Part shown: positions 1 to 64,000 of the stretch, one piece after another
How the letters are laid out: each line of letters starts with the position of its first letter
Numbering within the stretch: the first letter of the stretch is position 1
Origin: Limnohabitans sp. Jir72
GTDB lineage: Bacteria; Pseudomonadota; Gammaproteobacteria; Burkholderiales; Burkholderiaceae_C
Assembly: GCF_003063575.1 (NCBI RefSeq)
Contig: NZ_NESC01000004.1
Coordinates: 62,001-126,000 of the forward strand
Reading direction: 5' to 3'
Length of the DNA: 64,000 nucleotides
Translations under genes and position numbers: made by a program
The notes under the pieces: model-generated
Seen by the model: the letters and a program-made list of their open reading frames with translations, nothing else
Told to the model about the DNA's origin: nothing
Databases searched by the model: none

Positions 1-378
1 GCTGACGTAGTCGGCGGTGGCGAAGTAAGCCACGGATGCGGGCATGCGGCCCAGCTTGACCTGACCAAAACCACCGTTCAAAGCCACAGAGGCTTCACGA
101 GCAAACAATTTATCGGTTTTGGTCGAGCCACTGGTCAGGTTGGTGCCGGCTTCGAGCACAGCACCCACAGACATGCCATCGGCCAAATCACGGTTGGCGC
201 GCACGCCTGCACGTGATGCGTTGTCAACCATCACCATGTCTGTTTGCGACCCCACTTTTTGCTGTTCCACGGACACGTTGGCACGGCCGTAGAAAGTAAA
301 ACCGGTTTCGGCCATGGCCGTACCCGACAGCAATGCAGTAGCCGCCATTGCACAAAGTGTTTTTTGATTGAGTTTCAT
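1..378 (-). CDS. Gram-negative porin, N-terminal part (cut by window edge)
   Basis: General outer-membrane porin of the betaproteobacterial type, a trimeric beta-barrel for passive diffusion of small hydrophilic solutes. Only the first 126 codons are inside the window and the frame is open to base 1. The start at 378 gives MKLNQKTLCAMAATALLSG, a Sec signal peptide with a likely cut after AMA. It is followed by GFTFYGRANVSVEQ, the usual first beta strand. AGGGAG lies six bases before the ATG. The longest ORF listed here (224..481) is a shadow on another frame. The gene follows livK on the same strand after a 116-bp gap and probably has its own promoter. Family assignment is good; pore specificity cannot be judged. 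Confidence 0.88.
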   Translation of the reverse strand, partial: MKLNQKTLCAMAATALLSGTAMAETGFTFYGRANVSVEQQKVGSQTDMVMVDNASRAGVRANRDLADGMSVGAVLEAGTNLTSGSTKTDKLFAREASVALNGGFGQVKLGRMPASVAYFATADYVS

Positions 379-494
379 TGATTTCTCCCTTGAATGAATG
401 CGCCCCGATATGGAATTCGGGGTCGCTTGAAAACGGTGTGGCGATCGCCACACCTTCGTTGTGAATCGTCAGACCGGGCACGATGCCCCAGTCT

Positions 495-1634
495 TCAACG
501 AACCACAGCGATTTGGTCGCGCTTGCCGGCCTTGTAGCTGTACAAGGTCAATGCGCCATTTTTGATGTCACCCTTTTCATCGAAGGTGATGTTGCCAGTG
601 ACGCCCTTGTAGCCATTGGTCTTGGCCAAGGCGGGCAGGTATTTCGCTGGATCGGCCGAATTGGCACGCACCATGGCATCCACCATCACGTTGACGGCGT
701 CGTACACATAGGGTGCATAGACCTGCACGTCGGCATTGAAGCGCTTTTTGAAGCGGGCGGTGAAGTCTTCCATGCCCTTTTTCTGCTGGCCTTCGACGCC
801 ACCTGCTTCGGCGCAAACAACTTGGCCATCGGCCATGGCGTCGCCCGCCAACTTGGCCAGCTCGGAGGTGCAAATGCCATCACCACCCATGAACTTGGCA
901 TTGATGCCCAGCGACTTCATCTGGCGCAGCATCGGGCCAGCCACAGCGTCCATGCCACCGAAGAACACCACATCGGGTTTCTTGGCTTTCAGCGTGGTCA
1001 AAATCGCCATGAAATCGGTGGCTTTGTCGGTGGTGAACTCGTGACCCACCAAGGTGCCGCCAGCGGCCTTGACGGCTTTTTCAAACTCTTCGGCCACACC
1101 TTGGCCATAGGCTGTGCGGTCATCGATCACTGCAATGGATTTACCCTTAACTGTCTTGACCGCATAGCGGCCCAAGGTGCCGCCCAAGTGAACGTCATCG
1201 GCCACCACGCGGAAAGTGGTCTTGTAACCGTTGCGCGTGAATTTGGGGTTGGTTGCCGATGGGGAGATCTGAGGGATACCCGCTTCGCTGTAAATCTTGG
1301 AAGCCGGAATCGATGTGCCGGAATTCAGGTGCCCCACCACGCCATTGACTTTGGAGTCCACGAGTTTTTGTGCGGCAGCAGTCCCTTGCTTGGGGTCGCC
1401 TGCATCGTCTTCGGTCACCAGCTCCAGCTTGACCGCTTGGCCAGCGATCTTGACGCCCTTGGCATTGAGCTCTTCAATGGCCAAACGTGCGCCGTTTTCG
1501 TTGTCCTTGCCCAAGTGGGCGATGGCACCGCTGACCGGGCCGACGTGACCGATCTTGACCACTTGCTGCGCCATGGCTTGTGACGCACCCAAAGCAACGA
1601 TCGCCCAACAGACTTTTTTCATTTTGATTTTCAT
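495..1634 (-). CDS. livK: Branched-chain amino acid ABC transporter substrate-binding protein
   Basis: Periplasmic binding protein of the LivJ/LivK (Peripla_BP_6) family that delivers leucine, isoleucine, valine or related ligands to LivHMGF. The protein has 379 residues. The ORF is open further upstream, but MKIKMKKVCWAIVALGASQ is a clear signal peptide ending AMA-QQ, and GGGAGATGAC stands directly before that ATG, so I start at 1634. The mature protein opens with VVKIGHVGPVSG and contains GHLNSGTSIPASKIY, as expected for the first lobe and ligand pocket. It is the last liv gene, 93 bp after livF. A binding protein placed after the ATPases is common in Comamonadaceae. Exact ligand unknown. 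Confidence 0.93.
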   Translation of the reverse strand: MKIKMKKVCWAIVALGASQAMAQQVVKIGHVGPVSGAIAHLGKDNENGARLAIEELNAKGVKIAGQAVKLELVTEDDAGDPKQGTAAAQKLVDSKVNGVVGHLNSGTSIPASKIYSEAGIPQISPSATNPKFTRNGYKTTFRVVADDVHLGGTLGRYAVKTVKGKSIAVIDDRTAYGQGVAEEFEKAVKAAGGTLVGHEFTTDKATDFMAILTTLKAKKPDVVFFGGMDAVAGPMLRQMKSLGINAKFMGGDGICTSELAKLAGDAMADGQVVCAEAGGVEGQQKKGMEDFTARFKKRFNADVQVYAPYVYDAVNVMVDAMVRANSADPAKYLPALAKTNGYKGVTGNITFDEKGDIKNGALTLYSYKAGKRDQIAVVR

Positions 1635-1727
1635 GTCATCTCCCTGAGAGTTTGAGGTGAGCATCCCCGCTTGGAAAAACCAAGCACAGTACCCGGGCCA
1701 GGCACCCACCTTGGAAGCCCATTCAAA

Positions 1728-2444
1728 TCACTCGCCCAGATATGCGGCCCTCACCTTGGGGTCCTGGAGCATGTCCTTGCCCACACCGGTCATGGTGATG
1801 AGGCCAGAGTCCATCACATAACCCCGGTCGGCAATGGCCAAGGCGCGGCTGGCGTTCTGCTCCACCAGCAGCACCGTGACGCCTTGGGCGTACACATCAC
1901 GCACCACCTCGAAAATCTTGTCGACCATGATGGGCGACAAGCCCATGGACGGCTCGTCCAGCAGCAAGACTTTGGGGCGGCTCATCAGGGCACGGCCCAT
2001 GGCCAGCATTTGCTGTTCGCCACCGGACATGGTGCCCGCCAGCTGGTCTTTGCGCTCGCGCAGGCGCGGAAAGATGGTGAACATCTTCTCGATGTCATCG
2101 GCAATGCCTGCGGCGTCCGAGCGGATGTACGCGCCCATTTGCAGGTTTTCGGTGATGGTCATGCGGGTGAACACGCCGCGGCCTTCCGGCACCATCGCCA
2201 AGCCTTGCTTAACCAAATCCCAAGGGCCTTGGCCCTTGATGCTTTTGCCCAGGTACTCGATGTCACCCACTTGCAAAGGCAAGGTGCCCGTGATGGCTTT
2301 CATGGTGGTGGTTTTGCCTGCACCGTTGGAGCCGATCAAGGACACCAGCTCACCCTCGCGCACTTCGAGGCTCACGCCCTTGACCGCCTGAATGCCACCG
2401 TAGCCGACTTGCAGGTCTTTGACTTTCAAAAGGATGTCGGCCAT
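1728..2444 (-). CDS. livF: Branched-chain amino acid ABC transporter ATPase LivF
   Basis: One of the two cytoplasmic ATPases that power LivHM uptake. It has 238 residues, a normal length for LivF. Visible motifs are Walker A GSNGAGKTTTMKAI near residue 35, the signature MSGGEQQMLAMGRAL near 140 and Walker B VLLLDEPSMGLSP. The start MADILLKVKDLQ is preceded by GGGAGGAC. The stop of livG lies one base upstream of this ATG, so the two are translationally coupled. The order livH-M-G-F-K is read on the minus strand. Confidence 0.95.
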   Translation of the reverse strand: MADILLKVKDLQVGYGGIQAVKGVSLEVREGELVSLIGSNGAGKTTTMKAITGTLPLQVGDIEYLGKSIKGQGPWDLVKQGLAMVPEGRGVFTRMTITENLQMGAYIRSDAAGIADDIEKMFTIFPRLRERKDQLAGTMSGGEQQMLAMGRALMSRPKVLLLDEPSMGLSPIMVDKIFEVVRDVYAQGVTVLLVEQNASRALAIADRGYVMDSGLITMTGVGKDMLQDPKVRAAYLGE

Positions 2445-2445
2445 A

Positions 2446-3219
2446 TCAGTGTCCTCCCGTGCCCAGATAGGCTTCAATCACTTTTTCGTTCTTCTGCACA
2501 TCGGCAGGCGTGCCTTCGGCAATCTGCTTGCCGTAGTCGAGCACCGTCACGCGGTCACACAGGCCCATGACCAACTTCACATCGTGCTCGATCAGCAAGA
2601 TGGTGCGGTTGTCCTTGCGGATGCGGTCAATCAGTTCGCGCAGTTGCACTTTTTCGGTGGCGTTCATGCCTGCAGCAGGCTCGTCCAGCGCAATCAGCTG
2701 CGGGTCGGTGGCCAGTGCGCGGGCGATTTCCAGGCGGCGTTGGTCGCCATACGACAGCGTGCGTGCTTTGAAATCGGCGTACTTGCCGATGCCAACGTAG
2801 TTGAGCAACTCTTGGGCACGCTCAGCAATGGCGGCCTCTTCGGCCTTGAAGCCGGGCGTGCGGAAGATGGCGCCGAGCAAACCCGAATGGGTGCGCACAT
2901 GGCGGCCCACCATCACGTTTTCGAGGGCCGTCATCTCGGCGAACAAACGGATGTTCTGGAAGGTGCGGGCAATGCCCGCCTTGGCCACTTCATGCACCGC
3001 CGTGGGCTGATAGGGCTTGCCTGCCAGCTCAAAAGTGCCGCTGTCAGGCGTGTACAAGCCTGTGATGACGTTGAAAAACGTGGTCTTGCCTGCGCCGTTG
3101 GGGCCGATCAGGCCATAGACCTGACCGCGCTGGATGGTCATGCCCACATCGGTGAGCGCTTGCAAGCCGCCAAAACTTTTGGAAATGCCTGCAACTTGGA
3201 GAACAGTATCTTGTGTCAT
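2446..3219 (-). CDS. livG: Branched-chain amino acid ABC transporter ATPase LivG
   Basis: Second ATPase of the liv transporter, 257 residues from MTQDTVLQVAGISKSFGG. Walker A is GPNGAGKTTFFNVITG, the signature is LSYGDQRRLEIARAL and Walker B is LIALDEPAAGMN. The C-terminal tail EGTPADVQKNEKVIEAYLG is typical for LivG. An in-frame ATG at 3234 (MKDPHM) would overlap the livM stop by four bases and is an equally possible start. The very long upstream extension in the ORF track runs through livM and is not real. Confidence 0.94.
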   Translation of the reverse strand: MTQDTVLQVAGISKSFGGLQALTDVGMTIQRGQVYGLIGPNGAGKTTFFNVITGLYTPDSGTFELAGKPYQPTAVHEVAKAGIARTFQNIRLFAEMTALENVMVGRHVRTHSGLLGAIFRTPGFKAEEAAIAERAQELLNYVGIGKYADFKARTLSYGDQRRLEIARALATDPQLIALDEPAAGMNATEKVQLRELIDRIRKDNRTILLIEHDVKLVMGLCDRVTVLDYGKQIAEGTPADVQKNEKVIEAYLGTGGH

Positions 3220-3230
3220 GTGCGGGTCTT

Positions 3231-4307
3231 TCATTTCGTCTTGAGCGCTTTGCCATGCTCGGGCGATGGCCACAGGCCACGCGGACGCATCAACATGATC
3301 ACGATCATGGCCAGCGCCACCAGCAACTGGCGCAAGATGGATGCGTCCAGACGCCCGTCGGTGAGTGACTGCAAAGGCCCGGCCACATAGCGCAAGACCT
3401 CTGGCAAGGCCGACAACAAGACAGCACCCAAGATGACGCCTGGCAAGTGGCCAAGGCCACCCAGCACCACCATGGCCACGATCATCACCGACTCCATCAG
3501 GCTGAACGATTCGGGCGAGATGAAGCCCTGAAAGCCCGCGAACATGGCACCGGACACGCCACCAAAAGTGGCTCCCATGCCAAACGCCAAGAGCTTCAAG
3601 TTGCGGGTATTCAGGCCCATGGCTTTGGCCGCGATTTCGTCTTCGCGGATGGCCATCCAAGCACGGCCAATGCGCGAGAACTCCAGACGATGGGAAATCA
3701 AAATGGCCACCAACACCAGGCAGAGGAACAGGTAGTAATACAGCGACACCGAAGAAATTTCAAAGTCACCCACCATGAGCTTTTTGCCCAGATTGATGCC
3801 AAAGATCGAAATCGGGTCGATCTGGTCCAGACCTTTGGGCCCGTTGGTGATGTTGACCGGGTGGTCCAGGTTGTTCATGAACACCCGGATGATTTCACCA
3901 AAACCCAGCGTCACGATGGCCAGGTAGTCGCCGCGCAACTTGAGCGTGGGTGCGCCCAGCAACATGCCAAACAGCCCCGCCAATGCGGCTCCCACCGGCA
4001 CAATCAACCAGATCGGCATGTGCATGCCCGCAGGGAACACGGCGGCGATCCATTCGAAGGTGTTGGTCAGGTGCGGCGAAGACAGCAGGCCGTACATGTA
4101 GGCCCCCACCGCGAAGAACGCGACGTAACCCAAGTCCAGCAAACCGGCGTAGCCGACCACGATGTTCAAACCCAGCGCCAGCAGGATGTAGAGCAAGGCC
4201 ATGTCGGCGATGCGCACCCAGGCGTTGCCAAAGCCCTGCAAGATCAGAGGCAACACGATGAGCGCTACACCCAACAGGATGAATTGCAATGTTTTGTTGT
4301 TTTTCAT
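3231..4307 (-). CDS. livM: Branched-chain amino acid ABC transporter permease LivM
   Basis: Inner-membrane permease of the LivM type with 358 residues and about nine hydrophobic segments. The first segment begins at TLQFILLGVALIVLPLIL. The family stretch GLNIVVGYAGLLDLGYVAF follows, and the LivG/F-interacting loop RAWMAIREDEIAAKAMGLN lies past the middle. The start MKNNKTLQF has AGGGACC upstream; the longer ORF start at 4328 would overlap livH. It is separated from livH by 17 bp. Confidence 0.94.
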   Translation of the reverse strand: MKNNKTLQFILLGVALIVLPLILQGFGNAWVRIADMALLYILLALGLNIVVGYAGLLDLGYVAFFAVGAYMYGLLSSPHLTNTFEWIAAVFPAGMHMPIWLIVPVGAALAGLFGMLLGAPTLKLRGDYLAIVTLGFGEIIRVFMNNLDHPVNITNGPKGLDQIDPISIFGINLGKKLMVGDFEISSVSLYYYLFLCLVLVAILISHRLEFSRIGRAWMAIREDEIAAKAMGLNTRNLKLLAFGMGATFGGVSGAMFAGFQGFISPESFSLMESVMIVAMVVLGGLGHLPGVILGAVLLSALPEVLRYVAGPLQSLTDGRLDASILRQLLVALAMIVIMLMRPRGLWPSPEHGKALKTK

Positions 4308-4324
4308 GACAGCGGTCCCTTCGA

Positions 4325-5254
4325 TCAAGCGCGATCGGCCACGCGTTCACCCATCAGGCCCGAGGGGCGCAGGGTCAACACAATGATGAGCACAATGAAG
4401 GCAAAGATGTCGGTGTAGTGGCTGCCCAGTACACCGCCGGTGAGTTGGCCGATGTAGCCCGAGCCAATGGCCTCGATCAGGCCCAGCAAGATGCCGCCCA
4501 CGACCGCACCCGAGAGGTTGCCAATGCCACCGAAGACAGCGGCGGTGAAGGCCTTCAGGCCCGGCAAGAAGCCCATGGCGTGTTGCGCCGTGCCGTAGTT
4601 GGAGGCGTACATCACGCCCGCAATGGCCGCCAGGATGGCGCCGATCACAAAGGTGGCCGAAATCACCATGTCGGGCTTGACGCCCATCAGCCCCGCCACG
4701 CGGGGGTTCTCGGCCGTGGCCCGCATGGCGCGCCCCAGGCGCGTGTAATTGACCAACCACATGAGCACCGCCAAAGACACCGCCGTCACGCCCAAAATCA
4801 TGATTTGGGTGGGGGTGATCACCGCACCGCCCACATTGATGGGGGTGCTGGACAGCAAAGTGGGATACGCCTTGTAGTTGGGCTTCCAGATGATCATGGC
4901 CAGGGTCTGCAACAAGATGCTCATGCCAATCGCCGTGATCAGCGGGGCCAGCTTGGGGCTGTTGCGCAGGGGGCGGTAAGCGACTTTTTCAATCGTGAAG
5001 TTCAGGGCCACCGCCACCACACAGGCGATCAGTGTGGCCAAGATCAGGATCAGCCAACCCGGTGCCCAGGGCATGGCTTCTTGCATCATGCCGATGGCGG
5101 ACCAACTGGTCAGGGCCCCCACCATCAGCACTTCACCGTGCGCAAAATTGATCAGGTTGATGATGCCGTACACCATGGTGTAGCCCAAGGCCACCAGGGC
5201 GTACATGCTGCCCATGACCAGGCCGTTGATGACCTGCTGCAAAAAGACGTCCAT
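4325..5254 (-). CDS. livH: Branched-chain amino acid ABC transporter permease LivH
   Basis: Inner-membrane permease partner of LivM, 309 residues. It begins MDVFLQQVINGLVMGSMYAL and carries the LivH hallmark YGIINLINFAHGEVLMVG. The chosen ATG follows CGGAGAGAAAA; the 31 extra codons in the track lie in the 5' leader. It is the first gene of the livHMGF-K unit, and the terminator at 5350..5387 isolates it from rarA. A promoter should therefore lie within 5255-5350, although I see no convincing -35/-10 pair there. Confidence 0.94.
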   Translation of the reverse strand: MDVFLQQVINGLVMGSMYALVALGYTMVYGIINLINFAHGEVLMVGALTSWSAIGMMQEAMPWAPGWLILILATLIACVVAVALNFTIEKVAYRPLRNSPKLAPLITAIGMSILLQTLAMIIWKPNYKAYPTLLSSTPINVGGAVITPTQIMILGVTAVSLAVLMWLVNYTRLGRAMRATAENPRVAGLMGVKPDMVISATFVIGAILAAIAGVMYASNYGTAQHAMGFLPGLKAFTAAVFGGIGNLSGAVVGGILLGLIEAIGSGYIGQLTGGVLGSHYTDIFAFIVLIIVLTLRPSGLMGERVADRA

Positions 5255-5349
5255 TTTTTCTCTCCGAATGTTGACCCGATCTTGCCGGGTGCGCCGCGAA
5301 TGGCTTTTGAATACCCCGATACACCTTTTGAGTGACTCGTAGTACATAG

Positions 5350-5387
5350 CAAAAACCCCGCCAATGGTGCTTTTGCGCTGGCGGGGT
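5350..5387 (-). terminator. Rho-independent terminator behind rarA
   Basis: ACCCCGCCA and TGGCGGGGT form a perfect 9-bp stem around a 15-nt loop. On the minus strand it is followed by TTTTT. It lies 53 bp past the rarA stop, so it closes the ftsK-lolA-rarA direction and separates it from livH. Confidence 0.8.
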
Positions 5388-5439
5388 GAATGAATTGTAG
5401 AGAAGGACGGAGGCTGTCCGCCTTTGACCTGATCAGGAA

Positions 5440-6738
5440 TTACCCTGTGGCCTGATTACGTTTTCGCAGTTCTTCCAGTTTGTCGGCGATTTTGATCTCC
5501 AGGCCCCGACGCACCGGCCGGTAAAAGCCCGGATCGGGCATGCCTTCGGGCAGGTAACGCTCGCCCGCAGCAAAGCCGTCGGCTTCGTCGTGGGCGTAGC
5601 GGTAGCCCTTGCCGTAGTCCAGCTGCTTCATGAGTTGGGTGGGCGCGTTGCGCAAATGCATGGGCACGGGGCGTGTGCCATCTTTCTTGACGAAGGCTTT
5701 GGCCTCGTTGTAAGCCTTGTAGGCGGCGTTCGATTTGGGGGCCATGGCCAGGTAAATCACGCACTGGGCCAAGGTCAACTCGCCCTCGGGGCTGCCCAGC
5801 CGCTCATACACCTCGGCCGCATCCAGCGCCATGCGCAAAGCACGCGGATCGGCCAGACCCACATCTTCGCTGGCCATGCGGATCAGACGACGCGCCATGT
5901 AACGCGGATCGGCACCACCGTCGAGCATGCGCACAAACCAATAGAGGGCAGCGTCCGGGTCCGAGCCGCGCACCGACTTGTGCAGCGCGCTGATGGTGTC
6001 GTAGAACTGCTCGCCGCCTTTGTCATAGCGGCGCATGCGCTCGCCCAGCACGCGCAGCAACCAGGCATCGGTGACCGGGTCGACTTTTTCGCGGGAGGCC
6101 GCCATCGACAAAGTTTCCAGCGTGTTGAGCAAACGGCGGGCATCGCCATCGGCATAGGCCAACAAACGGGCCAAGGCATCGGGCTCAATGGCTGGCACCG
6201 CGTTGATGCCCTGAGCCCGCAGCACGATGTTTTTCAGATCGTCTTCGGTCAAGGACTGCAATACATAGACCGCGGCCCGAGAGAGCAAGGCCGAGTTGAC
6301 CTCGAACGACGGGTTCTCGGTCGTCGCGCCGATGAAGGTGAACAGCCCGCTTTCCACATGCGGCAAGAAAGCATCTTGCTGGCTCTTGTTGAAGCGGTGC
6401 ACCTCGTCCACAAACATGATGGTGCGCTGCGGATGCAGACCTGTGCGTGCGGCCTCGGCTTTTTCAACGGCTTCACGGATGTCCTTGACGCCACCGAGCA
6501 CCGCGCTGATGCTCAGGAACTGGGCATCAAAGGCATCGGCCATCAAACGCGCGATGGTGGTTTTGCCCACGCCCGGCGGACCCCACAAAATGCAGCTGTG
6601 CGGCTGGCCCGATTCAAATGCCAAGCGCAGTGCCATGCCCCCGCCCAGCAAATGCTGCTGTCCAATCACTTCGCCCAAATGGCGCGGACGCAAGCGCTCG
6701 GCCAGCGGGGCTTGGGGTGACAGGGGCACGGCCGTCAT
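5440..6738 (-). CDS. rarA: Replication-associated recombination protein A (RarA/MgsA AAA+ ATPase)
   Basis: AAA+ ATPase related to clamp loaders and RuvB that acts at stalled replication forks together with SSB. The protein has 432 residues, the normal family length. It starts with the family N-terminus PLAERLRPRHLGEVIGQQHL. Walker A is GPPGVGKTTIARLMADAF near residue 60, Walker B is IMFVDEVHRFNKSQQDAFL and sensor 1 is FIGATTENPSFEVN. The C-terminal part with GEQFYDTISALHKSVRGSDP and ALYWFVRMLDGG matches the RarA tetramerisation region. It follows lolA by 7 bp in the common ftsK-lolA-rarA order. Confidence 0.96.
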   Translation of the reverse strand: MTAVPLSPQAPLAERLRPRHLGEVIGQQHLLGGGMALRLAFESGQPHSCILWGPPGVGKTTIARLMADAFDAQFLSISAVLGGVKDIREAVEKAEAARTGLHPQRTIMFVDEVHRFNKSQQDAFLPHVESGLFTFIGATTENPSFEVNSALLSRAAVYVLQSLTEDDLKNIVLRAQGINAVPAIEPDALARLLAYADGDARRLLNTLETLSMAASREKVDPVTDAWLLRVLGERMRRYDKGGEQFYDTISALHKSVRGSDPDAALYWFVRMLDGGADPRYMARRLIRMASEDVGLADPRALRMALDAAEVYERLGSPEGELTLAQCVIYLAMAPKSNAAYKAYNEAKAFVKKDGTRPVPMHLRNAPTQLMKQLDYGKGYRYAHDEADGFAAGERYLPEGMPDPGFYRPVRRGLEIKIADKLEELRKRNQATG

Positions 6739-6745
6739 GGAAGGC

Positions 6746-7408
6746 TCAGGGGCGAATCACATCGGCACCGGCTGGTGCCTTGAACACAAAGATCGATGCT
6801 GGCAATGCCGGGTTGAGCTCAAAAGCCGTGAAGTTCAAAACCGAGCGTTGACCCAAGGCATCTTGCACATCCAAAACCGCCAGCTCAATGCCCTTGTCGG
6901 AGGCGCGCAAGCCCACCAACACAGACTGGATTTGGGTATCGGATGTTTTCGGTGTGGCTCGCACCCACTGCAATCCGTCACGATCAGCCTCGGCCTTGAA
7001 TTGGAAGTCGATCTTCAAAGACTCCAGGTCACTGGCCGCAGTCAACAAGGCCACTGGTGTGGAGCCCAGCACCTGTGCCTGGTTGCGGGCCGTCACCTGG
7101 TTCAAGTCCACATCGTGCATCCACAGGGTCTGCCCGTCGGCCACCAGGGTCTGCACAAAAGGCTTGCGGTAGTCGAAGCGAGATTTGCCAGGCCTGTGGA
7201 ACTCAAAGCTGCCGCTTGACGTTTTACTGCGCGCCGCCTGCCCTGCCTTGGGTGGCGAGGTGACCACTTGGGTGAACTGCGCACGGCCACTGCGTGTTTG
7301 CTTGATGAACTGGTTCAGTGCATCCAGCCCATCGGCATGTGCTGCACCTGACAGGCTCAAGGCGATCCCAAACAAAGCGCTCAGCGCATGACGACGTGAA
7401 ATGGGCAT
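6746..7408 (-). CDS. lolA: Outer-membrane lipoprotein carrier protein LolA
   Basis: Periplasmic chaperone that takes lipoproteins from LolCDE and passes them to LolB. The protein has 220 residues. MPISRRHALSALFGIALSLS is a signal peptide ending AHA, followed by DALNQFIKQTRSGRAQFTQ, the usual LolA opening. FEFHRPGKSRFDYRKPFVQ and DGQTLWMHDVDLNQVT are conserved LolA signatures. The ATG lies 5 bp after the ftsK stop, so co-transcription is nearly certain. lolD and a lolC/E permease are encoded separately at 41557-43501. Confidence 0.95.
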   Translation of the reverse strand: MPISRRHALSALFGIALSLSGAAHADGLDALNQFIKQTRSGRAQFTQVVTSPPKAGQAARSKTSSGSFEFHRPGKSRFDYRKPFVQTLVADGQTLWMHDVDLNQVTARNQAQVLGSTPVALLTAASDLESLKIDFQFKAEADRDGLQWVRATPKTSDTQIQSVLVGLRASDKGIELAVLDVQDALGQRSVLNFTAFELNPALPASIFVFKAPAGADVIRP

Positions 7409-7413
7409 GGTTG

Positions 7414-10905
<3,492 letters not shown>

Positions 10906-10913
10906 TTTCTGGT

Positions 10914-10919
10914 TATAAT
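10914..10919 (+). promoter_or_regulatory. Candidate -10 box for rpmB-rpmG
   Basis: A perfect TATAAT lies 8 bp after the trxB stop and about 165 bp before rpmB. No good -35 hexamer is present at 16-18 bp, so this is a candidate only. Confidence 0.4.
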
Positions 10920-11085
10920 TCAAGGCTTTGCTGGATCTGCCCCGACTTTTCGCCGGGGATCACAGGGCCAGCGATCTGGGATACCGCCACCCATCTTGGC
11001 GAGGTGAGGCTGGAACGCCAGGCCCCATGCAAATCTGCATGAGACCCATCGGCACCGGCTGTTTTATAAGTATCGGAGTGTCCAC
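10920..11085 (+). other. Structured 5' leader of rpmB-rpmG
   Basis: This 166-bp stretch between the candidate promoter and rpmB contains no ORF with a plausible start. It holds short inverted repeats: CCCCG/CGGGG at 10940-10944/10954-10958 and ATGCA/TGCAT at 11027-11031/11036-11040. GGAG precedes the rpmB ATG. A long leader before a ribosomal protein operon fits autoregulation, but no known leader family was recognised. Confidence 0.35.
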
Positions 11086-11319
11086 ATGGCACGCGTTTGC
11101 GACGTAACGGGCAAAGGCCCAATGACAGGGAACAACGTTTCCCACGCCAACAACAAAACCAAGCGCCGGTTCCTGCCGAACCTGCAATACCGTCGTTTCT
11201 GGGTTGAAACAGAAAACCGTTGGGTGCGTCTGCGCGTTTCCAGCGCTGCTCTGCGCCTGATCGACAAAAACGGCATCGATGCCGTGCTCGCAGACCTGCG
11301 CGCACGCGGTCAAGCCTAA
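11086..11319 (+). CDS. rpmB: Large ribosomal subunit protein bL28
   Basis: Ribosomal protein L28, 77 residues, the normal length. The sequence [20 protein letters not shown] followed by a basic [12 protein letters not shown] segment is diagnostic. GGAG lies seven bases before the ATG. It is followed after 26 bp by rpmG, the standard pairing in proteobacteria. Confidence 0.98.
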
Positions 11320-11345
11320 ACCCAGAACATTAGGAGTCATACACC

Positions 11346-11516
11346 ATGGCAACCAAAGGCGGACGCGAAAAAATCAAGCTGGAATCCACAGCTGGCACTG
11401 GTCACTTCTACACGACCAGCAAAAACAAGAAAACCATGCCCGAGAAAATGTCGATCATGAAGTTCGACCCCAAAGCTCGCAAGCACGTTGAATACAAGGA
11501 AATCAAGCTGAAGTGA
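11346..11516 (+). CDS. rpmG: Large ribosomal subunit protein bL33
   Basis: Ribosomal protein L33, 56 residues and below the size cut of the supplied ORF track. It reads [20 protein letters not shown] and ends [11 protein letters not shown], matching the cysteine-free L33 type (no CxxC zinc ribbon). TTAGGAG lies just upstream. It ends 16 bp before a strong terminator, closing the rpmBG operon. Confidence 0.97.
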
Positions 11517-11532
11517 TTCGGCCTGAGCCTTG

Positions 11533-11567
11533 CAACAAAAAACCCGCCTATGGCGGGTTTTTTGTTG
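11533..11567 (+). terminator. Rho-independent terminator of rpmB-rpmG
   Basis: CAACAAAAAACCCGCC pairs with GGCGGGTTTTTTGTTG around a 3-nt loop. The GC stem plus T run on the plus strand is textbook. The A run on the other side would let it work in both directions. Confidence 0.92.
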
Positions 11568-11643
11568 CCTGATGCAGCCTTCGGGGCACCATGTCAATGC
11601 CACTGGACCCCGATTCAAGCCAAGGGTGACAGATCCGCCCCAG

Positions 11644-11667
11644 CAAAAAAGGACCCGAAGGTCCTTT
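11644..11667 (-). terminator. Rho-independent terminator of the desaturase gene
   Basis: AAAGGACC and GGTCCTTT make an 8-bp stem. On the minus strand the loop is the stable TTCG tetraloop and the stem runs into TTTTTT. It lies 20 bp past the desaturase stop. Confidence 0.88.
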
Positions 11668-11687
11668 GTCGTGGTGTTTTCAACGCC

Positions 11688-12899
11688 TCAAGCTGTTTGA
11701 CGCACCGCACGCAGCTTCACCGAGAAATCGCGCAAAGCGGCGATGCCGCTTTCTTCGGCGCGGCGGCACCAAGCCTGCAAATCAGCGGCCAGTTGCTCGC
11801 GTGAATGCGAGGTATTGAGCCAAATCTGGCTGAGCTCTTCACGCATCTGAACCATCTTGTCGAGCACGGGACTGGCGGCGCGGGCCTGCTTGAGCTGGGC
11901 TTGCGCAGCGACAGGCACTTTGGCGGCATCGCGATGCAACCAGCGCTTGGCCGCTTGGAGCACATTGGCGTCGAGCTTCAATTTTTCGGCCTCTTGCTGC
12001 ATCACCGTGCGCACATTGCGCGCATAACCCGCCATCACCTCGTAACGGTTGGCGATCAAGGCTTCCAGCGTCTTTTCGTCCGCCACGGGGCGAATGTCAC
12101 CATACGCCAGGCGTGGCGGTGTCTTTTTGACGGTGGCCATGCCCAATGTTTCCAGAACACGGATGTACAACCAACCGATGTCAAACTCGTAAGGCTTGAC
12201 CGACAACTTGGCCGATGTCGGGTAAGTGTGGTGGTTGTTGTGCAACTCTTCGCCACCAATCAAGATGCCCCAAGGCGAAATGTTGGTGCTGGCGTCGTGC
12301 GCCTCGAAATTGCGGTAACCCCAGTAATGCGCAGCGCCATTGATGATGCCGGCCGCCGTGATCGGGATCCAGGCCATTTGCACTGCCCAGATGGTCAAAC
12401 CGATGAAGCCAAACAAGACCACATCGATGATCAGCATCAAAGCCACGCCCTGCCACGAGAAGCGGGTGTACAGGTTGCGCTCGATCCAGTCATCGGGGGT
12501 GCCGTGACCGTAGCGTTTCATGGTGTCCAGGTTCTTGGATTCCTTGCGGTACAGCTCCGCACCAGTGAACAGCACGGTCTTGATGCCGTACACATGGGGG
12601 CTGTGCGGGTCTTCAGCCTGCTCGCACTTGGCGTGGTGCTTGCGGTGGATCGCGGCCCACTCCTTGGTCACCTGGCCTGTGGTCAGCCACAGCCAAAAAC
12701 GGAAGAAATGCGAAGGAATGGCATGAAGGTCAAGTGCACGGTGCGCCTGGTGGCGGTGCAGAAAAATCGTCACGCTGGCGATGGTGATGTGGGTCAGACC
12801 CAAAGTCACCAGGACGATTTGCCACCATGTGAAGTCAAACAAACCGTGACCCATCCACTGGATCAAAGCATCTAAAAAAGCCGAATCAGGCAACAACAT
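11688..12899 (-). CDS. Membrane fatty-acid desaturase (acyl-CoA/delta-9 type)
   Basis: Integral-membrane di-iron desaturase that introduces a double bond into fatty acyl chains. The protein has 403 residues. Three histidine boxes are visible: HRHQAH near residue 50, HRKHH near 86 and HNNHH near 217. Hydrophobic segments lie around the first box and again near residues 150-190. The C-terminal ~150 residues (SRPV-style helical tail with many Ala, Lys and Arg) extend past the usual desaturase domain and look coiled. The start MLLPDSAFLDAL fits the family. A single-gene unit between its own terminator and the RsmB-like gene upstream. Substrate position cannot be told from sequence. Confidence 0.9.
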   Translation of the reverse strand: MLLPDSAFLDALIQWMGHGLFDFTWWQIVLVTLGLTHITIASVTIFLHRHQAHRALDLHAIPSHFFRFWLWLTTGQVTKEWAAIHRKHHAKCEQAEDPHSPHVYGIKTVLFTGAELYRKESKNLDTMKRYGHGTPDDWIERNLYTRFSWQGVALMLIIDVVLFGFIGLTIWAVQMAWIPITAAGIINGAAHYWGYRNFEAHDASTNISPWGILIGGEELHNNHHTYPTSAKLSVKPYEFDIGWLYIRVLETLGMATVKKTPPRLAYGDIRPVADEKTLEALIANRYEVMAGYARNVRTVMQQEAEKLKLDANVLQAAKRWLHRDAAKVPVAAQAQLKQARAASPVLDKMVQMREELSQIWLNTSHSREQLAADLQAWCRRAEESGIAALRDFSVKLRAVRQTA

Positions 12900-12961
12900 G
12901 CAGGTATCTTTCTACGAACGCCTGTTTTCAGGCAATCTTTCGATTTTAAGTTTTTCAGGCC

Positions 12962-12986
12962 AAAAAGAACAGGTCTTTCGCACCTG
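12962..12986 (-). terminator. Weak candidate terminator behind the RsmB-like gene
   Basis: On the minus strand CAGGT-(7 nt)-ACCTG is followed by TTCTTTTT, 27 bp after the methyltransferase stop. The stem is only five base pairs, so support is moderate. Confidence 0.4.
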
Positions 12987-13012
12987 ACCACGCATCAAAG
13001 AACTCCAAATGA

Positions 13013-14308
13013 TTACTTTCGAGTCCAGACGGCAGCAAAGAAACCATCCGTGCCATGGCGGTGTGGCCACAAGCGCAGGAAATCACCACCTGAACGCGTG
13101 CCGTCATCGGCCACGGTCATGGCCGGGGCACACAAACCCTCAGCGCCCGGCACCTTCAGGCGCTCCAGCTCTTGTGCGGCATTGAGCAGCACGAAATCCG
13201 GATTGGCCGCGCTGAAGGCTTGCGCAATCAGCTCGTTTTCTTCAGGCAAAACGCTGCAGGTGGCATACACCAAGCGACCGCCCGACTTGACCATGCGCGA
13301 GGCACTTTGCAAGATGGCCAACTGCTTTTCGGTCAGCTCCTGCACAGCTTGGGGCTTTTGACGCCACTTCAAGTCCGGGTTACGGCGCAAGGTGCCCAAG
13401 CCTGAGCATGGGGCGTCGACCAGCACGCGGTCGATCTTGCCCGCCAAACGCTTGACGCGCTCATCACGCTCGTGGGCAATCGCCGCAGGGTGGACATTGG
13501 ACAAGCCGCTGCGCGCCATGCGCGGCTTGAGGGCATCCAGGCGGTGACCCGACACATCAAAGGCATACAAGCGGCCGGTGCTGCGCATGGCCGCGCCCAG
13601 CGCCAGCGTTTTGCCGCCCGCACCCGCACAAAAGTCCACCACCATCTCGCCGCGGTGGGCGTCCACCAACAAGGCCAGCAGCTGCGAGCCTTCGTCCTGC
13701 ACCTCGATCGCACCACGTGTGAAGGCGTCGGTCTTTTGCAGCGCTGGCTTGCCTTGCAGACGCAGACCCCAAGGCGAATAAGGCGTGGGCTCCGAAGCAA
13801 TGCCTGCTTGTGCCAGTTCTTTCTGGATATCGCTGCGCTTGGCCTGGAAGGTGTTCACGCGCAAGTCCAATGTGCCGGGCTGCTGCAAGTTCTCAGCCAA
13901 GACCCAGAAGTCATCGCCCAGCTGATCTTGCAGCGCTTTGGCCATCCACTCGGGCAAGTTGTGGCGGTGCGGGGCCATCAGGGCATCGGCGGGAATGGCG
14001 TCACAGGTGGCCAGCCATTGCTTTTCGGTGTCGTTCAAGGCTGCGGCCAAAAAGTCGCGGGGGCCAAAAAACCCCAAAATCGCCAACTTGCGCTCTTTGG
14101 GGCCGGAGCCCGAACGGGCCAACTGCTCGAACAACAGTTTTTTGCGCAGCACCGCAAAAGCGGTTTCGGCCAGAGTTGCACGCTCTCGCGGGCCCAGCGA
14201 GCGATGTTCACGGAAATAGCGCGACACGACAGCGTCGGCGGGATGTTCAAATTGGAGAACCAGCCTGACCAGATCGGCACAGGCGTCTAAAAGGGCTTTT
14301 GGATGCAT
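13013..14308 (-). CDS. RsmB/NOP-type RNA (cytosine-C5) methyltransferase
   Basis: SAM-dependent m5C methyltransferase of the RsmB/NSUN family, probably acting on rRNA. The protein has 431 residues from MHPKALLDACADLV. Residues 1-110 resemble the NusB-like RNA-binding domain of RsmB. The catalytic half shows the SAM motif VVDFCAGAGGKTLAL, motif IV DAPCSGLGTLRRNPDLKWR with a cysteine, and motif VI YATCSVLPEENE with the second, nucleophilic cysteine. The 63 additional upstream codons of the ORF run antisense through the DUF1653 gene and are rejected. Whether it is the C967 enzyme itself or a paralogue cannot be decided here. Confidence 0.88.
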   Translation of the reverse strand: MHPKALLDACADLVRLVLQFEHPADAVVSRYFREHRSLGPRERATLAETAFAVLRKKLLFEQLARSGSGPKERKLAILGFFGPRDFLAAALNDTEKQWLATCDAIPADALMAPHRHNLPEWMAKALQDQLGDDFWVLAENLQQPGTLDLRVNTFQAKRSDIQKELAQAGIASEPTPYSPWGLRLQGKPALQKTDAFTRGAIEVQDEGSQLLALLVDAHRGEMVVDFCAGAGGKTLALGAAMRSTGRLYAFDVSGHRLDALKPRMARSGLSNVHPAAIAHERDERVKRLAGKIDRVLVDAPCSGLGTLRRNPDLKWRQKPQAVQELTEKQLAILQSASRMVKSGGRLVYATCSVLPEENELIAQAFSAANPDFVLLNAAQELERLKVPGAEGLCAPAMTVADDGTRSGGDFLRLWPHRHGTDGFFAAVWTRK

Positions 14309-14361
14309 GGGGCGTATTGTCCCATCCTTGCCCCTTTGGAATGCACCACCCCAGGAAACAC

Positions 14362-14601
14362 ATGTCCGAAGAAACCTTGCCTCCCCTGATCGAAACCCCC
14401 AAGGGCCTGTACAAGCACTACAAAGGCGGCATGTACCGCGTGCTGGGCACCGTGCGGCACAGCGAAGACCTGCAGCCCATGACGCTTTACCAGGCACTTT
14501 ATGGCGAACAAGGCCTGTGGGTACGGCCAGCGGCCATGTTTGGCGATGTGGCCGAGTTCAACGGCAAGGTGCAGCCGCGCTTTGAGCGCGTGGGCGATTA
14601 A
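14362..14601 (+). CDS. DUF1653 domain protein
   Basis: A 79-residue cytoplasmic protein of the DUF1653 family, function unknown. The core KGLYKHYKGGMYRVLGTVRH, then LYQALYGEQGLWVRP and VQPRFERV, covers the whole domain. AGGAAACAC directly precedes the chosen ATG; an upstream ATG at 14341 is possible. It is divergent from the methyltransferase and its stop overlaps the purN stop by four bases in convergent orientation. Confidence 0.85.
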   Translation: MSEETLPPLIETPKGLYKHYKGGMYRVLGTVRHSEDLQPMTLYQALYGEQGLWVRPAAMFGDVAEFNGKVQPRFERVGD

Positions 14602-15173
14602 GCCAGGAATTTCGCCACAGCCCGCGGGTAAATCAGGTGCTCTTGGGTGAGCACCCGCGATGCCAGCAGCTCGGCCGTGTCCCCCGCCAGCACCGGCACC
14701 ACCGCTTGGTCGAGGATTGGACCGTGGTCTAAATCAGCCGTCACTTGGTGCACCGTGGCGCCTGCAAACTTGCAGCCCGCATCGATCGCCCGTTGGTGTG
14801 TGTTCAAGCCAGGAAATGCGGGCAACAAGGACGGGTGGATGTTGAGCAAGCGCCCCGCGTAGTGCGCCACAAAACCTGGCGTCAGGATGCGCATGAAACC
14901 GGCCAGCACGACCAGGGTGGGCGAGAACAGGTCCATTTGCGCCATCAAGGCCGCATCGAATTCTTCACGGCTGGCAAATGCTTTGTGGTCCAGCACAGCG
15001 GTGGAAATGCCATGTTCTGTGGCCAGGGCCAAGCCGGCGGCATCGGCCTTGTTGCTGACCACAGCGGCCACCCGGGCATGCAGGCGATCCGCCCAACGCT
15101 CTTGCTCAGCCGCACGAACAATGGCCCCCATGTTGGAGCCAGAGCCGGAAATCAAAATGACAATGTTTTTCAT
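14598..15173 (-). CDS. purN: Phosphoribosylglycinamide formyltransferase
   Basis: Third step of purine synthesis: transfers a formyl group from 10-formyl-THF to GAR. The protein has 191 residues. The phosphate loop SGSGSNMGAIV is at the N-terminus. The catalytic region LNIHPSLLPAFPGLNTH holds the conserved Asn and His, and GATVHQVTADLDHGPIL supplies the catalytic Asp. MKNIVILISG at 15173 is the true start; the 168-codon upstream extension in the track is a read-through of noncoding and antisense sequence. Confidence 0.96.
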   Translation of the reverse strand: MKNIVILISGSGSNMGAIVRAAEQERWADRLHARVAAVVSNKADAAGLALATEHGISTAVLDHKAFASREEFDAALMAQMDLFSPTLVVLAGFMRILTPGFVAHYAGRLLNIHPSLLPAFPGLNTHQRAIDAGCKFAGATVHQVTADLDHGPILDQAVVPVLAGDTAELLASRVLTQEHLIYPRAVAKFLA

Positions 15174-15327
15174 GAGAGGGGGAATTATCCCAGCACACCC
15201 CCTGCAAACCCTTGTTTGTCGCTCCAAGGACATGGACGCCTGCCTGCAGCGTGATAAAAAGCACGGTCGTTTGATTTTGTTTGCACAGCGCCACAAATAA
15301 CACTTACACCAACGGAGAATTTTCCTC

Positions 15328-16509
15328 ATGGATTTGGCATTCACCCCCGATGAGCTCGCGTTCCGCGACGAGATTCGCACCTGGGTCAAGGACAACTTGC
15401 CCGCCGACATTTCACAAAAAGTGCACAGCGCCATGCGCCTGACGCGTGAAGACATGCAGCGCTGGGCCAAAATTTTGGGCAAAAAAGGCTGGCTGGGCTG
15501 GGGCTGGCCCACGCAGTTTGGCGGCCCGGGCTGGACCGCCGTGCAAAAGCATTTGTTCGAAGAAGAATGCGCCCTGGCCGGTGCCCCCCGCGTGGTGCCC
15601 TTCGGCCCGGTGATGGTGGCCCCGGTGATCATGGCGTTCGGCAATGCTGAGCAACAACAGCGCTTTTTGCCCGGCATCGCCAGCGGCGAAGTCTGGTGGA
15701 GCCAGGGCTACAGCGAACCGGGCTCTGGCTCGGACCTGGCGTCCCTCAAAACCCGCGCCGAGCGCGTGGGAGACAAATACATCGTCAACGGCCAAAAAAC
15801 CTGGACCACCCTGGGCCAATACGGCGAATGGATCTTCTGCCTGGTGCGTACCAGCACCGAAGGCAAACCGCAAACCGGCATCTCGTTCTTGTTGATCGAC
15901 ATGAAGTCGCCCGGCATCACCGTGCGCCCCATCAAGCTGCTCGACGGCGAGTGCGAAGTCAACGAGGTCTGGTTTGACAATGTTGAAGTGCCCGCCGAGA
16001 ACCTGATTGGCGAAGAAAACAAGGGCTGGAACTACGCCAAGCACCTGCTGGCGCACGAGCGCACCAACATCGCTGACGTGAACCGCGCCAAGCGCGAACT
16101 GGAGCGTTTGAAGCGCATCGCCAAAGCCGAAGGCGTGTACGACGACCTGCGCTTCCGCGACGAAATCGCCAAGCTCGAAGTCGACATCGTGGCCCTCGAA
16201 ATGCTCGTGTTGCGCGTCCTGTCGGCCGAGAAATCTGGCAAGAACTCGCTCGACATCGCAGGTCTGCTCAAGATCAAGGGCAGTGAAATCCAGCAGCGCT
16301 ACACCGAGCTGATGATGCAAGCGGCGGGTCCTTTTGCCCTGCCCTACATCTTCGAAGCCATGGACGCAGGCTGGCAAGGCAACTTCCCCGGCGGCACATT
16401 GGCCAACGCGCCACTGGCCGCCAACTACTTCAACATGCGCAAGACCACCATTTACGGCGGCAGCAACGAAGTACAACGCAACATCGTCGCCCAGACAGTT
16501 CTGGGTTAA
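15328..16509 (+). CDS. Acyl-CoA dehydrogenase, large-subunit type (pimeloyl-CoA dehydrogenase PimC-like)
   Basis: FAD-dependent acyl-CoA dehydrogenase of 393 residues. MDLAFTPDELAFRDEIRTWV opens the N-terminal helical domain. WWSQGYSEPGSGSDLASL lies in the middle beta domain, and the C-terminus has TTIYGGSNEVQRNIVAQ. The position of the MCAD catalytic Glu (IYEG) is Gly here, so the base must come from elsewhere or from the partner. CGGAGAA sits nine bases before the ATG. It is followed after 10 bp by a second, diverged dehydrogenase. This pairing is characteristic of heteromeric enzymes such as PimC/PimD of dicarboxylyl-CoA degradation. Substrate assignment is by resemblance only. Confidence 0.88.
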   Translation: MDLAFTPDELAFRDEIRTWVKDNLPADISQKVHSAMRLTREDMQRWAKILGKKGWLGWGWPTQFGGPGWTAVQKHLFEEECALAGAPRVVPFGPVMVAPVIMAFGNAEQQQRFLPGIASGEVWWSQGYSEPGSGSDLASLKTRAERVGDKYIVNGQKTWTTLGQYGEWIFCLVRTSTEGKPQTGISFLLIDMKSPGITVRPIKLLDGECEVNEVWFDNVEVPAENLIGEENKGWNYAKHLLAHERTNIADVNRAKRELERLKRIAKAEGVYDDLRFRDEIAKLEVDIVALEMLVLRVLSAEKSGKNSLDIAGLLKIKGSEIQQRYTELMMQAAGPFALPYIFEAMDAGWQGNFPGGTLANAPLAANYFNMRKTTIYGGSNEVQRNIVAQTVLG

Positions 16510-16519
16510 GGGGACACAC

Positions 16520-17635
16520 ATGGATTTCGATTTTTCTGACGACCAGGAACAACTGCGCGACGCGGTGCGCAAATGGGTGGACAAGGGCTATGACTTTGAC
16601 CGCCGCCGCGCCATCGTGGCTGCGGGTGGTTTTGACCGCGCCGCTTACGGCGAAATGGCCGAACTGGGCCTGACTGGCCTGTACGTGAGCGAAGAGCACG
16701 GCGGCATGGGCATGGGCCCGACCGAAGCCATGGTCACCATGGAAGAACTCGGGCGCGGCATCGTGCTCGAACCGCTGACCCAAACGCTGATCTGCAGCGC
16801 CACACTGCAAACCCACGCGCCTGCTGCCCTGCAAGCGGCTTGGTTGCCACGCATGGCGGCAGGTGAAGCCATCGTCGTGCTGGCACATCAAGAGCGCGCT
16901 GCACGTTACCAATTGGGCCGCTGCGCCGCCCAGGCCAGCGAATCGGGCGGCGCATGGACCGTGACGGGCACCAAGAGCGTGGTGGCTGTGGGCGACCAGG
17001 CAGACGCCTTTGTGGTGCCTGCTTCGGTGAACGGCCAGATCGCCCTGTTTTTGGTCGAGCGCAGCGCCAGCGGCGTGAGCACCCAGGCCTACATCACGCA
17101 AGACGGCTCACGCGCCGCCGAAGTGGTGCTGAACAATGCTTCCGCGCAGCTGATCACCCTGAACGGCCTGGCCGCGCTCGAAGAAGCTGTGGACATTGGC
17201 ATCGCCTGCACCTGCGCCGAAGCTGTGGGCGTGATGGACAAAACCCTGGCCATCACCGTGGACTACATGAACACCCGCAAGCAGTTCGGCGTGGTGATCG
17301 CCAGCTTCCAGGCCCTGCGCCACCGCGTGGCCGACATGAAGATGCAGCTGGAGTTGGGCCGCTCGATGAGCTACTACGCCACCCTCAAGCTGCACGCTCC
17401 GACCGACGAGCGCCGCCGCGCCATGGCCCGTGCCAAGTACCAGCTGGGCGTGTCCATGCGTTTCATTGGCCAACAAGCGGTGCAGCTGCACGGCGGCATT
17501 GCCGTCACCGACGAGTACATCGTGAGCCACTACTTCAAGAAATTGACGCAGCTGGACATGACTTTTGGCGACACCCTGCACCAGTTGGGCGAAGTGTCGG
17601 CCCGCATGCAGGAGACGGCGGGCGTGTTTGCCTGA
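16520..17635 (+). CDS. Acyl-CoA dehydrogenase, small-subunit type (PimD-like)
   Basis: Partner dehydrogenase of 371 residues. MDFDFSDDQEQLRDAVRKWV at the N-terminus and RKQFGVVIASFQALRHRVADM in the C-terminal helical domain identify the fold. The C-terminus ends QLDMTFGDTLHQLGEVS and lacks the IYxGxxEVQ motif of the first gene. GGGG lies just before the ATG. The two genes are surely co-transcribed and end at the hairpin at 17654-17679. The combination suggests an alpha2beta2 flavoenzyme acting on a CoA ester. Confidence 0.86.
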   Translation: MDFDFSDDQEQLRDAVRKWVDKGYDFDRRRAIVAAGGFDRAAYGEMAELGLTGLYVSEEHGGMGMGPTEAMVTMEELGRGIVLEPLTQTLICSATLQTHAPAALQAAWLPRMAAGEAIVVLAHQERAARYQLGRCAAQASESGGAWTVTGTKSVVAVGDQADAFVVPASVNGQIALFLVERSASGVSTQAYITQDGSRAAEVVLNNASAQLITLNGLAALEEAVDIGIACTCAEAVGVMDKTLAITVDYMNTRKQFGVVIASFQALRHRVADMKMQLELGRSMSYYATLKLHAPTDERRRAMARAKYQLGVSMRFIGQQAVQLHGGIAVTDEYIVSHYFKKLTQLDMTFGDTLHQLGEVSARMQETAGVFA

Positions 17636-17653
17636 TCTGGCATGACACCCACG

Positions 17654-17679
17654 ACAAGGGCTCCGCAAGGAGCCCTTGT
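17654..17679 (+). terminator. Hairpin terminator between convergent genes
   Basis: ACAAGGGCTCC and GGAGCCCTTGT form a perfect 11-bp stem with a GCAA loop. It directly abuts the stop codon of the ligase gene on the other strand. The T tract is poor, but position and stability support termination of the dehydrogenase pair. Confidence 0.75.
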
Positions 17680-18552
17680 TCATTCTGGCGCCCGCACGCG
17701 CACAAAAGAAGCAAAACGTGGCAAGCCTGAGGGTGTGCGGTCCCGGTAGAGGTACGTCACCCAAGCCCCCACGGGCGGCGGATCGCGCCGCAGGGCATCA
17801 CTCAGACCAGAGCCCAAGGCGAATCGCTGGCCTTGCGGCGTCTCCAGCAGCAACGCACCCGTCAAGCCTTCAAAACGCCCTTTACCCGCCTGGTAGCCCA
17901 GCACCCGCCCTTCTTCATCGGGTTGTGGCTTGAGCTTGAACAAGGCATCTGTTCTGCCCGATTGCCACACCGCATCGGCACGGTGCAAGACCAGGCCTTC
18001 TCCGCCTTGGCCCACCACGTCGTGCAAGCGCGCCTGCAATGCCGCCGCATGCTCCAAGGTGCTTTGCGGTACTGCCTGCAACCAAGGCAGATTGGCGGCC
18101 GCCACGGCTTGCGTGAGCACACCCACACGCTGGGCAAAAGTCTCCGTGCGCCCCATGGCGTCAAACACCAGGTATTTCAGGCTGCGCCATTCGGCATCGT
18201 CGGGCACGGTTTTGCGCACAGCCCCCGAGACACGGTCAAATTGCCCACGGCCCATCCACAGCTCGCCATCCAGCGGCAAGGGTGGCAGGGCGGCTAAAAA
18301 CCAGGTGGGCGCTGCGATCAACCGGCCGCTGCGAAAACGCAAATGCTTGCCGTCCCACGCAGCGCGAACGCCATCGAACTTTTCGCTGACCAAAAATCCT
18401 TGCGGTGAACGACCGGAAGGCCAAGCCTGCGCGAGTTGAACCGATTCACCAGCGGCCAGTGCAGGCGGCGCCCACCATGCGCCCCCCAGCAAACTGCCGA
18501 TGACGTGCCGCCGCGAGACGAGCGGCGTGCCCATTTTTTCATGGCTGTGCAT
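17680..18552 (-). CDS. ATP-dependent DNA ligase with export signal (LigE-like)
   Basis: Small ATP-dependent DNA ligase of 290 residues. The adenylation motif I is SEKFDGVRA with the nucleotidyl-accepting Lys at residue 58. Motif III is YLVFDAMG, motif IV EGLVLHRADAVWQSG and motif V LFKLKPQPDEEGRVLGY. A short OB-fold domain follows. The N-terminus has SRRHVIGSLLGG and then APPALAAG, which reads as a Tat-like or Sec signal peptide. This agrees with the LigE group, which is thought to act in the periplasm, perhaps on incoming DNA. AGGGAGG precedes the ATG at good spacing. DNA-repair partners such as Ku are not nearby. Confidence 0.87.
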   Translation of the reverse strand: MHSHEKMGTPLVSRRHVIGSLLGGAWWAPPALAAGESVQLAQAWPSGRSPQGFLVSEKFDGVRAAWDGKHLRFRSGRLIAAPTWFLAALPPLPLDGELWMGRGQFDRVSGAVRKTVPDDAEWRSLKYLVFDAMGRTETFAQRVGVLTQAVAAANLPWLQAVPQSTLEHAAALQARLHDVVGQGGEGLVLHRADAVWQSGRTDALFKLKPQPDEEGRVLGYQAGKGRFEGLTGALLLETPQGQRFALGSGLSDALRRDPPPVGAWVTYLYRDRTPSGLPRFASFVRVRAPE

Positions 18553-18653
18553 GATGACGTCCTCCCTGATCGCACTGGGCCGTTCAGCCCGCGCTTTGTT
18601 TTTTCAGGAAGTGATGATGCGGCGCTTTGGCCGCGTCTGCAAGCGCCCGCAGC

Positions 18654-19211
18654 TCAAACCAGCAAGCGCGAGGTCTTGGGCACATGCGCCATCAAAAACG
18701 CCATCTGGTCACTCAGGATGCGACGGTTGCGCAAGATGAAGTCTTCCCACAAGCTGGGCACATAAGGCGCATAGAGCAAGGGCATATTGGCCTGCTCGGG
18801 CGTGCGGCTGCTTTTTCGGTGGTTGCAGGATCGGCAGGCGGTCACCACATTCATCCAGTGGTCCGGGCCTTTGTGGGCCAAAGGCACGATGTGTTCGCGG
18901 GTCAGCTCTGACTCATGAAAGTGCCCACCGCAATAGGCACACACATTGCGGTCCCGCACAAAGAGCTTGGGGTTGGTGAGGCCCGACCGCATGTCAAACG
19001 GGTTGATGCGCGGCACGCCTTGGGTGCCGATGATGCTGTTGACCGTGATGATGGATTGCTCGCCCGTGATGGCATTGTGGCCGCCGCGAAAGACCGCCAC
19101 TTGTCGGCCCGCTTCCCAACGCACATCGTCGGCGGCGTAATGGGTGACCGCTTGCTCCAGCGTGATCCACGACTGGGGCAGCCCTTGGGCAGAGAGTTTC
19201 AAGACCTTCAC
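18654..19211 (-). CDS. HNH endonuclease
   Basis: HNH nuclease family protein of 185 residues. VRDRNVCAYCGGHF and VVTACRSCNHRKSSRTP supply two CxxC zinc pairs, and ELTREHIVPLAHKG between them supplies the catalytic His. The N-terminal ~80 residues contain WEAGRQVAVFRGGHNAITG, a conserved part of this bacterial subgroup. The start is a GTG at 19211 supported by AGGAG six bases before it. The subgroup is widespread on chromosomes and is not tied to a restriction system here. Role unknown. Confidence 0.85.
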   Translation of the reverse strand: MKVLKLSAQGLPQSWITLEQAVTHYAADDVRWEAGRQVAVFRGGHNAITGEQSIITVNSIIGTQGVPRINPFDMRSGLTNPKLFVRDRNVCAYCGGHFHESELTREHIVPLAHKGPDHWMNVVTACRSCNHRKSSRTPEQANMPLLYAPYVPSLWEDFILRNRRILSDQMAFLMAHVPKTSRLLV

Positions 19212-19392
19212 ACACGACTCCTGGCAACAGATGCAAGCACTGAAAAGGATGGGGACTGTCTCGGTCCAGACAAGCTCTGCGAAGGCAAAAGCTTGAGGGG
19301 ATCGGGCTCAGTCACAATATACCCTCTCCATTTCTCAAAACCATGACAAAGGGCAAAAGCTCCAAGTCAAGCCCCAACGCAGCACCATCGCC

Positions 19393-20430
19393 ATGAAGGT
19401 TTTCCGCGGTTTTCACCACCCCCAGCTCGCCCCCGCCTGCGCGCTGACCATCGGCAATTTCGATGGCGTGCACCGGGGCCACCAGGCCATGCTGGCACTT
19501 TTGCGCAGCGAAGCCGCTCACCGGGGCGTGCCCAGCTGCGTGATGACCTTCGAGCCCCACCCCCGCGACTACTTTGCCAAGGCCCTGAACAAGCCCGAGC
19601 TGGCCCCCGCCCGCATTGCCGCCTTGCGCGACAAGTTGCGCGAACTGGAGCGCTGCGGTGTGGACCAGGTCGTGGTGCTGCCCTTTGATGCCGAGCTGGC
19701 CAGCCAGTTGCCCGAGGACTTCATCCAGAAGGTGCTGATCCAAGGTTTGGGTGTGCGCTATGTGCTGGTGGGTGACGACTTCCGCTTTGGCGCCAAGCGG
19801 GCCGGTGACTACGCCATGCTCGATGCCTCCGGCCAGCGCCTGGGCTTTGATGTGGCCCGCATGAACAGCTACGAGGTCCACGGCCTGCGCGTGTCCAGCT
19901 CGGCCGTGCGCGAGGCCTTGGGCAGGGGCGACTTGCAAGCGGTGCAGGCCCTGCTCGGCCGACCCTACAGCATCAGCGGCCACGTTGTGCACGGGCGCAA
20001 GCTCGGGCGCGAGCTGGCCGCCACCGCCGAAGGCGCAGGCGATGGCTTTCGGACCCTGAATTTGCGTTTTTCGCACTGGAAACCCGCCGCCAGCGGCATC
20101 TTTGTGGTGCAGGTGCACGGCCTGGCCGACCAGCCCTTGCGTGGCGTCGCCAATCTGGGCATCCGCCCCTCGCTGGACCCCACCGATGTCAACGGCGGGC
20201 GCGTACTGCTGGAGACCCACGCCTTCGACTGGCCCGCCGAGCTGGGCGGCGAAGGGGGCTACGGTAAAATCATTCGCGTGGATCTGCTGCACAAACTACA
20301 CGACGAGCTCAAATACGACGGTCTGGACGCCCTGACAAAAGGCATCGCCCAAGACTGCGACGATGCGCACGCCTGGTTTGCATTGCGCCACAGCGAGACA
20401 CACCGCCAAACCACACGCGACCGAATTTGA
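19393..20430 (+). CDS. ribF: Bifunctional riboflavin kinase / FMN adenylyltransferase
   Basis: Makes FMN and FAD from riboflavin. The protein has 345 residues. The N-terminal nucleotidyltransferase has GNFDGVHRGHQAML and later RVSSSAVREALGRGD. The C-terminal kinase domain begins near residue 195 with ISGHVVHGRKLGREL. The usual GFPTANL motif appears as GFRTLNL and is displaced by an insertion of about ten residues. Substrate-facing GVANLGIRPS and the closing GLDALTKGIAQDCDDA are normal. ribF-ileS-lspA is the standard order in beta- and gammaproteobacteria. Confidence 0.95.
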   Translation: MKVFRGFHHPQLAPACALTIGNFDGVHRGHQAMLALLRSEAAHRGVPSCVMTFEPHPRDYFAKALNKPELAPARIAALRDKLRELERCGVDQVVVLPFDAELASQLPEDFIQKVLIQGLGVRYVLVGDDFRFGAKRAGDYAMLDASGQRLGFDVARMNSYEVHGLRVSSSAVREALGRGDLQAVQALLGRPYSISGHVVHGRKLGRELAATAEGAGDGFRTLNLRFSHWKPAASGIFVVQVHGLADQPLRGVANLGIRPSLDPTDVNGGRVLLETHAFDWPAELGGEGGYGKIIRVDLLHKLHDELKYDGLDALTKGIAQDCDDAHAWFALRHSETHRQTTRDRI

Positions 20431-20547
20431 CGCTGACCAACGCGTCCTGTGCCGGCCACGGGCTGGCACCCTACCTTGCGGGCTGACTTTCACCGCCCAC
20501 CTTTTTTGCTCCCAGCGGCCAGATGGCCGCGCCCTCGGATTCACCTC

Positions 20548-23454
20548 ATGTCTGAACAAAACACCTCATCCAGCACAGACTACCGCACCACGCTGAATCT
20601 GCCGGACACCCCTTTCCCCATGCGCGGCGACCTGCCTAAGCGCGAGCCCGGCTGGGTGAAAGACTGGAACGAAGGCGGCCTGTACAAAAAGCTGCGCGCC
20701 GCCCGCCAGGGCGCCCCGCTGTTTGTGCTGCACGACGGCCCGCCCTATGCCAACGGCAAGCTGCATATCGGTCACGCACTGAACAAAGTGCTGAAAGACA
20801 TGATCGTCAAGTCCAAACAATTGGCGGGCTTTGACGCGCAATACATCCCCGGCTGGGACTGCCACGGCCTGCCGATCGAAAACGCGATCGAAAAACTGCA
20901 CGGCCGCAACCTGAGCCGTGACGACATGCAGGCCAAGAGCCGCGCCTTCGCCACCGAGCAGATCAACCAGCAGCGCGAAGACTTCAAGCGCTTGGGCGTG
21001 CTGGGCGACTGGGAGCGTCCTTACCGCACCATGGACTTTGCCAACGAGGCCGGTGAAATCCGCGCCTTCAAGCGCGTGATCGAGCGCGGCTTTGTCTACC
21101 GTGGCCTGAAACCCGTGTACTGGTGCTTTGACTGCGGCTCTTCGCTGGCCGAGTTCGAGATCGAATACGCTGACAAAAAGAGCGACACGCTGGACGTGGC
21201 CTTTGAAGCCGACGACAACGCGGCCCTTGCCGCCGCCTTTGGCCTGCCCAAGCTGCCTGGCGAGGGCAGTAAAAAGGCTTTTGCCGTCATCTGGACCACC
21301 ACCGCCTGGACCATCCCGGCCAACCAGGCCCTGAACGCCCACCCTGAGCTGGAATACGCCTTGGTGGACACGCCCCGTGGCGTGCTGCTGCTGGCCGCCA
21401 GCCTGGTCGACAAATGCCTGGAGCGCTACAAGCTGCAAGGCACCGTGATCGCCACCGCTGTGGGCGAGAAGCTGCGCGGCCTGGTGTTCCGCCACCCACT
21501 GCACGACACCGCGACCGAAGGTGAAGGCGGCGAAGGGCAAGGTGGCGAATACAGCTACCGCCGCACATCGCCGCTGTACCTGGCCGACTACGTGACCGCC
21601 ACCGACGGCACCGGCCTCGTGCATTCGGCCCCCGCCTATGGCGTGGACGACTTCAACTCCTGCATCGCCAACGGCCTGGCCTACGATGACATCCTGAACC
21701 CCGTGCAAGGCAATGGTGTGTATGCGCCCGAGTTGCCCTTCTTTGGAGGCCAGCACATCTGGAAAGCCTGCGCCCGCGTGATCGAGGTGTTGGGCCAAAG
21801 CGACCGCTTGATGGCCACGGTGGAAATCACCCACAGCTACCCGCATTGCTGGCGCCACAAAACCCCCGTCATCTACCGCGCCGCCGCCCAGTGGTTTGTG
21901 CGCATGGACGAGGGCGAAGGGGTCTTCACAAAAGACAAAGCCCCCAAGACCCTGCGCCAGCTGGCCTTGGACGCCATTGAGCAGACTCAGTTCTATCCGG
22001 AAAACGGTAAATCCCGCCTGCGCGACATGATCGCCAACCGCCCCGACTGGTGCATCTCGCGCCAGCGCTCATGGGGCGTGCCCGTGCCCTTCTTCTTGCA
22101 CAAGGACAGCGGCGAGCTGCACCCGCGCACCATGGATATCCTCGACCAGGCCGCTGACATCGTGGAAAAAGGCGGCATCGAAGCCTGGAGCCGCGTGACG
22201 GTGCAAGACATCTTGGGTGCAGCCGATGCGCCCAGCTACACCAAAAGCACCGACATCCTGGAGGTCTGGTTCGATTCGGGTTCGACCTTCCGCCATGTGC
22301 TGCGCGGTAGCCACAAGGATGCCTATGGCGTGCCCCCCTTCCATGCCGAAGGGCCTGAGGCCGATTTGTACCTGGAAGGCCACGACCAGCACCGCGGCTG
22401 GTTCCACAGCTCGCTGCTGTTGGGCTGCGCCCTCGAAGGCCGTGCGCCCTACAAAGGCCTGTTGACCCACGGTTTTGCCACCGACGGCCAAGGCCGCAAG
22501 ATGAGCAAATCGCTGGGCAACACCGTCGAGCCCCAAACCATCACCTCCAAAATGGGCGCTGAAATCGTTCGCCTGTGGGTCGCCAGCACCGACTATTCGG
22601 GCGACCTGAACATCGACGACAAAATCCTCGCCCGCGTGGTGGACGGCTACCGCCGCATCCGCAACACGCTGCGCTTTTTGATGGCCAACGTGAGCGACTT
22701 CGACCCGGCGCTGGATGCCGTGGCCGACGACCAATTGCTGGAAATCGACCGCTTTGCCTTGGCCCGTGCAGCCCAGCTGCAAGCGGACATCCGCGCCCAC
22801 TTTGACGCTTATGAATTCCACCCCGTGGTCAGCAAGCTGCAGGTTTACTGCTCGGAAGACCTGGGCGCGTTCTACCTGGACGTGCTGAAAGACCGCCTGT
22901 ACACCACCGCGCCCAAGAGCCTGGCGCGCCGCAGCGCACAAACGGCGCTGTACCGCATCACCCACGGCATGCTGCGCTGGATGGCGCCATTCCTGTCGTT
23001 CACCGCCGAGGAAGCCTGGAGCACCTTTGGCAGCTCTGAATCCATCTTCATGGAAACCTTCAGCGACTTCGGCGCAGCCGATGATCAGCTGCTGGCCAAA
23101 TGGAGCCGCATCCGCGAGATCCGCGATCTGGTCAACAAAGACATCGAAGTGGTCCGCACCGCTGGCCAGGTTGGCGCCTCCTTGCAAGCCGAAATCACCG
23201 TGACCGCTCCTGCGGCTGACCACGCCTTGCTGGCCAGTCTGGGCGAGGACATCAAGTTCGTGTTCATCACCTCCAAGGTCACGCTGCAAGCGGGCGAACA
23301 ACTGGCCGTGCAAGTGGCGGCCAGCCAGGCCGTCAAGTGCGAGCGCTGCTGGCATTACGCCGATGACGTGGGTCACGACGCCGCTCACCCTACCCTGTGC
23401 GGGCGTTGCGTGAGCAACCTGCATGGCGCTGGCGAAACCCGCCTGGTGGCCTGA
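20548..23454 (+). CDS. ileS: Isoleucyl-tRNA synthetase
   Basis: Class I aminoacyl-tRNA synthetase, 968 residues. The HIGH site is [16 protein letters not shown] and the KMSKS loop is [10 protein letters not shown]. The CP1 editing domain lies between them ([20 protein letters not shown]). The C-terminal zinc ribbon has [10 protein letters not shown] and CGRC. The 33 earlier ORF codons overlap the 117-bp leader and are not conserved-looking, so MSEQNTSS is taken as start. A short GCGGCC-AGAT-GGCCGC hairpin lies 18 nt before the ATG. It was not recognised as a known regulatory leader. Confidence 0.97.
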
Positions 23455-23480
23455 TCCGGCCTGACCTCGAAAGACACCCC

Positions 23481-23990
23481 ATGGCCAGCTCCAAAAAATT
23501 CGCCAAAAGCGGCTCACGCCACGGTCTGCTGCTCTGGCTGGGCATTGCGCTGCTGGTGCTGCTGATCGACCAGTTCACCAAAGTGCTGATCCTGGGCGCT
23601 TTCCAGCTGGGCGACAGCACCCCGGTCACCTCGTTCTTCAACCTGGTGCGGGTGCACAACCACGGCGCGGCGTTTTCCTTCCTGGCCTCTGCGGGAGGCT
23701 GGCAGCGCTGGTTCTTCACCGGGATTGGCGTGGTGGCCACGCTGTTCATGCTGTGGATGCTGCGCTCACACGCCGGTCAAACCCTGTTTTGCTTGGCGAT
23801 CTCGCTCGTTCTGGGTGGCGCGGTCGGCAACGTGGTGGACCGCCTGTTGCACGGCTATGTGATCGACTTCCTCGACTTCTTCTGGGGCCGCTGGCACTTC
23901 CCGGCCTTCAACATCGCCGACAGCGCCATCACCTTGGGCGCAGGCCTCTTGATCCTGGACGAGATCTTGCGGGTGCGGCGCGGGCGTTGA
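23481..23990 (+). CDS. lspA: Lipoprotein signal peptidase II
   Basis: Inner-membrane aspartyl protease that cuts prolipoprotein signal peptides. The protein has 169 residues and four membrane helices. The catalytic aspartates are in [16 protein letters not shown] and [27 protein letters not shown] and [12 protein letters not shown] are conserved. The ATG at 23481 follows the ileS stop by 26 bp; the longer ORF start overlaps ileS in another frame. Confidence 0.96.
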
Positions 23991-24021
23991 CCTGGCACAA
24001 CTTGCTCGGGAAAATGCCCAC

Positions 24022-24456
24022 ATGAATCTTCCACGCCTTGATTTGACACCTTTACGCCAAGCACTTGCGTCGCTGGAGGACGGCTTGGATGTCGTACGTG
24101 ATTCAGCGTGGTTCAACCTGCAAAGCGACAAAGTTCGCCACACACTGATCGCTGGCGTGATTCAGAACTTCGAGTTCGTCTATGAAATCAGTACAAAGAT
24201 GCTGCGCCGTCGCCTGGAAATGGACGCACTGAACCCCAGTGAAGTGGACTTTGCGAACTTTCGTGATGTGCTGCGCATCGCTGCAGAAAAAGGCCTGATC
24301 ACGGATGTGCAAGCCTGGTTCGGCTATCGGCAGATGCGCAACATCACAGCACACACCTATGACCACCAAAAAGCCCAGCAAGTCTACGAAGGCACACAAG
24401 CATTCATGATGGATGCCCGCAGTTTGCTGGCCCGGCTGGAAGACGCCATTGACTGA
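24022..24456 (+). CDS. HepT-type HEPN protein / nucleotidyltransferase substrate-binding protein
   Basis: A 144-residue all-helical protein of the HI0074/HepT group. The segment FGYRQMRNITAHTYDHQ contains the HEPN motif R-x4-H-x-Y (RNITAHTY), the RNase centre of HepT-type toxins whose tyrosine is modified by MntA. The partner nucleotidyltransferase starts 14 bp after the stop. In characterised pairs the HEPN protein is the toxin and the nucleotidyltransferase the antitoxin. The gene order (HEPN first) is the usual one. Confidence 0.82.
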   Translation: MNLPRLDLTPLRQALASLEDGLDVVRDSAWFNLQSDKVRHTLIAGVIQNFEFVYEISTKMLRRRLEMDALNPSEVDFANFRDVLRIAAEKGLITDVQAWFGYRQMRNITAHTYDHQKAQQVYEGTQAFMMDARSLLARLEDAID

Positions 24457-24469
24457 GCCGCGACACGGC

Positions 24470-24769
24470 ATGAGCGAGCAACAACTGGCGCTCATCCACA
24501 ACATCCTCGCCACGTGGCTGCCCGCACATGAGGTACGTCTGTTTGGATCGCGTGCACGAGGCACATCCAAGCCCTACTCTGACCTTGACCTGGTCATCAT
24601 GGGCGAGACCCCCACGACACTGACCACGATGGGTCAGTTGCATGAGGCCTTTGCCAACAGCGACCTGCCTTGGCGTGTTGACCTGGTGGACTGGGCCAGT
24701 ACATCACCAGATTTCAGGGCGCACATCGCCAATCACAGTGTCCAACTGCCAACGCCCAAGACCCTGTAA
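24470..24769 (+). CDS. MntA-type minimal nucleotidyltransferase (antitoxin)
   Basis: Minimal nucleotidyltransferase of 99 residues. The motif GSRARGTSKPYSDLDLV is the exact GS-x10-D-x-D arrangement of MNT proteins. A third acidic residue follows in WRVDLVDW. Such enzymes inactivate HepT by adding AMP to the tyrosine of R-x4-H-x-Y. The start at 24470 (MSEQQLALIHN) has only a weak Shine-Dalgarno, and translational coupling to the gene before is likely. Confidence 0.82.
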   Translation: MSEQQLALIHNILATWLPAHEVRLFGSRARGTSKPYSDLDLVIMGETPTTLTTMGQLHEAFANSDLPWRVDLVDWASTSPDFRAHIANHSVQLPTPKTL

Positions 24770-24829
24770 AGCGCAGCACCAGCACTTGCGTTAAGCTTTC
24801 GGCCCTGATTGAAAAAAACGGAGACTCCC

Positions 24830-25978
24830 ATGCCCGGCTTGCTGCCCCACATTGACCCCGATGGTCTGCTCGAATTCTCGGTGGTCTACACCGACCGCGC
24901 CCTGAACCACATGTCCAAGCGCTTTGGCGGCGTGATGACCGACATCTCGCGCATGCTCAAAAACGTCTATGGTGCCCACTCGGTGGCCCTGGTGCCTGGC
25001 AGCGGCACTTTTGGCATGGAGTCGGTGGCCCGCCAGTTCGCCACCCACCAGCATGTGATGGTGATCCGCAACGGCTGGTTCAGCTTCCGCTGGACGCAGA
25101 TTTTTGACATGGGCCAAATCCCCAAGAGCCACAGCGTGCTCAAAGCACGCCGCGTCGCCGCTGGCTCACAAGCGGCCTGGGCACCTGCACCGATTGAAGA
25201 AGTCAAAGCCGCCATCGCCGCAGAAAGACCCGCTCTGGTGTTTGCCCCGCACGTGGAAACCTCGGCCGGCATGATCCTGCCCGACGACTACATGAAAGCC
25301 GTGGCCGATGCGGTGCACGCTGTGGGCGGTTTGTTTGTGCTCGACTGCATTGCGTCTGGCGCCATGTGGGTGGACATGAAAGCCACGGGCGTGGATGTGC
25401 TGATCAGCGCTCCACAAAAAGGCTGGAGCAGCTCGCCATGCTGCGCCATGGTCATGCTGAGCGAGCGTGCCCGCCAAGCGATCGACAGCACCACCAGCAC
25501 CACTTTTGCGATGGACCTGAAAAAGTGGCTGCAGGTGATGGAAACATACGAAAGCGGTGCCCACATGTACCACACCACTTTGCCCACCGATGCTTTGCTG
25601 CGCCTGCAAGAAGCCATGTTGGAAACCGAAGCCTACGGCTTTGCCAAAGTGCGCGAAGAACAAATAGCGCTGGGTCGCCAGGTGCGTTCTTTGTTGCTGG
25701 AGCACGGCTTCCCCAGCGTGGCCGCGCCCGGTTTTGAAGCGCCTGGCGTGGTGGTGAGCTACACCACCGACCCCGAGATCCAGAGCAGCAAGAAGTTCTT
25801 GGCCCTGGGCCTGCAAACCGCTGCAGGCGTACCCTTACAGTGCGACGAACCGGCCGACTTCCGCACTTTCCGCATGGGTTTGTTCGGCTTGGACAAATGG
25901 CACCAAGTGCCCCGCACTCTGCAGATCTTGAGTGAAGCACTGGAAACCATCGCACCCAAGGCCAAGCTGGCGGCCTGA
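24830..25978 (+). CDS. Class V aminotransferase (alanine/serine-glyoxylate type)
   Basis: PLP-dependent class V aminotransferase of 382 residues. VPGSGTFGMESVARQF binds the cofactor phosphate, LFVLDCIASGAMWVDM holds the Asp that pairs with the PLP nitrogen, and ISAPQKGWSSSPCCAMV provides the Schiff-base Lys. The C-terminus has FRTFRMGLFGLDKW. CGGAGACTCCC precedes the ATG. The AGXT/serine-pyruvate subgroup fits best, but substrates cannot be fixed by sequence. It is convergent with the quinone oxidoreductase, with a REP-like palindrome between them. Confidence 0.85.
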   Translation: MPGLLPHIDPDGLLEFSVVYTDRALNHMSKRFGGVMTDISRMLKNVYGAHSVALVPGSGTFGMESVARQFATHQHVMVIRNGWFSFRWTQIFDMGQIPKSHSVLKARRVAAGSQAAWAPAPIEEVKAAIAAERPALVFAPHVETSAGMILPDDYMKAVADAVHAVGGLFVLDCIASGAMWVDMKATGVDVLISAPQKGWSSSPCCAMVMLSERARQAIDSTTSTTFAMDLKKWLQVMETYESGAHMYHTTLPTDALLRLQEAMLETEAYGFAKVREEQIALGRQVRSLLLEHGFPSVAAPGFEAPGVVVSYTTDPEIQSSKKFLALGLQTAAGVPLQCDEPADFRTFRMGLFGLDKWHQVPRTLQILSEALETIAPKAKLAA

Positions 25979-26042
25979 AGTCTGAAGTTTTTCATGTAGA
26001 CGCCCAGCCTGTAGGCGATGGCGCAAAATCAAGAGGGTGTTT

Positions 26043-26117
26043 GTAGGAGCCCACCCCGTGGGCGATGGGCGTGGCACACGCCCTAGAAAACCATCGCCCA
26101 CAGGGGTGGGCTCCTAC
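26043..26117. repeat. REP-like palindromic element, family 1
   Basis: GTAGGAGCCCACCCC begins the left arm (26043-26068) and CCATCGCCCACAGGGG begins the right arm (26091-26117). The arms are reverse complements over 27 positions except for one missing T. A related half-arm, GTAGACGCCCAGCCTGTAGG, lies at 25996-26015. The same arms recur three times at 45663-46162. It lies between two convergent stop codons, a typical REP location. Confidence 0.85.
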
Positions 26118-26142
26118 GAAATCAGCCCAATCGACCGGCCTG

Positions 26143-27126
26143 TCACAAAGTGATGATCGTGCAACCCGTGGTTTTGCGCGCTTCCAGCGCGATGTGCGCA
26201 TCCTGAACGTTGGCCAAGGGGAAGGTCTGGTCAATGTGGATCTTGACCTTGCCGCTGGTGACTGCTTCAAACAAATCATCGGCCATCTCTTGCGTGCTCT
26301 CGCGCGTGGTGATGTGGCTGAACAGGGTCTGGCGCGTCACATACACCGAACCCTTGGGGCCGAGGATGCCCGGCGCAAATGGGGCGACCGGGCCCGAGGC
26401 ATTGCCAAAGCTGGCCATCAAACCAAAAGGTGCCAAGCAGTCGAGTGACTTGTCCCAGGTGTCCTTGCCCACCGAGTCGTAAACCACTTTCACGCCTTTG
26501 CCGCCCGTGATCTCTTTGACTTTGGCCTGGAAGTCTTCGGTCGAATAGTTGATGCAGAACTCGGCACCATTGGCCTTGGCCAATTCGCACTTGGCGTCGT
26601 TGCCGGCCGTGCCAATCATGCGCAAGCCCAAGGCCTTGGCCCACTGGCAAGCGATCAGGCCCACGCCACCGGCAGCGGCATGGAACAACACAAAATCACC
26701 CGCCTTCAAGCCGCCCTGGGGCAGTGTGCGCTTGAGCAGATATTGGGCCGTCAGGCCCTTGAGCATCATGGCTGCGCCCGTCTCGAACGAGATCGCATCG
26801 GGCAGCTTGCACACGCATTTGGCCGGCATCACGCGCACTTCGCAGTAGCTGCCGGGCGGCTGGCTGGCGTACGCCGCGCGGTCACCGACTTTGAGGTGCG
26901 TGACGCCTTCGCCCACGGCTTCGACCACGCCAGAGGCTTCCATGCCCATCTTGAGCGGCATGGGGAGCTGGTACAAACCGCTGCGCTGGTACACGTCGAT
27001 GAAGTTCAGGCCAATGGCCTTGTGGCGGATGCGGATCTCGCCAGGGCCGGGTTCGCCAACGGTGACGTCGACGAGTTTCATGACTTCGGGACCACCGTGT
27101 TGGTCGATCTGGACTGCAAGGCTCAT
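26143..27126 (-). CDS. NADPH:quinone oxidoreductase (zinc-free MDR family)
   Basis: QorA-type medium-chain reductase of 327 residues. It lacks the zinc ligands of alcohol dehydrogenases. KAIGLNFIDVYQRSGLY is the family signature, the Rossmann site is HAAAGGVGLIACQWAKALG near residue 150, and VVYDSVGKDTWDKSLDCL follows. CAGGAG lies just before the ATG. It reduces quinones or other electrophilic carbonyls with NADPH. Standalone gene, divergent from the EamA transporter. Confidence 0.92.
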   Translation of the reverse strand: MSLAVQIDQHGGPEVMKLVDVTVGEPGPGEIRIRHKAIGLNFIDVYQRSGLYQLPMPLKMGMEASGVVEAVGEGVTHLKVGDRAAYASQPPGSYCEVRVMPAKCVCKLPDAISFETGAAMMLKGLTAQYLLKRTLPQGGLKAGDFVLFHAAAGGVGLIACQWAKALGLRMIGTAGNDAKCELAKANGAEFCINYSTEDFQAKVKEITGGKGVKVVYDSVGKDTWDKSLDCLAPFGLMASFGNASGPVAPFAPGILGPKGSVYVTRQTLFSHITTRESTQEMADDLFEAVTSGKVKIHIDQTFPLANVQDAHIALEARKTTGCTIITL

Positions 27127-27248
27127 GGAGCTTCTCCTGTGGATGTGGAATCAAACGATATGTAACTTTGCCACGAAATCCATGACCGAGCGAACCTGAA
27201 GGACAGCTGCGCGACAGCGGGAAAACCCGAGGTCCGCTACAGTGCGGC

Positions 27249-28148
27249 ATGTCTCAAAAACTTTCTCCGATCACCGCTTTGTTGCTGACGGTGCCGCCGC
27301 TCATGTGGGCTGGCAATGCGGTGGTTGGCCGCTTGGTCACCGACCTGGTCCCGCCGATCACACTCAACTTCTTGCGCTGGTTTGTGGCGCTGTTCATCTT
27401 GCTGCCCCTGGCCTGGAGGGTGCTGCGCCCGCGCAGCGGCTTGTGGTCCCACTGGCGGCGCTTTGGCCTGCTCAGCCTCTTGGGCGTGGGTTGCTACAAC
27501 GCACTGCAATATTTGGCACTGCAAACTTCCACCCCGCTGAACGTGACGCTGGTCGCCGCCAGCGGACCGTTCTGGATGCTCATCATCGGTGCACTGTTTT
27601 TCAAAGCCCCAGTGCGGCGCATGCAGCAGCTGGGTGCCTTGCTGTCCATCAGCGGCGTGCTGGTGGTGCTCTCACGCGGCCAATGGGCTGAACTGATGGC
27701 CGTGCGGCTGGTGGCTGGCGACATGTACGTGCTGCTGGCCACGGCCTGCTGGTCTTTCTACAGCTGGCTGCTGAGCCGCCGTGACGAGCCCGAAGCCATC
27801 CGCAACGACTGGGCGGCCTTTTTGCTGGGACAGGTGGTGTTTGGCTTGGGCTGGTCGGGCCTGTTTGCCGGTCTGGAATGGACATTCACCGACGCCCACA
27901 TCGTGTGGGGCTGGCCCTTGATCACCACCTTGGCCTTCGTGGCCGTGGGTCCGGCCGTGCTGGCCTACCGCTGCTGGGGCTTGGGCATACAGCAAGCAGG
28001 CCCGGCGGTGGCGGGTTTCTTTGCCAACCTCACGCCGCTGTTTGCGGCGGTGCTGTCAGCCGCCTTTTTGGGAGAACTGCCGCACCTGTACCACGTGGCG
28101 GCGTTTGCGCTGATTGTGGGCGGAATTGTGGTGTCAGCAAGGCATTGA
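27249..28148 (+). CDS. DMT-superfamily (EamA) transporter
   Basis: Inner-membrane carrier of 299 residues with ten hydrophobic segments in two EamA halves. It opens SPITALLLTVPPLMWAGNAV and the second repeat ends LFAAVLSAAFLGELPHLYHV. Members export amino acids or other metabolites; the substrate is unknown. No neighbouring gene explains its role. Confidence 0.88.
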   Translation: MSQKLSPITALLLTVPPLMWAGNAVVGRLVTDLVPPITLNFLRWFVALFILLPLAWRVLRPRSGLWSHWRRFGLLSLLGVGCYNALQYLALQTSTPLNVTLVAASGPFWMLIIGALFFKAPVRRMQQLGALLSISGVLVVLSRGQWAELMAVRLVAGDMYVLLATACWSFYSWLLSRRDEPEAIRNDWAAFLLGQVVFGLGWSGLFAGLEWTFTDAHIVWGWPLITTLAFVAVGPAVLAYRCWGLGIQQAGPAVAGFFANLTPLFAAVLSAAFLGELPHLYHVAAFALIVGGIVVSARH

Positions 28149-28235
28149 GCCGCAAGGAGTTTGCTGAGCTGCATCCTGTGCAGCGCGCTTTGCGTCTGTG
28201 CGGTGGTCAGCGTGTTTGGCAAGGCAAGCCCATGA

Positions 28236-28931
28236 TCAGGTTCGAAGCAATACGATGTTTCGATAGCCCAATCGAATCAGCCCCTTGTCTTGAAAACGCC
28301 TCAATTGTTGGTTGACCCTTTGCCGTGATGCCATGACCGCCTGCGCCAAATCGGCTTGGCTGACCCGCAGTTGTACGCCTCCGGGGACTTGTACGCTGTT
28401 GAATTTGGCGATGCGCTCCAAAGTGGCCCAAACCCTTTTTTCAAGCGTGGGCATCACCTGATCGGCCAAAGTGTCAAACAACTGATTGATGCGCAATCCC
28501 AAGATCCGCAACAGGTCCACCGCAACCGAGGCATCTTGACCGATGAGTTCTAACAGCTTGACGCGTTCGATCTGCAGGACTTCGCTCGGCACAGCCGCCA
28601 CCAAATCGGCAGGGTAGGTGGTATCTGCAAAAACTGAACTTAAACCCGAAATTTCTCCGGGCAACATCCAACGCAAGAGTTGTTCCTCGCCATCGAGGGT
28701 CGTCACGCTGACACGCATTCGGCCCTTGACCAGCAACAGGGCCACCGAAATGGACTGCCCGCGACTGAGAACGACCTGACCTGTTTGCCATTGGCGCATC
28801 ACGCCAACTTTCAGCAATGCCTCAGTAGTGCTTGGCGATAGGGCCGAATTTTCGGCCCAAGATTGGGACAAGGCCATGACATCGATGTTCTTGAGATGAG
28901 AACCGCGAAGAGCGGGAGGTACTGAATTCAT
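28236..28931 (-). CDS. Crp/Fnr-family transcriptional regulator
   Basis: A 231-residue regulator with an N-terminal cyclic-nucleotide-like beta roll (GQVVLSRGQSISVALLLVKG, then EEQLLRWMLPGEISG) and a C-terminal winged helix (VSQADLAQAVMASRQRVNQQ). There are no cysteines for an Fe-S cluster, so it is not FNR itself. It is divergent from the ABC-transporter/dioxygenase operon, and a 22-bp palindrome with Crp-type spacing lies between them, which makes it the likely local regulator. The start is uncertain, since 28877 (MALSQSWAEN) is an alternative and neither has a strong Shine-Dalgarno. Confidence 0.86.
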   Translation of the reverse strand: MNSVPPALRGSHLKNIDVMALSQSWAENSALSPSTTEALLKVGVMRQWQTGQVVLSRGQSISVALLLVKGRMRVSVTTLDGEEQLLRWMLPGEISGLSSVFADTTYPADLVAAVPSEVLQIERVKLLELIGQDASVAVDLLRILGLRINQLFDTLADQVMPTLEKRVWATLERIAKFNSVQVPGGVQLRVSQADLAQAVMASRQRVNQQLRRFQDKGLIRLGYRNIVLLRT

Positions 28932-28991
28932 GAAAGGAGGGACATGGATGGCATCGATCGGCTGAGCTCCGATTTTGAGTGCTATCCCTTA

Positions 28992-29013
28992 AATTGTCAC
29001 CCGGGTAACAATT
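28992..29013. promoter_or_regulatory. Operator-like palindrome for the Crp/Fnr-type regulator
   Basis: AATTGTCACCCGGGTAACAATT is palindromic at 10 of 11 positions per arm. The core TGTCA-N6-TAACA has the half-site length and 6-bp spacer of Crp-family sites. It is placed between the divergent regulator gene (60 bp from its start) and the transporter operon (73 bp from its start). Confidence 0.7.
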
Positions 29014-29085
29014 CGCCGATTCGTTGCGTTTTCAAATGATGTGGACTTGAGTTTTCTCAAGGAATAGCCCTTCATTGGAAACGAC

Positions 29086-30090
29086 ATGACACTCTTTTTC
29101 TCTTCACTCGTCAGAATCGCTTTGAGCCTTGCCGCCCTGACATGGGGTGCCACAGTGATGGCGCAAGTTGAAACCTTGCGCATCCAGGACTACCCAGGTC
29201 TGGGCAACATTCTGGTGCGCGTCGCCGCAGCCAACGGGTACTGCGAAAAAAATGGCCTCAAGTGCGAACTCAAAACCATCCCAGCCGCACCTTTGGGAAT
29301 ACAGACGCTGATGGCAGGTGACATCGATGTCGCTTTTGGTCCGGCAGAGGTGGTGATTCAGGCTTTCAACAAAGGCGCAGATCTCAAGATCATCGGCAGC
29401 GGTTCACGCGGCAACATTTTCTATTTGATGGCTGGCGCTCACATCGAAACACCGAATGCGGCCAAGGGCTACCCGGCAGTGATGGCCGACTTGAAAGGGA
29501 AAAAAATCGGCGTGACCGCGCGTGGCTCTGGTGCTGAATTTCAGTTGCTCGACATGCTCAAAGGCGCAGGCCTGTCCGGCAGTGACGTGACCATCGTGCC
29601 AGTAGGCGCGCCAAACACCGCCTTGCCTGCCATTGCCAACAAACAAATAGACGCACTCATGCTGTTTTCACCCATGGACGGTTTTTGTGTGGCCATGAAA
29701 GTTTGCCGCGTGCTTGTGGACCCCCGCAAGGGAGAAGGTCCCAAAGAGATCACACAACTCAACGGCGCTGCGGGCCCCATGACTGTGCGAGGTGATTTTG
29801 CGCAAAGAAAAGGTGCCACCTTGGACGCATTTGCAAAAGCCATGCGCGAATCTGAAGCTTTTGTTCAAAACCCAGCCAACTTCAGTGCCTTGCTCAAAAT
29901 AGTCAACGACACCTTCAAAATAGACGGGCCTGCAGGTGCCTTGGCCGTAGAGACTTCATTGCGCAATGCCATCAGCAGCTCGGGCTTTTCGCTTGACCCC
30001 AAAGCCTTGCAAGCCGCCGCTGACTATTTACACAAGACTGCACAAATCGATAAAACAGTCGACACCACAAAGCTATTGCAATTGCGTTGA
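29086..30090 (+). CDS. ABC transporter substrate-binding protein (SsuA/TauA/NMT1-like)
   Basis: Periplasmic binding protein of 334 residues. MTLFFSSLVRIALSLAALTW leads to a signal cleavage after VMA. The mature part has LRIQDYPGLGNILVRVAAANG, then IQTLMAGDIDVAFGPAEVV, the pattern of the NMT1/SsuA-like fold used for sulfonates, pyrimidine precursors, nitrate and aromatic acids. GGAAACGAC stands before the ATG. First gene of a four-gene unit with an ATPase, a permease and a TauD-type dioxygenase. Confidence 0.88.
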   Translation: MTLFFSSLVRIALSLAALTWGATVMAQVETLRIQDYPGLGNILVRVAAANGYCEKNGLKCELKTIPAAPLGIQTLMAGDIDVAFGPAEVVIQAFNKGADLKIIGSGSRGNIFYLMAGAHIETPNAAKGYPAVMADLKGKKIGVTARGSGAEFQLLDMLKGAGLSGSDVTIVPVGAPNTALPAIANKQIDALMLFSPMDGFCVAMKVCRVLVDPRKGEGPKEITQLNGAAGPMTVRGDFAQRKGATLDAFAKAMRESEAFVQNPANFSALLKIVNDTFKIDGPAGALAVETSLRNAISSSGFSLDPKALQAAADYLHKTAQIDKTVDTTKLLQLR

Positions 30091-30093
30091 TCC

Positions 30094-30903
30094 ATGCACA
30101 ACGTCAACCCAAGCACCGTATCAAATCACACCCTGGGTGCCATCACGGTCGATGGCGTGAGTTTGAGTTTTGATGGGACCAACCCTGTCTTGTTTGACGT
30201 CTCATTGCACATCCAACAAGGTGAATTTGTGTCTTTGGTCGGCCCGAGTGGGTGCGGCAAAACAACGCTGCTCAACATGGCCGCGGGCTTGGTGGCGCAG
30301 ACCGGCAAAGGCAGCATCCAAGTGGCTGGCACCGCGCCAGTGCAAGGCAATCCGCAAGTTGGCTACATGCTGGCCCGCGACAGTCTGTTGCCTTGGAAGA
30401 CGGCATTGGGCAATGCCATGTTTGGCATGCAAGTGCGCGGCGTGCCGCGTGCACAAGCGCAAGAGCGTGCCCAAGCCATGTTGCAAGAGGTGGGTTTGGC
30501 AGGATTTGAAAATGCTTACCCCAAGGCCTTATCACACGGCATGCGCCAGCGGGTGGCGCTGGCCCGTACCTTCGCCTTGGGCTCTTCTGTGCTCTTGATG
30601 GACGAGCCGTTTGGTGCGCTGGATGCACAAACCAAACTGCAATTGGAAGACCTGCTGCTTCGCTTGTGCCAACAACACAAGCAGTCGGTGCTGTTTGTCA
30701 CGCACGATTTGTCTGAGGCTGTCGCCGTGTCTGACCGCGTGGTGGTGATGACTTCGAGACCTGGGCGGATCGTCGCCGACATTGCGATCGATTTGCCACG
30801 TCCGCGGTCTATCCGCGAGTTGCAGAAAGATCCGCACTTTCACGAACTGTATGCGCAGATCTGGTCTCACCTTGAATCTGGCTGGAGCAAACATGAAGGT
30901 TGA
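30094..30903 (+). CDS. ABC transporter ATPase (SsuB/TauB-like)
   Basis: Cytoplasmic ATPase of 269 residues. Walker A is VGPSGCGKTTLLNMAAG, the signature is [20 protein letters not shown] and Walker B is VLLMDEPFGALD. The signature begins LSHGM rather than LSGGM, the form seen in many SsuB/TauB relatives. It starts 3 bp after the binding-protein stop and its end overlaps the permease start by 11 bp. Confidence 0.92.
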   Translation: MHNVNPSTVSNHTLGAITVDGVSLSFDGTNPVLFDVSLHIQQGEFVSLVGPSGCGKTTLLNMAAGLVAQTGKGSIQVAGTAPVQGNPQVGYMLARDSLLPWKTALGNAMFGMQVRGVPRAQAQERAQAMLQEVGLAGFENAYPKALSHGMRQRVALARTFALGSSVLLMDEPFGALDAQTKLQLEDLLLRLCQQHKQSVLFVTHDLSEAVAVSDRVVVMTSRPGRIVADIAIDLPRPRSIRELQKDPHFHELYAQIWSHLESGWSKHEG

Positions 30904-31648
30904 AAAATTGAAGTGGGCCACAGCACACCTGGCCTTCATCGGCTTGCTGTTGGCATTGGGCGAATGGCTCACTGTCAACCGCTGGCTAGATCCTACGTTT
31001 GTGGGGCAACCCAGCGGGGTCCTCAAGTTCTTATGGAACAACATCACCTCGGGGCAGCTCTGGGTGGACATGGGCTGGACCATGGCCGGCACCTTGATTT
31101 CTTTCTCACTGGGCAGTGTGGCCGCCATATCCGTAGGACTGTTGTTTGTGGGGTTTCCAAAGTTTGAGAGGTTCCTTGATCCCTATTTGAACGCGATGAA
31201 CGTGATGCCACGCATTGCGTTGGCACCGCTGTTCATTTTGTGGTTTGGCTTAGGGCTTGGGTCAAAGATTGCGCTGGGTTTCAGCTTGACTTTCTTCATT
31301 GTGTTGTCCAGCACAGTCGCAGGCATTCGTGGCGTCAGTCAAGACCATGTGACCCTTTGCAAGACCTTGGGCGCCAGCGCAGTGTCCACCTTCTTTCAGG
31401 TCACGCTGCCCGGTGCGGTGCCCGTGATTTTCTCGGGCCTGCGCCTGGGCTTGATCTATTCACTTTTGGGCGTGATCGGTGCAGAAATCATTGCCTCAGA
31501 AAAGGGCCTTGGCCAGTCACTGGCCTATTTGGGCTCAACGTTTGAGGTCAATGGCGTGATGGCCCTGCTCTTGGTCTTGGCCATGATCGGCGTCAGTGTG
31601 ATGAAAACCATGACTTGGCTTGAAAAACGTTTGTTGCATTGGCAATGA
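30893..31648 (+). CDS. ABC transporter permease (SsuC/TauC-like)
   Basis: Inner-membrane permease of 251 residues and about six helices. The BPD_transp_1 coupling loop is visible as CKTLGASAVSTFFQVTLPGAVP. The start MKVEKLKWATAHLAF at 30893 overlaps the ATPase stop; the 37 extra ORF codons lie inside the ATPase gene. It forms an importer with the two preceding genes. Confidence 0.92.
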   Translation: MKVEKLKWATAHLAFIGLLLALGEWLTVNRWLDPTFVGQPSGVLKFLWNNITSGQLWVDMGWTMAGTLISFSLGSVAAISVGLLFVGFPKFERFLDPYLNAMNVMPRIALAPLFILWFGLGLGSKIALGFSLTFFIVLSSTVAGIRGVSQDHVTLCKTLGASAVSTFFQVTLPGAVPVIFSGLRLGLIYSLLGVIGAEIIASEKGLGQSLAYLGSTFEVNGVMALLLVLAMIGVSVMKTMTWLEKRLLHWQ

Positions 31649-31746
31649 ACGCGGCACTTTGGAACGCGACCTGTCAAACACCACGGTTCAAAAAACCATC
31701 TCAGTAGATTCAACCGACTCTTCAAACACAAGGAAAGTGACCCCAC

Positions 31747-32673
31747 ATGGCGAATACAAAACCCCTGAAATTGATCAACATTGCCAAACGGTACAAGCAC
31801 ATCACGCCTGTTCCGCGCATGCCCAACTTCGCAGCTTGGATCGAAGGTGTGGACTTGACCAAGCCATTGAGCAAAGCGGTGCAAGCTGAATTGCGTCAAG
31901 CCTTGTTCGATTTCGAAGTGATTTTCTTTCGACCGCAAGTCATCACACCCGATCAGCACATTGCCTTGGCCAAAGTGTTTGGTCCTTTGTCCTCGGGTTC
32001 TTATTTTGATCGGCATCCGGATGCACCAGACTTGGAGGTCATCACCTCTGACCCTGAGCGTCCGCCCTCCATTGACAATTGGCACACCGACATCAGCTGG
32101 AAACCTCGTCCGCCTTTAGGTACGGCGATTCAGATCACCGTCACACCACCCGCCGGGGGCAATACCTGCTGGATCAGCACCAGCAAGGCCTACGATTGGT
32201 TGTCTCCTGGCATGAAGAAATACCTGGATGGGCTGACCGCCGTCCACAGTTGGGAGGTTTCCGGCTTTCGGGAAGCCCTGGGCAAACGCGGTGACGAGGC
32301 ACTCATTGCGGCCATCAAAGCCTTCAAACCCGTGGTGCACCCGGTCGTGCGCGTGAACCCGGATTCCAAGCGCAAGTGCATTTTTGTCAACAGCGATTTC
32401 ACCCGCAACATTCAAGGCGTCGATCGCCATGAAGCGGTGGGCATCCTCAGATTCCTGCTGGATTGGATGAAAAAGCCCGAATTCATGGTCCACCACCAAT
32501 GGGAAGCGCACGGCATTGCCATTTGGGACAACCGTTCAACCCAGCACTATGCAGTGGCCGACTACTGGCCTCACAACCGCGTCAATCAGCGCGTCACCTT
32601 CGATGAGCCAGGCGTCAAAGCCGACAAAGTCAGTGTGAATCAAAAGGTGTTGGGCGGTAAGAAACTCACCTGA
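31747..32673 (+). CDS. TauD/TfdA-family Fe(II)/2-oxoglutarate dioxygenase
   Basis: A 308-residue dioxygenase. The iron ligands are in NWHTDISWKPRPP (His-x-Asp) and in the distal STQHYAVADYWPHNR. Arg in RVNQRVTF is placed to bind 2-oxoglutarate. The opening GVDLTKPLSKAVQAELRQAL and HIALAKVFGPLS match TauD. AAGGAAAGTG precedes the ATG. With the SsuABC/TauABC-like importer it suggests uptake and oxygenative cleavage of one compound, such as a sulfonate or an aryloxy acid. The real substrate is unknown. Confidence 0.9.
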   Translation: MANTKPLKLINIAKRYKHITPVPRMPNFAAWIEGVDLTKPLSKAVQAELRQALFDFEVIFFRPQVITPDQHIALAKVFGPLSSGSYFDRHPDAPDLEVITSDPERPPSIDNWHTDISWKPRPPLGTAIQITVTPPAGGNTCWISTSKAYDWLSPGMKKYLDGLTAVHSWEVSGFREALGKRGDEALIAAIKAFKPVVHPVVRVNPDSKRKCIFVNSDFTRNIQGVDRHEAVGILRFLLDWMKKPEFMVHHQWEAHGIAIWDNRSTQHYAVADYWPHNRVNQRVTFDEPGVKADKVSVNQKVLGGKKLT

Positions 32674-32684
32674 TTTTTGGAACC

Positions 32685-32731
32685 GCTGTCATCTGATCCG
32701 CTCACAAAAAGTGGACTGAATGGATGACAGC
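32685..32731. terminator. Long inverted repeat between convergent genes
   Basis: GCTGTCATC and GATGACAGC are perfect 9-bp arms separated by 29 nt. A second stem, TCCGCT with AGTGGA (one G-T pair), lies inside. It falls between the dioxygenase and SDR stop codons and may end transcription from one or both sides. No T tract. Confidence 0.45.
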
Positions 32732-32766
32732 CACTCCAAATTTTCAGCACCGACCTTTACCCTGCT

Positions 32767-33567
32767 TCAATACGTCCCCGGATAAGCCCCACCATCCGCC
32801 AACACGTTCTGGCCCGTCATGTAGGCCGCGTGCTGGCTGCACAAGAAGGCGCAGATCGCCCCAAACTCTTGCGGGTTGCCATAGCGCCCGGCCGGGATTT
32901 GCGCTTGCTGGATGGCGCGCATTTCTTCCACCGTTTTGCCTTGCTTTTGCGCCATCGCGGGCAGCGTGGAGCGGATGCGGTCGGTGTCGAACTTGCCGGG
33001 CAGCAGGTTGTTGATGGTGACGCCCTGGCCCGCGATCTTGCTGCGCGAGGTGCCGGCCACAAAACCGGTCAGGCCACTGCGGGCACCATTGGACAAGCCG
33101 AGCACATCAATGGGCGACTTCACTGAGCTGGAGGTGATGTTCACAATGCGTCCAAAGCCGCGCGCGGCCATGCCGTCCACCGTGGCTTTGATCAGCTCAA
33201 TCGGTGTGAGCATGTTGGCGTCGATGGCCTTGATCCACGCGTCGCGGTCCCAGTCGCGGAAGTCGCCTGGGGGTGGGCCGCCAGCGTTGGTGACCACGAT
33301 GTCGTAGTCTTTGCCGGGGCCGCCCGCCACGTTCCAGATGGCTTCGCGTCCGGCTTCGGTGGTGATGTCTTGAGCCACAGCGATCAATTTCACCTTACTG
33401 CCTGTTTCGGCACGTAAGTCGTCGACTGCCTTGTTCAGCACCTCAGCGCCCCGCGCCACCATGACCACGTTCACGCCTTCAAGGGCCAAGGCGCGTGCAC
33501 ATCCCCAGCCCAAGCCTTTGCTCGCGCCGCCCACCAAAGCCCATTTGCCTGCAATGCCCAAATCCAT
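32767..33567 (-). CDS. SDR-family oxidoreductase, atypical active site
   Basis: Short-chain dehydrogenase fold of 266 residues. The cofactor site is LVGGASKGLGWGCARALA, NAG occurs in IVVTNAGGPPPG and the substrate-loop Ser in VNITSSSVKSP. The normal YxxxK is replaced: the aligned segment LSNGARSGLTGF gives Ser and Arg in place of Tyr and Lys. It may therefore lack classical oxidoreductase activity. CAGGAGATCAAC precedes the ATG. Last gene of the Bug-ggt-DMT-SDR run on the minus strand. Confidence 0.88.
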   Translation of the reverse strand: MDLGIAGKWALVGGASKGLGWGCARALALEGVNVVMVARGAEVLNKAVDDLRAETGSKVKLIAVAQDITTEAGREAIWNVAGGPGKDYDIVVTNAGGPPPGDFRDWDRDAWIKAIDANMLTPIELIKATVDGMAARGFGRIVNITSSSVKSPIDVLGLSNGARSGLTGFVAGTSRSKIAGQGVTINNLLPGKFDTDRIRSTLPAMAQKQGKTVEEMRAIQQAQIPAGRYGNPQEFGAICAFLCSQHAAYMTGQNVLADGGAYPGTY

Positions 33568-33583
33568 GTTGATCTCCTGAAAG

Positions 33584-34486
33584 TTAATTTGTGCGGCCCG
33601 CTGGCCGCGTCACCCAAAACACACCACTGACCACCAAACAGGTGCCCGCAATGACCCATGCATTGAAGGGCTCATCCAGAATCAGCACACCCATCAAAAT
33701 CGTTGACATGGGGCCGATCATGCCTGTCTGCGCCGTCAGGCCCGGGCCAATCCTCTCAATGGCCATCATGACCAGCAGCACCGGCAAGGCGGTGCAGACC
33801 GTGGCATTGAGCAGCGACAGCCACAGCACCGGCTCGGCCACCTGCGCAGCGGCCCAAGGCCGCAAGAGTGCAAACTGCAACAGGCAAAAAAAGCAGGCCG
33901 CCGACGAAGCCAGCCCCGCCAGCCGCAAAGAGCCCAGGCGTTGCACCATTTGACCGCTGTAGGTCAGGTAAACGGCGTACGTGATCGCGCTGGAAAACAC
34001 CAAAAAGGCTCCCAATGCTGCATGCGTACCGGCCAGACTGACTTCGTGCCCGAACACCAGCAAGACACCGGAGTAACTGATGGCCATGGCCATGCCTTGG
34101 CGGGTGCTGATGCGTTTTTTAAACAAGCACCAGCCCAGCACCAACACCAGCGTGGGGTTGAGGTACAAGATCAATCGCTCCAGCGAAGCGCTGACAAAAG
34201 CCAGCCCCCAGAAATCCAGAAAGCTCGACAGGTAATAACCGCAAAAACCCAGGCCCACCACGCCCAGCCAATCGCGGCGTGTGAGTGCGGCTTTGCCCCG
34301 CCCAGCCCACCAGGCCATGAGCAAAAACATGGGCAAGGCAAACAGCATGCGGTACATCAGCAACGTGACCGCATCCACCCCGTGGCGGTAAGCCAGTTTG
34401 ACGATGATGGCCTTGCCGCTGAACGCGATGGAGCCTGCTGCGGCCAGCAACAGGCCTGAGGTCATCTTCGGTGAGTGCGTCGCCAT
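33584..34486 (-). CDS. DMT-superfamily (EamA) transporter
   Basis: Inner-membrane carrier of 300 residues with ten hydrophobic stretches. LLLAAAGSIAFSGKAIIVKLAY begins the first half, and GPMSTILMGVLILDEPFNAW lies in the last helices. The ATG at 34486 shares one base with the gamma-glutamyltransferase stop (TGATG), so the two are coupled. The TTG at 34489 used in the ORF track is unnecessary. It probably moves a product or substrate of the neighbouring enzyme. Confidence 0.87.
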   Translation of the reverse strand: MATHSPKMTSGLLLAAAGSIAFSGKAIIVKLAYRHGVDAVTLLMYRMLFALPMFLLMAWWAGRGKAALTRRDWLGVVGLGFCGYYLSSFLDFWGLAFVSASLERLILYLNPTLVLVLGWCLFKKRISTRQGMAMAISYSGVLLVFGHEVSLAGTHAALGAFLVFSSAITYAVYLTYSGQMVQRLGSLRLAGLASSAACFFCLLQFALLRPWAAAQVAEPVLWLSLLNATVCTALPVLLVMMAIERIGPGLTAQTGMIGPMSTILMGVLILDEPFNAWVIAGTCLVVSGVFWVTRPAGRTN

Positions 34487-36108
34487 CAAAAGCCCACCGC
34501 CTGCCCATCACGGCGCGGGTCGCTGGCGGCCATGTAACCCTCCACACCCGGATCGCCCATGCGCCAGATGAACTGGCCTGCGCCAAAGTCTTGGTACGAG
34601 TCGTTGATGATGTCCAGTTCGTGGCCACGGGCGATCAAGCCTTGGACGGTCTGGGCGTTCATGGCGGCTTCGACGTTGATGTTCATGCCGGTGTTGTAGC
34701 GCCAGCGCGGTGCGTCGCAAGCGGCTTGCGGGTTCTGGTTGTAGTCGAGCATGCGCACCAGCGTTTGCATGTGGCCCTGAGGCTGCATGTTGCCGCCCAT
34801 CACGCCATAGCTCATGACCGGCTGGCCGTCTTGGGTCAGGAAGGCCGGGATGATGGTCTGGAAAGGCCGCTTGCCGGGCATGACCAGATTGGCGGTGTTG
34901 GGGCCTTGGGGGTTGGTGCTGAAACCATGGCCCCGGTTTTGCAGGCTGATGCCGTAGGTCGGCTCCACCACGCCCGAGCCAAAGCCCATGTAATTGCTCT
35001 GAATGAAGCTGACCATCATGCCGTTCTCGTCGGCCGCCGTCAGGTAAATCGTGCCGCCCTTGACCGGGTTGCCCGCCTGGAAGTTTTGCGCTTTTTTCAG
35101 GTCAATGAGCTTGGCACGGCTGGCCAGATAGGCCGGGTCGAGCATCTGCTCGGGTGTGACTTCCATGTAGCGCGGATCGGCCACATAGCGGTACACATCG
35201 GCAAAGGCAAGTTTCATGGCTTCGATTTGCAGATGCTGCGAATCCACGCCATCCACTTTGTGGCTGGCCAGGTCAAAGTTGGACAGGATGCCCAAGGCGA
35301 TCAGCGCGGCGATGCCCTGCCCGTTGGGCGGGATCTCGTGCAGGGTGTAGCCCCGGTAGTCTTGTGCAATGGGCTTGACCCACTCGGGTTTGAAGTCGGC
35401 CAGGTCTTTGGCGGTGATGCTGCCGCCGTTTTCCTTGGCGAACTTTTCAATCGCTTGAGCAATCTCACCGCCATACAGGGCCTGGCCCTTGGTGGCCGCA
35501 ATGGCTTTCAGGCCCCGCGCCGCGTTCTTGAACTGGAACAACTCACCCACTTCGGGCGCACGGCCCCAAGGCAAAAAGCTTTGCGCAAAACCGGGCTGCG
35601 ACTGCAGCTCGGGCGTGGCGGCCGCCCATTTTTGCTGCACCACCACCGGCATCAAATAGCCGCGCTCGGCCACATCGATGGCAGGTTCCAGCAAGTCGGC
35701 AAAAGGCAGCTTGCCAAATCGCTCACTCAAAGCGACCCAGCCCGCCACGGCACCGGGCACGGTGACCGAGTCGAAGCCGCGCTTCGGCGGAGTGGCCGCG
35801 TCGGCACCGTATTTGCGGTGGAAGTATTCAGGCGTCCAGGTGGCCGGGGCGGGGCCGGACGAATTCAAACCGTGCAGTTCTTTGCCGTCCCACAAAATGG
35901 CAAACGCGTCCGAACCCAAGCCGCAACTCACGGGCTCGGTCAGGGTGATGACGGCTGCAGCGGCGATGGCGGCATCGACCGCGTTGCCGCCCTTGAGCAT
36001 CATGCGCAGGCCCGCCTGCGCGGCCAATGGGTGCGAGGTGGACACGATGTTGCGCGCAAACAGCGGCAAACGGGTGCTGGTGTAGGGGTATTGGTTTTGA
36101 AAATGCAT
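34486..36108 (-). CDS. ggt: Gamma-glutamyltransferase family protein
   Basis: Ntn-hydrolase of 540 residues from MHFQNQYPYTSTRLPLFARN. LKGGNAVDAAIAAAAVITLTEP is the family signature in the large-subunit half. The self-cleavage site and nucleophile are expected at the Thr of GGTIYLTAADENGMMVSF. The usual T-x-H after it is T-I-Y here. There is no signal peptide, so it resembles cytoplasmic YwrD-like members. The 90 upstream ORF codons overlap the Bug gene in another frame. Cleavage or transfer of gamma-glutamyl groups, or a related amide hydrolysis, is expected. Confidence 0.9.
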   Translation of the reverse strand: MHFQNQYPYTSTRLPLFARNIVSTSHPLAAQAGLRMMLKGGNAVDAAIAAAAVITLTEPVSCGLGSDAFAILWDGKELHGLNSSGPAPATWTPEYFHRKYGADAATPPKRGFDSVTVPGAVAGWVALSERFGKLPFADLLEPAIDVAERGYLMPVVVQQKWAAATPELQSQPGFAQSFLPWGRAPEVGELFQFKNAARGLKAIAATKGQALYGGEIAQAIEKFAKENGGSITAKDLADFKPEWVKPIAQDYRGYTLHEIPPNGQGIAALIALGILSNFDLASHKVDGVDSQHLQIEAMKLAFADVYRYVADPRYMEVTPEQMLDPAYLASRAKLIDLKKAQNFQAGNPVKGGTIYLTAADENGMMVSFIQSNYMGFGSGVVEPTYGISLQNRGHGFSTNPQGPNTANLVMPGKRPFQTIIPAFLTQDGQPVMSYGVMGGNMQPQGHMQTLVRMLDYNQNPQAACDAPRWRYNTGMNINVEAAMNAQTVQGLIARGHELDIINDSYQDFGAGQFIWRMGDPGVEGYMAASDPRRDGQAVGF

Positions 36109-36109
36109 G

Positions 36110-37087
36110 TCAGTCCAGTGTGATCTTGCGTTCACTGATGATTTTTTTCCATTTGGCCGATTCTCTGGCCAGCATGGCGGTGAATTGGGCAGGCGTACCG
36201 CCCACAGACTCGATGCCCAGGCGTTGCAGTTTGTCGATGACTTCGGGGTCTTGCAGCACCTGGTTGGCAGCGGTGTTGACGCGGCTGACCACATCGGCGG
36301 GCAAGCCCTTGGGGCCAAACAAGCCAAACCAGGTGTTGGATTCGTAGCCGGGCAAGACATCGGCAATCGGCGGCACACCAGGTGCCAGCGGCGTGGCTTT
36401 GAGTGTGGTCACACCCAGCGCACGCAAGCGGCCATCGCGCACATGCGGCAAACCGGTGGGCAAGCTGTCAAACAGCACATCCAGCTTGCCACTGACCAAA
36501 TCGGGAATGGCCAAGGCCGTTCCTTTGTAGGGGATGTGCACCACAAACAGATCGGCCTGCGCCTTGAACAACTCGGCCGTCAACTGCACGATGGTGCCGT
36601 TGCCGCTCGATGCGTAGTTCAAACGGCCTGGGTTCTTCTTGGCGTAGTCGATCCATTCCTTGACGGTTTTGGCAGGCGAGCTGTTGGGCACCAGCATGAT
36701 GCTGGGCGCATTGCCCACCTGGCTGATGGGCGTGAAATCTTTCACCGCGTCATAGGGCATGCGCGGATTCAAATTGGGGCCAATCGAATGGGTGCTGGAG
36801 GTGGCCAACAACAAGGTGTAGCCATCGGCCACCGCTTTGGCGGCCAGGTCTGAGCCCAAAGTGCCTCCGGCCCCGGGCCGGTTTTCGACCACCAGCGATT
36901 GGCCGAGTTTTTCACCGAGTTTTTGCGACAAGGTCCGGGCGAACAAATCGGTGGCACCGCCAGCTGGGAAAGGCACGATCAAACGCAGGGGCTTGCTGGG
37001 GTACGTGGCCTGGGCCTGCACCTGTTGGGCTGCGCCCAAGGCACAGCCTGCGAGCCACAACATGGCCATCAGTCGTCGTCTTTGCAT
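36110..37087 (-). CDS. Tripartite tricarboxylate transporter substrate-binding protein (Bug family)
   Basis: Periplasmic Bug-type binding protein of 325 residues. MQRRRLMAMLWLAGCALGAA is a signal peptide ending VQA-QATYPSKPLRLIVPFPAGG, the hallmark Bug N-terminus. RPGAGGTLGSDLAAKA and NYASSGNGTIVQLTAELFK are also typical. It lies one base before the gamma-glutamyltransferase start, while the TctAB membrane genes lie upstream behind a terminator. It may serve the enzyme operon as solute receptor or sensor rather than belong to this TctAB pair. Confidence 0.93.
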   Translation of the reverse strand: MQRRRLMAMLWLAGCALGAAQQVQAQATYPSKPLRLIVPFPAGGATDLFARTLSQKLGEKLGQSLVVENRPGAGGTLGSDLAAKAVADGYTLLLATSSTHSIGPNLNPRMPYDAVKDFTPISQVGNAPSIMLVPNSSPAKTVKEWIDYAKKNPGRLNYASSGNGTIVQLTAELFKAQADLFVVHIPYKGTALAIPDLVSGKLDVLFDSLPTGLPHVRDGRLRALGVTTLKATPLAPGVPPIADVLPGYESNTWFGLFGPKGLPADVVSRVNTAANQVLQDPEVIDKLQRLGIESVGGTPAQFTAMLARESAKWKKIISERKITLD

Positions 37088-37195
37088 GGGATGTCCTGAT
37101 TCAAACCGTCGATGTGGGCCATGTTGAAGGGGTCTTGATTTTGTCAGAGGCCGCAAGACCTGGTGCATCCACAGGTGACAGCCCGCATGCCCCAT

Positions 37196-37220
37196 GAAAA
37201 ACGGCCTCACAGGGAGGCCG
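37196..37220 (-). terminator. Rho-independent terminator of tctB-tctA
   Basis: CGGCCTC and GAGGCCG form a 7-bp stem with a 5-nt loop. On the minus strand it is followed by TTTTTC. It lies 22 bp after the tctA stop and separates tctBA from the Bug-ggt operon. Confidence 0.82.
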
Positions 37221-37241
37221 CTTGTTCAGGTCAAACGTTCA

Positions 37242-38756
37242 TCATTCTTCGACGAATGCTTCTTCTCGCTTGGACTTCACAGCAGGCAAGAGCACGATGA
37301 TCAGCAAGACCAGTGCCGCCGCCAACAGGCTGGCCGACAGGGGACGTGTCACGAACACGCTCCAGTCGCCACGCGAGAGCAACATGGCGCGGCGCAGGTT
37401 TTCTTCCATCATTGGGCCGAGGATGAAACCCAACAGCAAAGGTGCAGGCTCCACACCGAGCTTGATGAAGGTGTAACCGATCACACCGAACATGGCCACC
37501 ATCCAGATGTCGAAGGTGTTGTTGTTGGTCGAGTACACACCGATCGCGCAGAACAGCACGATGGCGGGGAACAACCAGCGGTAGGGCACCGTCAGCAACT
37601 TGATCCACATGCCGATCAAAGGCAGGTTCAAGATCACGAGCATGGCGTTACCAATCCACATGGAGGCGATCAAGCCCCAGAACAACTCGGGGTTGCTGGT
37701 CATCACTTGAGGACCGGGCTGGATGTTGTGGATCGTCATGGCACCCACCATCAAAGCCATCACGGCGTTGGGCGGAATGCCCAAGGTCAGCAATGGAATG
37801 AAGGAGGTTTGTGAACCGGCGTTGTTGGCCGACTCAGGCGCTGCCACACCACGGATGTTGCCCTGACCGAAAGGCACTTCGCCTTTGCGCAGCTTGGTTT
37901 TCTTCTCGATGGTGTAGGCCGCAAACGCCGCCAGCAAGGCACCGCCACCAGGCAAGATGCCCAAGATGGAGCCAATGGCTGTGCCACGCAAAACTGCAGG
38001 CACCATGTTCCTGAAATCTTCCGCTGTGGGCATGAGGCCCTGCACTTTGCCGGTGAAGACTTCGCGGTCTTCTTCTTTTTGCGACAAGTTGGAGATGATC
38101 TCGCCGTAGCCAAACACACCCATGGCGATCACGATGAAGCCAACCCCATCGGTCAACTCGGGGATGTCGAAGCTGAAACGGGCCACACCCGAGTTCACGT
38201 CGGTGCCCACCAAGCCCAGCAACAAGCCCAGCACGATCATGGCCACAGCCTTGAGCAAGGAGCCCGAAGCCAACACCACTGCGCCGATCAAGCCCAAGAT
38301 CATGAGCGAGAAGTATTCAGCAGGGCCGAACTTGAAAGCCACTTCGGTCAAAGGTGCAGCGAATGCAGCCAAGATCAAAGTGCCGACGCAACCGGCAAAG
38401 AACGAGCCCAGACCGGCAGCGGCCAAGGCCGGACCTGCACGGCCCTTGCGGGCCATCTGGTAGCCGTCGATCACGGTCACCACCGACGAAGATTCGCCAG
38501 GCAGGTTGACCAAGATCGCGGTGGTGGAGCCGCCGTACTGGGCACCGTAGTAAATACCGGCCAGCATGATCAGCGCCGCCACAGGGGGCAGCGCGTAAGT
38601 GGCAGGCAGCAACATGGCAATCGTGGCCACAGGGCCGATGCCTGGCAACACGCCAATCAAGGTGCCCAGCAAGCAGCCGATGAACGCGTAAATCAGGTTC
38701 TGGAAGGTGAACGCCACCCCAAAACCGAGGGACAGGTTATTGATCAGATCGGTCAT
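37242..38756 (-). CDS. tctA: Tripartite tricarboxylate transporter large permease TctA
   Basis: Inner-membrane protein of 504 residues with about eleven to twelve helices. GTLIGVLPGIGPVATIAMLLPA and YYGAQYGGSTTAILVNLPGE are the TctA signatures, with the second copy GSILGILPGGGALLAAFAAY in the other half. It uses a proton or cation gradient and a Bug protein to import carboxylates. It follows tctB by 10 bp. Confidence 0.96.
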   Translation of the reverse strand: MTDLINNLSLGFGVAFTFQNLIYAFIGCLLGTLIGVLPGIGPVATIAMLLPATYALPPVAALIMLAGIYYGAQYGGSTTAILVNLPGESSSVVTVIDGYQMARKGRAGPALAAAGLGSFFAGCVGTLILAAFAAPLTEVAFKFGPAEYFSLMILGLIGAVVLASGSLLKAVAMIVLGLLLGLVGTDVNSGVARFSFDIPELTDGVGFIVIAMGVFGYGEIISNLSQKEEDREVFTGKVQGLMPTAEDFRNMVPAVLRGTAIGSILGILPGGGALLAAFAAYTIEKKTKLRKGEVPFGQGNIRGVAAPESANNAGSQTSFIPLLTLGIPPNAVMALMVGAMTIHNIQPGPQVMTSNPELFWGLIASMWIGNAMLVILNLPLIGMWIKLLTVPYRWLFPAIVLFCAIGVYSTNNNTFDIWMVAMFGVIGYTFIKLGVEPAPLLLGFILGPMMEENLRRAMLLSRGDWSVFVTRPLSASLLAAALVLLIIVLLPAVKSKREEAFVEE

Positions 38757-38766
38757 GAATAACTCC

Positions 38767-39255
38767 TCAGCCGACGATGAAGGTTGGCCACACGGGGAAC
38801 TGCAGTTTCAGCAGCATGATGAACGCCAGGTAGCTGCCGATCGACAACACCACGGACAGGATCAGCACTTCTTTGAGGTTGAAGGTGTCACCCGCCAAGC
38901 TGGCCACAATGGTCACGCCAAAAATGGCAGCAATCAGGCCCATGGCCGGAATACCGACGCTGGGCAGACCGCCCAGCAAGATGCCGAACAACACGTTGGC
39001 GGCGATGATAAAGAACAAAGGTTTCCAGGCCCATGCGCCGATTTTTTCGCCGTCCTGGGTTTCAACCACCAAGGCTTTGAACATGATGGCACCGCCCAGG
39101 ATGGCCAGGATCACACCCAACAGCACCGGGAAGTAACCTGGGCCCATTCGGCCGCCGGAACCAATGCTGTAACTGGTGGCACCGTAGGCAAATGATGCAC
39201 CGACCACGGTGAACATGAGCCCGGAGAAAAAGTCTTTTTGACTCTTGATTTTCAC
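38767..39255 (-). CDS. tctB: Tripartite tricarboxylate transporter small subunit TctB
   Basis: Small membrane subunit of 162 residues and four helices. It reads KIKSQKDFFSGLMFTVVGAS and MGPGYFPVLLGVILAILGGA, both standard TctB. The start is a GTG at 39255, chosen because AGGAGATATCTC stands directly before it; the longer ATG-start ORF has no family support. No tctC follows directly; the nearest Bug protein is beyond tctA and a terminator. Confidence 0.9.
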   Translation of the reverse strand: MKIKSQKDFFSGLMFTVVGASFAYGATSYSIGSGGRMGPGYFPVLLGVILAILGGAIMFKALVVETQDGEKIGAWAWKPLFFIIAANVLFGILLGGLPSVGIPAMGLIAAIFGVTIVASLAGDTFNLKEVLILSVVLSIGSYLAFIMLLKLQFPVWPTFIVG

Positions 39256-39328
39256 GAGATATCTCCTCTGATTGAGTTGGCACGATTCTGCGTGAAGATG
39301 TCCCCCGGGTCGATGTGGGTTACACCTA

Positions 39329-39344
39329 TGTCCCGCGAAGGACA
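39329..39344. promoter_or_regulatory. Candidate operator upstream of tctB
   Basis: TGTCC-N6-GGACA is a perfect inverted repeat 74 bp before the tctB GTG. No regulator gene adjoins it. Low support. Confidence 0.25.
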
Positions 39345-39404
39345 AACACATGGTTAACCCTTACCCCATGCGGCTTGGCGCACCTCGAGGGTGCGATGCA
39401 GACT

Positions 39405-40163
39405 TCATTTGGTCAAAGGCTTGAAGACCCTGAGCCATTTGGGTGCAGGCAGGCCCCACTTGTCCTGGATGCGCTCGGCCGCAGCCAATAAATCTTCGCG
39501 CTTGGGTCGGCTGCTGGTGCGTTGGGCCAGGACGATCGCATTGCCTTCGCGGGTAGGCTTGAAAGCCCAGACCGCGTCTTCACCAAAGGCGGCGCAAATT
39601 TTCTCCACGCTGGCCGGGTAGCTGGACGAGCGGCCAAACAGGTTGACCGTCATCACGCCTTGCGGGCTGAGCAGATCGCGGCAGTGCCGGTAAAAGTCAG
39701 GCGTGTCCAGCACAGGCGCGGCAGCGTGCTCGTCGTACAAATCCACCTGCAGCGCATCGACGGTGCCACGCCATTCGTCGGACTGGATTTCCAGCGCCGC
39801 GTCGGCCAGCACCACACGCAAGCGTTCATCGTCTGGCGGCAAACGGAACCAGCCACGACACGCGTGGAGCACACCGGGGTTGAGCTCGATGGCGGTGGTG
39901 GTCATTTTGAGTTTTTTGTAGCAAAACTTGGTGATGGTGCCTGCGCCCAAACCCAGCTGCATGGCGTGCGCACCCTTGACTTCGCCGTGCGGAAAAAACA
40001 GCAGCCAGCCGAACATGCGCTGCACATACTCCAGCTCGATGTCAAAAGGCCTGTCGAGGAACATGGAGCCCTGGATCCACTCGGTGCCCAAGTGCAGGTA
40101 ACGGATTTCGCCGTCTTCAGAGAAATTGACTTCGGGCAGTTCGATTGCTTTTTTTCGGCTCAT
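39405..40163 (-). CDS. Spermidine-synthase-like methyltransferase-fold protein
   Basis: A 252-residue Rossmann protein of the spermidine synthase superfamily. The SAM-type loop is AMQLGLGAGTITKFCYKK, followed by AIELNPGVLHACRGWF and DALQVDLYDEHAAAPVL. The GGGDG motif of true spermidine synthases is GLGAG here, and the gatekeeper Asp is absent, so aminopropyl transfer is doubtful. Its ATG overlaps the glycosylase stop by four bases. Function unknown. Confidence 0.8.
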   Translation of the reverse strand: MSRKKAIELPEVNFSEDGEIRYLHLGTEWIQGSMFLDRPFDIELEYVQRMFGWLLFFPHGEVKGAHAMQLGLGAGTITKFCYKKLKMTTTAIELNPGVLHACRGWFRLPPDDERLRVVLADAALEIQSDEWRGTVDALQVDLYDEHAAAPVLDTPDFYRHCRDLLSPQGVMTVNLFGRSSSYPASVEKICAAFGEDAVWAFKPTREGNAIVLAQRTSSRPKREDLLAAAERIQDKWGLPAPKWLRVFKPLTK

Positions 40164-40714
40164 GCCATCATTCCATGGGTGTTCATCACCGCCTGCCAGG
40201 CGCTGAGTTTTTGTTCAAAAGTCCACGACGCATTGGCTGGACTGGTCGATGGTAGGCGATGAACCGTCACGCGCTCGCCGCAAGCGGCGTCTTGGAGTGC
40301 TTTTTTGACCGCTTTGGCATGCCGAAAGCTCTCGCCGCCGTTGTGCAAGATGCCGCGCAACTGCGTGCAGCGTTGCAGCAGACCCGGAAAATCGTTCAGC
40401 TGGGCATGGCGGATCGCACTGTCGAGGCTGCCTTCGCGCTCGCAATGCGCATACACATCCCACACGCCCAGGCCTTGCGCCAGCAAACACTGGCAACGCT
40501 GCGCGTAATCACCATCTGCTGGCCAGGCGGCATCGGGCCACAGGGCTCGCATGATGCGCCAGAAATGGTTTTGCGGATGGGCGTAATACTGCTGCGACTG
40601 CAAGGACTTCACGCTGGGAAAACTGCCCAACACCAGCACCCTGATGTCGGGATGGACCAAAGGGGCCAGGCCCTGCAAACGGTCCGAATGAGACCCGCAA
40701 GCCAAGGCCGTCAT
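40160..40714 (-). CDS. DNA-deoxyinosine (hypoxanthine) glycosylase, UDG superfamily
   Basis: Base-excision repair enzyme of 184 residues. VLVLGSFPSVKSLQSQQYYA and HPQNHFWRIMRALWP are the conserved N-terminal motifs of the hypoxanthine-DNA glycosylase branch, and VHRLPSTSPAN matches the C-terminal substrate loop. The ATG at 40714 overlaps the tatD stop by four bases. The ORF start at 40756 would lie inside tatD. Expected to remove deaminated adenine. Confidence 0.85.
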   Translation of the reverse strand: MTALACGSHSDRLQGLAPLVHPDIRVLVLGSFPSVKSLQSQQYYAHPQNHFWRIMRALWPDAAWPADGDYAQRCQCLLAQGLGVWDVYAHCEREGSLDSAIRHAQLNDFPGLLQRCTQLRGILHNGGESFRHAKAVKKALQDAACGERVTVHRLPSTSPANASWTFEQKLSAWQAVMNTHGMMA

Positions 40715-41550
40715 GGCGTGGCCCCGCACAAAGACAAAAGCTTGGGCAGCACGCACTGAGCGTTGCGCCTGCTGGCCTGCGCCAGCGCGTCCAGCGACAC
40801 GCCCCGCACATCGGCCAGCACCTGCGCGATGCGCGGCAACTCGGCCGGGCTGTTGCGGCCTTGCGCCTGGCCCAGTGCGCGCTGCTCGGCGGTCTGGTAG
40901 AGCCAGTGCGGCGGCATGTCGGGGGCATCGGTCTCCAGCACCAGCGCCTGCAAAGGCAGCTCGCGCGCCAGGCGGCGCAATTGCAAAGCCCGCTCATAGC
41001 TGAGCGCACCGCCAAAGCCCAGCGCGAAACCCATTTCCACAAAATGCCCGGCCTGCTGCGCACTGCCATTGAAGGCGTGTGCAATGCCCGACAGCACCGG
41101 GCATTGACGCAGGCCCTTGAGCAACAAGTCTGCCGATCGGCGCACATGCAAGATCACCGGCAAATGGTGTTTTTGCGCCAGCTTCAACTGGGCGGTGTAA
41201 AACAGCCACTGCCGCTCCCGCATGGCGGGCTCGCACAAGGCAGGCACGAAAAAATCCAGCCCGATTTCGCCCACCGCCACCAAGCGCGGGTCGCCCAGGC
41301 GCTCGCTCAAGGCCGCATCCAGCGCCAGCAAATCTTCTTCATGGGCCTGGGGTACGTACAAAGGATGAATGCCCAGTGCATAAGCATCGCCATGGCGCTC
41401 TGCCAATTGCGCCACACCGGCCCAATGCGCGCGTTCCACCGCCGGGATCACGCACAGCGACACCCCTTGTGCACGGGCATGGGCTCTGACCACGTCACGG
41501 TCGGCGTCAAACTCCGCCGCATCCAGATGGCAATGGGTGTCGATCCACAT
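40711..41550 (-). CDS. TatD-family metal-dependent hydrolase
   Basis: TIM-barrel DNase-like hydrolase of 279 residues. MWIDTHCHLDAAEFDADRD gives the HxH metal site, VAVGEIGLDFF the central Glu, LPVILHVRRSADLLL the next His, and LVLETDAPDMPPHWL the final Asp. TatD enzymes act as 3'-5' DNases. It lies 6 bp after lolD, and an overlapping chain runs lolC-lolD-tatD-glycosylase-SpeE-like. Confidence 0.93.
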   Translation of the reverse strand: MWIDTHCHLDAAEFDADRDVVRAHARAQGVSLCVIPAVERAHWAGVAQLAERHGDAYALGIHPLYVPQAHEEDLLALDAALSERLGDPRLVAVGEIGLDFFVPALCEPAMRERQWLFYTAQLKLAQKHHLPVILHVRRSADLLLKGLRQCPVLSGIAHAFNGSAQQAGHFVEMGFALGFGGALSYERALQLRRLARELPLQALVLETDAPDMPPHWLYQTAEQRALGQAQGRNSPAELPRIAQVLADVRGVSLDALAQASRRNAQCVLPKLLSLCGATP

Positions 41551-41556
41551 TGCCGC

Positions 41557-42240
41557 TCAAACAGCAGGCTGCAAAACGCCTTTGACCAGGTGCAATTGCC
41601 GATCGCAGCGGGCCGCCAAGGCCTGGTCGTGCGTGACCACCACAAAAGCGGTGCCGCGCTCGCGTGCCAATTGCAGCATCAGCGCGAACACGCCATCGGC
41701 CGTCTCGCGGTCCAGGTTGCCGGTGGGTTCATCGGCCAGCACGCAGGCCGGATCGTTGACCAGCGCCCGGGCCAAGGCCACACGCTGGCGCTCGCCGCCA
41801 GACAGCTCTGAAGGCCGGTGGTGCACGCGATCGGCCAAGCCCACACGCGCCAGCCACTGCGCCGCGACAGCGGCCGCTTCGCCGCGGTCCTGCCTGCGGA
41901 TCCACAGCGGCATGGCCACGTTGTCCTGCGCGCTGAACTCGGGCAAGAGGTGGTGAAACTGGTACACAAAGCCGAGGTAGCGGTTGCGCCACTGGCCTTG
42001 CTCGGCCGCGTTGAGCGCCGAGAGCAATTGGCCCTGCAGTTGCACGCTGCCTTGCGTGGGCGCATCCAGCCCGCCGAGCAAATGCAAGAGGGTGCTCTTG
42101 CCAGAGCCCGAAGCGCCCACAATCGCCAGCGTTTGCCCGGCATGGACTTCCAGGTCCACGCCCTGCAACACCGTCACATCCAGGCGGCCTTCGGTGAAGC
42201 GCTTGGTCAGGCCCTGGGCTTTTAAAACCGTCTTATTCAT
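41557..42240 (-). CDS. lolD: Lipoprotein-releasing ABC transporter ATPase LolD
   Basis: ATPase of the LolCDE complex, 227 residues. Walker A is [18 protein letters not shown], the signature [16 protein letters not shown] and Walker [14 protein letters not shown]. The start overlaps the permease stop by eight bases. It extracts outer-membrane lipoproteins and hands them to LolA (6746-7408). Confidence 0.95.
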
Positions 42241-43501
42241 AACGCAGCGCCTCGGCAGGATTCACCTGGCTGGCGCGCCAGCTCGGGTAGAGCGTGGCCA
42301 CAAAAGCCAACACCAAAGAGATCACCGCAATCGGCAGGATGTCGCTGGCCAGCGGCTCGCTGGGCATGCGGCTGATGAGGTAAATATCGCGCGGCAAGAA
42401 GCTGGCGTTGAACAGCTTTTCCAAAGCGGGCACGATCACGTCGATGTTGAAGGCCACCAACAAGCCCAAGAGCAAACCGCTCATGGTGCCGATCACCCCC
42501 ACCGTGGCGCCCTGCACCACAAAAATACCCATGATGCTGCGGGGGCTGGCGCCCAGCGTGCGCAAGATGGCGATGTCGGCACGCTTGTCGGTCACCGTCA
42601 TCACCAGTGTGCTGACCAGGTTGAACGCGGCCACCGCCACGATCAGCGTGAGGATGATGAACATCATGCGTTTTTCAACCTGCACCGCGGCAAACCAGGT
42701 CTTGTTTTGCTGCGTCCAGTCGCGCACCCAAAAGCTGGCACCCAGTTGCAACTGCAAATCACGCGCCACCGCGCGGGCCTCGTGCAAATCCTGGAGCTTG
42801 AGGCGAATGCCCGTGGGCCCCTCCAAGCGGAACATGCGGGCCGCATCGGCCACATGCATCATGGCCAGCGTGGAGTCGTATTCGTAATGCCCCGAATGGA
42901 AGGTCCCGACCACCTGCATTTGCTTCATGCGGGGCACCACTCCGGCCGGCGTGACCTGACCCGAGGGCGAGACCAAGGTGACCGGATCGCCCAACTGCAC
43001 CCCCAGGCTTTGCGCCAAGTCCGCGCCCAACACCATGCCAAACTGCCCGGGCAGCAAGCGCATCAGGCTGGCGCGTTGGGCCTCCGATGCCATGTCGGTC
43101 ACTTCGGGCTCCAAAGCCGGATCGATGCCACGCACCAGCACCCCTTTCATGTCTTCACCACGGGCCAACAAAGCCTGCGCCGTGATGAAAGGCGCCGCAC
43201 CCACCACCTGAGGATGCGCTTTGAGCTTGGCCAGCACCGCAGCCAGGTCCTGCACCGCACCGCCGTCAGCCGCATACACCTCGATGTGTGAGACCACGCC
43301 CAGCATGCGGTCGCGGACCTCTTTCTGAAAACCGTTCATCACGCTCAGCACGATGATCAGGGCGGCCACCCCCAGCGCAATGCCCAGCATGGACACGCCC
43401 GAGATGAAGGAAATGAAACCGTTGCGCCGCGTCGCGCGGCCGGCCCGCGTGTAACGCCAGCCCAGTACGAGTTCGTAGGGAATGTTTTTGAAAAAAGCCA
43501 T
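42233..43501 (-). CDS. lolC: Lipoprotein-releasing permease LolC/LolE
   Basis: Membrane subunit of the lipoprotein exporter, 422 residues. One helix near the N-terminus ([20 protein letters not shown]) is followed by a periplasmic domain and three helices in the last 160 residues. FLALRYTRAG-like [12 protein letters not shown] and [17 protein letters not shown] are hallmark. Only one permease gene is present, so a LolC/E homodimer (LolF-like) or a second gene elsewhere is possible. Confidence 0.94.
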
Positions 43502-43535
43502 AGACCGCTATTGTGACCAATCGCAGTTGGGGCTT

Positions 43536-44819
43536 TCAGCGGCTGGCCTTGTCCAGCGCCTGGTCGATGTCCCACAAGATGTCGTCCAGATTCTCCAGGC
43601 CGACAGATATGCGCACCATGTCGGGCGGCACGCCAGCGGCCAGTTGCTGGGCGTCGTCGAGCTGGCGGTGGGTGGTGCTGGCCGGGTGGCTGATCAGGGT
43701 GCGGGTGTCGCCGATGTTGACCAGGTGGCTCATGAACTGGGCCGACTCGATGAACTTGACGCCCTGCGCCAGCCCGCCTTTCACGCCAAACGACAGCAGT
43801 CCTGAAGCGCCGCGCATCTGGCGCTGCATCAGGGCATGCTGCGGGTGGTCGGGCAGGCCGGGGTAGTTGACCCAAGCCACACGCGGGTCGGCCTGCAAAA
43901 ATTTGGCCACGCCCAGTGCGTTGTCGCAGTGCTTTTGCATGCGCAGCGGCAGGGTTTCGACGCCTTGCAGAATTTGCCAGGCGCTCATGGGGCTGAGCGA
44001 TGCGCCGAACACGCGCAGGCTTTCCATGCGGCAGCGCATGGAAAAGCCAAAGTCGCCAAAGGTCTCGTAAAACTTCACGCCGTGGTAGCCCTGCGAGGGC
44101 TCGGTCATGCCGGGGAACTTGCCGTTGTCCCACGGGAATTTGCCGCCTTCGACCACCACACCGCCCAGCGTGGTGCCGTGCCCAGCCAGGTATTTGGTGG
44201 CCGAATGCACCACGATGTCGGCCCCCAGCGCCAGCGGATTGCACAGCAGCGGGCTGGGCACGGTGTTGTCGATGATGAGCGGCACGCCGTGCGCATGGGC
44301 CACCTCGGCCACGGCGGCGATGTCCAGCACCACCATGCTCGGGTTGCCCAAGCTCTCGGCGTACACCGCTCGGGTGTTGGGGCGCATGGCGGCGGCAAAG
44401 GCCTCGGGTTTTGTGGCGTCCACAAAGGTGGTCTCGATGCCGAACTTGGCCAGGCTCACGGCCAGCAGCGTGACCGAGCCGCCGTACAAAGCCCCGGCCG
44501 CCACCACATGGTCGCCCGATTGCAAGATGGTCATCAGCGCCATGGTTTCGGCCGCCATGCCCGAGGCACTGGCCACCGCAGCACGCCCGCCTTCGAGCGC
44601 GGCCACACGCTCTTCGAGCACCGCCACCGTGGGGTTGCTCAGGCGCGAATACACATTGCCAAAGGTCTGCAGGTTGAACAGCGACGCCGCGTGCTCGGCG
44701 CTGTCAAACACAAAGCTGCTGGTCTGGTAAATCGGCAAGGCGCGTGCGCCCGTGGCCGCATCGGGGATTTGCCCGGCGTGGATGGCCAGGGTCTCGGGGT
44801 GAAATTGGCGGTCGGTCAT
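43536..44819 (-). CDS. metY: O-acetylhomoserine sulfhydrylase / aminocarboxypropyltransferase
   Basis: Cys/Met-metabolism PLP enzyme of 427 residues. It opens [20 protein letters not shown], and the PLP Lys is in [39 protein letters not shown] and the C-terminal [16 protein letters not shown] complete the family pattern. It makes homocysteine from O-acetylhomoserine and sulfide. TTGACA lies on the minus strand upstream (44880-44885) without a good -10. I looked for a SAM riboswitch in the 88-bp space before the REP element and saw none. Confidence 0.94.
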
Positions 44820-44907
44820 GGTGTTCGGGTGAAAAAAGTCGGTTCAAAAATGGCAAGTGCAGAGCGATTGATCCGGCCCTGTCAAGAGTTCAATGGTCAA
44901 TGATTTT

Positions 44908-44981
44908 GTAGGTCGGCGGCTTTAGCCCCGACAAGTGGCCGCGACCAACCAGCACTGTCGGAGCTAAAGCTGCCGACCTAC
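44908..44981. repeat. REP-like palindromic element, family 2
   Basis: GTAGGTCGGCGGCTTTAGCC begins the left arm (44908-44933) and TGTCGGAGCTAAAGC begins the right arm (44956-44981). The arms pair at 24 of 26 positions around a 22-nt loop. Sequence differs from family 1 apart from the initial GTAGG. Located between metY and the CoA-binding gene. Confidence 0.82.
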
Positions 44982-45032
44982 GGGGGCGCGGTGCAGAAGA
45001 TGCAAACATCTGGCCTGATCCATAAGAAGCCT

Positions 45033-45500
45033 TCACACCAACCGCCGCGCCGAGATGACGCCGGTGTTCACACCCACCCAGTTCAGCCCCCCGAACAGCC
45101 GGGCGTGTTCGATCTTCACGCAGCGGTTGCTCACCGAATCCAGCCCGGCTTGCCGGGCCAGCGCATCGGCCTCGGGGTTGGCCACGCCCAGCTGCTGCCA
45201 AAAACACCGCGCCCCGATTTGCACCGCTTGTTCGGCAATCGGCAACACGTCTTCGGCGCGGCGAAACACGTCAACCATGTCCACCTTAAAAGGGATGTCG
45301 CCCAGGCTGGCATAACAAGTCTCGCCCAGCACGGGCGTGCCCGCATAGCGCGGGTTCACGGGCACGATCTTGAAGCCATGCGACTGCATGTACTTGGCAG
45401 CGAAATAGCTGGGCCGGTGCCACTCAGCCGACAAGCCCACCACGGCGATGGTGGGGCACGTTTTGAAGATGCGCCGCAGCGCGTGCAAATCGTTGTGCAT
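45033..45500 (-). CDS. CoA-binding domain protein
   Basis: A 155-residue CoA_binding_2 protein of the YccU type. CPTIAVVGLSAEWHRPSYF forms the nucleotide-binding loop, VPVNPRYAGTPVLGETCYAS follows and CVKIEHARLFGGLNW closes the fold. Function in the cell is not established. It has no operon partner. Confidence 0.9.
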   Translation of the reverse strand: MHNDLHALRRIFKTCPTIAVVGLSAEWHRPSYFAAKYMQSHGFKIVPVNPRYAGTPVLGETCYASLGDIPFKVDMVDVFRRAEDVLPIAEQAVQIGARCFWQQLGVANPEADALARQAGLDSVSNRCVKIEHARLFGGLNWVGVNTGVISARRLV

Positions 45501-45567
45501 GAAAGTCCTTTTGTCTTTTCGGCGTCGTTGCGTTGAAACCTCAAGCTTAAGCGGTGCAAGGATATTT

Positions 45568-46239
45568 GTAGGAGCCTACAGACGATGGTTCTTATCTTTG
45601 CAGGAGCCCACAGACGATGGTTTTTGTCTGTGTAGGAGCCCACAGGCGTTGTTTTTGTCTGTGTAGGAGCCCACCCCTGTGGGCGATTTCACGCACACCG
45701 CCAAGGCAAGCCATCGCCCACAGGGTGGGCTCCTACAAAAGCCATTGAGCTGAATGTCAACGCGATCAGCGGCGAAGGGGTCGCAGGTTCAATACGTCAC
45801 ATGTCCACTGCGCAGGAGCCCACAGGCGATGGTTCTTATCTTTGCAGGAGCCCACAGACGATGGTTTTTGTCTTTGTAGGAGCCCACCCCTGTGGGCGAT
45901 TTCACGCACACCGCCAAGGCAAGCCATCGCCCACAGGGTGGGCTCCTACAAAAGCCATTGAGCTGAATGTCAACGCGATCAGCGACGAAGGGGTCGCAGG
46001 TTCAATACGTCACATGTCCACTGCGCAGGAGCCCACAGGCGATGGTTCTTATCTTTGCAGGAGCCCACAGACGATGGTTTTTGTCTGTGTAGGAGCCCAC
46101 CCCTGTGGGCGATTTCACGCACACCGCCAAGGCAAGCCATCGCCCACAGGGTGGGCTCCTACAAAAGCCATTGAGCTGAATGTCAACGCGATCAGCTGCG
46201 AAGGGGTCGCAGGTTCAATACGTCACATGTCCACTGCGC
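45568..46239. repeat. Tandem repeat, three ~213-bp units containing REP family 1
   Basis: Three nearly identical units lie head to tail: 45602-45813 (212 bp), 45814-46026 (213 bp) and 46027-46239 (213 bp), after a partial unit from 45568. Each unit holds one to two AGGAGCCCACAGRCGATGG sub-repeats of about 35 bp and a REP family 1 hairpin (45663-45736, 45876-45949, 46089-46162). Each also carries a 25-bp stretch (ending CATGTCCACTGCGC) identical to the last eight codons of the MFS gene. The third unit overlaps the real 3' end of that gene. It fills almost all of the 714-bp gap 45501-46214. Confidence 0.95.
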
Positions 46240-47447
46240 TTCATTTGCCGCGAGGCCCAGGTGGCGCTCAGCGACAGCACCCCGCACACCGCCATCACGC
46301 CCAGGTAGTGGCCGCTGTGGTCAAACACCGCGCCCGCCAACACAGGCCCCAGCAAGTTCCCCAGAGCCGCGCCGCTGTAGAGCGTGCCCACCACGCTGGC
46401 CACCGATTTTCCGCCAAAGTAATCCATGCAAATGGCGGGCAAGAGCGACACGATGGAGCCATAGCTCAGGCCAAACCACAGCGCAAACAGCACCAGCATG
46501 GCCTGCCCGCCTGCCGCGCCCCACAGCACATACGACGCGCCCATGGACAGCTGCATCAGCACCAGCGTTTGCGCCCGGCCAAGTCGGTCGGCCAGCAGGC
46601 CAATGGCAAATCGCCCCACCAGACTGCCCACGCCAATCAAGCCCACCAAACCGACGGCAAAGGCCTCGCCCAGACCCAGGTCACGCGCCGAGGCGGACAC
46701 ATGGGCAAAGGGAATGAACATGACGGGTGAGGCCAGCACGGTGGCCAGGTACAGCCAGCGGAAGGTGGGGCTGCGCAAGGTCTCGCGCAAAGTCAGCCCA
46801 GAGGCCGAGCCGCCCGCACCTGGCACGTCAGCGGCAACGCCGGACGCCGCAGGGGCCCGTCGCAGCAAACCCGCCGCCAACAAGCCCAGCACCAAGACCC
46901 CCAAGGCCAGCAGCTGCATGGCGTCGCGCCAGGGCATGGGGCCAATCGCCATGGCCACCAACACCGGCACCAGCAAAGTGCCCGCGCCCACGCCCGAGCT
47001 GGCAATGCCCCCGGCCAGCCCCCGCCGGGTGGTGAACCAAGGCTGCACGCTGGCAATGGACGGGGTGTAGACCAGTGCGATCCCCAGGCCCACCAGCAAA
47101 CCGTAGCTCACGTACACCGCCAACAAGGAAGACGCCCAGCTGGTGGCCAGCAGGCCCAGCGCAATCAAGGCCATGCCCGCCGAGCACACGAGTCGCGGAC
47201 CGAAGCGGTCAGCCAGCATGCCGCCACCCGCGCCCAGCACAAAGTAAACAAAGCCCGACAGCCCAAAAATCCAGGACACATCGGCCCGCTGCGCCGAGAA
47301 TTCGGCCGCGAACGATTCAAAAAACGCCGCGAACGAATACGACACCCCAAAGATCAGCGCCAGGCACACAAAGGTGGCCCACACCACCACCCAGGCGTAG
47401 GGGGTTTCTTTCATGCGGTCTCCGTATTTTTTGAAGGTGTTGGACAT
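46215..47447 (-). CDS. MFS transporter
   Basis: Major facilitator protein of 410 residues with twelve predicted helices. YAWVVVWATFVCLALIFGVS is the first helix. MLADRFGPRLVCSAGMALIA is the loop 2-3 motif, and GRFAIGLLADRLGRAQTLV is the matching loop in the second half. It resembles the oxalate/formate- and monocarboxylate-type MFS group. MSNTFKK at 47447 has GAGGG upstream and is preferred to the 57-codon longer ORF; MKETPYAW at 47414 is an alternative. The last eight codons are duplicated downstream in the tandem repeat. Confidence 0.88.
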   Translation of the reverse strand: MSNTFKKYGDRMKETPYAWVVVWATFVCLALIFGVSYSFAAFFESFAAEFSAQRADVSWIFGLSGFVYFVLGAGGGMLADRFGPRLVCSAGMALIALGLLATSWASSLLAVYVSYGLLVGLGIALVYTPSIASVQPWFTTRRGLAGGIASSGVGAGTLLVPVLVAMAIGPMPWRDAMQLLALGVLVLGLLAAGLLRRAPAASGVAADVPGAGGSASGLTLRETLRSPTFRWLYLATVLASPVMFIPFAHVSASARDLGLGEAFAVGLVGLIGVGSLVGRFAIGLLADRLGRAQTLVLMQLSMGASYVLWGAAGGQAMLVLFALWFGLSYGSIVSLLPAICMDYFGGKSVASVVGTLYSGAALGNLLGPVLAGAVFDHSGHYLGVMAVCGVLSLSATWASRQMKRSGHVTY

Positions 47448-47511
47448 TGTGCCCTCAAGGCATTGGCTCGCCTGTCCATAATGGTTCACCCCAACGCTTG
47501 AGCGCGCACCG

Positions 47512-47655
47512 ATGACACAGGACCCTCGCCCCCCGCACGAATCCAAAAGCCTGGAAGACGTGGTGCTCAAATTCATCGAAAAAAACAACCGCGCCATCTG
47601 GGCGGTGATTTTTGCCACCGCCTTGGCGGTGATCTACGGCATGAACGCCACCTGA
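47512..47655 (+). CDS. Small predicted membrane protein (47 aa)
   Basis: Unlisted short ORF. It encodes MTQDPRPPHESKSLEDVVLK, then a charged IEKNNR and a single hydrophobic helix AIWAVIFATALAVIYGM. The composition, with a cytoplasmic basic edge and one helix at the C-terminus, is that of a small bitopic membrane protein. The Shine-Dalgarno is weak. It lies divergent to the MFS gene and 56 bp before the RpfE-like gene. Codon use looks like that of its neighbours, but no family was recognised. Confidence 0.5.
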   Translation: MTQDPRPPHESKSLEDVVLKFIEKNNRAIWAVIFATALAVIYGMNAT

Positions 47656-47711
47656 AGCCCTCCAAGTTCAATGGTTCAAGGTCATTGGGTGGCCTGCGAC
47701 AATCACGACCC

Positions 47712-48662
47712 ATGCACCTGATCATTCCCTTCGCAGCCAGCCACACCCTGACCGGCCCCGAGGTTTGGGCCGGTTTGCAGCTGCCAAATTTACAAGCCCT
47801 GCTGACCCTGCTGCAGCGCCAGCAGGTGCTGCAAGACCCTGAAGCCACACCGCTGCACCTGCCCCACGAACGCTTGCAAGCCCAAGCCTTGGGCTGGGCA
47901 CCTGACGCCCCCACCCTGCCCTGGGCCGCTTGGCACCAAGCGCAACAAGGTCTACCCAGCACTGAACCCCAAGCCTGGATGACGCCCTGCCACTGGCAAA
48001 TCGGCATGGACCAGGTGGTGATGGCCGACCCGGCTCATTTGCACCTGTCCGACGAGGAATCGCAGCACCTTTTGCAAGCCATGCAGCCATTTTTGCAAGA
48101 AGACGGCTTGCAAGTGACTTGGCACAGCGCCTTGCGCTGGCATGCCCAAGGACCGCTGCTAGCAGAACTGAGCACCGCATCGCTCGACCGGGTGATCGAC
48201 CAGAACGTGAAGGACTGGATGCCCGTTGGCTCTGCCGCCCGTCCCCTGCAACGCCTGCAAAGCGAGATGCAGATGCTGCTCTACAACCACCCGGTGAACG
48301 ACGCCCGTGATGCCCGCAGGCAGCACACCGTCAACGCCTTTTGGCTGCACGGCGCAGGCACGCTGCCTGAAGGCACCACGGTCCCGGCGCAGCCCGCCAC
48401 CGTGTCAACCGCCTTGCGATCGGGTGCCTTGCACGGCAACGCGCAGGCTTGGCGGCAAGCCTGGCAGCAACTCGACACCAGCGCCGTGGCCGACTTGCTG
48501 CAACACGTCAAAGCCACGGGCCAAGGCACGCTCAGTCTGTGCAGCGAGCACACGGCCCACACCTACACCGCAGCGCCTGCCGCCTGGCACCAGCGCCTGT
48601 TCAAGCAACTGTTCAACAAAACCACCCCTGCTGCGGCACTTCAAGCCCTCATCACAACCTGA
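47712..48662 (+). CDS. RpfE-like conserved protein next to recJ
   Basis: Cytoplasmic protein of 316 residues with no membrane segment or signal. The C-terminal half has the recognisable LQRLQSEMQMLLYNHPVNDA and then HTVNAFWLHGAG, as in proteins annotated RpfE-type or phosphoglycerate-mutase-related that sit beside recJ in beta- and gammaproteobacteria. Histidine- and glutamine-rich overall. Start MHLIIPFAASHTL. Seven bases separate it from recJ. Biochemical role unknown. Confidence 0.72.
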   Translation: MHLIIPFAASHTLTGPEVWAGLQLPNLQALLTLLQRQQVLQDPEATPLHLPHERLQAQALGWAPDAPTLPWAAWHQAQQGLPSTEPQAWMTPCHWQIGMDQVVMADPAHLHLSDEESQHLLQAMQPFLQEDGLQVTWHSALRWHAQGPLLAELSTASLDRVIDQNVKDWMPVGSAARPLQRLQSEMQMLLYNHPVNDARDARRQHTVNAFWLHGAGTLPEGTTVPAQPATVSTALRSGALHGNAQAWRQAWQQLDTSAVADLLQHVKATGQGTLSLCSEHTAHTYTAAPAAWHQRLFKQLFNKTTPAAALQALITT

Positions 48663-48669
48663 TCACCCC

Positions 48670-50379
48670 ATGAATTTGCTCACCCGAGATGTGCCCCCCC
48701 GCAGCGCCTGGGCGCTGGAACAAGCGGGTATCCACCCCCTGCTGGCCCGCCTGTATGCCGCCCGTGGCGTGCAGTCCAAAGACGAACTCGACGACGCCCT
48801 GAACCTGCTGCTGCCCCCGGCCGGCATGCTGGGCACCACCGAAGCCGCCAAACTGCTGGCCGACGCCATGGCGCAAAACAAGCGCCTGTGCATCGTGGCC
48901 GATTACGACTGCGACGGCGCGACCGCCTGCGCCGTGGGCGTGCGCGGCCTGCGCATGCTGGGTGCCCAAAACGTGAGCTATCTGGTACCCGACCGCGTGA
49001 TCGACGGCTACGGCCTGACCCCGCCGATTGCTCAGCGGGTGCACGCGCAAGGTGCCGATGTGTTGATCACCGTGGACAACGGCATTGCCAGCGTGGCGGG
49101 CGTGCAAGCGGCGCAAGCGCTGGGCCTGCAGGTGCTGGTGACGGACCACCACCTGCCCGGCAGCGAATTGCCCACGGCTGAGGTCATCGTCAACCCCAAC
49201 CAGCCCGGCTGCAGCTTTGTCAGCAAATCCATGGCCGGTGTGGGCGTCATGTTTTATGTGCTGCTGGCCCTTCGGGCTGAGTTGCGCCAGCGCGGCGTGT
49301 TTGACGCGAGCAACCAGCCGCGCCTGGACGCGCTGCTGCCGCTGGTGGCTTTGGGCACCGTGGCCGATGTGGTCAAGCTCGACGCGAACAACCGCCGTTT
49401 GGTGGCACAGGGCCTGCGCCGCGTGCGGGCCGGAGCCTTGCCGCCCGGCATGGCAGCGCTCATGCGCGCAGCGGGCCGCGAAACCGCCAAGGCCACCACC
49501 TTTGATTTTGGCTTTGCCTTAGGCCCGCGCATCAACGCCGCTGGACGCCTGGCTGACATGACGCTGGGCATCGAATGCCTGCTGACCGACGACGCAGGCC
49601 GCGCCGACGAACTGGCCAAACAACTGGATGCGATCAACCGGGAACGCCGCGTGATCGAGGGCGATATGCGAGAGATGGCCATGGAGATGGCCGAATCACT
49701 GTTTGACGAAGGCGACGAGCCGCCGCCTGCCATTTGTGTGTTCGACCCGGACTTTCACGAAGGCGTGGTCGGCATCGTGGCCTCGCGCATCAAGGACAAG
49801 CTGCACCGCCCCACCTTTGTATTCGCGGCCAGCAGCGCACCCGGAAAAGAACACGAACTCAAAGGCTCGGGCCGCTCGATTGCGGGCTTCCATTTGCGCG
49901 ACGCGCTCGACCTGGTGGCCAAACGCGCCCCGGGCGTGCTGCTGCGCTTTGGCGGCCACGCCATGGCGGCGGGTTGCACGATTGCAGAAGAACACCTCGA
50001 TGTGTTCGAGGAAACGCTCAACCAGGTGGCGATGGAGTGGCTGGACGCTGCCACCCTGCAACGCCGCCTGGAAACCGATGGGCCGCTGCCCGCCGAATAC
50101 CGCCGGGTGGATCTGGTGGACATGCTGCACCACGAGGTCTGGGGCCAAGGCTTTGCACCGCCTGTGTTTTGCGAAGAGATCGAGGTGGTCTCGCAGCGGC
50201 TGGTGGGTGAGAAACACCTGTCGCTCAAGATGAAACACCAGGGCCAGCCGGTCGACGGCATCTGGTTTGGCCGCACCGAGCCTTTGCCCTCACGCGTCAA
50301 ACTGGCCTATAGGCTCGATGCCGACGAATGGCAAGGCCAAAAACGCGTGCGTTTTCTGGTGGAAGGCGCCGAGGATTGA
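48670..50379 (+). CDS. recJ: Single-stranded-DNA-specific exonuclease RecJ
   Basis: 5'-3' ssDNA exonuclease in recombination and mismatch repair, 569 residues. DHH motifs are IVADYDCDGATACAV, VLITVDNGIAS and VLVTDHHLPGSELP. The DHHA1 part contains GRSIAGFHLRDAL and RFGGHAMAAGCTI. It ends 11 bp before the stop of the convergent acoR-type gene. The 121 upstream ORF codons overlap the RpfE-like gene and are excluded. Confidence 0.96.
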   Translation: MNLLTRDVPPRSAWALEQAGIHPLLARLYAARGVQSKDELDDALNLLLPPAGMLGTTEAAKLLADAMAQNKRLCIVADYDCDGATACAVGVRGLRMLGAQNVSYLVPDRVIDGYGLTPPIAQRVHAQGADVLITVDNGIASVAGVQAAQALGLQVLVTDHHLPGSELPTAEVIVNPNQPGCSFVSKSMAGVGVMFYVLLALRAELRQRGVFDASNQPRLDALLPLVALGTVADVVKLDANNRRLVAQGLRRVRAGALPPGMAALMRAAGRETAKATTFDFGFALGPRINAAGRLADMTLGIECLLTDDAGRADELAKQLDAINRERRVIEGDMREMAMEMAESLFDEGDEPPPAICVFDPDFHEGVVGIVASRIKDKLHRPTFVFAASSAPGKEHELKGSGRSIAGFHLRDALDLVAKRAPGVLLRFGGHAMAAGCTIAEEHLDVFEETLNQVAMEWLDAATLQRRLETDGPLPAEYRRVDLVDMLHHEVWGQGFAPPVFCEEIEVVSQRLVGEKHLSLKMKHQGQPVDGIWFGRTEPLPSRVKLAYRLDADEWQGQKRVRFLVEGAED

Positions 50380-50390
50380 TGTGATCCACC

Positions 50391-52388
50391 TCAAATCGGC
50401 GCACTGATGCCTTCGCGCGCCATGCGCCGGTAAATGGTGGAGCGGCTGACGCCCAGTTGGCGGGCCACTTCCGAGACATTCCAGCGCTCTTGGCGCAAAT
50501 GCGCCAGGAGTTGGGCGCTCTTTTCGTGCAGGGCTGACTCTGGCATGGACGACGGTGGCTGGCTGGACAGGGCCGTGCATGACGCCAGCGGCTCCCCCGA
50601 GGCCAAGCGGGGCGGCAACAAAGGCACGCCCGCACCGCACTGCAACTCGCGAGGCAAATGCCTGGGCTCGATCAGATTGCGTTCACACAAGGCCACCGCC
50701 GTTCGCAACACGTTTTTCAACTCGCGGATATTGCCAGGCCATGCATAGTGCTTCAACAAATCGCAGGCCTCTGGCGTGATGGTGGGAATGAACACCCTGG
50801 ACTGTGCGCGTGTTTGCGCGTGCAAGACCTGTTCAATCAGTGCGCCCAAATCCTGGCGTTCGCGCAAAGCAGGCAACTCGATCACGATGCCACTCAAACG
50901 AAAATACAAGTCCTGCCGGAAGTGCCCCTCTTCCACCATGGACAGCAGCTTGCGGTGCGAGGCGCAAATGACCTGCACATCCACTTTGGCCGACACCTCT
51001 GCGCCCAAGGGCATGACTTCCCCTTCCGCCAGAACGCGCAACAAGCGGGTCTGCAAAGCCAGTGGCATGTCGCCAATTTCATCCAGAAACAAGGTGCCGC
51101 CATCGGCTTGCTGGATCTTGCCCTTGACCCCTTTGGCGCGTGCCCCGGTGAAGGCGCCATCCGCATAGCCAAACAACTCACTCTCAATCAGGCTTTCGGG
51201 AATGGCTGCGCAATTGAGGGCGATAAAGGATTGGGCTTTGCGGGCGCTGCACTGGTGCATGGCTTGCGCAAACATTTCCTTGCCGGTGCCGGTCTCCCCA
51301 TGCAACAAGACCGAAATGCCCTTGTTCATCACCCGACTGGCCTTGAGCACGTTGGACATCATCAAGGGGTCCGTACCGGCCAGCACATGCAAAGCTTGCA
51401 GGTCCGTGCCCACCGAAGCGGCCTGGGCATGGTCTGCCAAGACCCGGGTCACACGCGGCTGCGTCGGATGCGTGAGTTTGGCAAAGTAGCGACGTGCACT
51501 GGCCACATGGCGCACTTCGAAGGCGTCACCTTTGGCCCGGTGCGCCTGCGTGACCAGTGCGGGCATGTCCAGGCCCAACACATGGCTGATGTCTGCCCCC
51601 ATGCACGTCAGCGCATGCGCCAGTGGATGGTCCGGATGGGCCCCCAAGCACTGACGCGCCCGGCTGTTGGCGGCCATGACCCGCCCGCTCTCGTCCAAGG
51701 CCATCAAGAGGCTGACCTGCACATCCAGCAAGGCCCGGCTTTCGCTCAGGTGCAAGACGCAGTGGTGGCGATGCTGGCGCAAAAAATAAGCGTCCTCGAC
51801 CATTCGGGCCGTTTGCGACACCATCTGCAACACCAGGTGTTGACTGCGCTTGTCATGCGGTGAATACAGGGCCGATGCATCCAGAACGGCCAGCAAATCA
51901 CCCGCAGGTCCGAACACCGGGGCAGAGCTGCAGGTCAAGGTGGTGTTGGGCGAGCGAAAGTGCTCATCGTGGTGCACGGTGATGGGTGCGCGTTCAATCG
52001 AACACACGCCCACTGCGCAAGTGCCTTCCACCTCCTCTGACCAGCAAGCCCCCACGTAAAGACCCGCATGTCGCAGCTCTTTGTCGTGGGCCTCGTTGTT
52101 CACAAAGTCCACCGTCACGCCCTGTGGATCGGTCAGCAACACCACATAACCGGCATCCCGCACTTGGCGCGAGAGTTGATTCATGCCCTCGCGCGCGGTG
52201 TGCATCAAGTCTTCCAGTGGCGTTTGGTAATCCTTGAGCTGCCCCCTCGAATACACCCTGGGTGGCGTGCTCAGACCTGGGTCTATCTGGTAGCGCTCCA
52301 GAGACCGTTTCCAGGACTTGGCCAGGGCCGAGTCGCCCTGCATGGCCTGACGAATGCGCTGGTCGATGACGGAAGCAGAAAAGGACAT
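50391..52388 (-). CDS. acoR: Sigma-54-dependent AcoR-type activator
   Basis: Bacterial enhancer-binding protein of 665 residues. Residues ~80-200 form a GAF-type sensor (VVLLTDPQGVTVDFVNN and GACWSEEVEGTCAVGVCSIE, typical AcoR). A PAS-like segment follows. The AAA+ domain has Walker A LLHGETGTGKEMFAQAMH, the sigma-54 contact loop GAFTGARAKG and Walker B GGTLFLDEIGDMP. The C-terminal Fis-type helix-turn-helix is VSEVARQLGVSRSTIYRR. It is divergent from the E1 operon, whose promoter is of sigma-54 type, so a direct activator role is very likely. A GTG at 52406 is an alternative start. Confidence 0.92.
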   Translation of the reverse strand: MSFSASVIDQRIRQAMQGDSALAKSWKRSLERYQIDPGLSTPPRVYSRGQLKDYQTPLEDLMHTAREGMNQLSRQVRDAGYVVLLTDPQGVTVDFVNNEAHDKELRHAGLYVGACWSEEVEGTCAVGVCSIERAPITVHHDEHFRSPNTTLTCSSAPVFGPAGDLLAVLDASALYSPHDKRSQHLVLQMVSQTARMVEDAYFLRQHRHHCVLHLSESRALLDVQVSLLMALDESGRVMAANSRARQCLGAHPDHPLAHALTCMGADISHVLGLDMPALVTQAHRAKGDAFEVRHVASARRYFAKLTHPTQPRVTRVLADHAQAASVGTDLQALHVLAGTDPLMMSNVLKASRVMNKGISVLLHGETGTGKEMFAQAMHQCSARKAQSFIALNCAAIPESLIESELFGYADGAFTGARAKGVKGKIQQADGGTLFLDEIGDMPLALQTRLLRVLAEGEVMPLGAEVSAKVDVQVICASHRKLLSMVEEGHFRQDLYFRLSGIVIELPALRERQDLGALIEQVLHAQTRAQSRVFIPTITPEACDLLKHYAWPGNIRELKNVLRTAVALCERNLIEPRHLPRELQCGAGVPLLPPRLASGEPLASCTALSSQPPSSMPESALHEKSAQLLAHLRQERWNVSEVARQLGVSRSTIYRRMAREGISAPI

Positions 52389-52538
52389 GGTGAAAGGGGT
52401 GAACACGCCCTACAAGCGGCGCAAGAAGGATTCCCCCAAACGCCGTAAGCACACGTGAAGTCGTTGACAAGACGACTCCATCATAGTCATTTATGCCTCT
52501 GTTTTCATTGGCGCTTACCCGACTGAAACGTGTCATTT

Positions 52539-52556
52539 GTTGCATGTGAATGCAAC
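52539..52556. promoter_or_regulatory. Candidate activator-binding site (UAS)
   Basis: GTTGCAT-GTGA-ATGCAAC is a perfect inverted repeat about 110 bp upstream of the -24 element, the expected distance for an enhancer-binding protein. A looser repeat, CCTGT...ACAGG, follows about 50 bp downstream. Confidence 0.5.
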
Positions 52557-52664
52557 ACCTGTCGCACCCCGAAAGGCGGCCATTGCATCACCTGTCTGCC
52601 TTTTGCAACAGGCCAGCGGCCATGCAGTCAGGGCAATCCCTTGCTGGAACTGGCTTTTGCCCAC

Positions 52665-52680
52665 TGGCACGGCGATTGCA
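52665..52680 (+). promoter_or_regulatory. Sigma-54 (-24/-12) promoter of the E1/E2 operon
   Basis: TGGCACGGCGATTGCA fits the consensus TGGCACR-N4-TTGCW at every fixed position. Transcription would start near 52692, about 50 bp before the E1 alpha ATG. The AcoR-type activator gene is directly divergent. Confidence 0.9.
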
Positions 52681-52743
52681 AAAGTTCATCGTCCGATGCC
52701 CGTCATTCGACGGTGCACGGCACCAGAACTTGAGGAGATATGC

Positions 52744-53751
52744 ATGCAAGCAAGTACCGAGCAATTGCGGTGGATGTACGAAACGATGGTCGAAATTCGT
52801 GAGTACGAAGAAACCATGGTCAAGGTGTATATGGAAGGCAAACTGCCGCCCGCCATTCAAAAAGGCCTGGCCTTTGACATCGGCTCAGGCCCCGTTCCCG
52901 GAGAGATGCACCTGGCCGCAGGCCAGGAGCCGGTGGCCGTCGGGGTGTGCGCGCATCTGCGCCAAGACGACACCGTGGTGGGCGCACACCGCCCGCACCA
53001 CTTTGCCATTGCCAAGGGCGTGCCCCTCAAACCCATGACGGCCGAGATGTTTGGCAAGGCCACGGGCCTGGGCCGTGGCAAGGGCGGTCACATGCATTTG
53101 TTTGACCCGGAGCACAAGTTCAGCTGCAGCGGCATCGTGGGCGCCAGCATGCCCCCGGCTTGCGGCGCAGCGCTGGCCGCCAAAAAGCGCGGCACCGATG
53201 CGGTGGCCGTCGCCTTTTTTGGAGAAGGCGCCACCAACCAGGGTGCCTTCCATGAATCCATGAACCTGGCTGCCCTGTGGCGCTTGCCGGTGATTTTTGT
53301 GTGCGAAGACAACGCGTATGCCATCTCGGTCGAAAAGTCCGAATCGACCTCTGTGGCCTGGAATTCAGACCGTGCAGCGGCATACGGCATGCCCGGCATT
53401 TTGGTGAAAGACAACGACGCCGTCGAAGTGTTCAAAGCCGCAGGCCAAGCCGTGGCGCGGGCACGCGCAGGCCTTGGGCCGACCCTGATCGAGGTCAAGA
53501 CCGACCGCTACCTGGGTCACTTTCAAGGTGACCCGGAAACCTACCGCCCCAAAGGCGAAACAGAGGAATTGCGCAAAAACGATCCGATCCCGCACCTGGC
53601 TCAGCAACTGCGTTCCCTGGGCGCCCTGGACGATGGCCAAGACGCGGCATTGCGCCAGGCCGTGCACCAGCGCGTTCAAGAGGCTTACGACTTCGCGCGC
53701 AACAGCCCCTACCCCGAAGCCGAAGACGCCTTGCTGCATGTCTTTGCCTGA
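52744..53751 (+). CDS. acoA: 2-oxo-acid/acetoin dehydrogenase E1 alpha subunit
   Basis: TPP-dependent E1 alpha of 335 residues. The TPP/Mg site is FFGEGATNQGAFHESMNLAA, closing with EDNAYAI. The phosphorylation-loop region GRGKGGHMHLFD and AAGQEPVAVGVCAHL are typical. GAGGAGATATGC stands before the ATG, which fixes the start; the earlier ORF codons run over the promoter. With the E1 beta gene it decarboxylates or cleaves the substrate and loads the lipoyl arm. Relatives include AcoA and PdhA, and AcoA is favoured by the AcoR neighbour. Confidence 0.9.
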   Translation: MQASTEQLRWMYETMVEIREYEETMVKVYMEGKLPPAIQKGLAFDIGSGPVPGEMHLAAGQEPVAVGVCAHLRQDDTVVGAHRPHHFAIAKGVPLKPMTAEMFGKATGLGRGKGGHMHLFDPEHKFSCSGIVGASMPPACGAALAAKKRGTDAVAVAFFGEGATNQGAFHESMNLAALWRLPVIFVCEDNAYAISVEKSESTSVAWNSDRAAAYGMPGILVKDNDAVEVFKAAGQAVARARAGLGPTLIEVKTDRYLGHFQGDPETYRPKGETEELRKNDPIPHLAQQLRSLGALDDGQDAALRQAVHQRVQEAYDFARNSPYPEAEDALLHVFA

Positions 53752-53802
53752 ATTTTTCAGCCTCGGAAAACCCCACACCCCCTCACATTTCAGGAGTCCT
53801 TC

Positions 53803-54843
53803 ATGACCCAACCCACCCGCAAACTCACCATGGCCCAAGCCATCTCCGAAGCCATTGGCCAGGAGATGGAACGCGACGCAGAAGTCTTTGTGCTCGGCGA
53901 AGACGTCGGCAAGTACGGCGGCATCTTCGGTGCCACCGGCGGCCTGCTCGACAAGTTTGGCAAAGACCGCATCATGGACACGCCCATCTCTGAAACCGGC
54001 TTCATTGGCGCGGCCATCGGCGCAGCGGCAGAAGGCATGCGCCCGATTGCCGAATTGATGTTTGTCGACTTCTTTGGCGTGTGCATGGACATGATCTACA
54101 ACCACATGGCCAAGAACACCTACATGGCCGGTGGCAACATCCAGCTGCCCATGGTGCTGATGACGGCCATTGGCGGCGGCTACAACGATGCGGCGCAGCA
54201 CTCGCAATGCCTGTACGCCACATTTGCCCACATGCCGGGCCTCAAGGTGGTGGTGCCCTCCAACGCCTATGACGCCAAGGGTTTGATGACGCAGGCCATC
54301 CGGGACAACAACCCCGTGGTCTTCATGTTCCACAAAGGCATCATGGGCCTGCCCTGGATGTCCTACCTGGAGGGCAGCACCAACGAGGTGCCGCAAGAGG
54401 CTTACACCATCCCATTCGGCAAGGCCAAGGTCGTGCGCGAAGGCCGCGATGTGACGATCGTCACGCTCAGCCAGATGGTGCAAAAAGCGGTGCTGGCCGC
54501 CGAAACCCTGGCCGCACAGGGCATCGACGCAGAGATTGTGGATTTGCGCACCGTGGTGCCCCTGGACCGCGAAACCATCTTGGCCTCGGTCAGCAAGACG
54601 GGGCGTCTGCTGGTGGCCGATGAAGACTATTTGAGCTTTGGTCTGTCGGGCGAGATCGCCGCACTGGTGGCCGAAAACCTGGACATCCTGACCCTCAAAA
54701 CGCCTGTGCGACGCTTGGCCGTGCCCGATGTGCCGATTCCCTACAGCCGTCCGCTGGAACAATTCGTCATCCCGCAAGTGGCCAACATCGTGCAGCAGGC
54801 ACAAGCCTTGATGGTGGCGCCGAAAGTGAAGGTGGCCGCATGA
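53803..54843 (+). CDS. acoB: 2-oxo-acid/acetoin dehydrogenase E1 beta subunit
   Basis: E1 beta of 346 residues. It begins KLTMAQAISEAIGQEMERDA and contains VFVLGEDVGKYGGIFGATGG, DTPISETGFIGAAIGAAAEG and, near the C-terminus, VPDVPIPYSRPLEQFVIP. CAGGAG lies before the ATG, 51 bp after acoA. Its stop overlaps the next start as ATGA. Full length for the family (usual ~325-345). Confidence 0.92.
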   Translation: MTQPTRKLTMAQAISEAIGQEMERDAEVFVLGEDVGKYGGIFGATGGLLDKFGKDRIMDTPISETGFIGAAIGAAAEGMRPIAELMFVDFFGVCMDMIYNHMAKNTYMAGGNIQLPMVLMTAIGGGYNDAAQHSQCLYATFAHMPGLKVVVPSNAYDAKGLMTQAIRDNNPVVFMFHKGIMGLPWMSYLEGSTNEVPQEAYTIPFGKAKVVREGRDVTIVTLSQMVQKAVLAAETLAAQGIDAEIVDLRTVVPLDRETILASVSKTGRLLVADEDYLSFGLSGEIAALVAENLDILTLKTPVRRLAVPDVPIPYSRPLEQFVIPQVANIVQQAQALMVAPKVKVAA

Positions 54844-55082
54844 ACGCCGTGACCTTGCCCGCCGAATTGTGGGCCGACGTGGATGAGGGCACCGAAGCCC
54901 TGGTGGAAGAATGGCGGGTCAAAGAACATGACACGGTGACGGCAGGTCAGGTGCTGGGCAGCGTGGTTCTGGTCAAGTCCAGCCATGAAATCACGGCCCC
55001 CGTGGCCGGCACCGTGCAACGCATTTGCGTGCAGGTCGAGGAGACTTTCGCGCGCGGCACCACACTGATCGAGCTGTCATGA
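54840..55082 (+). CDS. Free-standing lipoyl-domain protein
   Basis: An 80-residue protein that is just one lipoyl domain. WRVKEHDTVTAGQVLGSVVL and VKSSHEITAPVAGTVQRI match E2 lipoyl domains. Counting back from the conserved Ala-Pro, Lys46 (VKSSHE) occupies the position of the lipoylated Lys of ETDKA. The residues around it are unusual: KSS instead of DKA. It has no linker, no PSBD and no catalytic domain. Translationally coupled on both sides (ATGA overlaps). It should act as the swinging arm between E1 and the separate E2 core. Confidence 0.85.
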   Translation: MNAVTLPAELWADVDEGTEALVEEWRVKEHDTVTAGQVLGSVVLVKSSHEITAPVAGTVQRICVQVEETFARGTTLIELS

Positions 55083-55720
55083 GCGTCATTCCCCTCAAAG
55101 GCATGCGAGGTGCGATTGCGCGCAACATGACCTTGGGCTGGCAAGCCCCTCGCGTGGCCATGACCGTGGAAGTCGACATGACGGCCTGCCTGGGCCAACA
55201 AGTCGGCGTCACGCCCCAGGTGCTCAGCGCGGTCGCAGGCGCTTTGCGGGATCACCCCGCGCTCAATGCGTGGCTGACCCCCGAGGGCATCGCCCCGCAG
55301 AGCGTGGTGAATCTGGGGATGGCCGTCGCGCTGTCAGAAGGCTTGGCTGTGCCTGTGATCCGCAACGCGGCGGCCAGGTCACTGGCCGACATGGCGCAGC
55401 AGGTTCGGGAATTGGCCGCAGCAGCACGCCAGCAAAGCTTGCCGCCCAAGGCCTATCAGGGCGGCAGCTTCACGGTGACGAATCTGGGCGCCACGGGCAT
55501 TGACTGGTTCACGCCGATTCTCAATCCACCCCAAGTGGGTATTTTGGGCATCGGCCGCACGCTGGACACCCCCGTGGTGCGTGACGGCCAGATCGTGATT
55601 GCGCCCATGATGTCCATGACATTGGTGTTCGATCACCGCGCTGTGGATGGTCACCCTGCTGCCCTGTTCTTGGCCGACTTGCGCAAGCGACTTGAAGCAG
55701 GAGTTTGCCATGAAGCGTGA
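55079..55720 (+). CDS. 2-oxo-acid dehydrogenase E2 catalytic core without lipoyl domain
   Basis: Acyltransferase core of 213 residues. It begins directly with PLKGMRGAIARNMTLGWQAP, the normal first strand/helix of the E2 catalytic domain. GSFTVTNLGATGIDWFTPIL and the active-site FDHRAVDGHPAALFLADL follow, with His of DHRxxDG present. Typical E2 proteins have one to three lipoyl domains and an E3/E1-binding PSBD before this point; both are missing. The ATG overlaps the lipoyl gene's stop, and the 3' end overlaps the next gene by 11 bp. It probably still forms the trimeric or 24-mer core. Confidence 0.88.
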   Translation: MSVIPLKGMRGAIARNMTLGWQAPRVAMTVEVDMTACLGQQVGVTPQVLSAVAGALRDHPALNAWLTPEGIAPQSVVNLGMAVALSEGLAVPVIRNAAARSLADMAQQVRELAAAARQQSLPPKAYQGGSFTVTNLGATGIDWFTPILNPPQVGILGIGRTLDTPVVRDGQIVIAPMMSMTLVFDHRAVDGHPAALFLADLRKRLEAGVCHEA

Positions 55721-56417
55721 CTGGCTTGTTGATTGCCTGACAGCGTCAGCTGCACAAGAGCAACGCTGGAACGAAGAGCAGCTGGACACGCTGGTCACAG
55801 AGCCCCGGTTGCGCTTTTGGCGCTACACGGAGCCTGCGTTGGTTCTGGGTTGCGGGCAGCGTGCCAATTTGGCACAACTGCCTGACAGCGCCATACAAGC
55901 GTTGGTGCGTCACGCCGGTGGCGGGGCGGTTCTAACAGGCCCCTGGATGCTGAGCCTGTCGGTCATATTGCCGCCTGACCACCCTGCAGTTGGCCAGGGC
56001 ATTTTGAGCAGCTACCGCTGGTTGGGCGAGGGCCTGGCCACGGCATTGCACAAATGCTGGGACGTGCCCGCCAAAGCCCTGGCCTCGCACCCGATCCGCC
56101 CCGCGCATTGGGCTTGCTTTGCAGGCTTGTCCCCCTGGGAAGTGGTGGCCGATGGACGAAAGCTCGTCGGTCTGGCCCAAGTACGCCGGCGCACAGGCGT
56201 GTTGCTGACCGCGGGTATTTTGGTCAATCCACCCGACTGGGCACTGCTGTGCGAGGCCATGGGCAAACCCCAGACAGACGCCACGGTGCTAGAGCGCGCA
56301 ACCACTTCGGTCAGCGCCTATCTGGACCACATGGTCACAGACCTCGATGTGTTTCCTGCACTGTCTTTTGCAGTGCATGAAACGCTTCATTCATTTTCAA
56401 CACAGGAGACTTTATGA
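55710..56417 (+). CDS. Lipoate-protein ligase A / LipM-like transferase
   Basis: BPL_LplA_LipB-family protein of 235 residues. ALVRHAGGGAVLTGPWMLSL is the lipoyl/octanoyl-binding loop; the usual HD after it is TG here. CFAGLSPWEVVADGRKLVG has the conserved Lys (K151) and, at C136, a cysteine placed like the acyl-thioester Cys of LipM octanoyltransferases. GCAGGAG precedes the ATG. There is no C-terminal LplA accessory domain. Its place inside the operon suggests that it lipoylates the free lipoyl protein. Confidence 0.8.
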   Translation: MKRDWLVDCLTASAAQEQRWNEEQLDTLVTEPRLRFWRYTEPALVLGCGQRANLAQLPDSAIQALVRHAGGGAVLTGPWMLSLSVILPPDHPAVGQGILSSYRWLGEGLATALHKCWDVPAKALASHPIRPAHWACFAGLSPWEVVADGRKLVGLAQVRRRTGVLLTAGILVNPPDWALLCEAMGKPQTDATVLERATTSVSAYLDHMVTDLDVFPALSFAVHETLHSFSTQETL

Positions 56418-56968
56418 ACACACAAAAACCTTCCATGCGCATCCTCGAAAAATTGCCTCAAGTTCAGCGCCGAGGATTTCTCGCGGGTGCTGCCGGCATG
56501 AGTGTCGTCCCGATTGCGGCTCTGAGCGTGACACCCTCGGTGCTCCACGCAGCATCCTTCAAGGTGCTTGGCAGCCAAACGGGTGTGACCTTGCTTCGCA
56601 TGGCGCGCGATATTTACCCGCATGACAAATTGACCGATCGTTATTACCTGCAAGCGCTCATGCCACATGAAAAAGCTGCAGCCAAAAATGCGGCCCTGAA
56701 AAAACTGATCACCGATGGTGTCTCTGAATTGAACGCACAAGCCAGAGCCCGTTTTGGCACCAGCTATGTGGCCATTCCCAAAGAAGCCGATCGCGTCAGC
56801 TTGCTCAAAGGCATGGAACAAACGCCCTTTTTCCAAAAAATCCGCGGTGACATGGTCACCGGTCTTTACGACAACAAGCAGGTCTGGCCCATGTTGGGCT
56901 ACGAAGGCTCATCTTGGCAAAAGGGCGGTTACGTCAACCGTGGCTTCAACGACATCAACTGGCTTTGA
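56414..56968 (+). CDS. Tat-exported gluconate 2-dehydrogenase subunit 3-like protein
   Basis: A 184-residue protein with a twin-arginine signal: VQRRGFLAGAAGMSVVPIAAL, cleaved probably after LHA. The mature part includes LLRMARDIYPHDKLTDRYYL, the hallmark of the small subunit of membrane-bound GMC dehydrogenases. That subunit carries the flavoprotein to the periplasm. ATGA overlap with the gene before. It has no cofactor motif of its own. Confidence 0.85.
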   Translation: MNTQKPSMRILEKLPQVQRRGFLAGAAGMSVVPIAALSVTPSVLHAASFKVLGSQTGVTLLRMARDIYPHDKLTDRYYLQALMPHEKAAAKNAALKKLITDGVSELNAQARARFGTSYVAIPKEADRVSLLKGMEQTPFFQKIRGDMVTGLYDNKQVWPMLGYEGSSWQKGGYVNRGFNDINWL

Positions 56969-56991
56969 GCCCATTTTCAGGAGATAAACAC

Positions 56992-58572
56992 ATGGCAACA
57001 CCTACACAATTTAGCCTCAACGACGACAGCGTCGTGGTCATCGTCGGCTCCGGCGCGGGCGGCGGAACCCTGGCCAATGAGTTGGCCCAAAAAGGCATCA
57101 ACTGCGTGATTCTGGAGGCGGGCAAACACTACACCCAGGCCGATATCGACAACGATGAATGGGGCATGTTCAACAAAATTTCCTGGCTGGACAAGCGCAT
57201 CTCGGCCGGTGGCTGGCACCACACCAAGACCTACCCCGGCCTGCCCGCCTGGATCGTCAAGGGCGTCGGTGGTTCATCTGTCCACTGGGCTGGCCTTGCC
57301 TTGCGCTTTCAGCCGCACGAATTCAAAACCCGCAGCACCTATGGCGAACAAGCGGGCACGCAAGTGATGGATTGGCCTGTGGATTACGCCGAAATGGCGC
57401 CCTTCTACGATCTGGCCGAAAAGAAGTTGGGCGTCACGGGCACTGCAGCCAGCGGATTGCCCATGCTGCCTGAGAACAACCACTACAAGGTCATCGCTGC
57501 CGGGGCGCGCAAGATTGGCTACAAAAACATCGTGCGCCCCATGGCCATCAACTCGCAGGCCTACCAGCACCGCCCCGGTTGCCAGCAAATCGGTTTTTGC
57601 ATGCAAGGCTGCAAGATCGGCGCGAAATGGTCCACCCTGTATGCAGACATCCCGGATGCCCTGGGCACCGGCAAGGTCGAGCTGCGCCCGCAGTCCATGG
57701 CCCTGCGCATTGAACATGACGCACAGGGCAAAGCCACGGGCGTGCTGTATGCCGACAAAAACGGCAAGCAGCATTTCCAGAAAGCGCGCATCGTTTGTGT
57801 CGCAGGCAACTCGATTGAGTCGCCACGCCTCTTGCTGAACTCGGCCTCCAGCATGTTCCGTGACGGTTTGGCCAACTCGTCCGGCCAGGTGGGGCGCAAT
57901 TACATGAACCACTCCACAGCGGCAGCGGCGTCGATTTATGACAAACCTGTCTACATGTACCGTGGCACCTCTATTGGTGCGGTGGTGGCCGATGAAGCAC
58001 GACATGACGCATCACGCGGCTTCAATGGTGGTTACTACCTGGAAGGTTTGTCTCTGGGCCTGCCCTTCATGGCGGCCTTCATGCAACCGGGCGGCTGGGG
58101 GCGCGATTTCACATCGGCCATCGATTTGTACGACCACATGACCTGCGTCTGGGTGTGCGGCGAAGACCAGGCCATGGCGGACAACCGCATCACCCTGCAC
58201 GCCACGGAAAAAGACCAATATGGTCTGCCCGTCCCCGTCGTCACCAAGACCTACACCGCCAACGATGATCGGCTCGCCAGCCACGGCCTCAAGCAATGGC
58301 GTGCTTTGTCCGAAGCCGTGGGGGCCAAGCGTGTGATCGACATGCCGCCTTACCCGGCCAGCCACAACATGGGCACCAACCGCATGAGTGAAAAAGCGCG
58401 CGACGGGGTGGTCAACCGCCACGGTCAGGCGCACGACATCAAAAACCTCTTTGTCTCGGACGGCAGCCAATTCACGTCCAGCGGCGCCTGCAACCCGACC
58501 CTCACCATCGTGGCCCTGGCCATTCGGCAAGCCGGTTTCATTGAAAACGCGATGAAACGTCGGGACCTCTAA
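56992..58572 (+). CDS. GMC-family FAD oxidoreductase
   Basis: Flavoprotein alcohol/sugar dehydrogenase of 526 residues. The FAD loop is VVVIVGSGAGGGTLANELAQ, GVGGSSVHWAGLALRF follows, and the C-terminal GMC region has SHNMGTNRMSEKARDG and SSGACNPTLTIVALAIRQ. It has no signal peptide, so export with the Tat-bearing partner directly upstream is expected. CAGGAG lies before the ATG. In gluconate and sorbitol dehydrogenases a multi-haem cytochrome c is the third subunit; none is encoded here. Substrate unknown. Confidence 0.9.
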   Translation: MATPTQFSLNDDSVVVIVGSGAGGGTLANELAQKGINCVILEAGKHYTQADIDNDEWGMFNKISWLDKRISAGGWHHTKTYPGLPAWIVKGVGGSSVHWAGLALRFQPHEFKTRSTYGEQAGTQVMDWPVDYAEMAPFYDLAEKKLGVTGTAASGLPMLPENNHYKVIAAGARKIGYKNIVRPMAINSQAYQHRPGCQQIGFCMQGCKIGAKWSTLYADIPDALGTGKVELRPQSMALRIEHDAQGKATGVLYADKNGKQHFQKARIVCVAGNSIESPRLLLNSASSMFRDGLANSSGQVGRNYMNHSTAAAASIYDKPVYMYRGTSIGAVVADEARHDASRGFNGGYYLEGLSLGLPFMAAFMQPGGWGRDFTSAIDLYDHMTCVWVCGEDQAMADNRITLHATEKDQYGLPVPVVTKTYTANDDRLASHGLKQWRALSEAVGAKRVIDMPPYPASHNMGTNRMSEKARDGVVNRHGQAHDIKNLFVSDGSQFTSSGACNPTLTIVALAIRQAGFIENAMKRRDL

Positions 58573-58598
58573 GAGCCTGCGCGACAAATCGTTGTGGT

Positions 58599-58638
58599 TC
58601 ACACCGTGCCTGGCCGTTCAAGGCCAGACAAGGTGTGA
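58599..58638 (+). terminator. Long hairpin after the GMC gene
   Basis: Outer arms TCACACC/GGTGTGA and inner arms CTGGCC/GGCCAG form a two-part hairpin 27 bp after the operon's last stop. There is no T run, so termination is likely but not certain. Convergent with coaD. Confidence 0.55.
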
Positions 58639-58696
58639 TCCAGCGATTGGCCGCACATCAACAGCGTACTTTGCATGCAACACCATCGCCACGCAG

Positions 58697-59191
58697 TCAA
58701 GCTGTGCTGGACAGCTTGAACTCCAACGCGTTGAGCACGGGCGCTGAAACCAGGCCCGACACATCACCGCCGAGCTTGGCGATTTCGCGCACCAAGGTGC
58801 TGCTGATGTGTTGCACATTCGCGCTGGTGTGCAAAAACACGGTGTCCACATCGGGCGCCAAGTGCCGGTTCATGCCCGACATCTGGGTTTCATAGTCATA
58901 GTCGGTCACCGAACGCAGGCCGCGCACGATGACTTGCGCCTTTTGGGCGCGCACAAAATCCACAATCAGCCCATCAAAAGGCACCGCCTTCACATTGGCG
59001 CAATCGTGCAAGGCCGACTGCGCCAGGTGCAGGCGCTCGTCCAGGCTGAACAGGGTTTTCTTGTGGTGCGCAGTGGCCACCGCGATGATGACCTGATCGA
59101 ACATGCGGGCCGCACGGCGCACCACGTCCTCATGGCCCAGCGTCAGCGGGTCAAAGGTGCCGGAGTAAACAGCGATCACGGGGTGGTTCAT
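58697..59191 (-). CDS. coaD: Phosphopantetheine adenylyltransferase
   Basis: Penultimate step of CoA synthesis. The protein has 164 residues. YSGTFDPLTLGHEDVVRRAA contains the TxGH nucleotidyltransferase motif, and VIVRGLRSVTDYDYETQM and HISSTLVREIAKLGGDV are conserved. GAGGACTCCACC lies before the ATG. It follows rsmD on the same strand, the standard pair. Confidence 0.97.
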   Translation of the reverse strand: MNHPVIAVYSGTFDPLTLGHEDVVRRAARMFDQVIIAVATAHHKKTLFSLDERLHLAQSALHDCANVKAVPFDGLIVDFVRAQKAQVIVRGLRSVTDYDYETQMSGMNRHLAPDVDTVFLHTSANVQHISSTLVREIAKLGGDVSGLVSAPVLNALEFKLSSTA

Positions 59192-59233
59192 GGTGGAGTC
59201 CTCGGTTCAGTCTGCACAAATTATGCAGTGCGT

Positions 59234-59881
59234 TTATGCAGTGCGCTGCAGCAAATGGGCGTGCACGGCACCGGCCTTCAGGTGGCGCTCGACCTTCAGG
59301 CCCCAAACACCCAGCGCCTCGTCGGTCCAGGCCACGGGCGCCTCCAGGTACACCCAGCCGCCCAGCGGCACCGCCGCTGCAGCCGCCTTGAGCGCCGATT
59401 CAAACCAAGGGCCATCAAACGGCGGGTCGATGAACACCAGGTCCACACTGCCTGCAGGCAGGCGTTGCAATGCCGTGATGGCATCACCGCGCTGCACCTG
59501 GACCATGCCCGCCTGCAAACGCAGCACATGGGCTTGCAAAGCGCTCACCAGCACAGGGTCTTGCTCCAGCATCAGAACATGCGACGCACCGCGTGAAGCC
59601 GCCTCCAGCCCCAGTGCGCCGGTGCCTGCAAACGCGTCCACACAGCGCCACCCGGCCAGGTCTTGGCCCAACCAGTTGAAGAGAGTTTCACGCACGCGAT
59701 CAGGCGTGGGGCGCAGGCCCGGTTTGTCGATGACTTTGAGGCGTGTGCGGCGCCACTGGCCGCCGATAATGCGCACCTCGTGCGAGGGCGGGCCTTTAGG
59801 CACCGGCTTGTGAGGCTTTTTGGAGGCGGCATGGCGAACGGCACTTTCGCTCATTGCGCGTTTGGAATTGGATGAGGGCAT
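59234..59881 (-). CDS. rsmD: 16S rRNA (guanine-966-N2) methyltransferase
   Basis: SAM-dependent methyltransferase of 215 residues. VRIIGGQWRRTRLKVIDKPG and LRPTPDRVRETLFNWL are the RsmD signatures. The SAM loop is CVDAFAGTGALGLEAASRGA and the catalytic motif is LVFIDPPFDGPW. MPSSNSKRAMSESAV is taken as start; a later ATG (MSESAV) is also possible since the first 40 residues are basic and poorly structured. The longest ORF start lies in the terminator upstream. Confidence 0.95.
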   Translation of the reverse strand: MPSSNSKRAMSESAVRHAASKKPHKPVPKGPPSHEVRIIGGQWRRTRLKVIDKPGLRPTPDRVRETLFNWLGQDLAGWRCVDAFAGTGALGLEAASRGASHVLMLEQDPVLVSALQAHVLRLQAGMVQVQRGDAITALQRLPAGSVDLVFIDPPFDGPWFESALKAAAAAVPLGGWVYLEAPVAWTDEALGVWGLKVERHLKAGAVHAHLLQRTA

Positions 59882-59949
59882 GGTCTGCAAGTGTAAAGGC
59901 CAGCATGTGGCCCCTGCACCTGGGTGGCATGCTCCAACGGCACCCACAA

Positions 59950-59982
59950 ACAAGAAAGCCAGCACGGGTGCTGGCTTCTTGT
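59950..59982 (-). terminator. Terminator of the small Ala/Lys-rich gene
   Basis: GCCAGCAC-GG-GTGCTGGC, extended by CAAGAAA/TTCTTG, forms a stem of more than 12 bp. On the minus strand it runs into TTTCTTGTTTG. A second hairpin, GGCCGGAC/GTCCGGCC, lies at 59995-60015 just after the gene's stop. Confidence 0.75.
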
Positions 59983-60023
59983 GGGTGAACCGCAGGCCGG
60001 ACAAACGGTCCGGCCGCCGGGCA

Positions 60024-60323
60024 TCACTTGCCTTGAGGCATCTTGGCATCCACTTTGGCAGCGGCTTTGTCGGCCGTTTTTTCTGCGGCAGGTGCCACTT
60101 TGGTTTCAGCGGACGCTTGTGCCGCTTTCGCTTCGGCTTTGTGAGCCGCTTTCTTTTCGGCTTTCACGGCTTTGGCTTGTGCCTTGGCATCTTTCACTTC
60201 CGCTTTGGCAGCTGGTGCTACGGCGGCTGCAGGAGCAGCGGCTGTCGCGGGCGCAGCGGGAGCTTGGGCGAATGCACCGGCAGCAAAGAAACCGGCGATC
60301 AGGGTGGCGAGCAGCTTGTTCAT
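60024..60323 (-). CDS. Small secreted Ala/Lys-rich protein
   Basis: A 99-residue protein with a signal peptide MNKLLATLIAGFFAAGAFA and then low-complexity sequence rich in Ala, Lys and Pro. KAVKAEKKAAHKAEAKAAQA is representative, with H1/TolA-like alternating charge. No enzyme motif. It is likely an extended or helical periplasmic protein. AGGA precedes the chosen ATG, and the following strong terminator argues for a real, perhaps highly expressed, gene. Function unknown. Confidence 0.72.
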   Translation of the reverse strand: MNKLLATLIAGFFAAGAFAQAPAAPATAAAPAAAVAPAAKAEVKDAKAQAKAVKAEKKAAHKAEAKAAQASAETKVAPAAEKTADKAAAKVDAKMPQGK

Positions 60324-60473
60324 GAGAAGAGTCCTTCTTTCAGTTTTCAGTCCAACACCTTGCTGGACTTGCAACTACAACGCGCCCCGTCTGCGGTCTG
60401 ATGACGAAAGCGCCGGGCCAGTTGTAAGCGCATGTGTTTTGCAAGCCTTCCACTGATCGGGCACCGCTGAATA

Positions 60474-61826
60474 TCAGGGCTGCGCGCCCAGCACCACCGT
60501 GACCATGCGATCGGGCTGCAACACCCGGGCCATGGCGCGGCGCACATCGTCCACACGCACACGTTCGACCTGCGCGGTCCAGCTGTCCAGGTAATTCAGG
60601 GGCAGTCGGTTCCAAGCGATGTTGGACACGTTGTCGAGCAGCTTGCGGTTGCTGTCGATGCGCAAGGCAAAGCCGCCGATCAGGTTGGACTTGGCCGCTT
60701 GCAACTCGGCTTCGGTGGGGCCGTCCTTGACGAAAGTGCGCACCACCTCTTGTGCCACCGCCGTGGCCTGCGCGGCTTGGTCTGGGCGGGTTTGCAAACC
60801 CACGGTGAAGGCGCCCGCGTGCAGTGCTGGCGCGAAATAGCTGTACACGCTGTAGCTCAGGCCCCGCTTTTCGCGCACCTGCTCGGTCAAGCGCGACACA
60901 AAGCCGCCGCCACCCAAAATGTGGTTGCCCACCAGCAAAGCGAAAAAGTCCGGATCATTGCGCTTGTAGCCCGGCTGCCCCATCAGCACATGGGCCTGTG
61001 CCGAATCAAAAGGCACGTTCACAATTTGTGCTGCTTGCAGAGGCTGGACCTCGGCCACCGGCGGCAAAGGCTGGCAAGTGGCCATGGCTGGCCACAGGGC
61101 CAACAGACGTTTGACCAGCGCATCGGCCTGGGCTCGCGACAGATCGCCCACCACGCTGACTGCGGCATTGCAGGGACGCAAAGCCTGGGCATGCAAGGCT
61201 TTCAGTTCAGCGGCGCCAATGCGCGACAAGGATTCGGGCGTGGTTTTGTAGCCGTAAGGATGGGCACCATAGACGGCCGAGGCGTAGCTGTTTTGCACCA
61301 ACGTGCCCGGTTGCGTCAAAGACTCGCGGATGGCGGCCGACATGCGCTCACGGTCACGCACCCAGACGGGCTCGGGAAACGTCGGATGCGCCATTTGACG
61401 TGCGGCCAAGGCCACCGCCTTGTCCAGCAAGTCCGGATAGCTCAGGCTGCGCAGCGAAAAGCTCAAGCGGTCTGCGCTGGCACCGGCACCAAAGCTGGCC
61501 CCCAGATCGGCCCACGCTTCACCCAGCTGGTTTTCATCCATGGCCTTGGCATACGGGCCTGAACCTTTGGGGTCGGCGCGCAGGCCGCTGGAGATTTGTC
61601 CAGCCATGACCGAGGCCAAGCCGGCCTGCGCGGCCGGATCGCGCCGACTGCCAGCGTCCAGATCGATCTGGACATCGACCATCGGGATGGCGTGGCTTTC
61701 GACCAAGTAGACGCGGGCACCGCTGGGCAGGGTCCAGTGCTGAATCGGCAAGGCCGCCTGTGCCCAAGTGGCCGCCAGCAAAGCAGCACACAGGCCCATT
61801 TGACGAAACATGTTGTTGACTTTCAT
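60474..61826 (-). CDS. M16-family peptidase homologue lacking the zinc site
   Basis: Periplasmic M16 (pitrilysin/PqqL-like) protein of 450 residues. MKVNNMFRQMGLCAALLAAT is a signal peptide ending AQA. The M16 fold is clear from GARVYLVESHAIPMVDVQID and LSYSVYSYFAPALHAGAFTV. The HxxEH metal motif is absent: the aligned stretch reads AGLASVMAGQISSGL. It would be the non-catalytic half of a heterodimer with the protein encoded 10 bp upstream. Confidence 0.92.
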   Translation of the reverse strand: MKVNNMFRQMGLCAALLAATWAQAALPIQHWTLPSGARVYLVESHAIPMVDVQIDLDAGSRRDPAAQAGLASVMAGQISSGLRADPKGSGPYAKAMDENQLGEAWADLGASFGAGASADRLSFSLRSLSYPDLLDKAVALAARQMAHPTFPEPVWVRDRERMSAAIRESLTQPGTLVQNSYASAVYGAHPYGYKTTPESLSRIGAAELKALHAQALRPCNAAVSVVGDLSRAQADALVKRLLALWPAMATCQPLPPVAEVQPLQAAQIVNVPFDSAQAHVLMGQPGYKRNDPDFFALLVGNHILGGGGFVSRLTEQVREKRGLSYSVYSYFAPALHAGAFTVGLQTRPDQAAQATAVAQEVVRTFVKDGPTEAELQAAKSNLIGGFALRIDSNRKLLDNVSNIAWNRLPLNYLDSWTAQVERVRVDDVRRAMARVLQPDRMVTVVLGAQP

Positions 61827-61836
61827 GACCACCCCT

Positions 61837-63255
61837 TCAGTGCCGCGCACCGGCAGCGGGTTTGCGTTTGACTTGTCCCGACAGGGGCTGCGGGCGCAAC
61901 ACCGCCACGGTGAGGCTGTCATCCCCGAAATACTTTTGCGCCACCGTCTGCACTTGCGCGGCCGTGACCTGGCGCAGCCGGGCCATCAGTTGCGCGCCAT
62001 GGTCGGGTGGCAAACCCAGCGTCCAGGCCACACCCAGTTCGCGGGCCTGGTTAAAAACCGAGTCGAGTTTGTAGATTTCGCTGGCGACCCACTGGGTCTT
62101 GACGCGTTGCAGCTCGCTTTCGGTCACGCCCTGTGATGCCACTTTTTGCACTTGGGCGCGCAAGGCGGCTTCCAGCGCCTCGGTGGTCTGGCCTTTGGCA
62201 GGTACGCCTTCGAGATAGAAAAATTGCGGACCTCGCCCCATCAGGCCGTTGTGCGCGCCCACGCTGTCGGCCAGGCGCTGCTCACCTTGGGTCAGGGCGC
62301 GCTCCAGACGGGCGCCGCTGTAACCGTCCAGCACCGCAGCCAGCACGGTCAGGGCCAGCGCATCGTCGTGCTCTGGCGAGGGCTGCAAACTGGCCAGGCG
62401 AGGCACCTTGAAGGCCAGCGCCACATAAGACTGCTCGGCAGGGGCCTTGAATTCAAAGCGGCGCAGCCCTTGCTGGGCGGGCTCTTGCTGGGGCTTGCGA
62501 TCGGCCACGCTGCGCGAGGGGATCGCGCCGTAATACTGCTCAGCCAGGGCTTTGACCTGCACCGGGTCCACATCGCCCGCCACCACCACCACCGCGTTGC
62601 CCGGCACGTACCAGTGGCGGTAAAAATCGCGCGCGTCTTGTGCCGTCATGGCGTCCAGATCGCTCATCCAGCCCACGATGGGGCGGCGATAGGGGGAAGC
62701 GGTCAAAGAGGTGGCCGCGAGCATTTCGTGCAGCAAGGCCCGGGGGTTGTCCTCGGTGCGCAAGCGGCGCTCTTCCTTGACGACCTCCAGCTCTTTGGCA
62801 AATTCCGCATCGGGCCACTGGTTGTTGGCAAAGCGGTCCGACTCCAGCCGCATCACGGCTTCCAGCTGGTGAGAGGGGATCTGCTGGTAGTAGCCCGTGT
62901 AGTCCTTGGAGGTGAACGCGTTTTCGCGCCCGCCCAGTGCCGCCACGCGGCGCGAAAACTCTCCGGCGGGCAAAGTGGGCGTGCCTTTGAAGAGCATGTG
63001 TTCCAGCACATGGGCCACACCGCTGGTGCCGTCCACCTCGTCCATGGAGCCCACACGCACCCAGACCATGTGCACGGCTGTGGGCGCTCGGCGGTCTGGC
63101 TTGACCCACAAAGTCATGCCGTTGGCCAGTGTGTAGGTGTGCACTTGCGCAGCAGGCGTGGCCGCAGCAGCCGCAGGGGCCTGTGCAAAGGTGGTCAAAG
63201 ACGCGCCCAAAAGAACGGCCAGCCAGGAAATTCCCAAGAGAAAGTTCGGTTTCAT
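61837..63255 (-). CDS. M16-family zinc peptidase, catalytic subunit
   Basis: Periplasmic zinc protease of 472 residues. After the signal peptide MKPNFLLGISWLAVLLGASL ending TFA it has GTSGVAHVLEHMLFKGTPTL, which contains HVLEH, the inverted HxxEH zinc site. The downstream Glu is in KELEVVKEERRLRTEDNP. The start is 63255 or 63264 (MHSMKPNF), both served by the same AAGGA. It pairs with the inactive homologue next to it. Divergent from ftsY by 28 bp. Confidence 0.94.
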   Translation of the reverse strand: MKPNFLLGISWLAVLLGASLTTFAQAPAAAAATPAAQVHTYTLANGMTLWVKPDRRAPTAVHMVWVRVGSMDEVDGTSGVAHVLEHMLFKGTPTLPAGEFSRRVAALGGRENAFTSKDYTGYYQQIPSHQLEAVMRLESDRFANNQWPDAEFAKELEVVKEERRLRTEDNPRALLHEMLAATSLTASPYRRPIVGWMSDLDAMTAQDARDFYRHWYVPGNAVVVVAGDVDPVQVKALAEQYYGAIPSRSVADRKPQQEPAQQGLRRFEFKAPAEQSYVALAFKVPRLASLQPSPEHDDALALTVLAAVLDGYSGARLERALTQGEQRLADSVGAHNGLMGRGPQFFYLEGVPAKGQTTEALEAALRAQVQKVASQGVTESELQRVKTQWVASEIYKLDSVFNQARELGVAWTLGLPPDHGAQLMARLRQVTAAQVQTVAQKYFGDDSLTVAVLRPQPLSGQVKRKPAAGARH

Positions 63256-63283
63256 AGAATGCATGATCCTTCAAATCCACACC

Positions 63284-64000
63284 ATGTTCAGTTTCTTCAG
63301 CAAAAAGTCCCCGCCAGAGCAGGCGAAAATACCCCCGCCAGCCGCCGCTGCAGCCGTCAACACAGCGCCCGCTGCAGAGCCCGTGGCCGAGCCAGCGCCT
63401 GCCGCACCCGCGCGCCAGGGCTGGCTGGACCGCCTGAAAAACGGCCTGCGCAAGACCGGCTCCAACATCGCCACGGTGTTCACCGGCACACGCATCGACG
63501 ACGAACTCTACGAAGAGCTCGAAACCGCCTTGCTCATGGCCGACACCGGCGTCAAAGCGACCGAGCACCTGCTGCAAGACCTGAAGCGTCGCGTCAAAGA
63601 AGCCAAGGCCACCGAGCCCGCCCAAGTCAAAGGTCTGCTGGCCGAGGCCATTGCCGATTTGCTGAAAGTCTTGCAAAAACCGCTGGAGATCGGCGCACAC
63701 CACCCCACGGTGATCATGGTCGCTGGGGTCAACGGGGCGGGCAAAACCACATCCATCGGCAAACTCACCAAACACCTGGCCGATGACGGCCTGAGCGTCT
63801 TGCTGGCCGCAGCCGACACATTTCGGGCAGCGGCGCGCGAGCAGCTGGCCGTTTGGGCGGACCGCAACACGGTAGAGATCGTCAGCCAAGAAGGCGGCGA
63901 CCCAGCCGCCGTGAGCTTTGACGCCGTGACCGCAGGCCGCGCCCGTGGCCGCGATGTGGTCTTGGTGGACACCGCAGGCCGCCTGCCGACCCAGCTGCAC
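63284..64000 (+). CDS. ftsY: Signal recognition particle receptor FtsY (cut by window edge)
   Basis: GTPase that docks SRP-ribosome complexes at the inner membrane. The first 239 codons are present and the frame is open to the window end. The N-terminal region is short and Ala/Pro-rich rather than the long acidic A domain of E. coli. The N domain starts WLDRLKNGLRKTGSNIATVF. G1 is VAGVNGAGKTTSIGKLTKHL, then AADTFRAAAREQLAVW, and G3 is VDTAGRLPTQ. Not in the ORF track because it lacks a stop in the window. Confidence 0.95.
   Translation, partial: MFSFFSKKSPPEQAKIPPPAAAAAVNTAPAAEPVAEPAPAAPARQGWLDRLKNGLRKTGSNIATVFTGTRIDDELYEELETALLMADTGVKATEHLLQDLKRRVKEAKATEPAQVKGLLAEAIADLLKVLQKPLEIGAHHPTVIMVAGVNGAGKTTSIGKLTKHLADDGLSVLLAAADTFRAAAREQLAVWADRNTVEIVSQEGGDPAAVSFDAVTAGRARGRDVVLVDTAGRLPTQLH

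Follow-up and report, generated by a model that had tools for sequence, protein, structure and literature searches.

Local duplication of a REPIN and an MFS gene end in a tandem array of Limnohabitans

REPINs are non-autonomous pairs of inverted REP sequences that belong to a RAYT-associated family. Tandem REPIN clusters occur in Pseudomonas fluorescens SBW25, some of them beside RAYT genes (Bertels and Rainey 2011, PMC3116915, Fig. S7), and clusters that include flanking DNA have been described in Pseudomonas and other bacteria (PMC3116915, PMC3733652). According to Bertels and Rainey, ordered clusters indicate 'a second mechanism' (PMC3116915). The array reported here lies in a 64,000-nt stretch of DNA from a freshwater Limnohabitans bacterium (the window), part of a 3.69-Mb draft genome of 45 contigs (G000). 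It belongs to the known type of tandem REPIN cluster and, since such clusters with flanking DNA have already been described, it is no new category.

The array differs from the SBW25 clusters in that its host is a betaproteobacterium with another REP sequence, that its unit includes the 3' end of a coding gene together with degenerate REP sub-repeats, and that Limnohabitans offers orthologous sites for comparison in single-copy, empty and, apparently, independently duplicated states. Unlike the flanks of GTAG-tagged REP clusters (PMC3733652), the flank captured in G000 is coding. Alternating inverted REPs, tandem copies and a Y1/HUH single-strand transposase are shared with the E. coli BIMEs and the TnpA_REP REPtron (PMC8266576), although the Limnohabitans REP sequence and RAYT are different and recognition or cleavage by this RAYT is putative. 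That a gene end was captured and that a second species has a parallel array are useful details, not a new category. The text of PMC3733652 does not mention Limnohabitans, Comamonad- or Acidovorax, and among the papers searched none dealt with repetitive extragenic palindromes in Limnohabitans.

Structure of the array and its REP family

Three near-identical tandem units had been proposed by a sequence-only reading of the window, and they are real. TRF gives a period of 213 with 3.0 copies and a 96% match at 45600-46239 (score 1203, far above that of all other arrays in the window), and the 153 bp comprising the REPIN and its tail differ at 2 positions between blocks 1 and 2, at 1 between blocks 1 and 3 and at 3 between blocks 2 and 3. 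The array blocks are mutually 98-99% identical. Their order is 32-bp sub-repeats, REPIN, ~50 bp of 3' flank and MFS end (Table 1), and at the natural joints (45813/45814 and 46026/46027) the copied MFS end CACTGCGC abuts AGGAGCC. The proposed unit length of 213 bp applies to blocks 2 and 3 but not to block 1, which measures 244 bp because it carries one extra 31-bp sub-repeat. The sub-repeats had been put at ~35 bp and are in fact 31-32 bp long. In the alignment they keep the GTAGGAGCCCAC head (GCAG in some) and have lost the palindrome, and within the whole G000 genome they are confined to the MFS/CoA locus. A search of a plasmid collection with the array gave zero matches.

Table 1. Features of the array and the adjacent genes (window positions)
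Feature	Position	Strand	Description	Evidence
Tandem array	45570-46239		three head-to-tail blocks: 244, 213, 213 bp	
Block 1	45570-45813		244 bp; three sub-repeats, REPIN, tail, MFS 3'-end copy	sequence, repeats, block comparison
Block 2	45814-46026		213 bp; junction ...CACTGCGC/AGGAGCC at 45813/45814	sequence, TRF, block comparison
Block 3	46027-46239		213 bp; genuine MFS gene end inside	sequence, TRF, block comparison
Sub-repeats, block 1	45568-45599, 45600-45631, 45632-45662	+	three, 31-32 bp, GTAG-headed degenerate REP	TRF, alignment
Sub-repeats, block 2	45812-45875	+	two	TRF, block comparison, alignment
Sub-repeats, block 3	46025-46088	+	two	TRF, block comparison, alignment
REPIN 1	45662-45737		REP GTAGGAGCCCACCCCTGTGGGCGAT... 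and inverted REP ...ATCGCCCACAGGGTGGGCTCCTAC	inverted repeats, head matches
REPIN 2	45875-45950			inverted repeats, head matches, fold
REPIN 3	46088-46163			inverted repeats, head matches
MFS 3'-end pseudo-copy	45789-45813	-	stop + 7 codons + 1 nt	exact match
MFS 3'-end pseudo-copy	46002-46026	-	stop + 7 codons + 1 nt	exact match
MFS transporter gene	46215-47447	-	upstream gene; genuine 3' end in block 3	PF07690 MFS_1, E 1.5e-37
CoA_binding_2 gene	45033-45500	-	downstream gene, same direction as MFS	PF13380, E 3.6e-38

What had been read as one REP hairpin per unit is instead a complete REPIN, that is, two inverted REPs in one long fold. Its perfect outer arms (TGTAGGAGCCCACCC / GGGTGGGCTCCTACA) are 15-17 bp long with 46 nt between them, and all six REPIN arms in the array begin with GTAG, the tetranucleotide conserved at the foot of REP palindromes. 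The region of REPIN 2 (45866-45960) is predicted to fold as one long hairpin both as DNA (-32 kcal/mol, z -7.9) and as RNA (-60 kcal/mol, z -8.1). Rfam returned only sub-threshold chance matches on the array, none above the gathering score. The REP head TGTAGGAGCCCAC has 18 sites in the window with at most 2 mismatches, versus 1.1 expected in shuffles. At up to 1 mismatch, the G000 genome contains 425 REP heads (12 for the reversed control) and 227 full REPs (0 for the control). The locus therefore shows the features of a REPIN: paired inverted REPs, a high copy number, the GTAG foot and a REPIN-flanked RAYT in the genome. A solitary second REPIN of the same family lies in the window at 26042-26118 (heads 26042 +, 26106 -).

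G000 encodes four Y1_Tnp proteins, three of which exceed the cut-off of 80 for NF047646 (NCBIfam REP-associated tyrosine transposase), the fourth scoring just under it (79.7). The RAYT whose gene is REPIN-flanked scores 138.9 bits; the gene (C1:261522-261965) has 8 REP heads no more than 600 bp away. In the surrounding stretch (L065 9316-10157; G000:C1 ~261.3-262.2 kb) REPINs lie alongside the RAYT, with tandem REPIN arrays a few kb to either side. Among 60 genomes of the genus, those encoding a relative of this RAYT at at least 50% identity have more REPs (Mann-Whitney p ~9e-6, a test that ignores shared ancestry); G007, which lacks such a relative, has 87 REPs.

The 25-bp MFS 3' end, TCAATACGTCACATGTCCACTGCGC, occurs at exactly three sites in the window (45789, 46002 and 46215). 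Only the last is part of the gene, which lies on the minus strand and ends there, with unique MFS sequence, TTCATTTG, resuming past 46239 (junction 46239/46240). Hence the third unit does keep the genuine gene end, as the earlier reading held. The captured 25 bp are likewise identical to the MFS end, but they amount to the stop plus seven codons and a single base, not eight codons and the stop. The MFS and CoA-binding proteins are unchanged by the array. A 309-aa plus-strand ORF (45801-46730) was not taken as a gene, being antisense to MFS; the array does not interrupt its frame, as 213 is divisible by 3.

Comparison with other loci and the origin of the array

Both neighbouring genes are conserved across much of the genus, and in most species they are separated by only ~20 bp and no REPIN. 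One REPIN occupies the site in G048, G026, G017 and G007, in G048 without a sub-repeat. Limnohabitans sp. T6-5 (G054; locus also in NZ_NERV01000001.1), of the same genus as G000, has a single-copy layout of one sub-repeat, REPIN and gene end. Copy number at the site thus differs between species (0, 1 or 3), the level compared here; the sequence-only reading had thought variation between strains probable. In G044, G046, WS1 and PBBC1 a different GTAG-type REP pair lies in the same spacer; in Limnohabitans sp. WS1 (L083), compared with PBBC1 (L085), this pair seems to be duplicated, which may be a third such event at the site.

G059 has an array of its own at the site, 3 x 238 bp, whose unit spans CoA from codon 8-9 to its start, then the REPIN, and reaches into the MFS end. 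Its left boundary and REPIN loops differ from those of G000. The right breakpoints of the two genomes apparently coincide in the MFS alignment (before TTCATTTG), that of G059 being inferred from G026 since the terminal G059 copy later gained a different MFS end, and the junction is GC/AG in both arrays. On the minus strand of the G059 locus (L078, G059:C10; starts 2177 and 1939), the first codons of CoA are in frame with the last codons of MFS. This CoA-MFS fusion frame of 15 codons, MHNDLHALLSGLAQY, occurs twice upstream of the real CoA gene and is probably accidental.

This REP family habitually forms tandem arrays. Around the listed REP sites there are arrays with periods of 34, 48, 57, 77, 82, 116, 120, 124, 152 and 155 bp, each with its own local spacer. 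A systematic 864-kb sample of G000, taken in 20-kb stretches, contained nine arrays of period at least 25, of which five or six bear REPs; the script counted 6/9 as REP-like, and we discounted L261 (264 bp x 12), which has a single loose match. The L261 repeat (12233-15400, G000:C1; 264 bp, 12 copies) is probably repetitive coding sequence. REP heads lie inside arrays in 48 of 120 cases (40%) with a loose pattern in the 864-kb sample, and in 45 of 79 with a stricter pattern in the first 464 kb. Most other arrays start and finish in a REPIN or REP half (REPIN-spacer-REPIN), as recombination between neighbouring REPINs predicts, and their first breakpoints are therefore unreadable. The window array is unlike most in having one end inside a gene. 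Single-copy relatives exist for two further arrays: elsewhere in the genome, G010 and G028 have one REPIN at a site that holds 4.6 units of 144 bp in G000, and the single-copy orthologue of a second G059 array (181 bp x 3) is found in G007. The junctions of the 181-bp array contain an 11-bp filler, ATTGTTAACGA, that is absent from the G007 orthologue, and 7 bp of it recur just left of the REPIN. A second palindromic family, with head GTAGGTCGG, forms arrays in G059 with periods of 99-129 bp (L250 7014-7900 and 11916-12141; L256 7063-7923; L257 16768-17560).

Taken together, the array is very probably a tandem REPIN cluster that arose by local duplication followed by expansion and homogenisation. 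The sequence-only reading had likewise derived it from duplication of the gene-end/REP segment, which is borne out by single-copy G054, sub-repeat-free G048 and the ~20-bp spacer of most of the genus; with single-copy orthologues in G054 and G048, the duplicated DNA is local. Its further claim of recent expansion or homogenisation agrees with block identities of 98-99%, compared with ~88% for the flanking genes of G000 and G054. We propose that a REPIN came to sit in the spacer between the MFS gene and the co-directional CoA-binding gene, and that in the G000 lineage the segment of sub-repeats, REPIN, 3' flank and last 25 bp of MFS would have been duplicated head-to-tail across 0-2 bp of junction homology. 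For the first copy we lean towards template switching, which may have occurred as the long hairpin stalled replication or repair synthesis. The 0-2-bp junction homology and the filler of the 181-bp array support this step, as a filler with 7 bp repeated beside the REPIN is the residue that template switching would leave; the junctions of the window array itself have neither filler nor long homology. With two copies present, the array would be expected to expand through slippage or homologous recombination among its 213-bp copies, and unequal exchange or gene conversion could keep the three copies near-identical, so that homogenisation could also contribute to block identity.

Alternative origins and possible function

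One alternative is a shared ancestral array, in which a single duplication with the MFS breakpoint preceded the G000/G059 split, a part-unit was deleted in G000 and copies were lost elsewhere. The coincident right breakpoints of the two arrays would suit this, the GCAG microhomology could turn a G059-like unit into the G000 unit, and contraction to one copy leaves no scar. However, in the CoA-gene tree the nearest relatives (G048, sister to G000, and G026, sister to G059; support 0.96 for the G026 and 0.86 for the G048 pairing) are both single-copy, the two arrays have different REPIN loops and left boundaries, and the captured ends in G000 match its own gene end exactly and are therefore recent. 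The MFS-gene tree disagrees strongly with the CoA-gene tree, so the locus recombines between species and any ordering of events is weakened. In the flanking genes (L036-L048, L082-L110), the tree conflict and the foreign MFS end of G059 amount to interspecies recombination with breakpoints near the REPIN. A shared ancestral array is unlikely, and we favour, without certainty, two independent duplications as the probable source of the G000 and G059 arrays.

It is doubtful that the RAYT itself drove the duplication, by nicking single-stranded DNA at C/T or C/A on both sides of the REPIN so that the excised flank-REPIN-flank was rejoined adjacently. The MFS right breakpoint is a C/T step (GC/TTCAT) whose aligned position is shared by G000 and, as judged from G026, by G059, and the joined left sides begin ...GC/AG. 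TnpA_REP cuts at CT in E. coli and Stenotrophomonas and at CT and CA in Marinomonas, with some distant sites (PMC8266576), and these cut sites fit both breakpoints at the window locus; in addition, G000 has RAYTs, one of them REPIN-flanked. However, the fit is limited to two arrays at a single locus and was noticed in hindsight, the 'GC' microhomology leaves 2 bp of ambiguity in the breakpoint, and the boundaries, being 76 bp away from the REPIN, are not at its foot. When a general C/T-breakpoint rule was sought in other arrays, the sole further case that had an orthologue departed from it: the 181-bp G059 array, compared with G007, breaks on the right at T/G with its filler, not at CT. Transposase-guided breakage is thus a weak lead to the origin of the array.

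The function of the array, on the reading that it grew by local duplication, is probably negligible or modest. It would add three strong hairpins to any MFS-to-CoA transcript, and the likeliest effect, if there is one, would be to alter mRNA stability or read-through modestly. That the tandem hairpins were amplified as a selected regulatory device, insulating or stabilising the MFS transcript, is improbable. The predicted RNA hairpins between the co-directional genes are very stable, and REPs have roles in gene expression and mRNA stability in other bacteria (PMC8266576, PMC3733652), but no intrinsic terminator of the U-run type follows the REPINs, most species have no REPIN here and similar arrays occur at many unrelated G000 loci. 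A lone terminator-like match in a sub-repeat was rejected as an intrinsic terminator, being at chance level (1 versus 0.7 in shuffles).

It is highly improbable that the array is an assembly artefact of a locus with one unit or another unit number, since each block has private differences, block 1 has its extra sub-repeat, comparable arrays of other periods occur elsewhere in G000 and in an independent assembly, and the usual error of short-read assemblers with such repeats is to collapse them, not to multiply them, even though the exact copy number in a 45-contig draft rests on the assembler.

Significance for REPIN clusters

The Limnohabitans site shows empty, single-copy and, as we favour, independently duplicated states, and these, together with the other arrays that have single-copy relatives, make the duplication step and its breakpoints directly readable. 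A long shot is that REPINs act as recurrent seeds of local tandem duplication with favoured breakpoints, and that two species independently duplicated this REPIN at a shared C/T position in the adjacent gene through RAYT nicking; if so, tandem clusters would be footprints of RAYT activity that occasionally create new gene-end fusions. The locus also shows that parts of adjacent genes can be copied along with an expanding REPIN.
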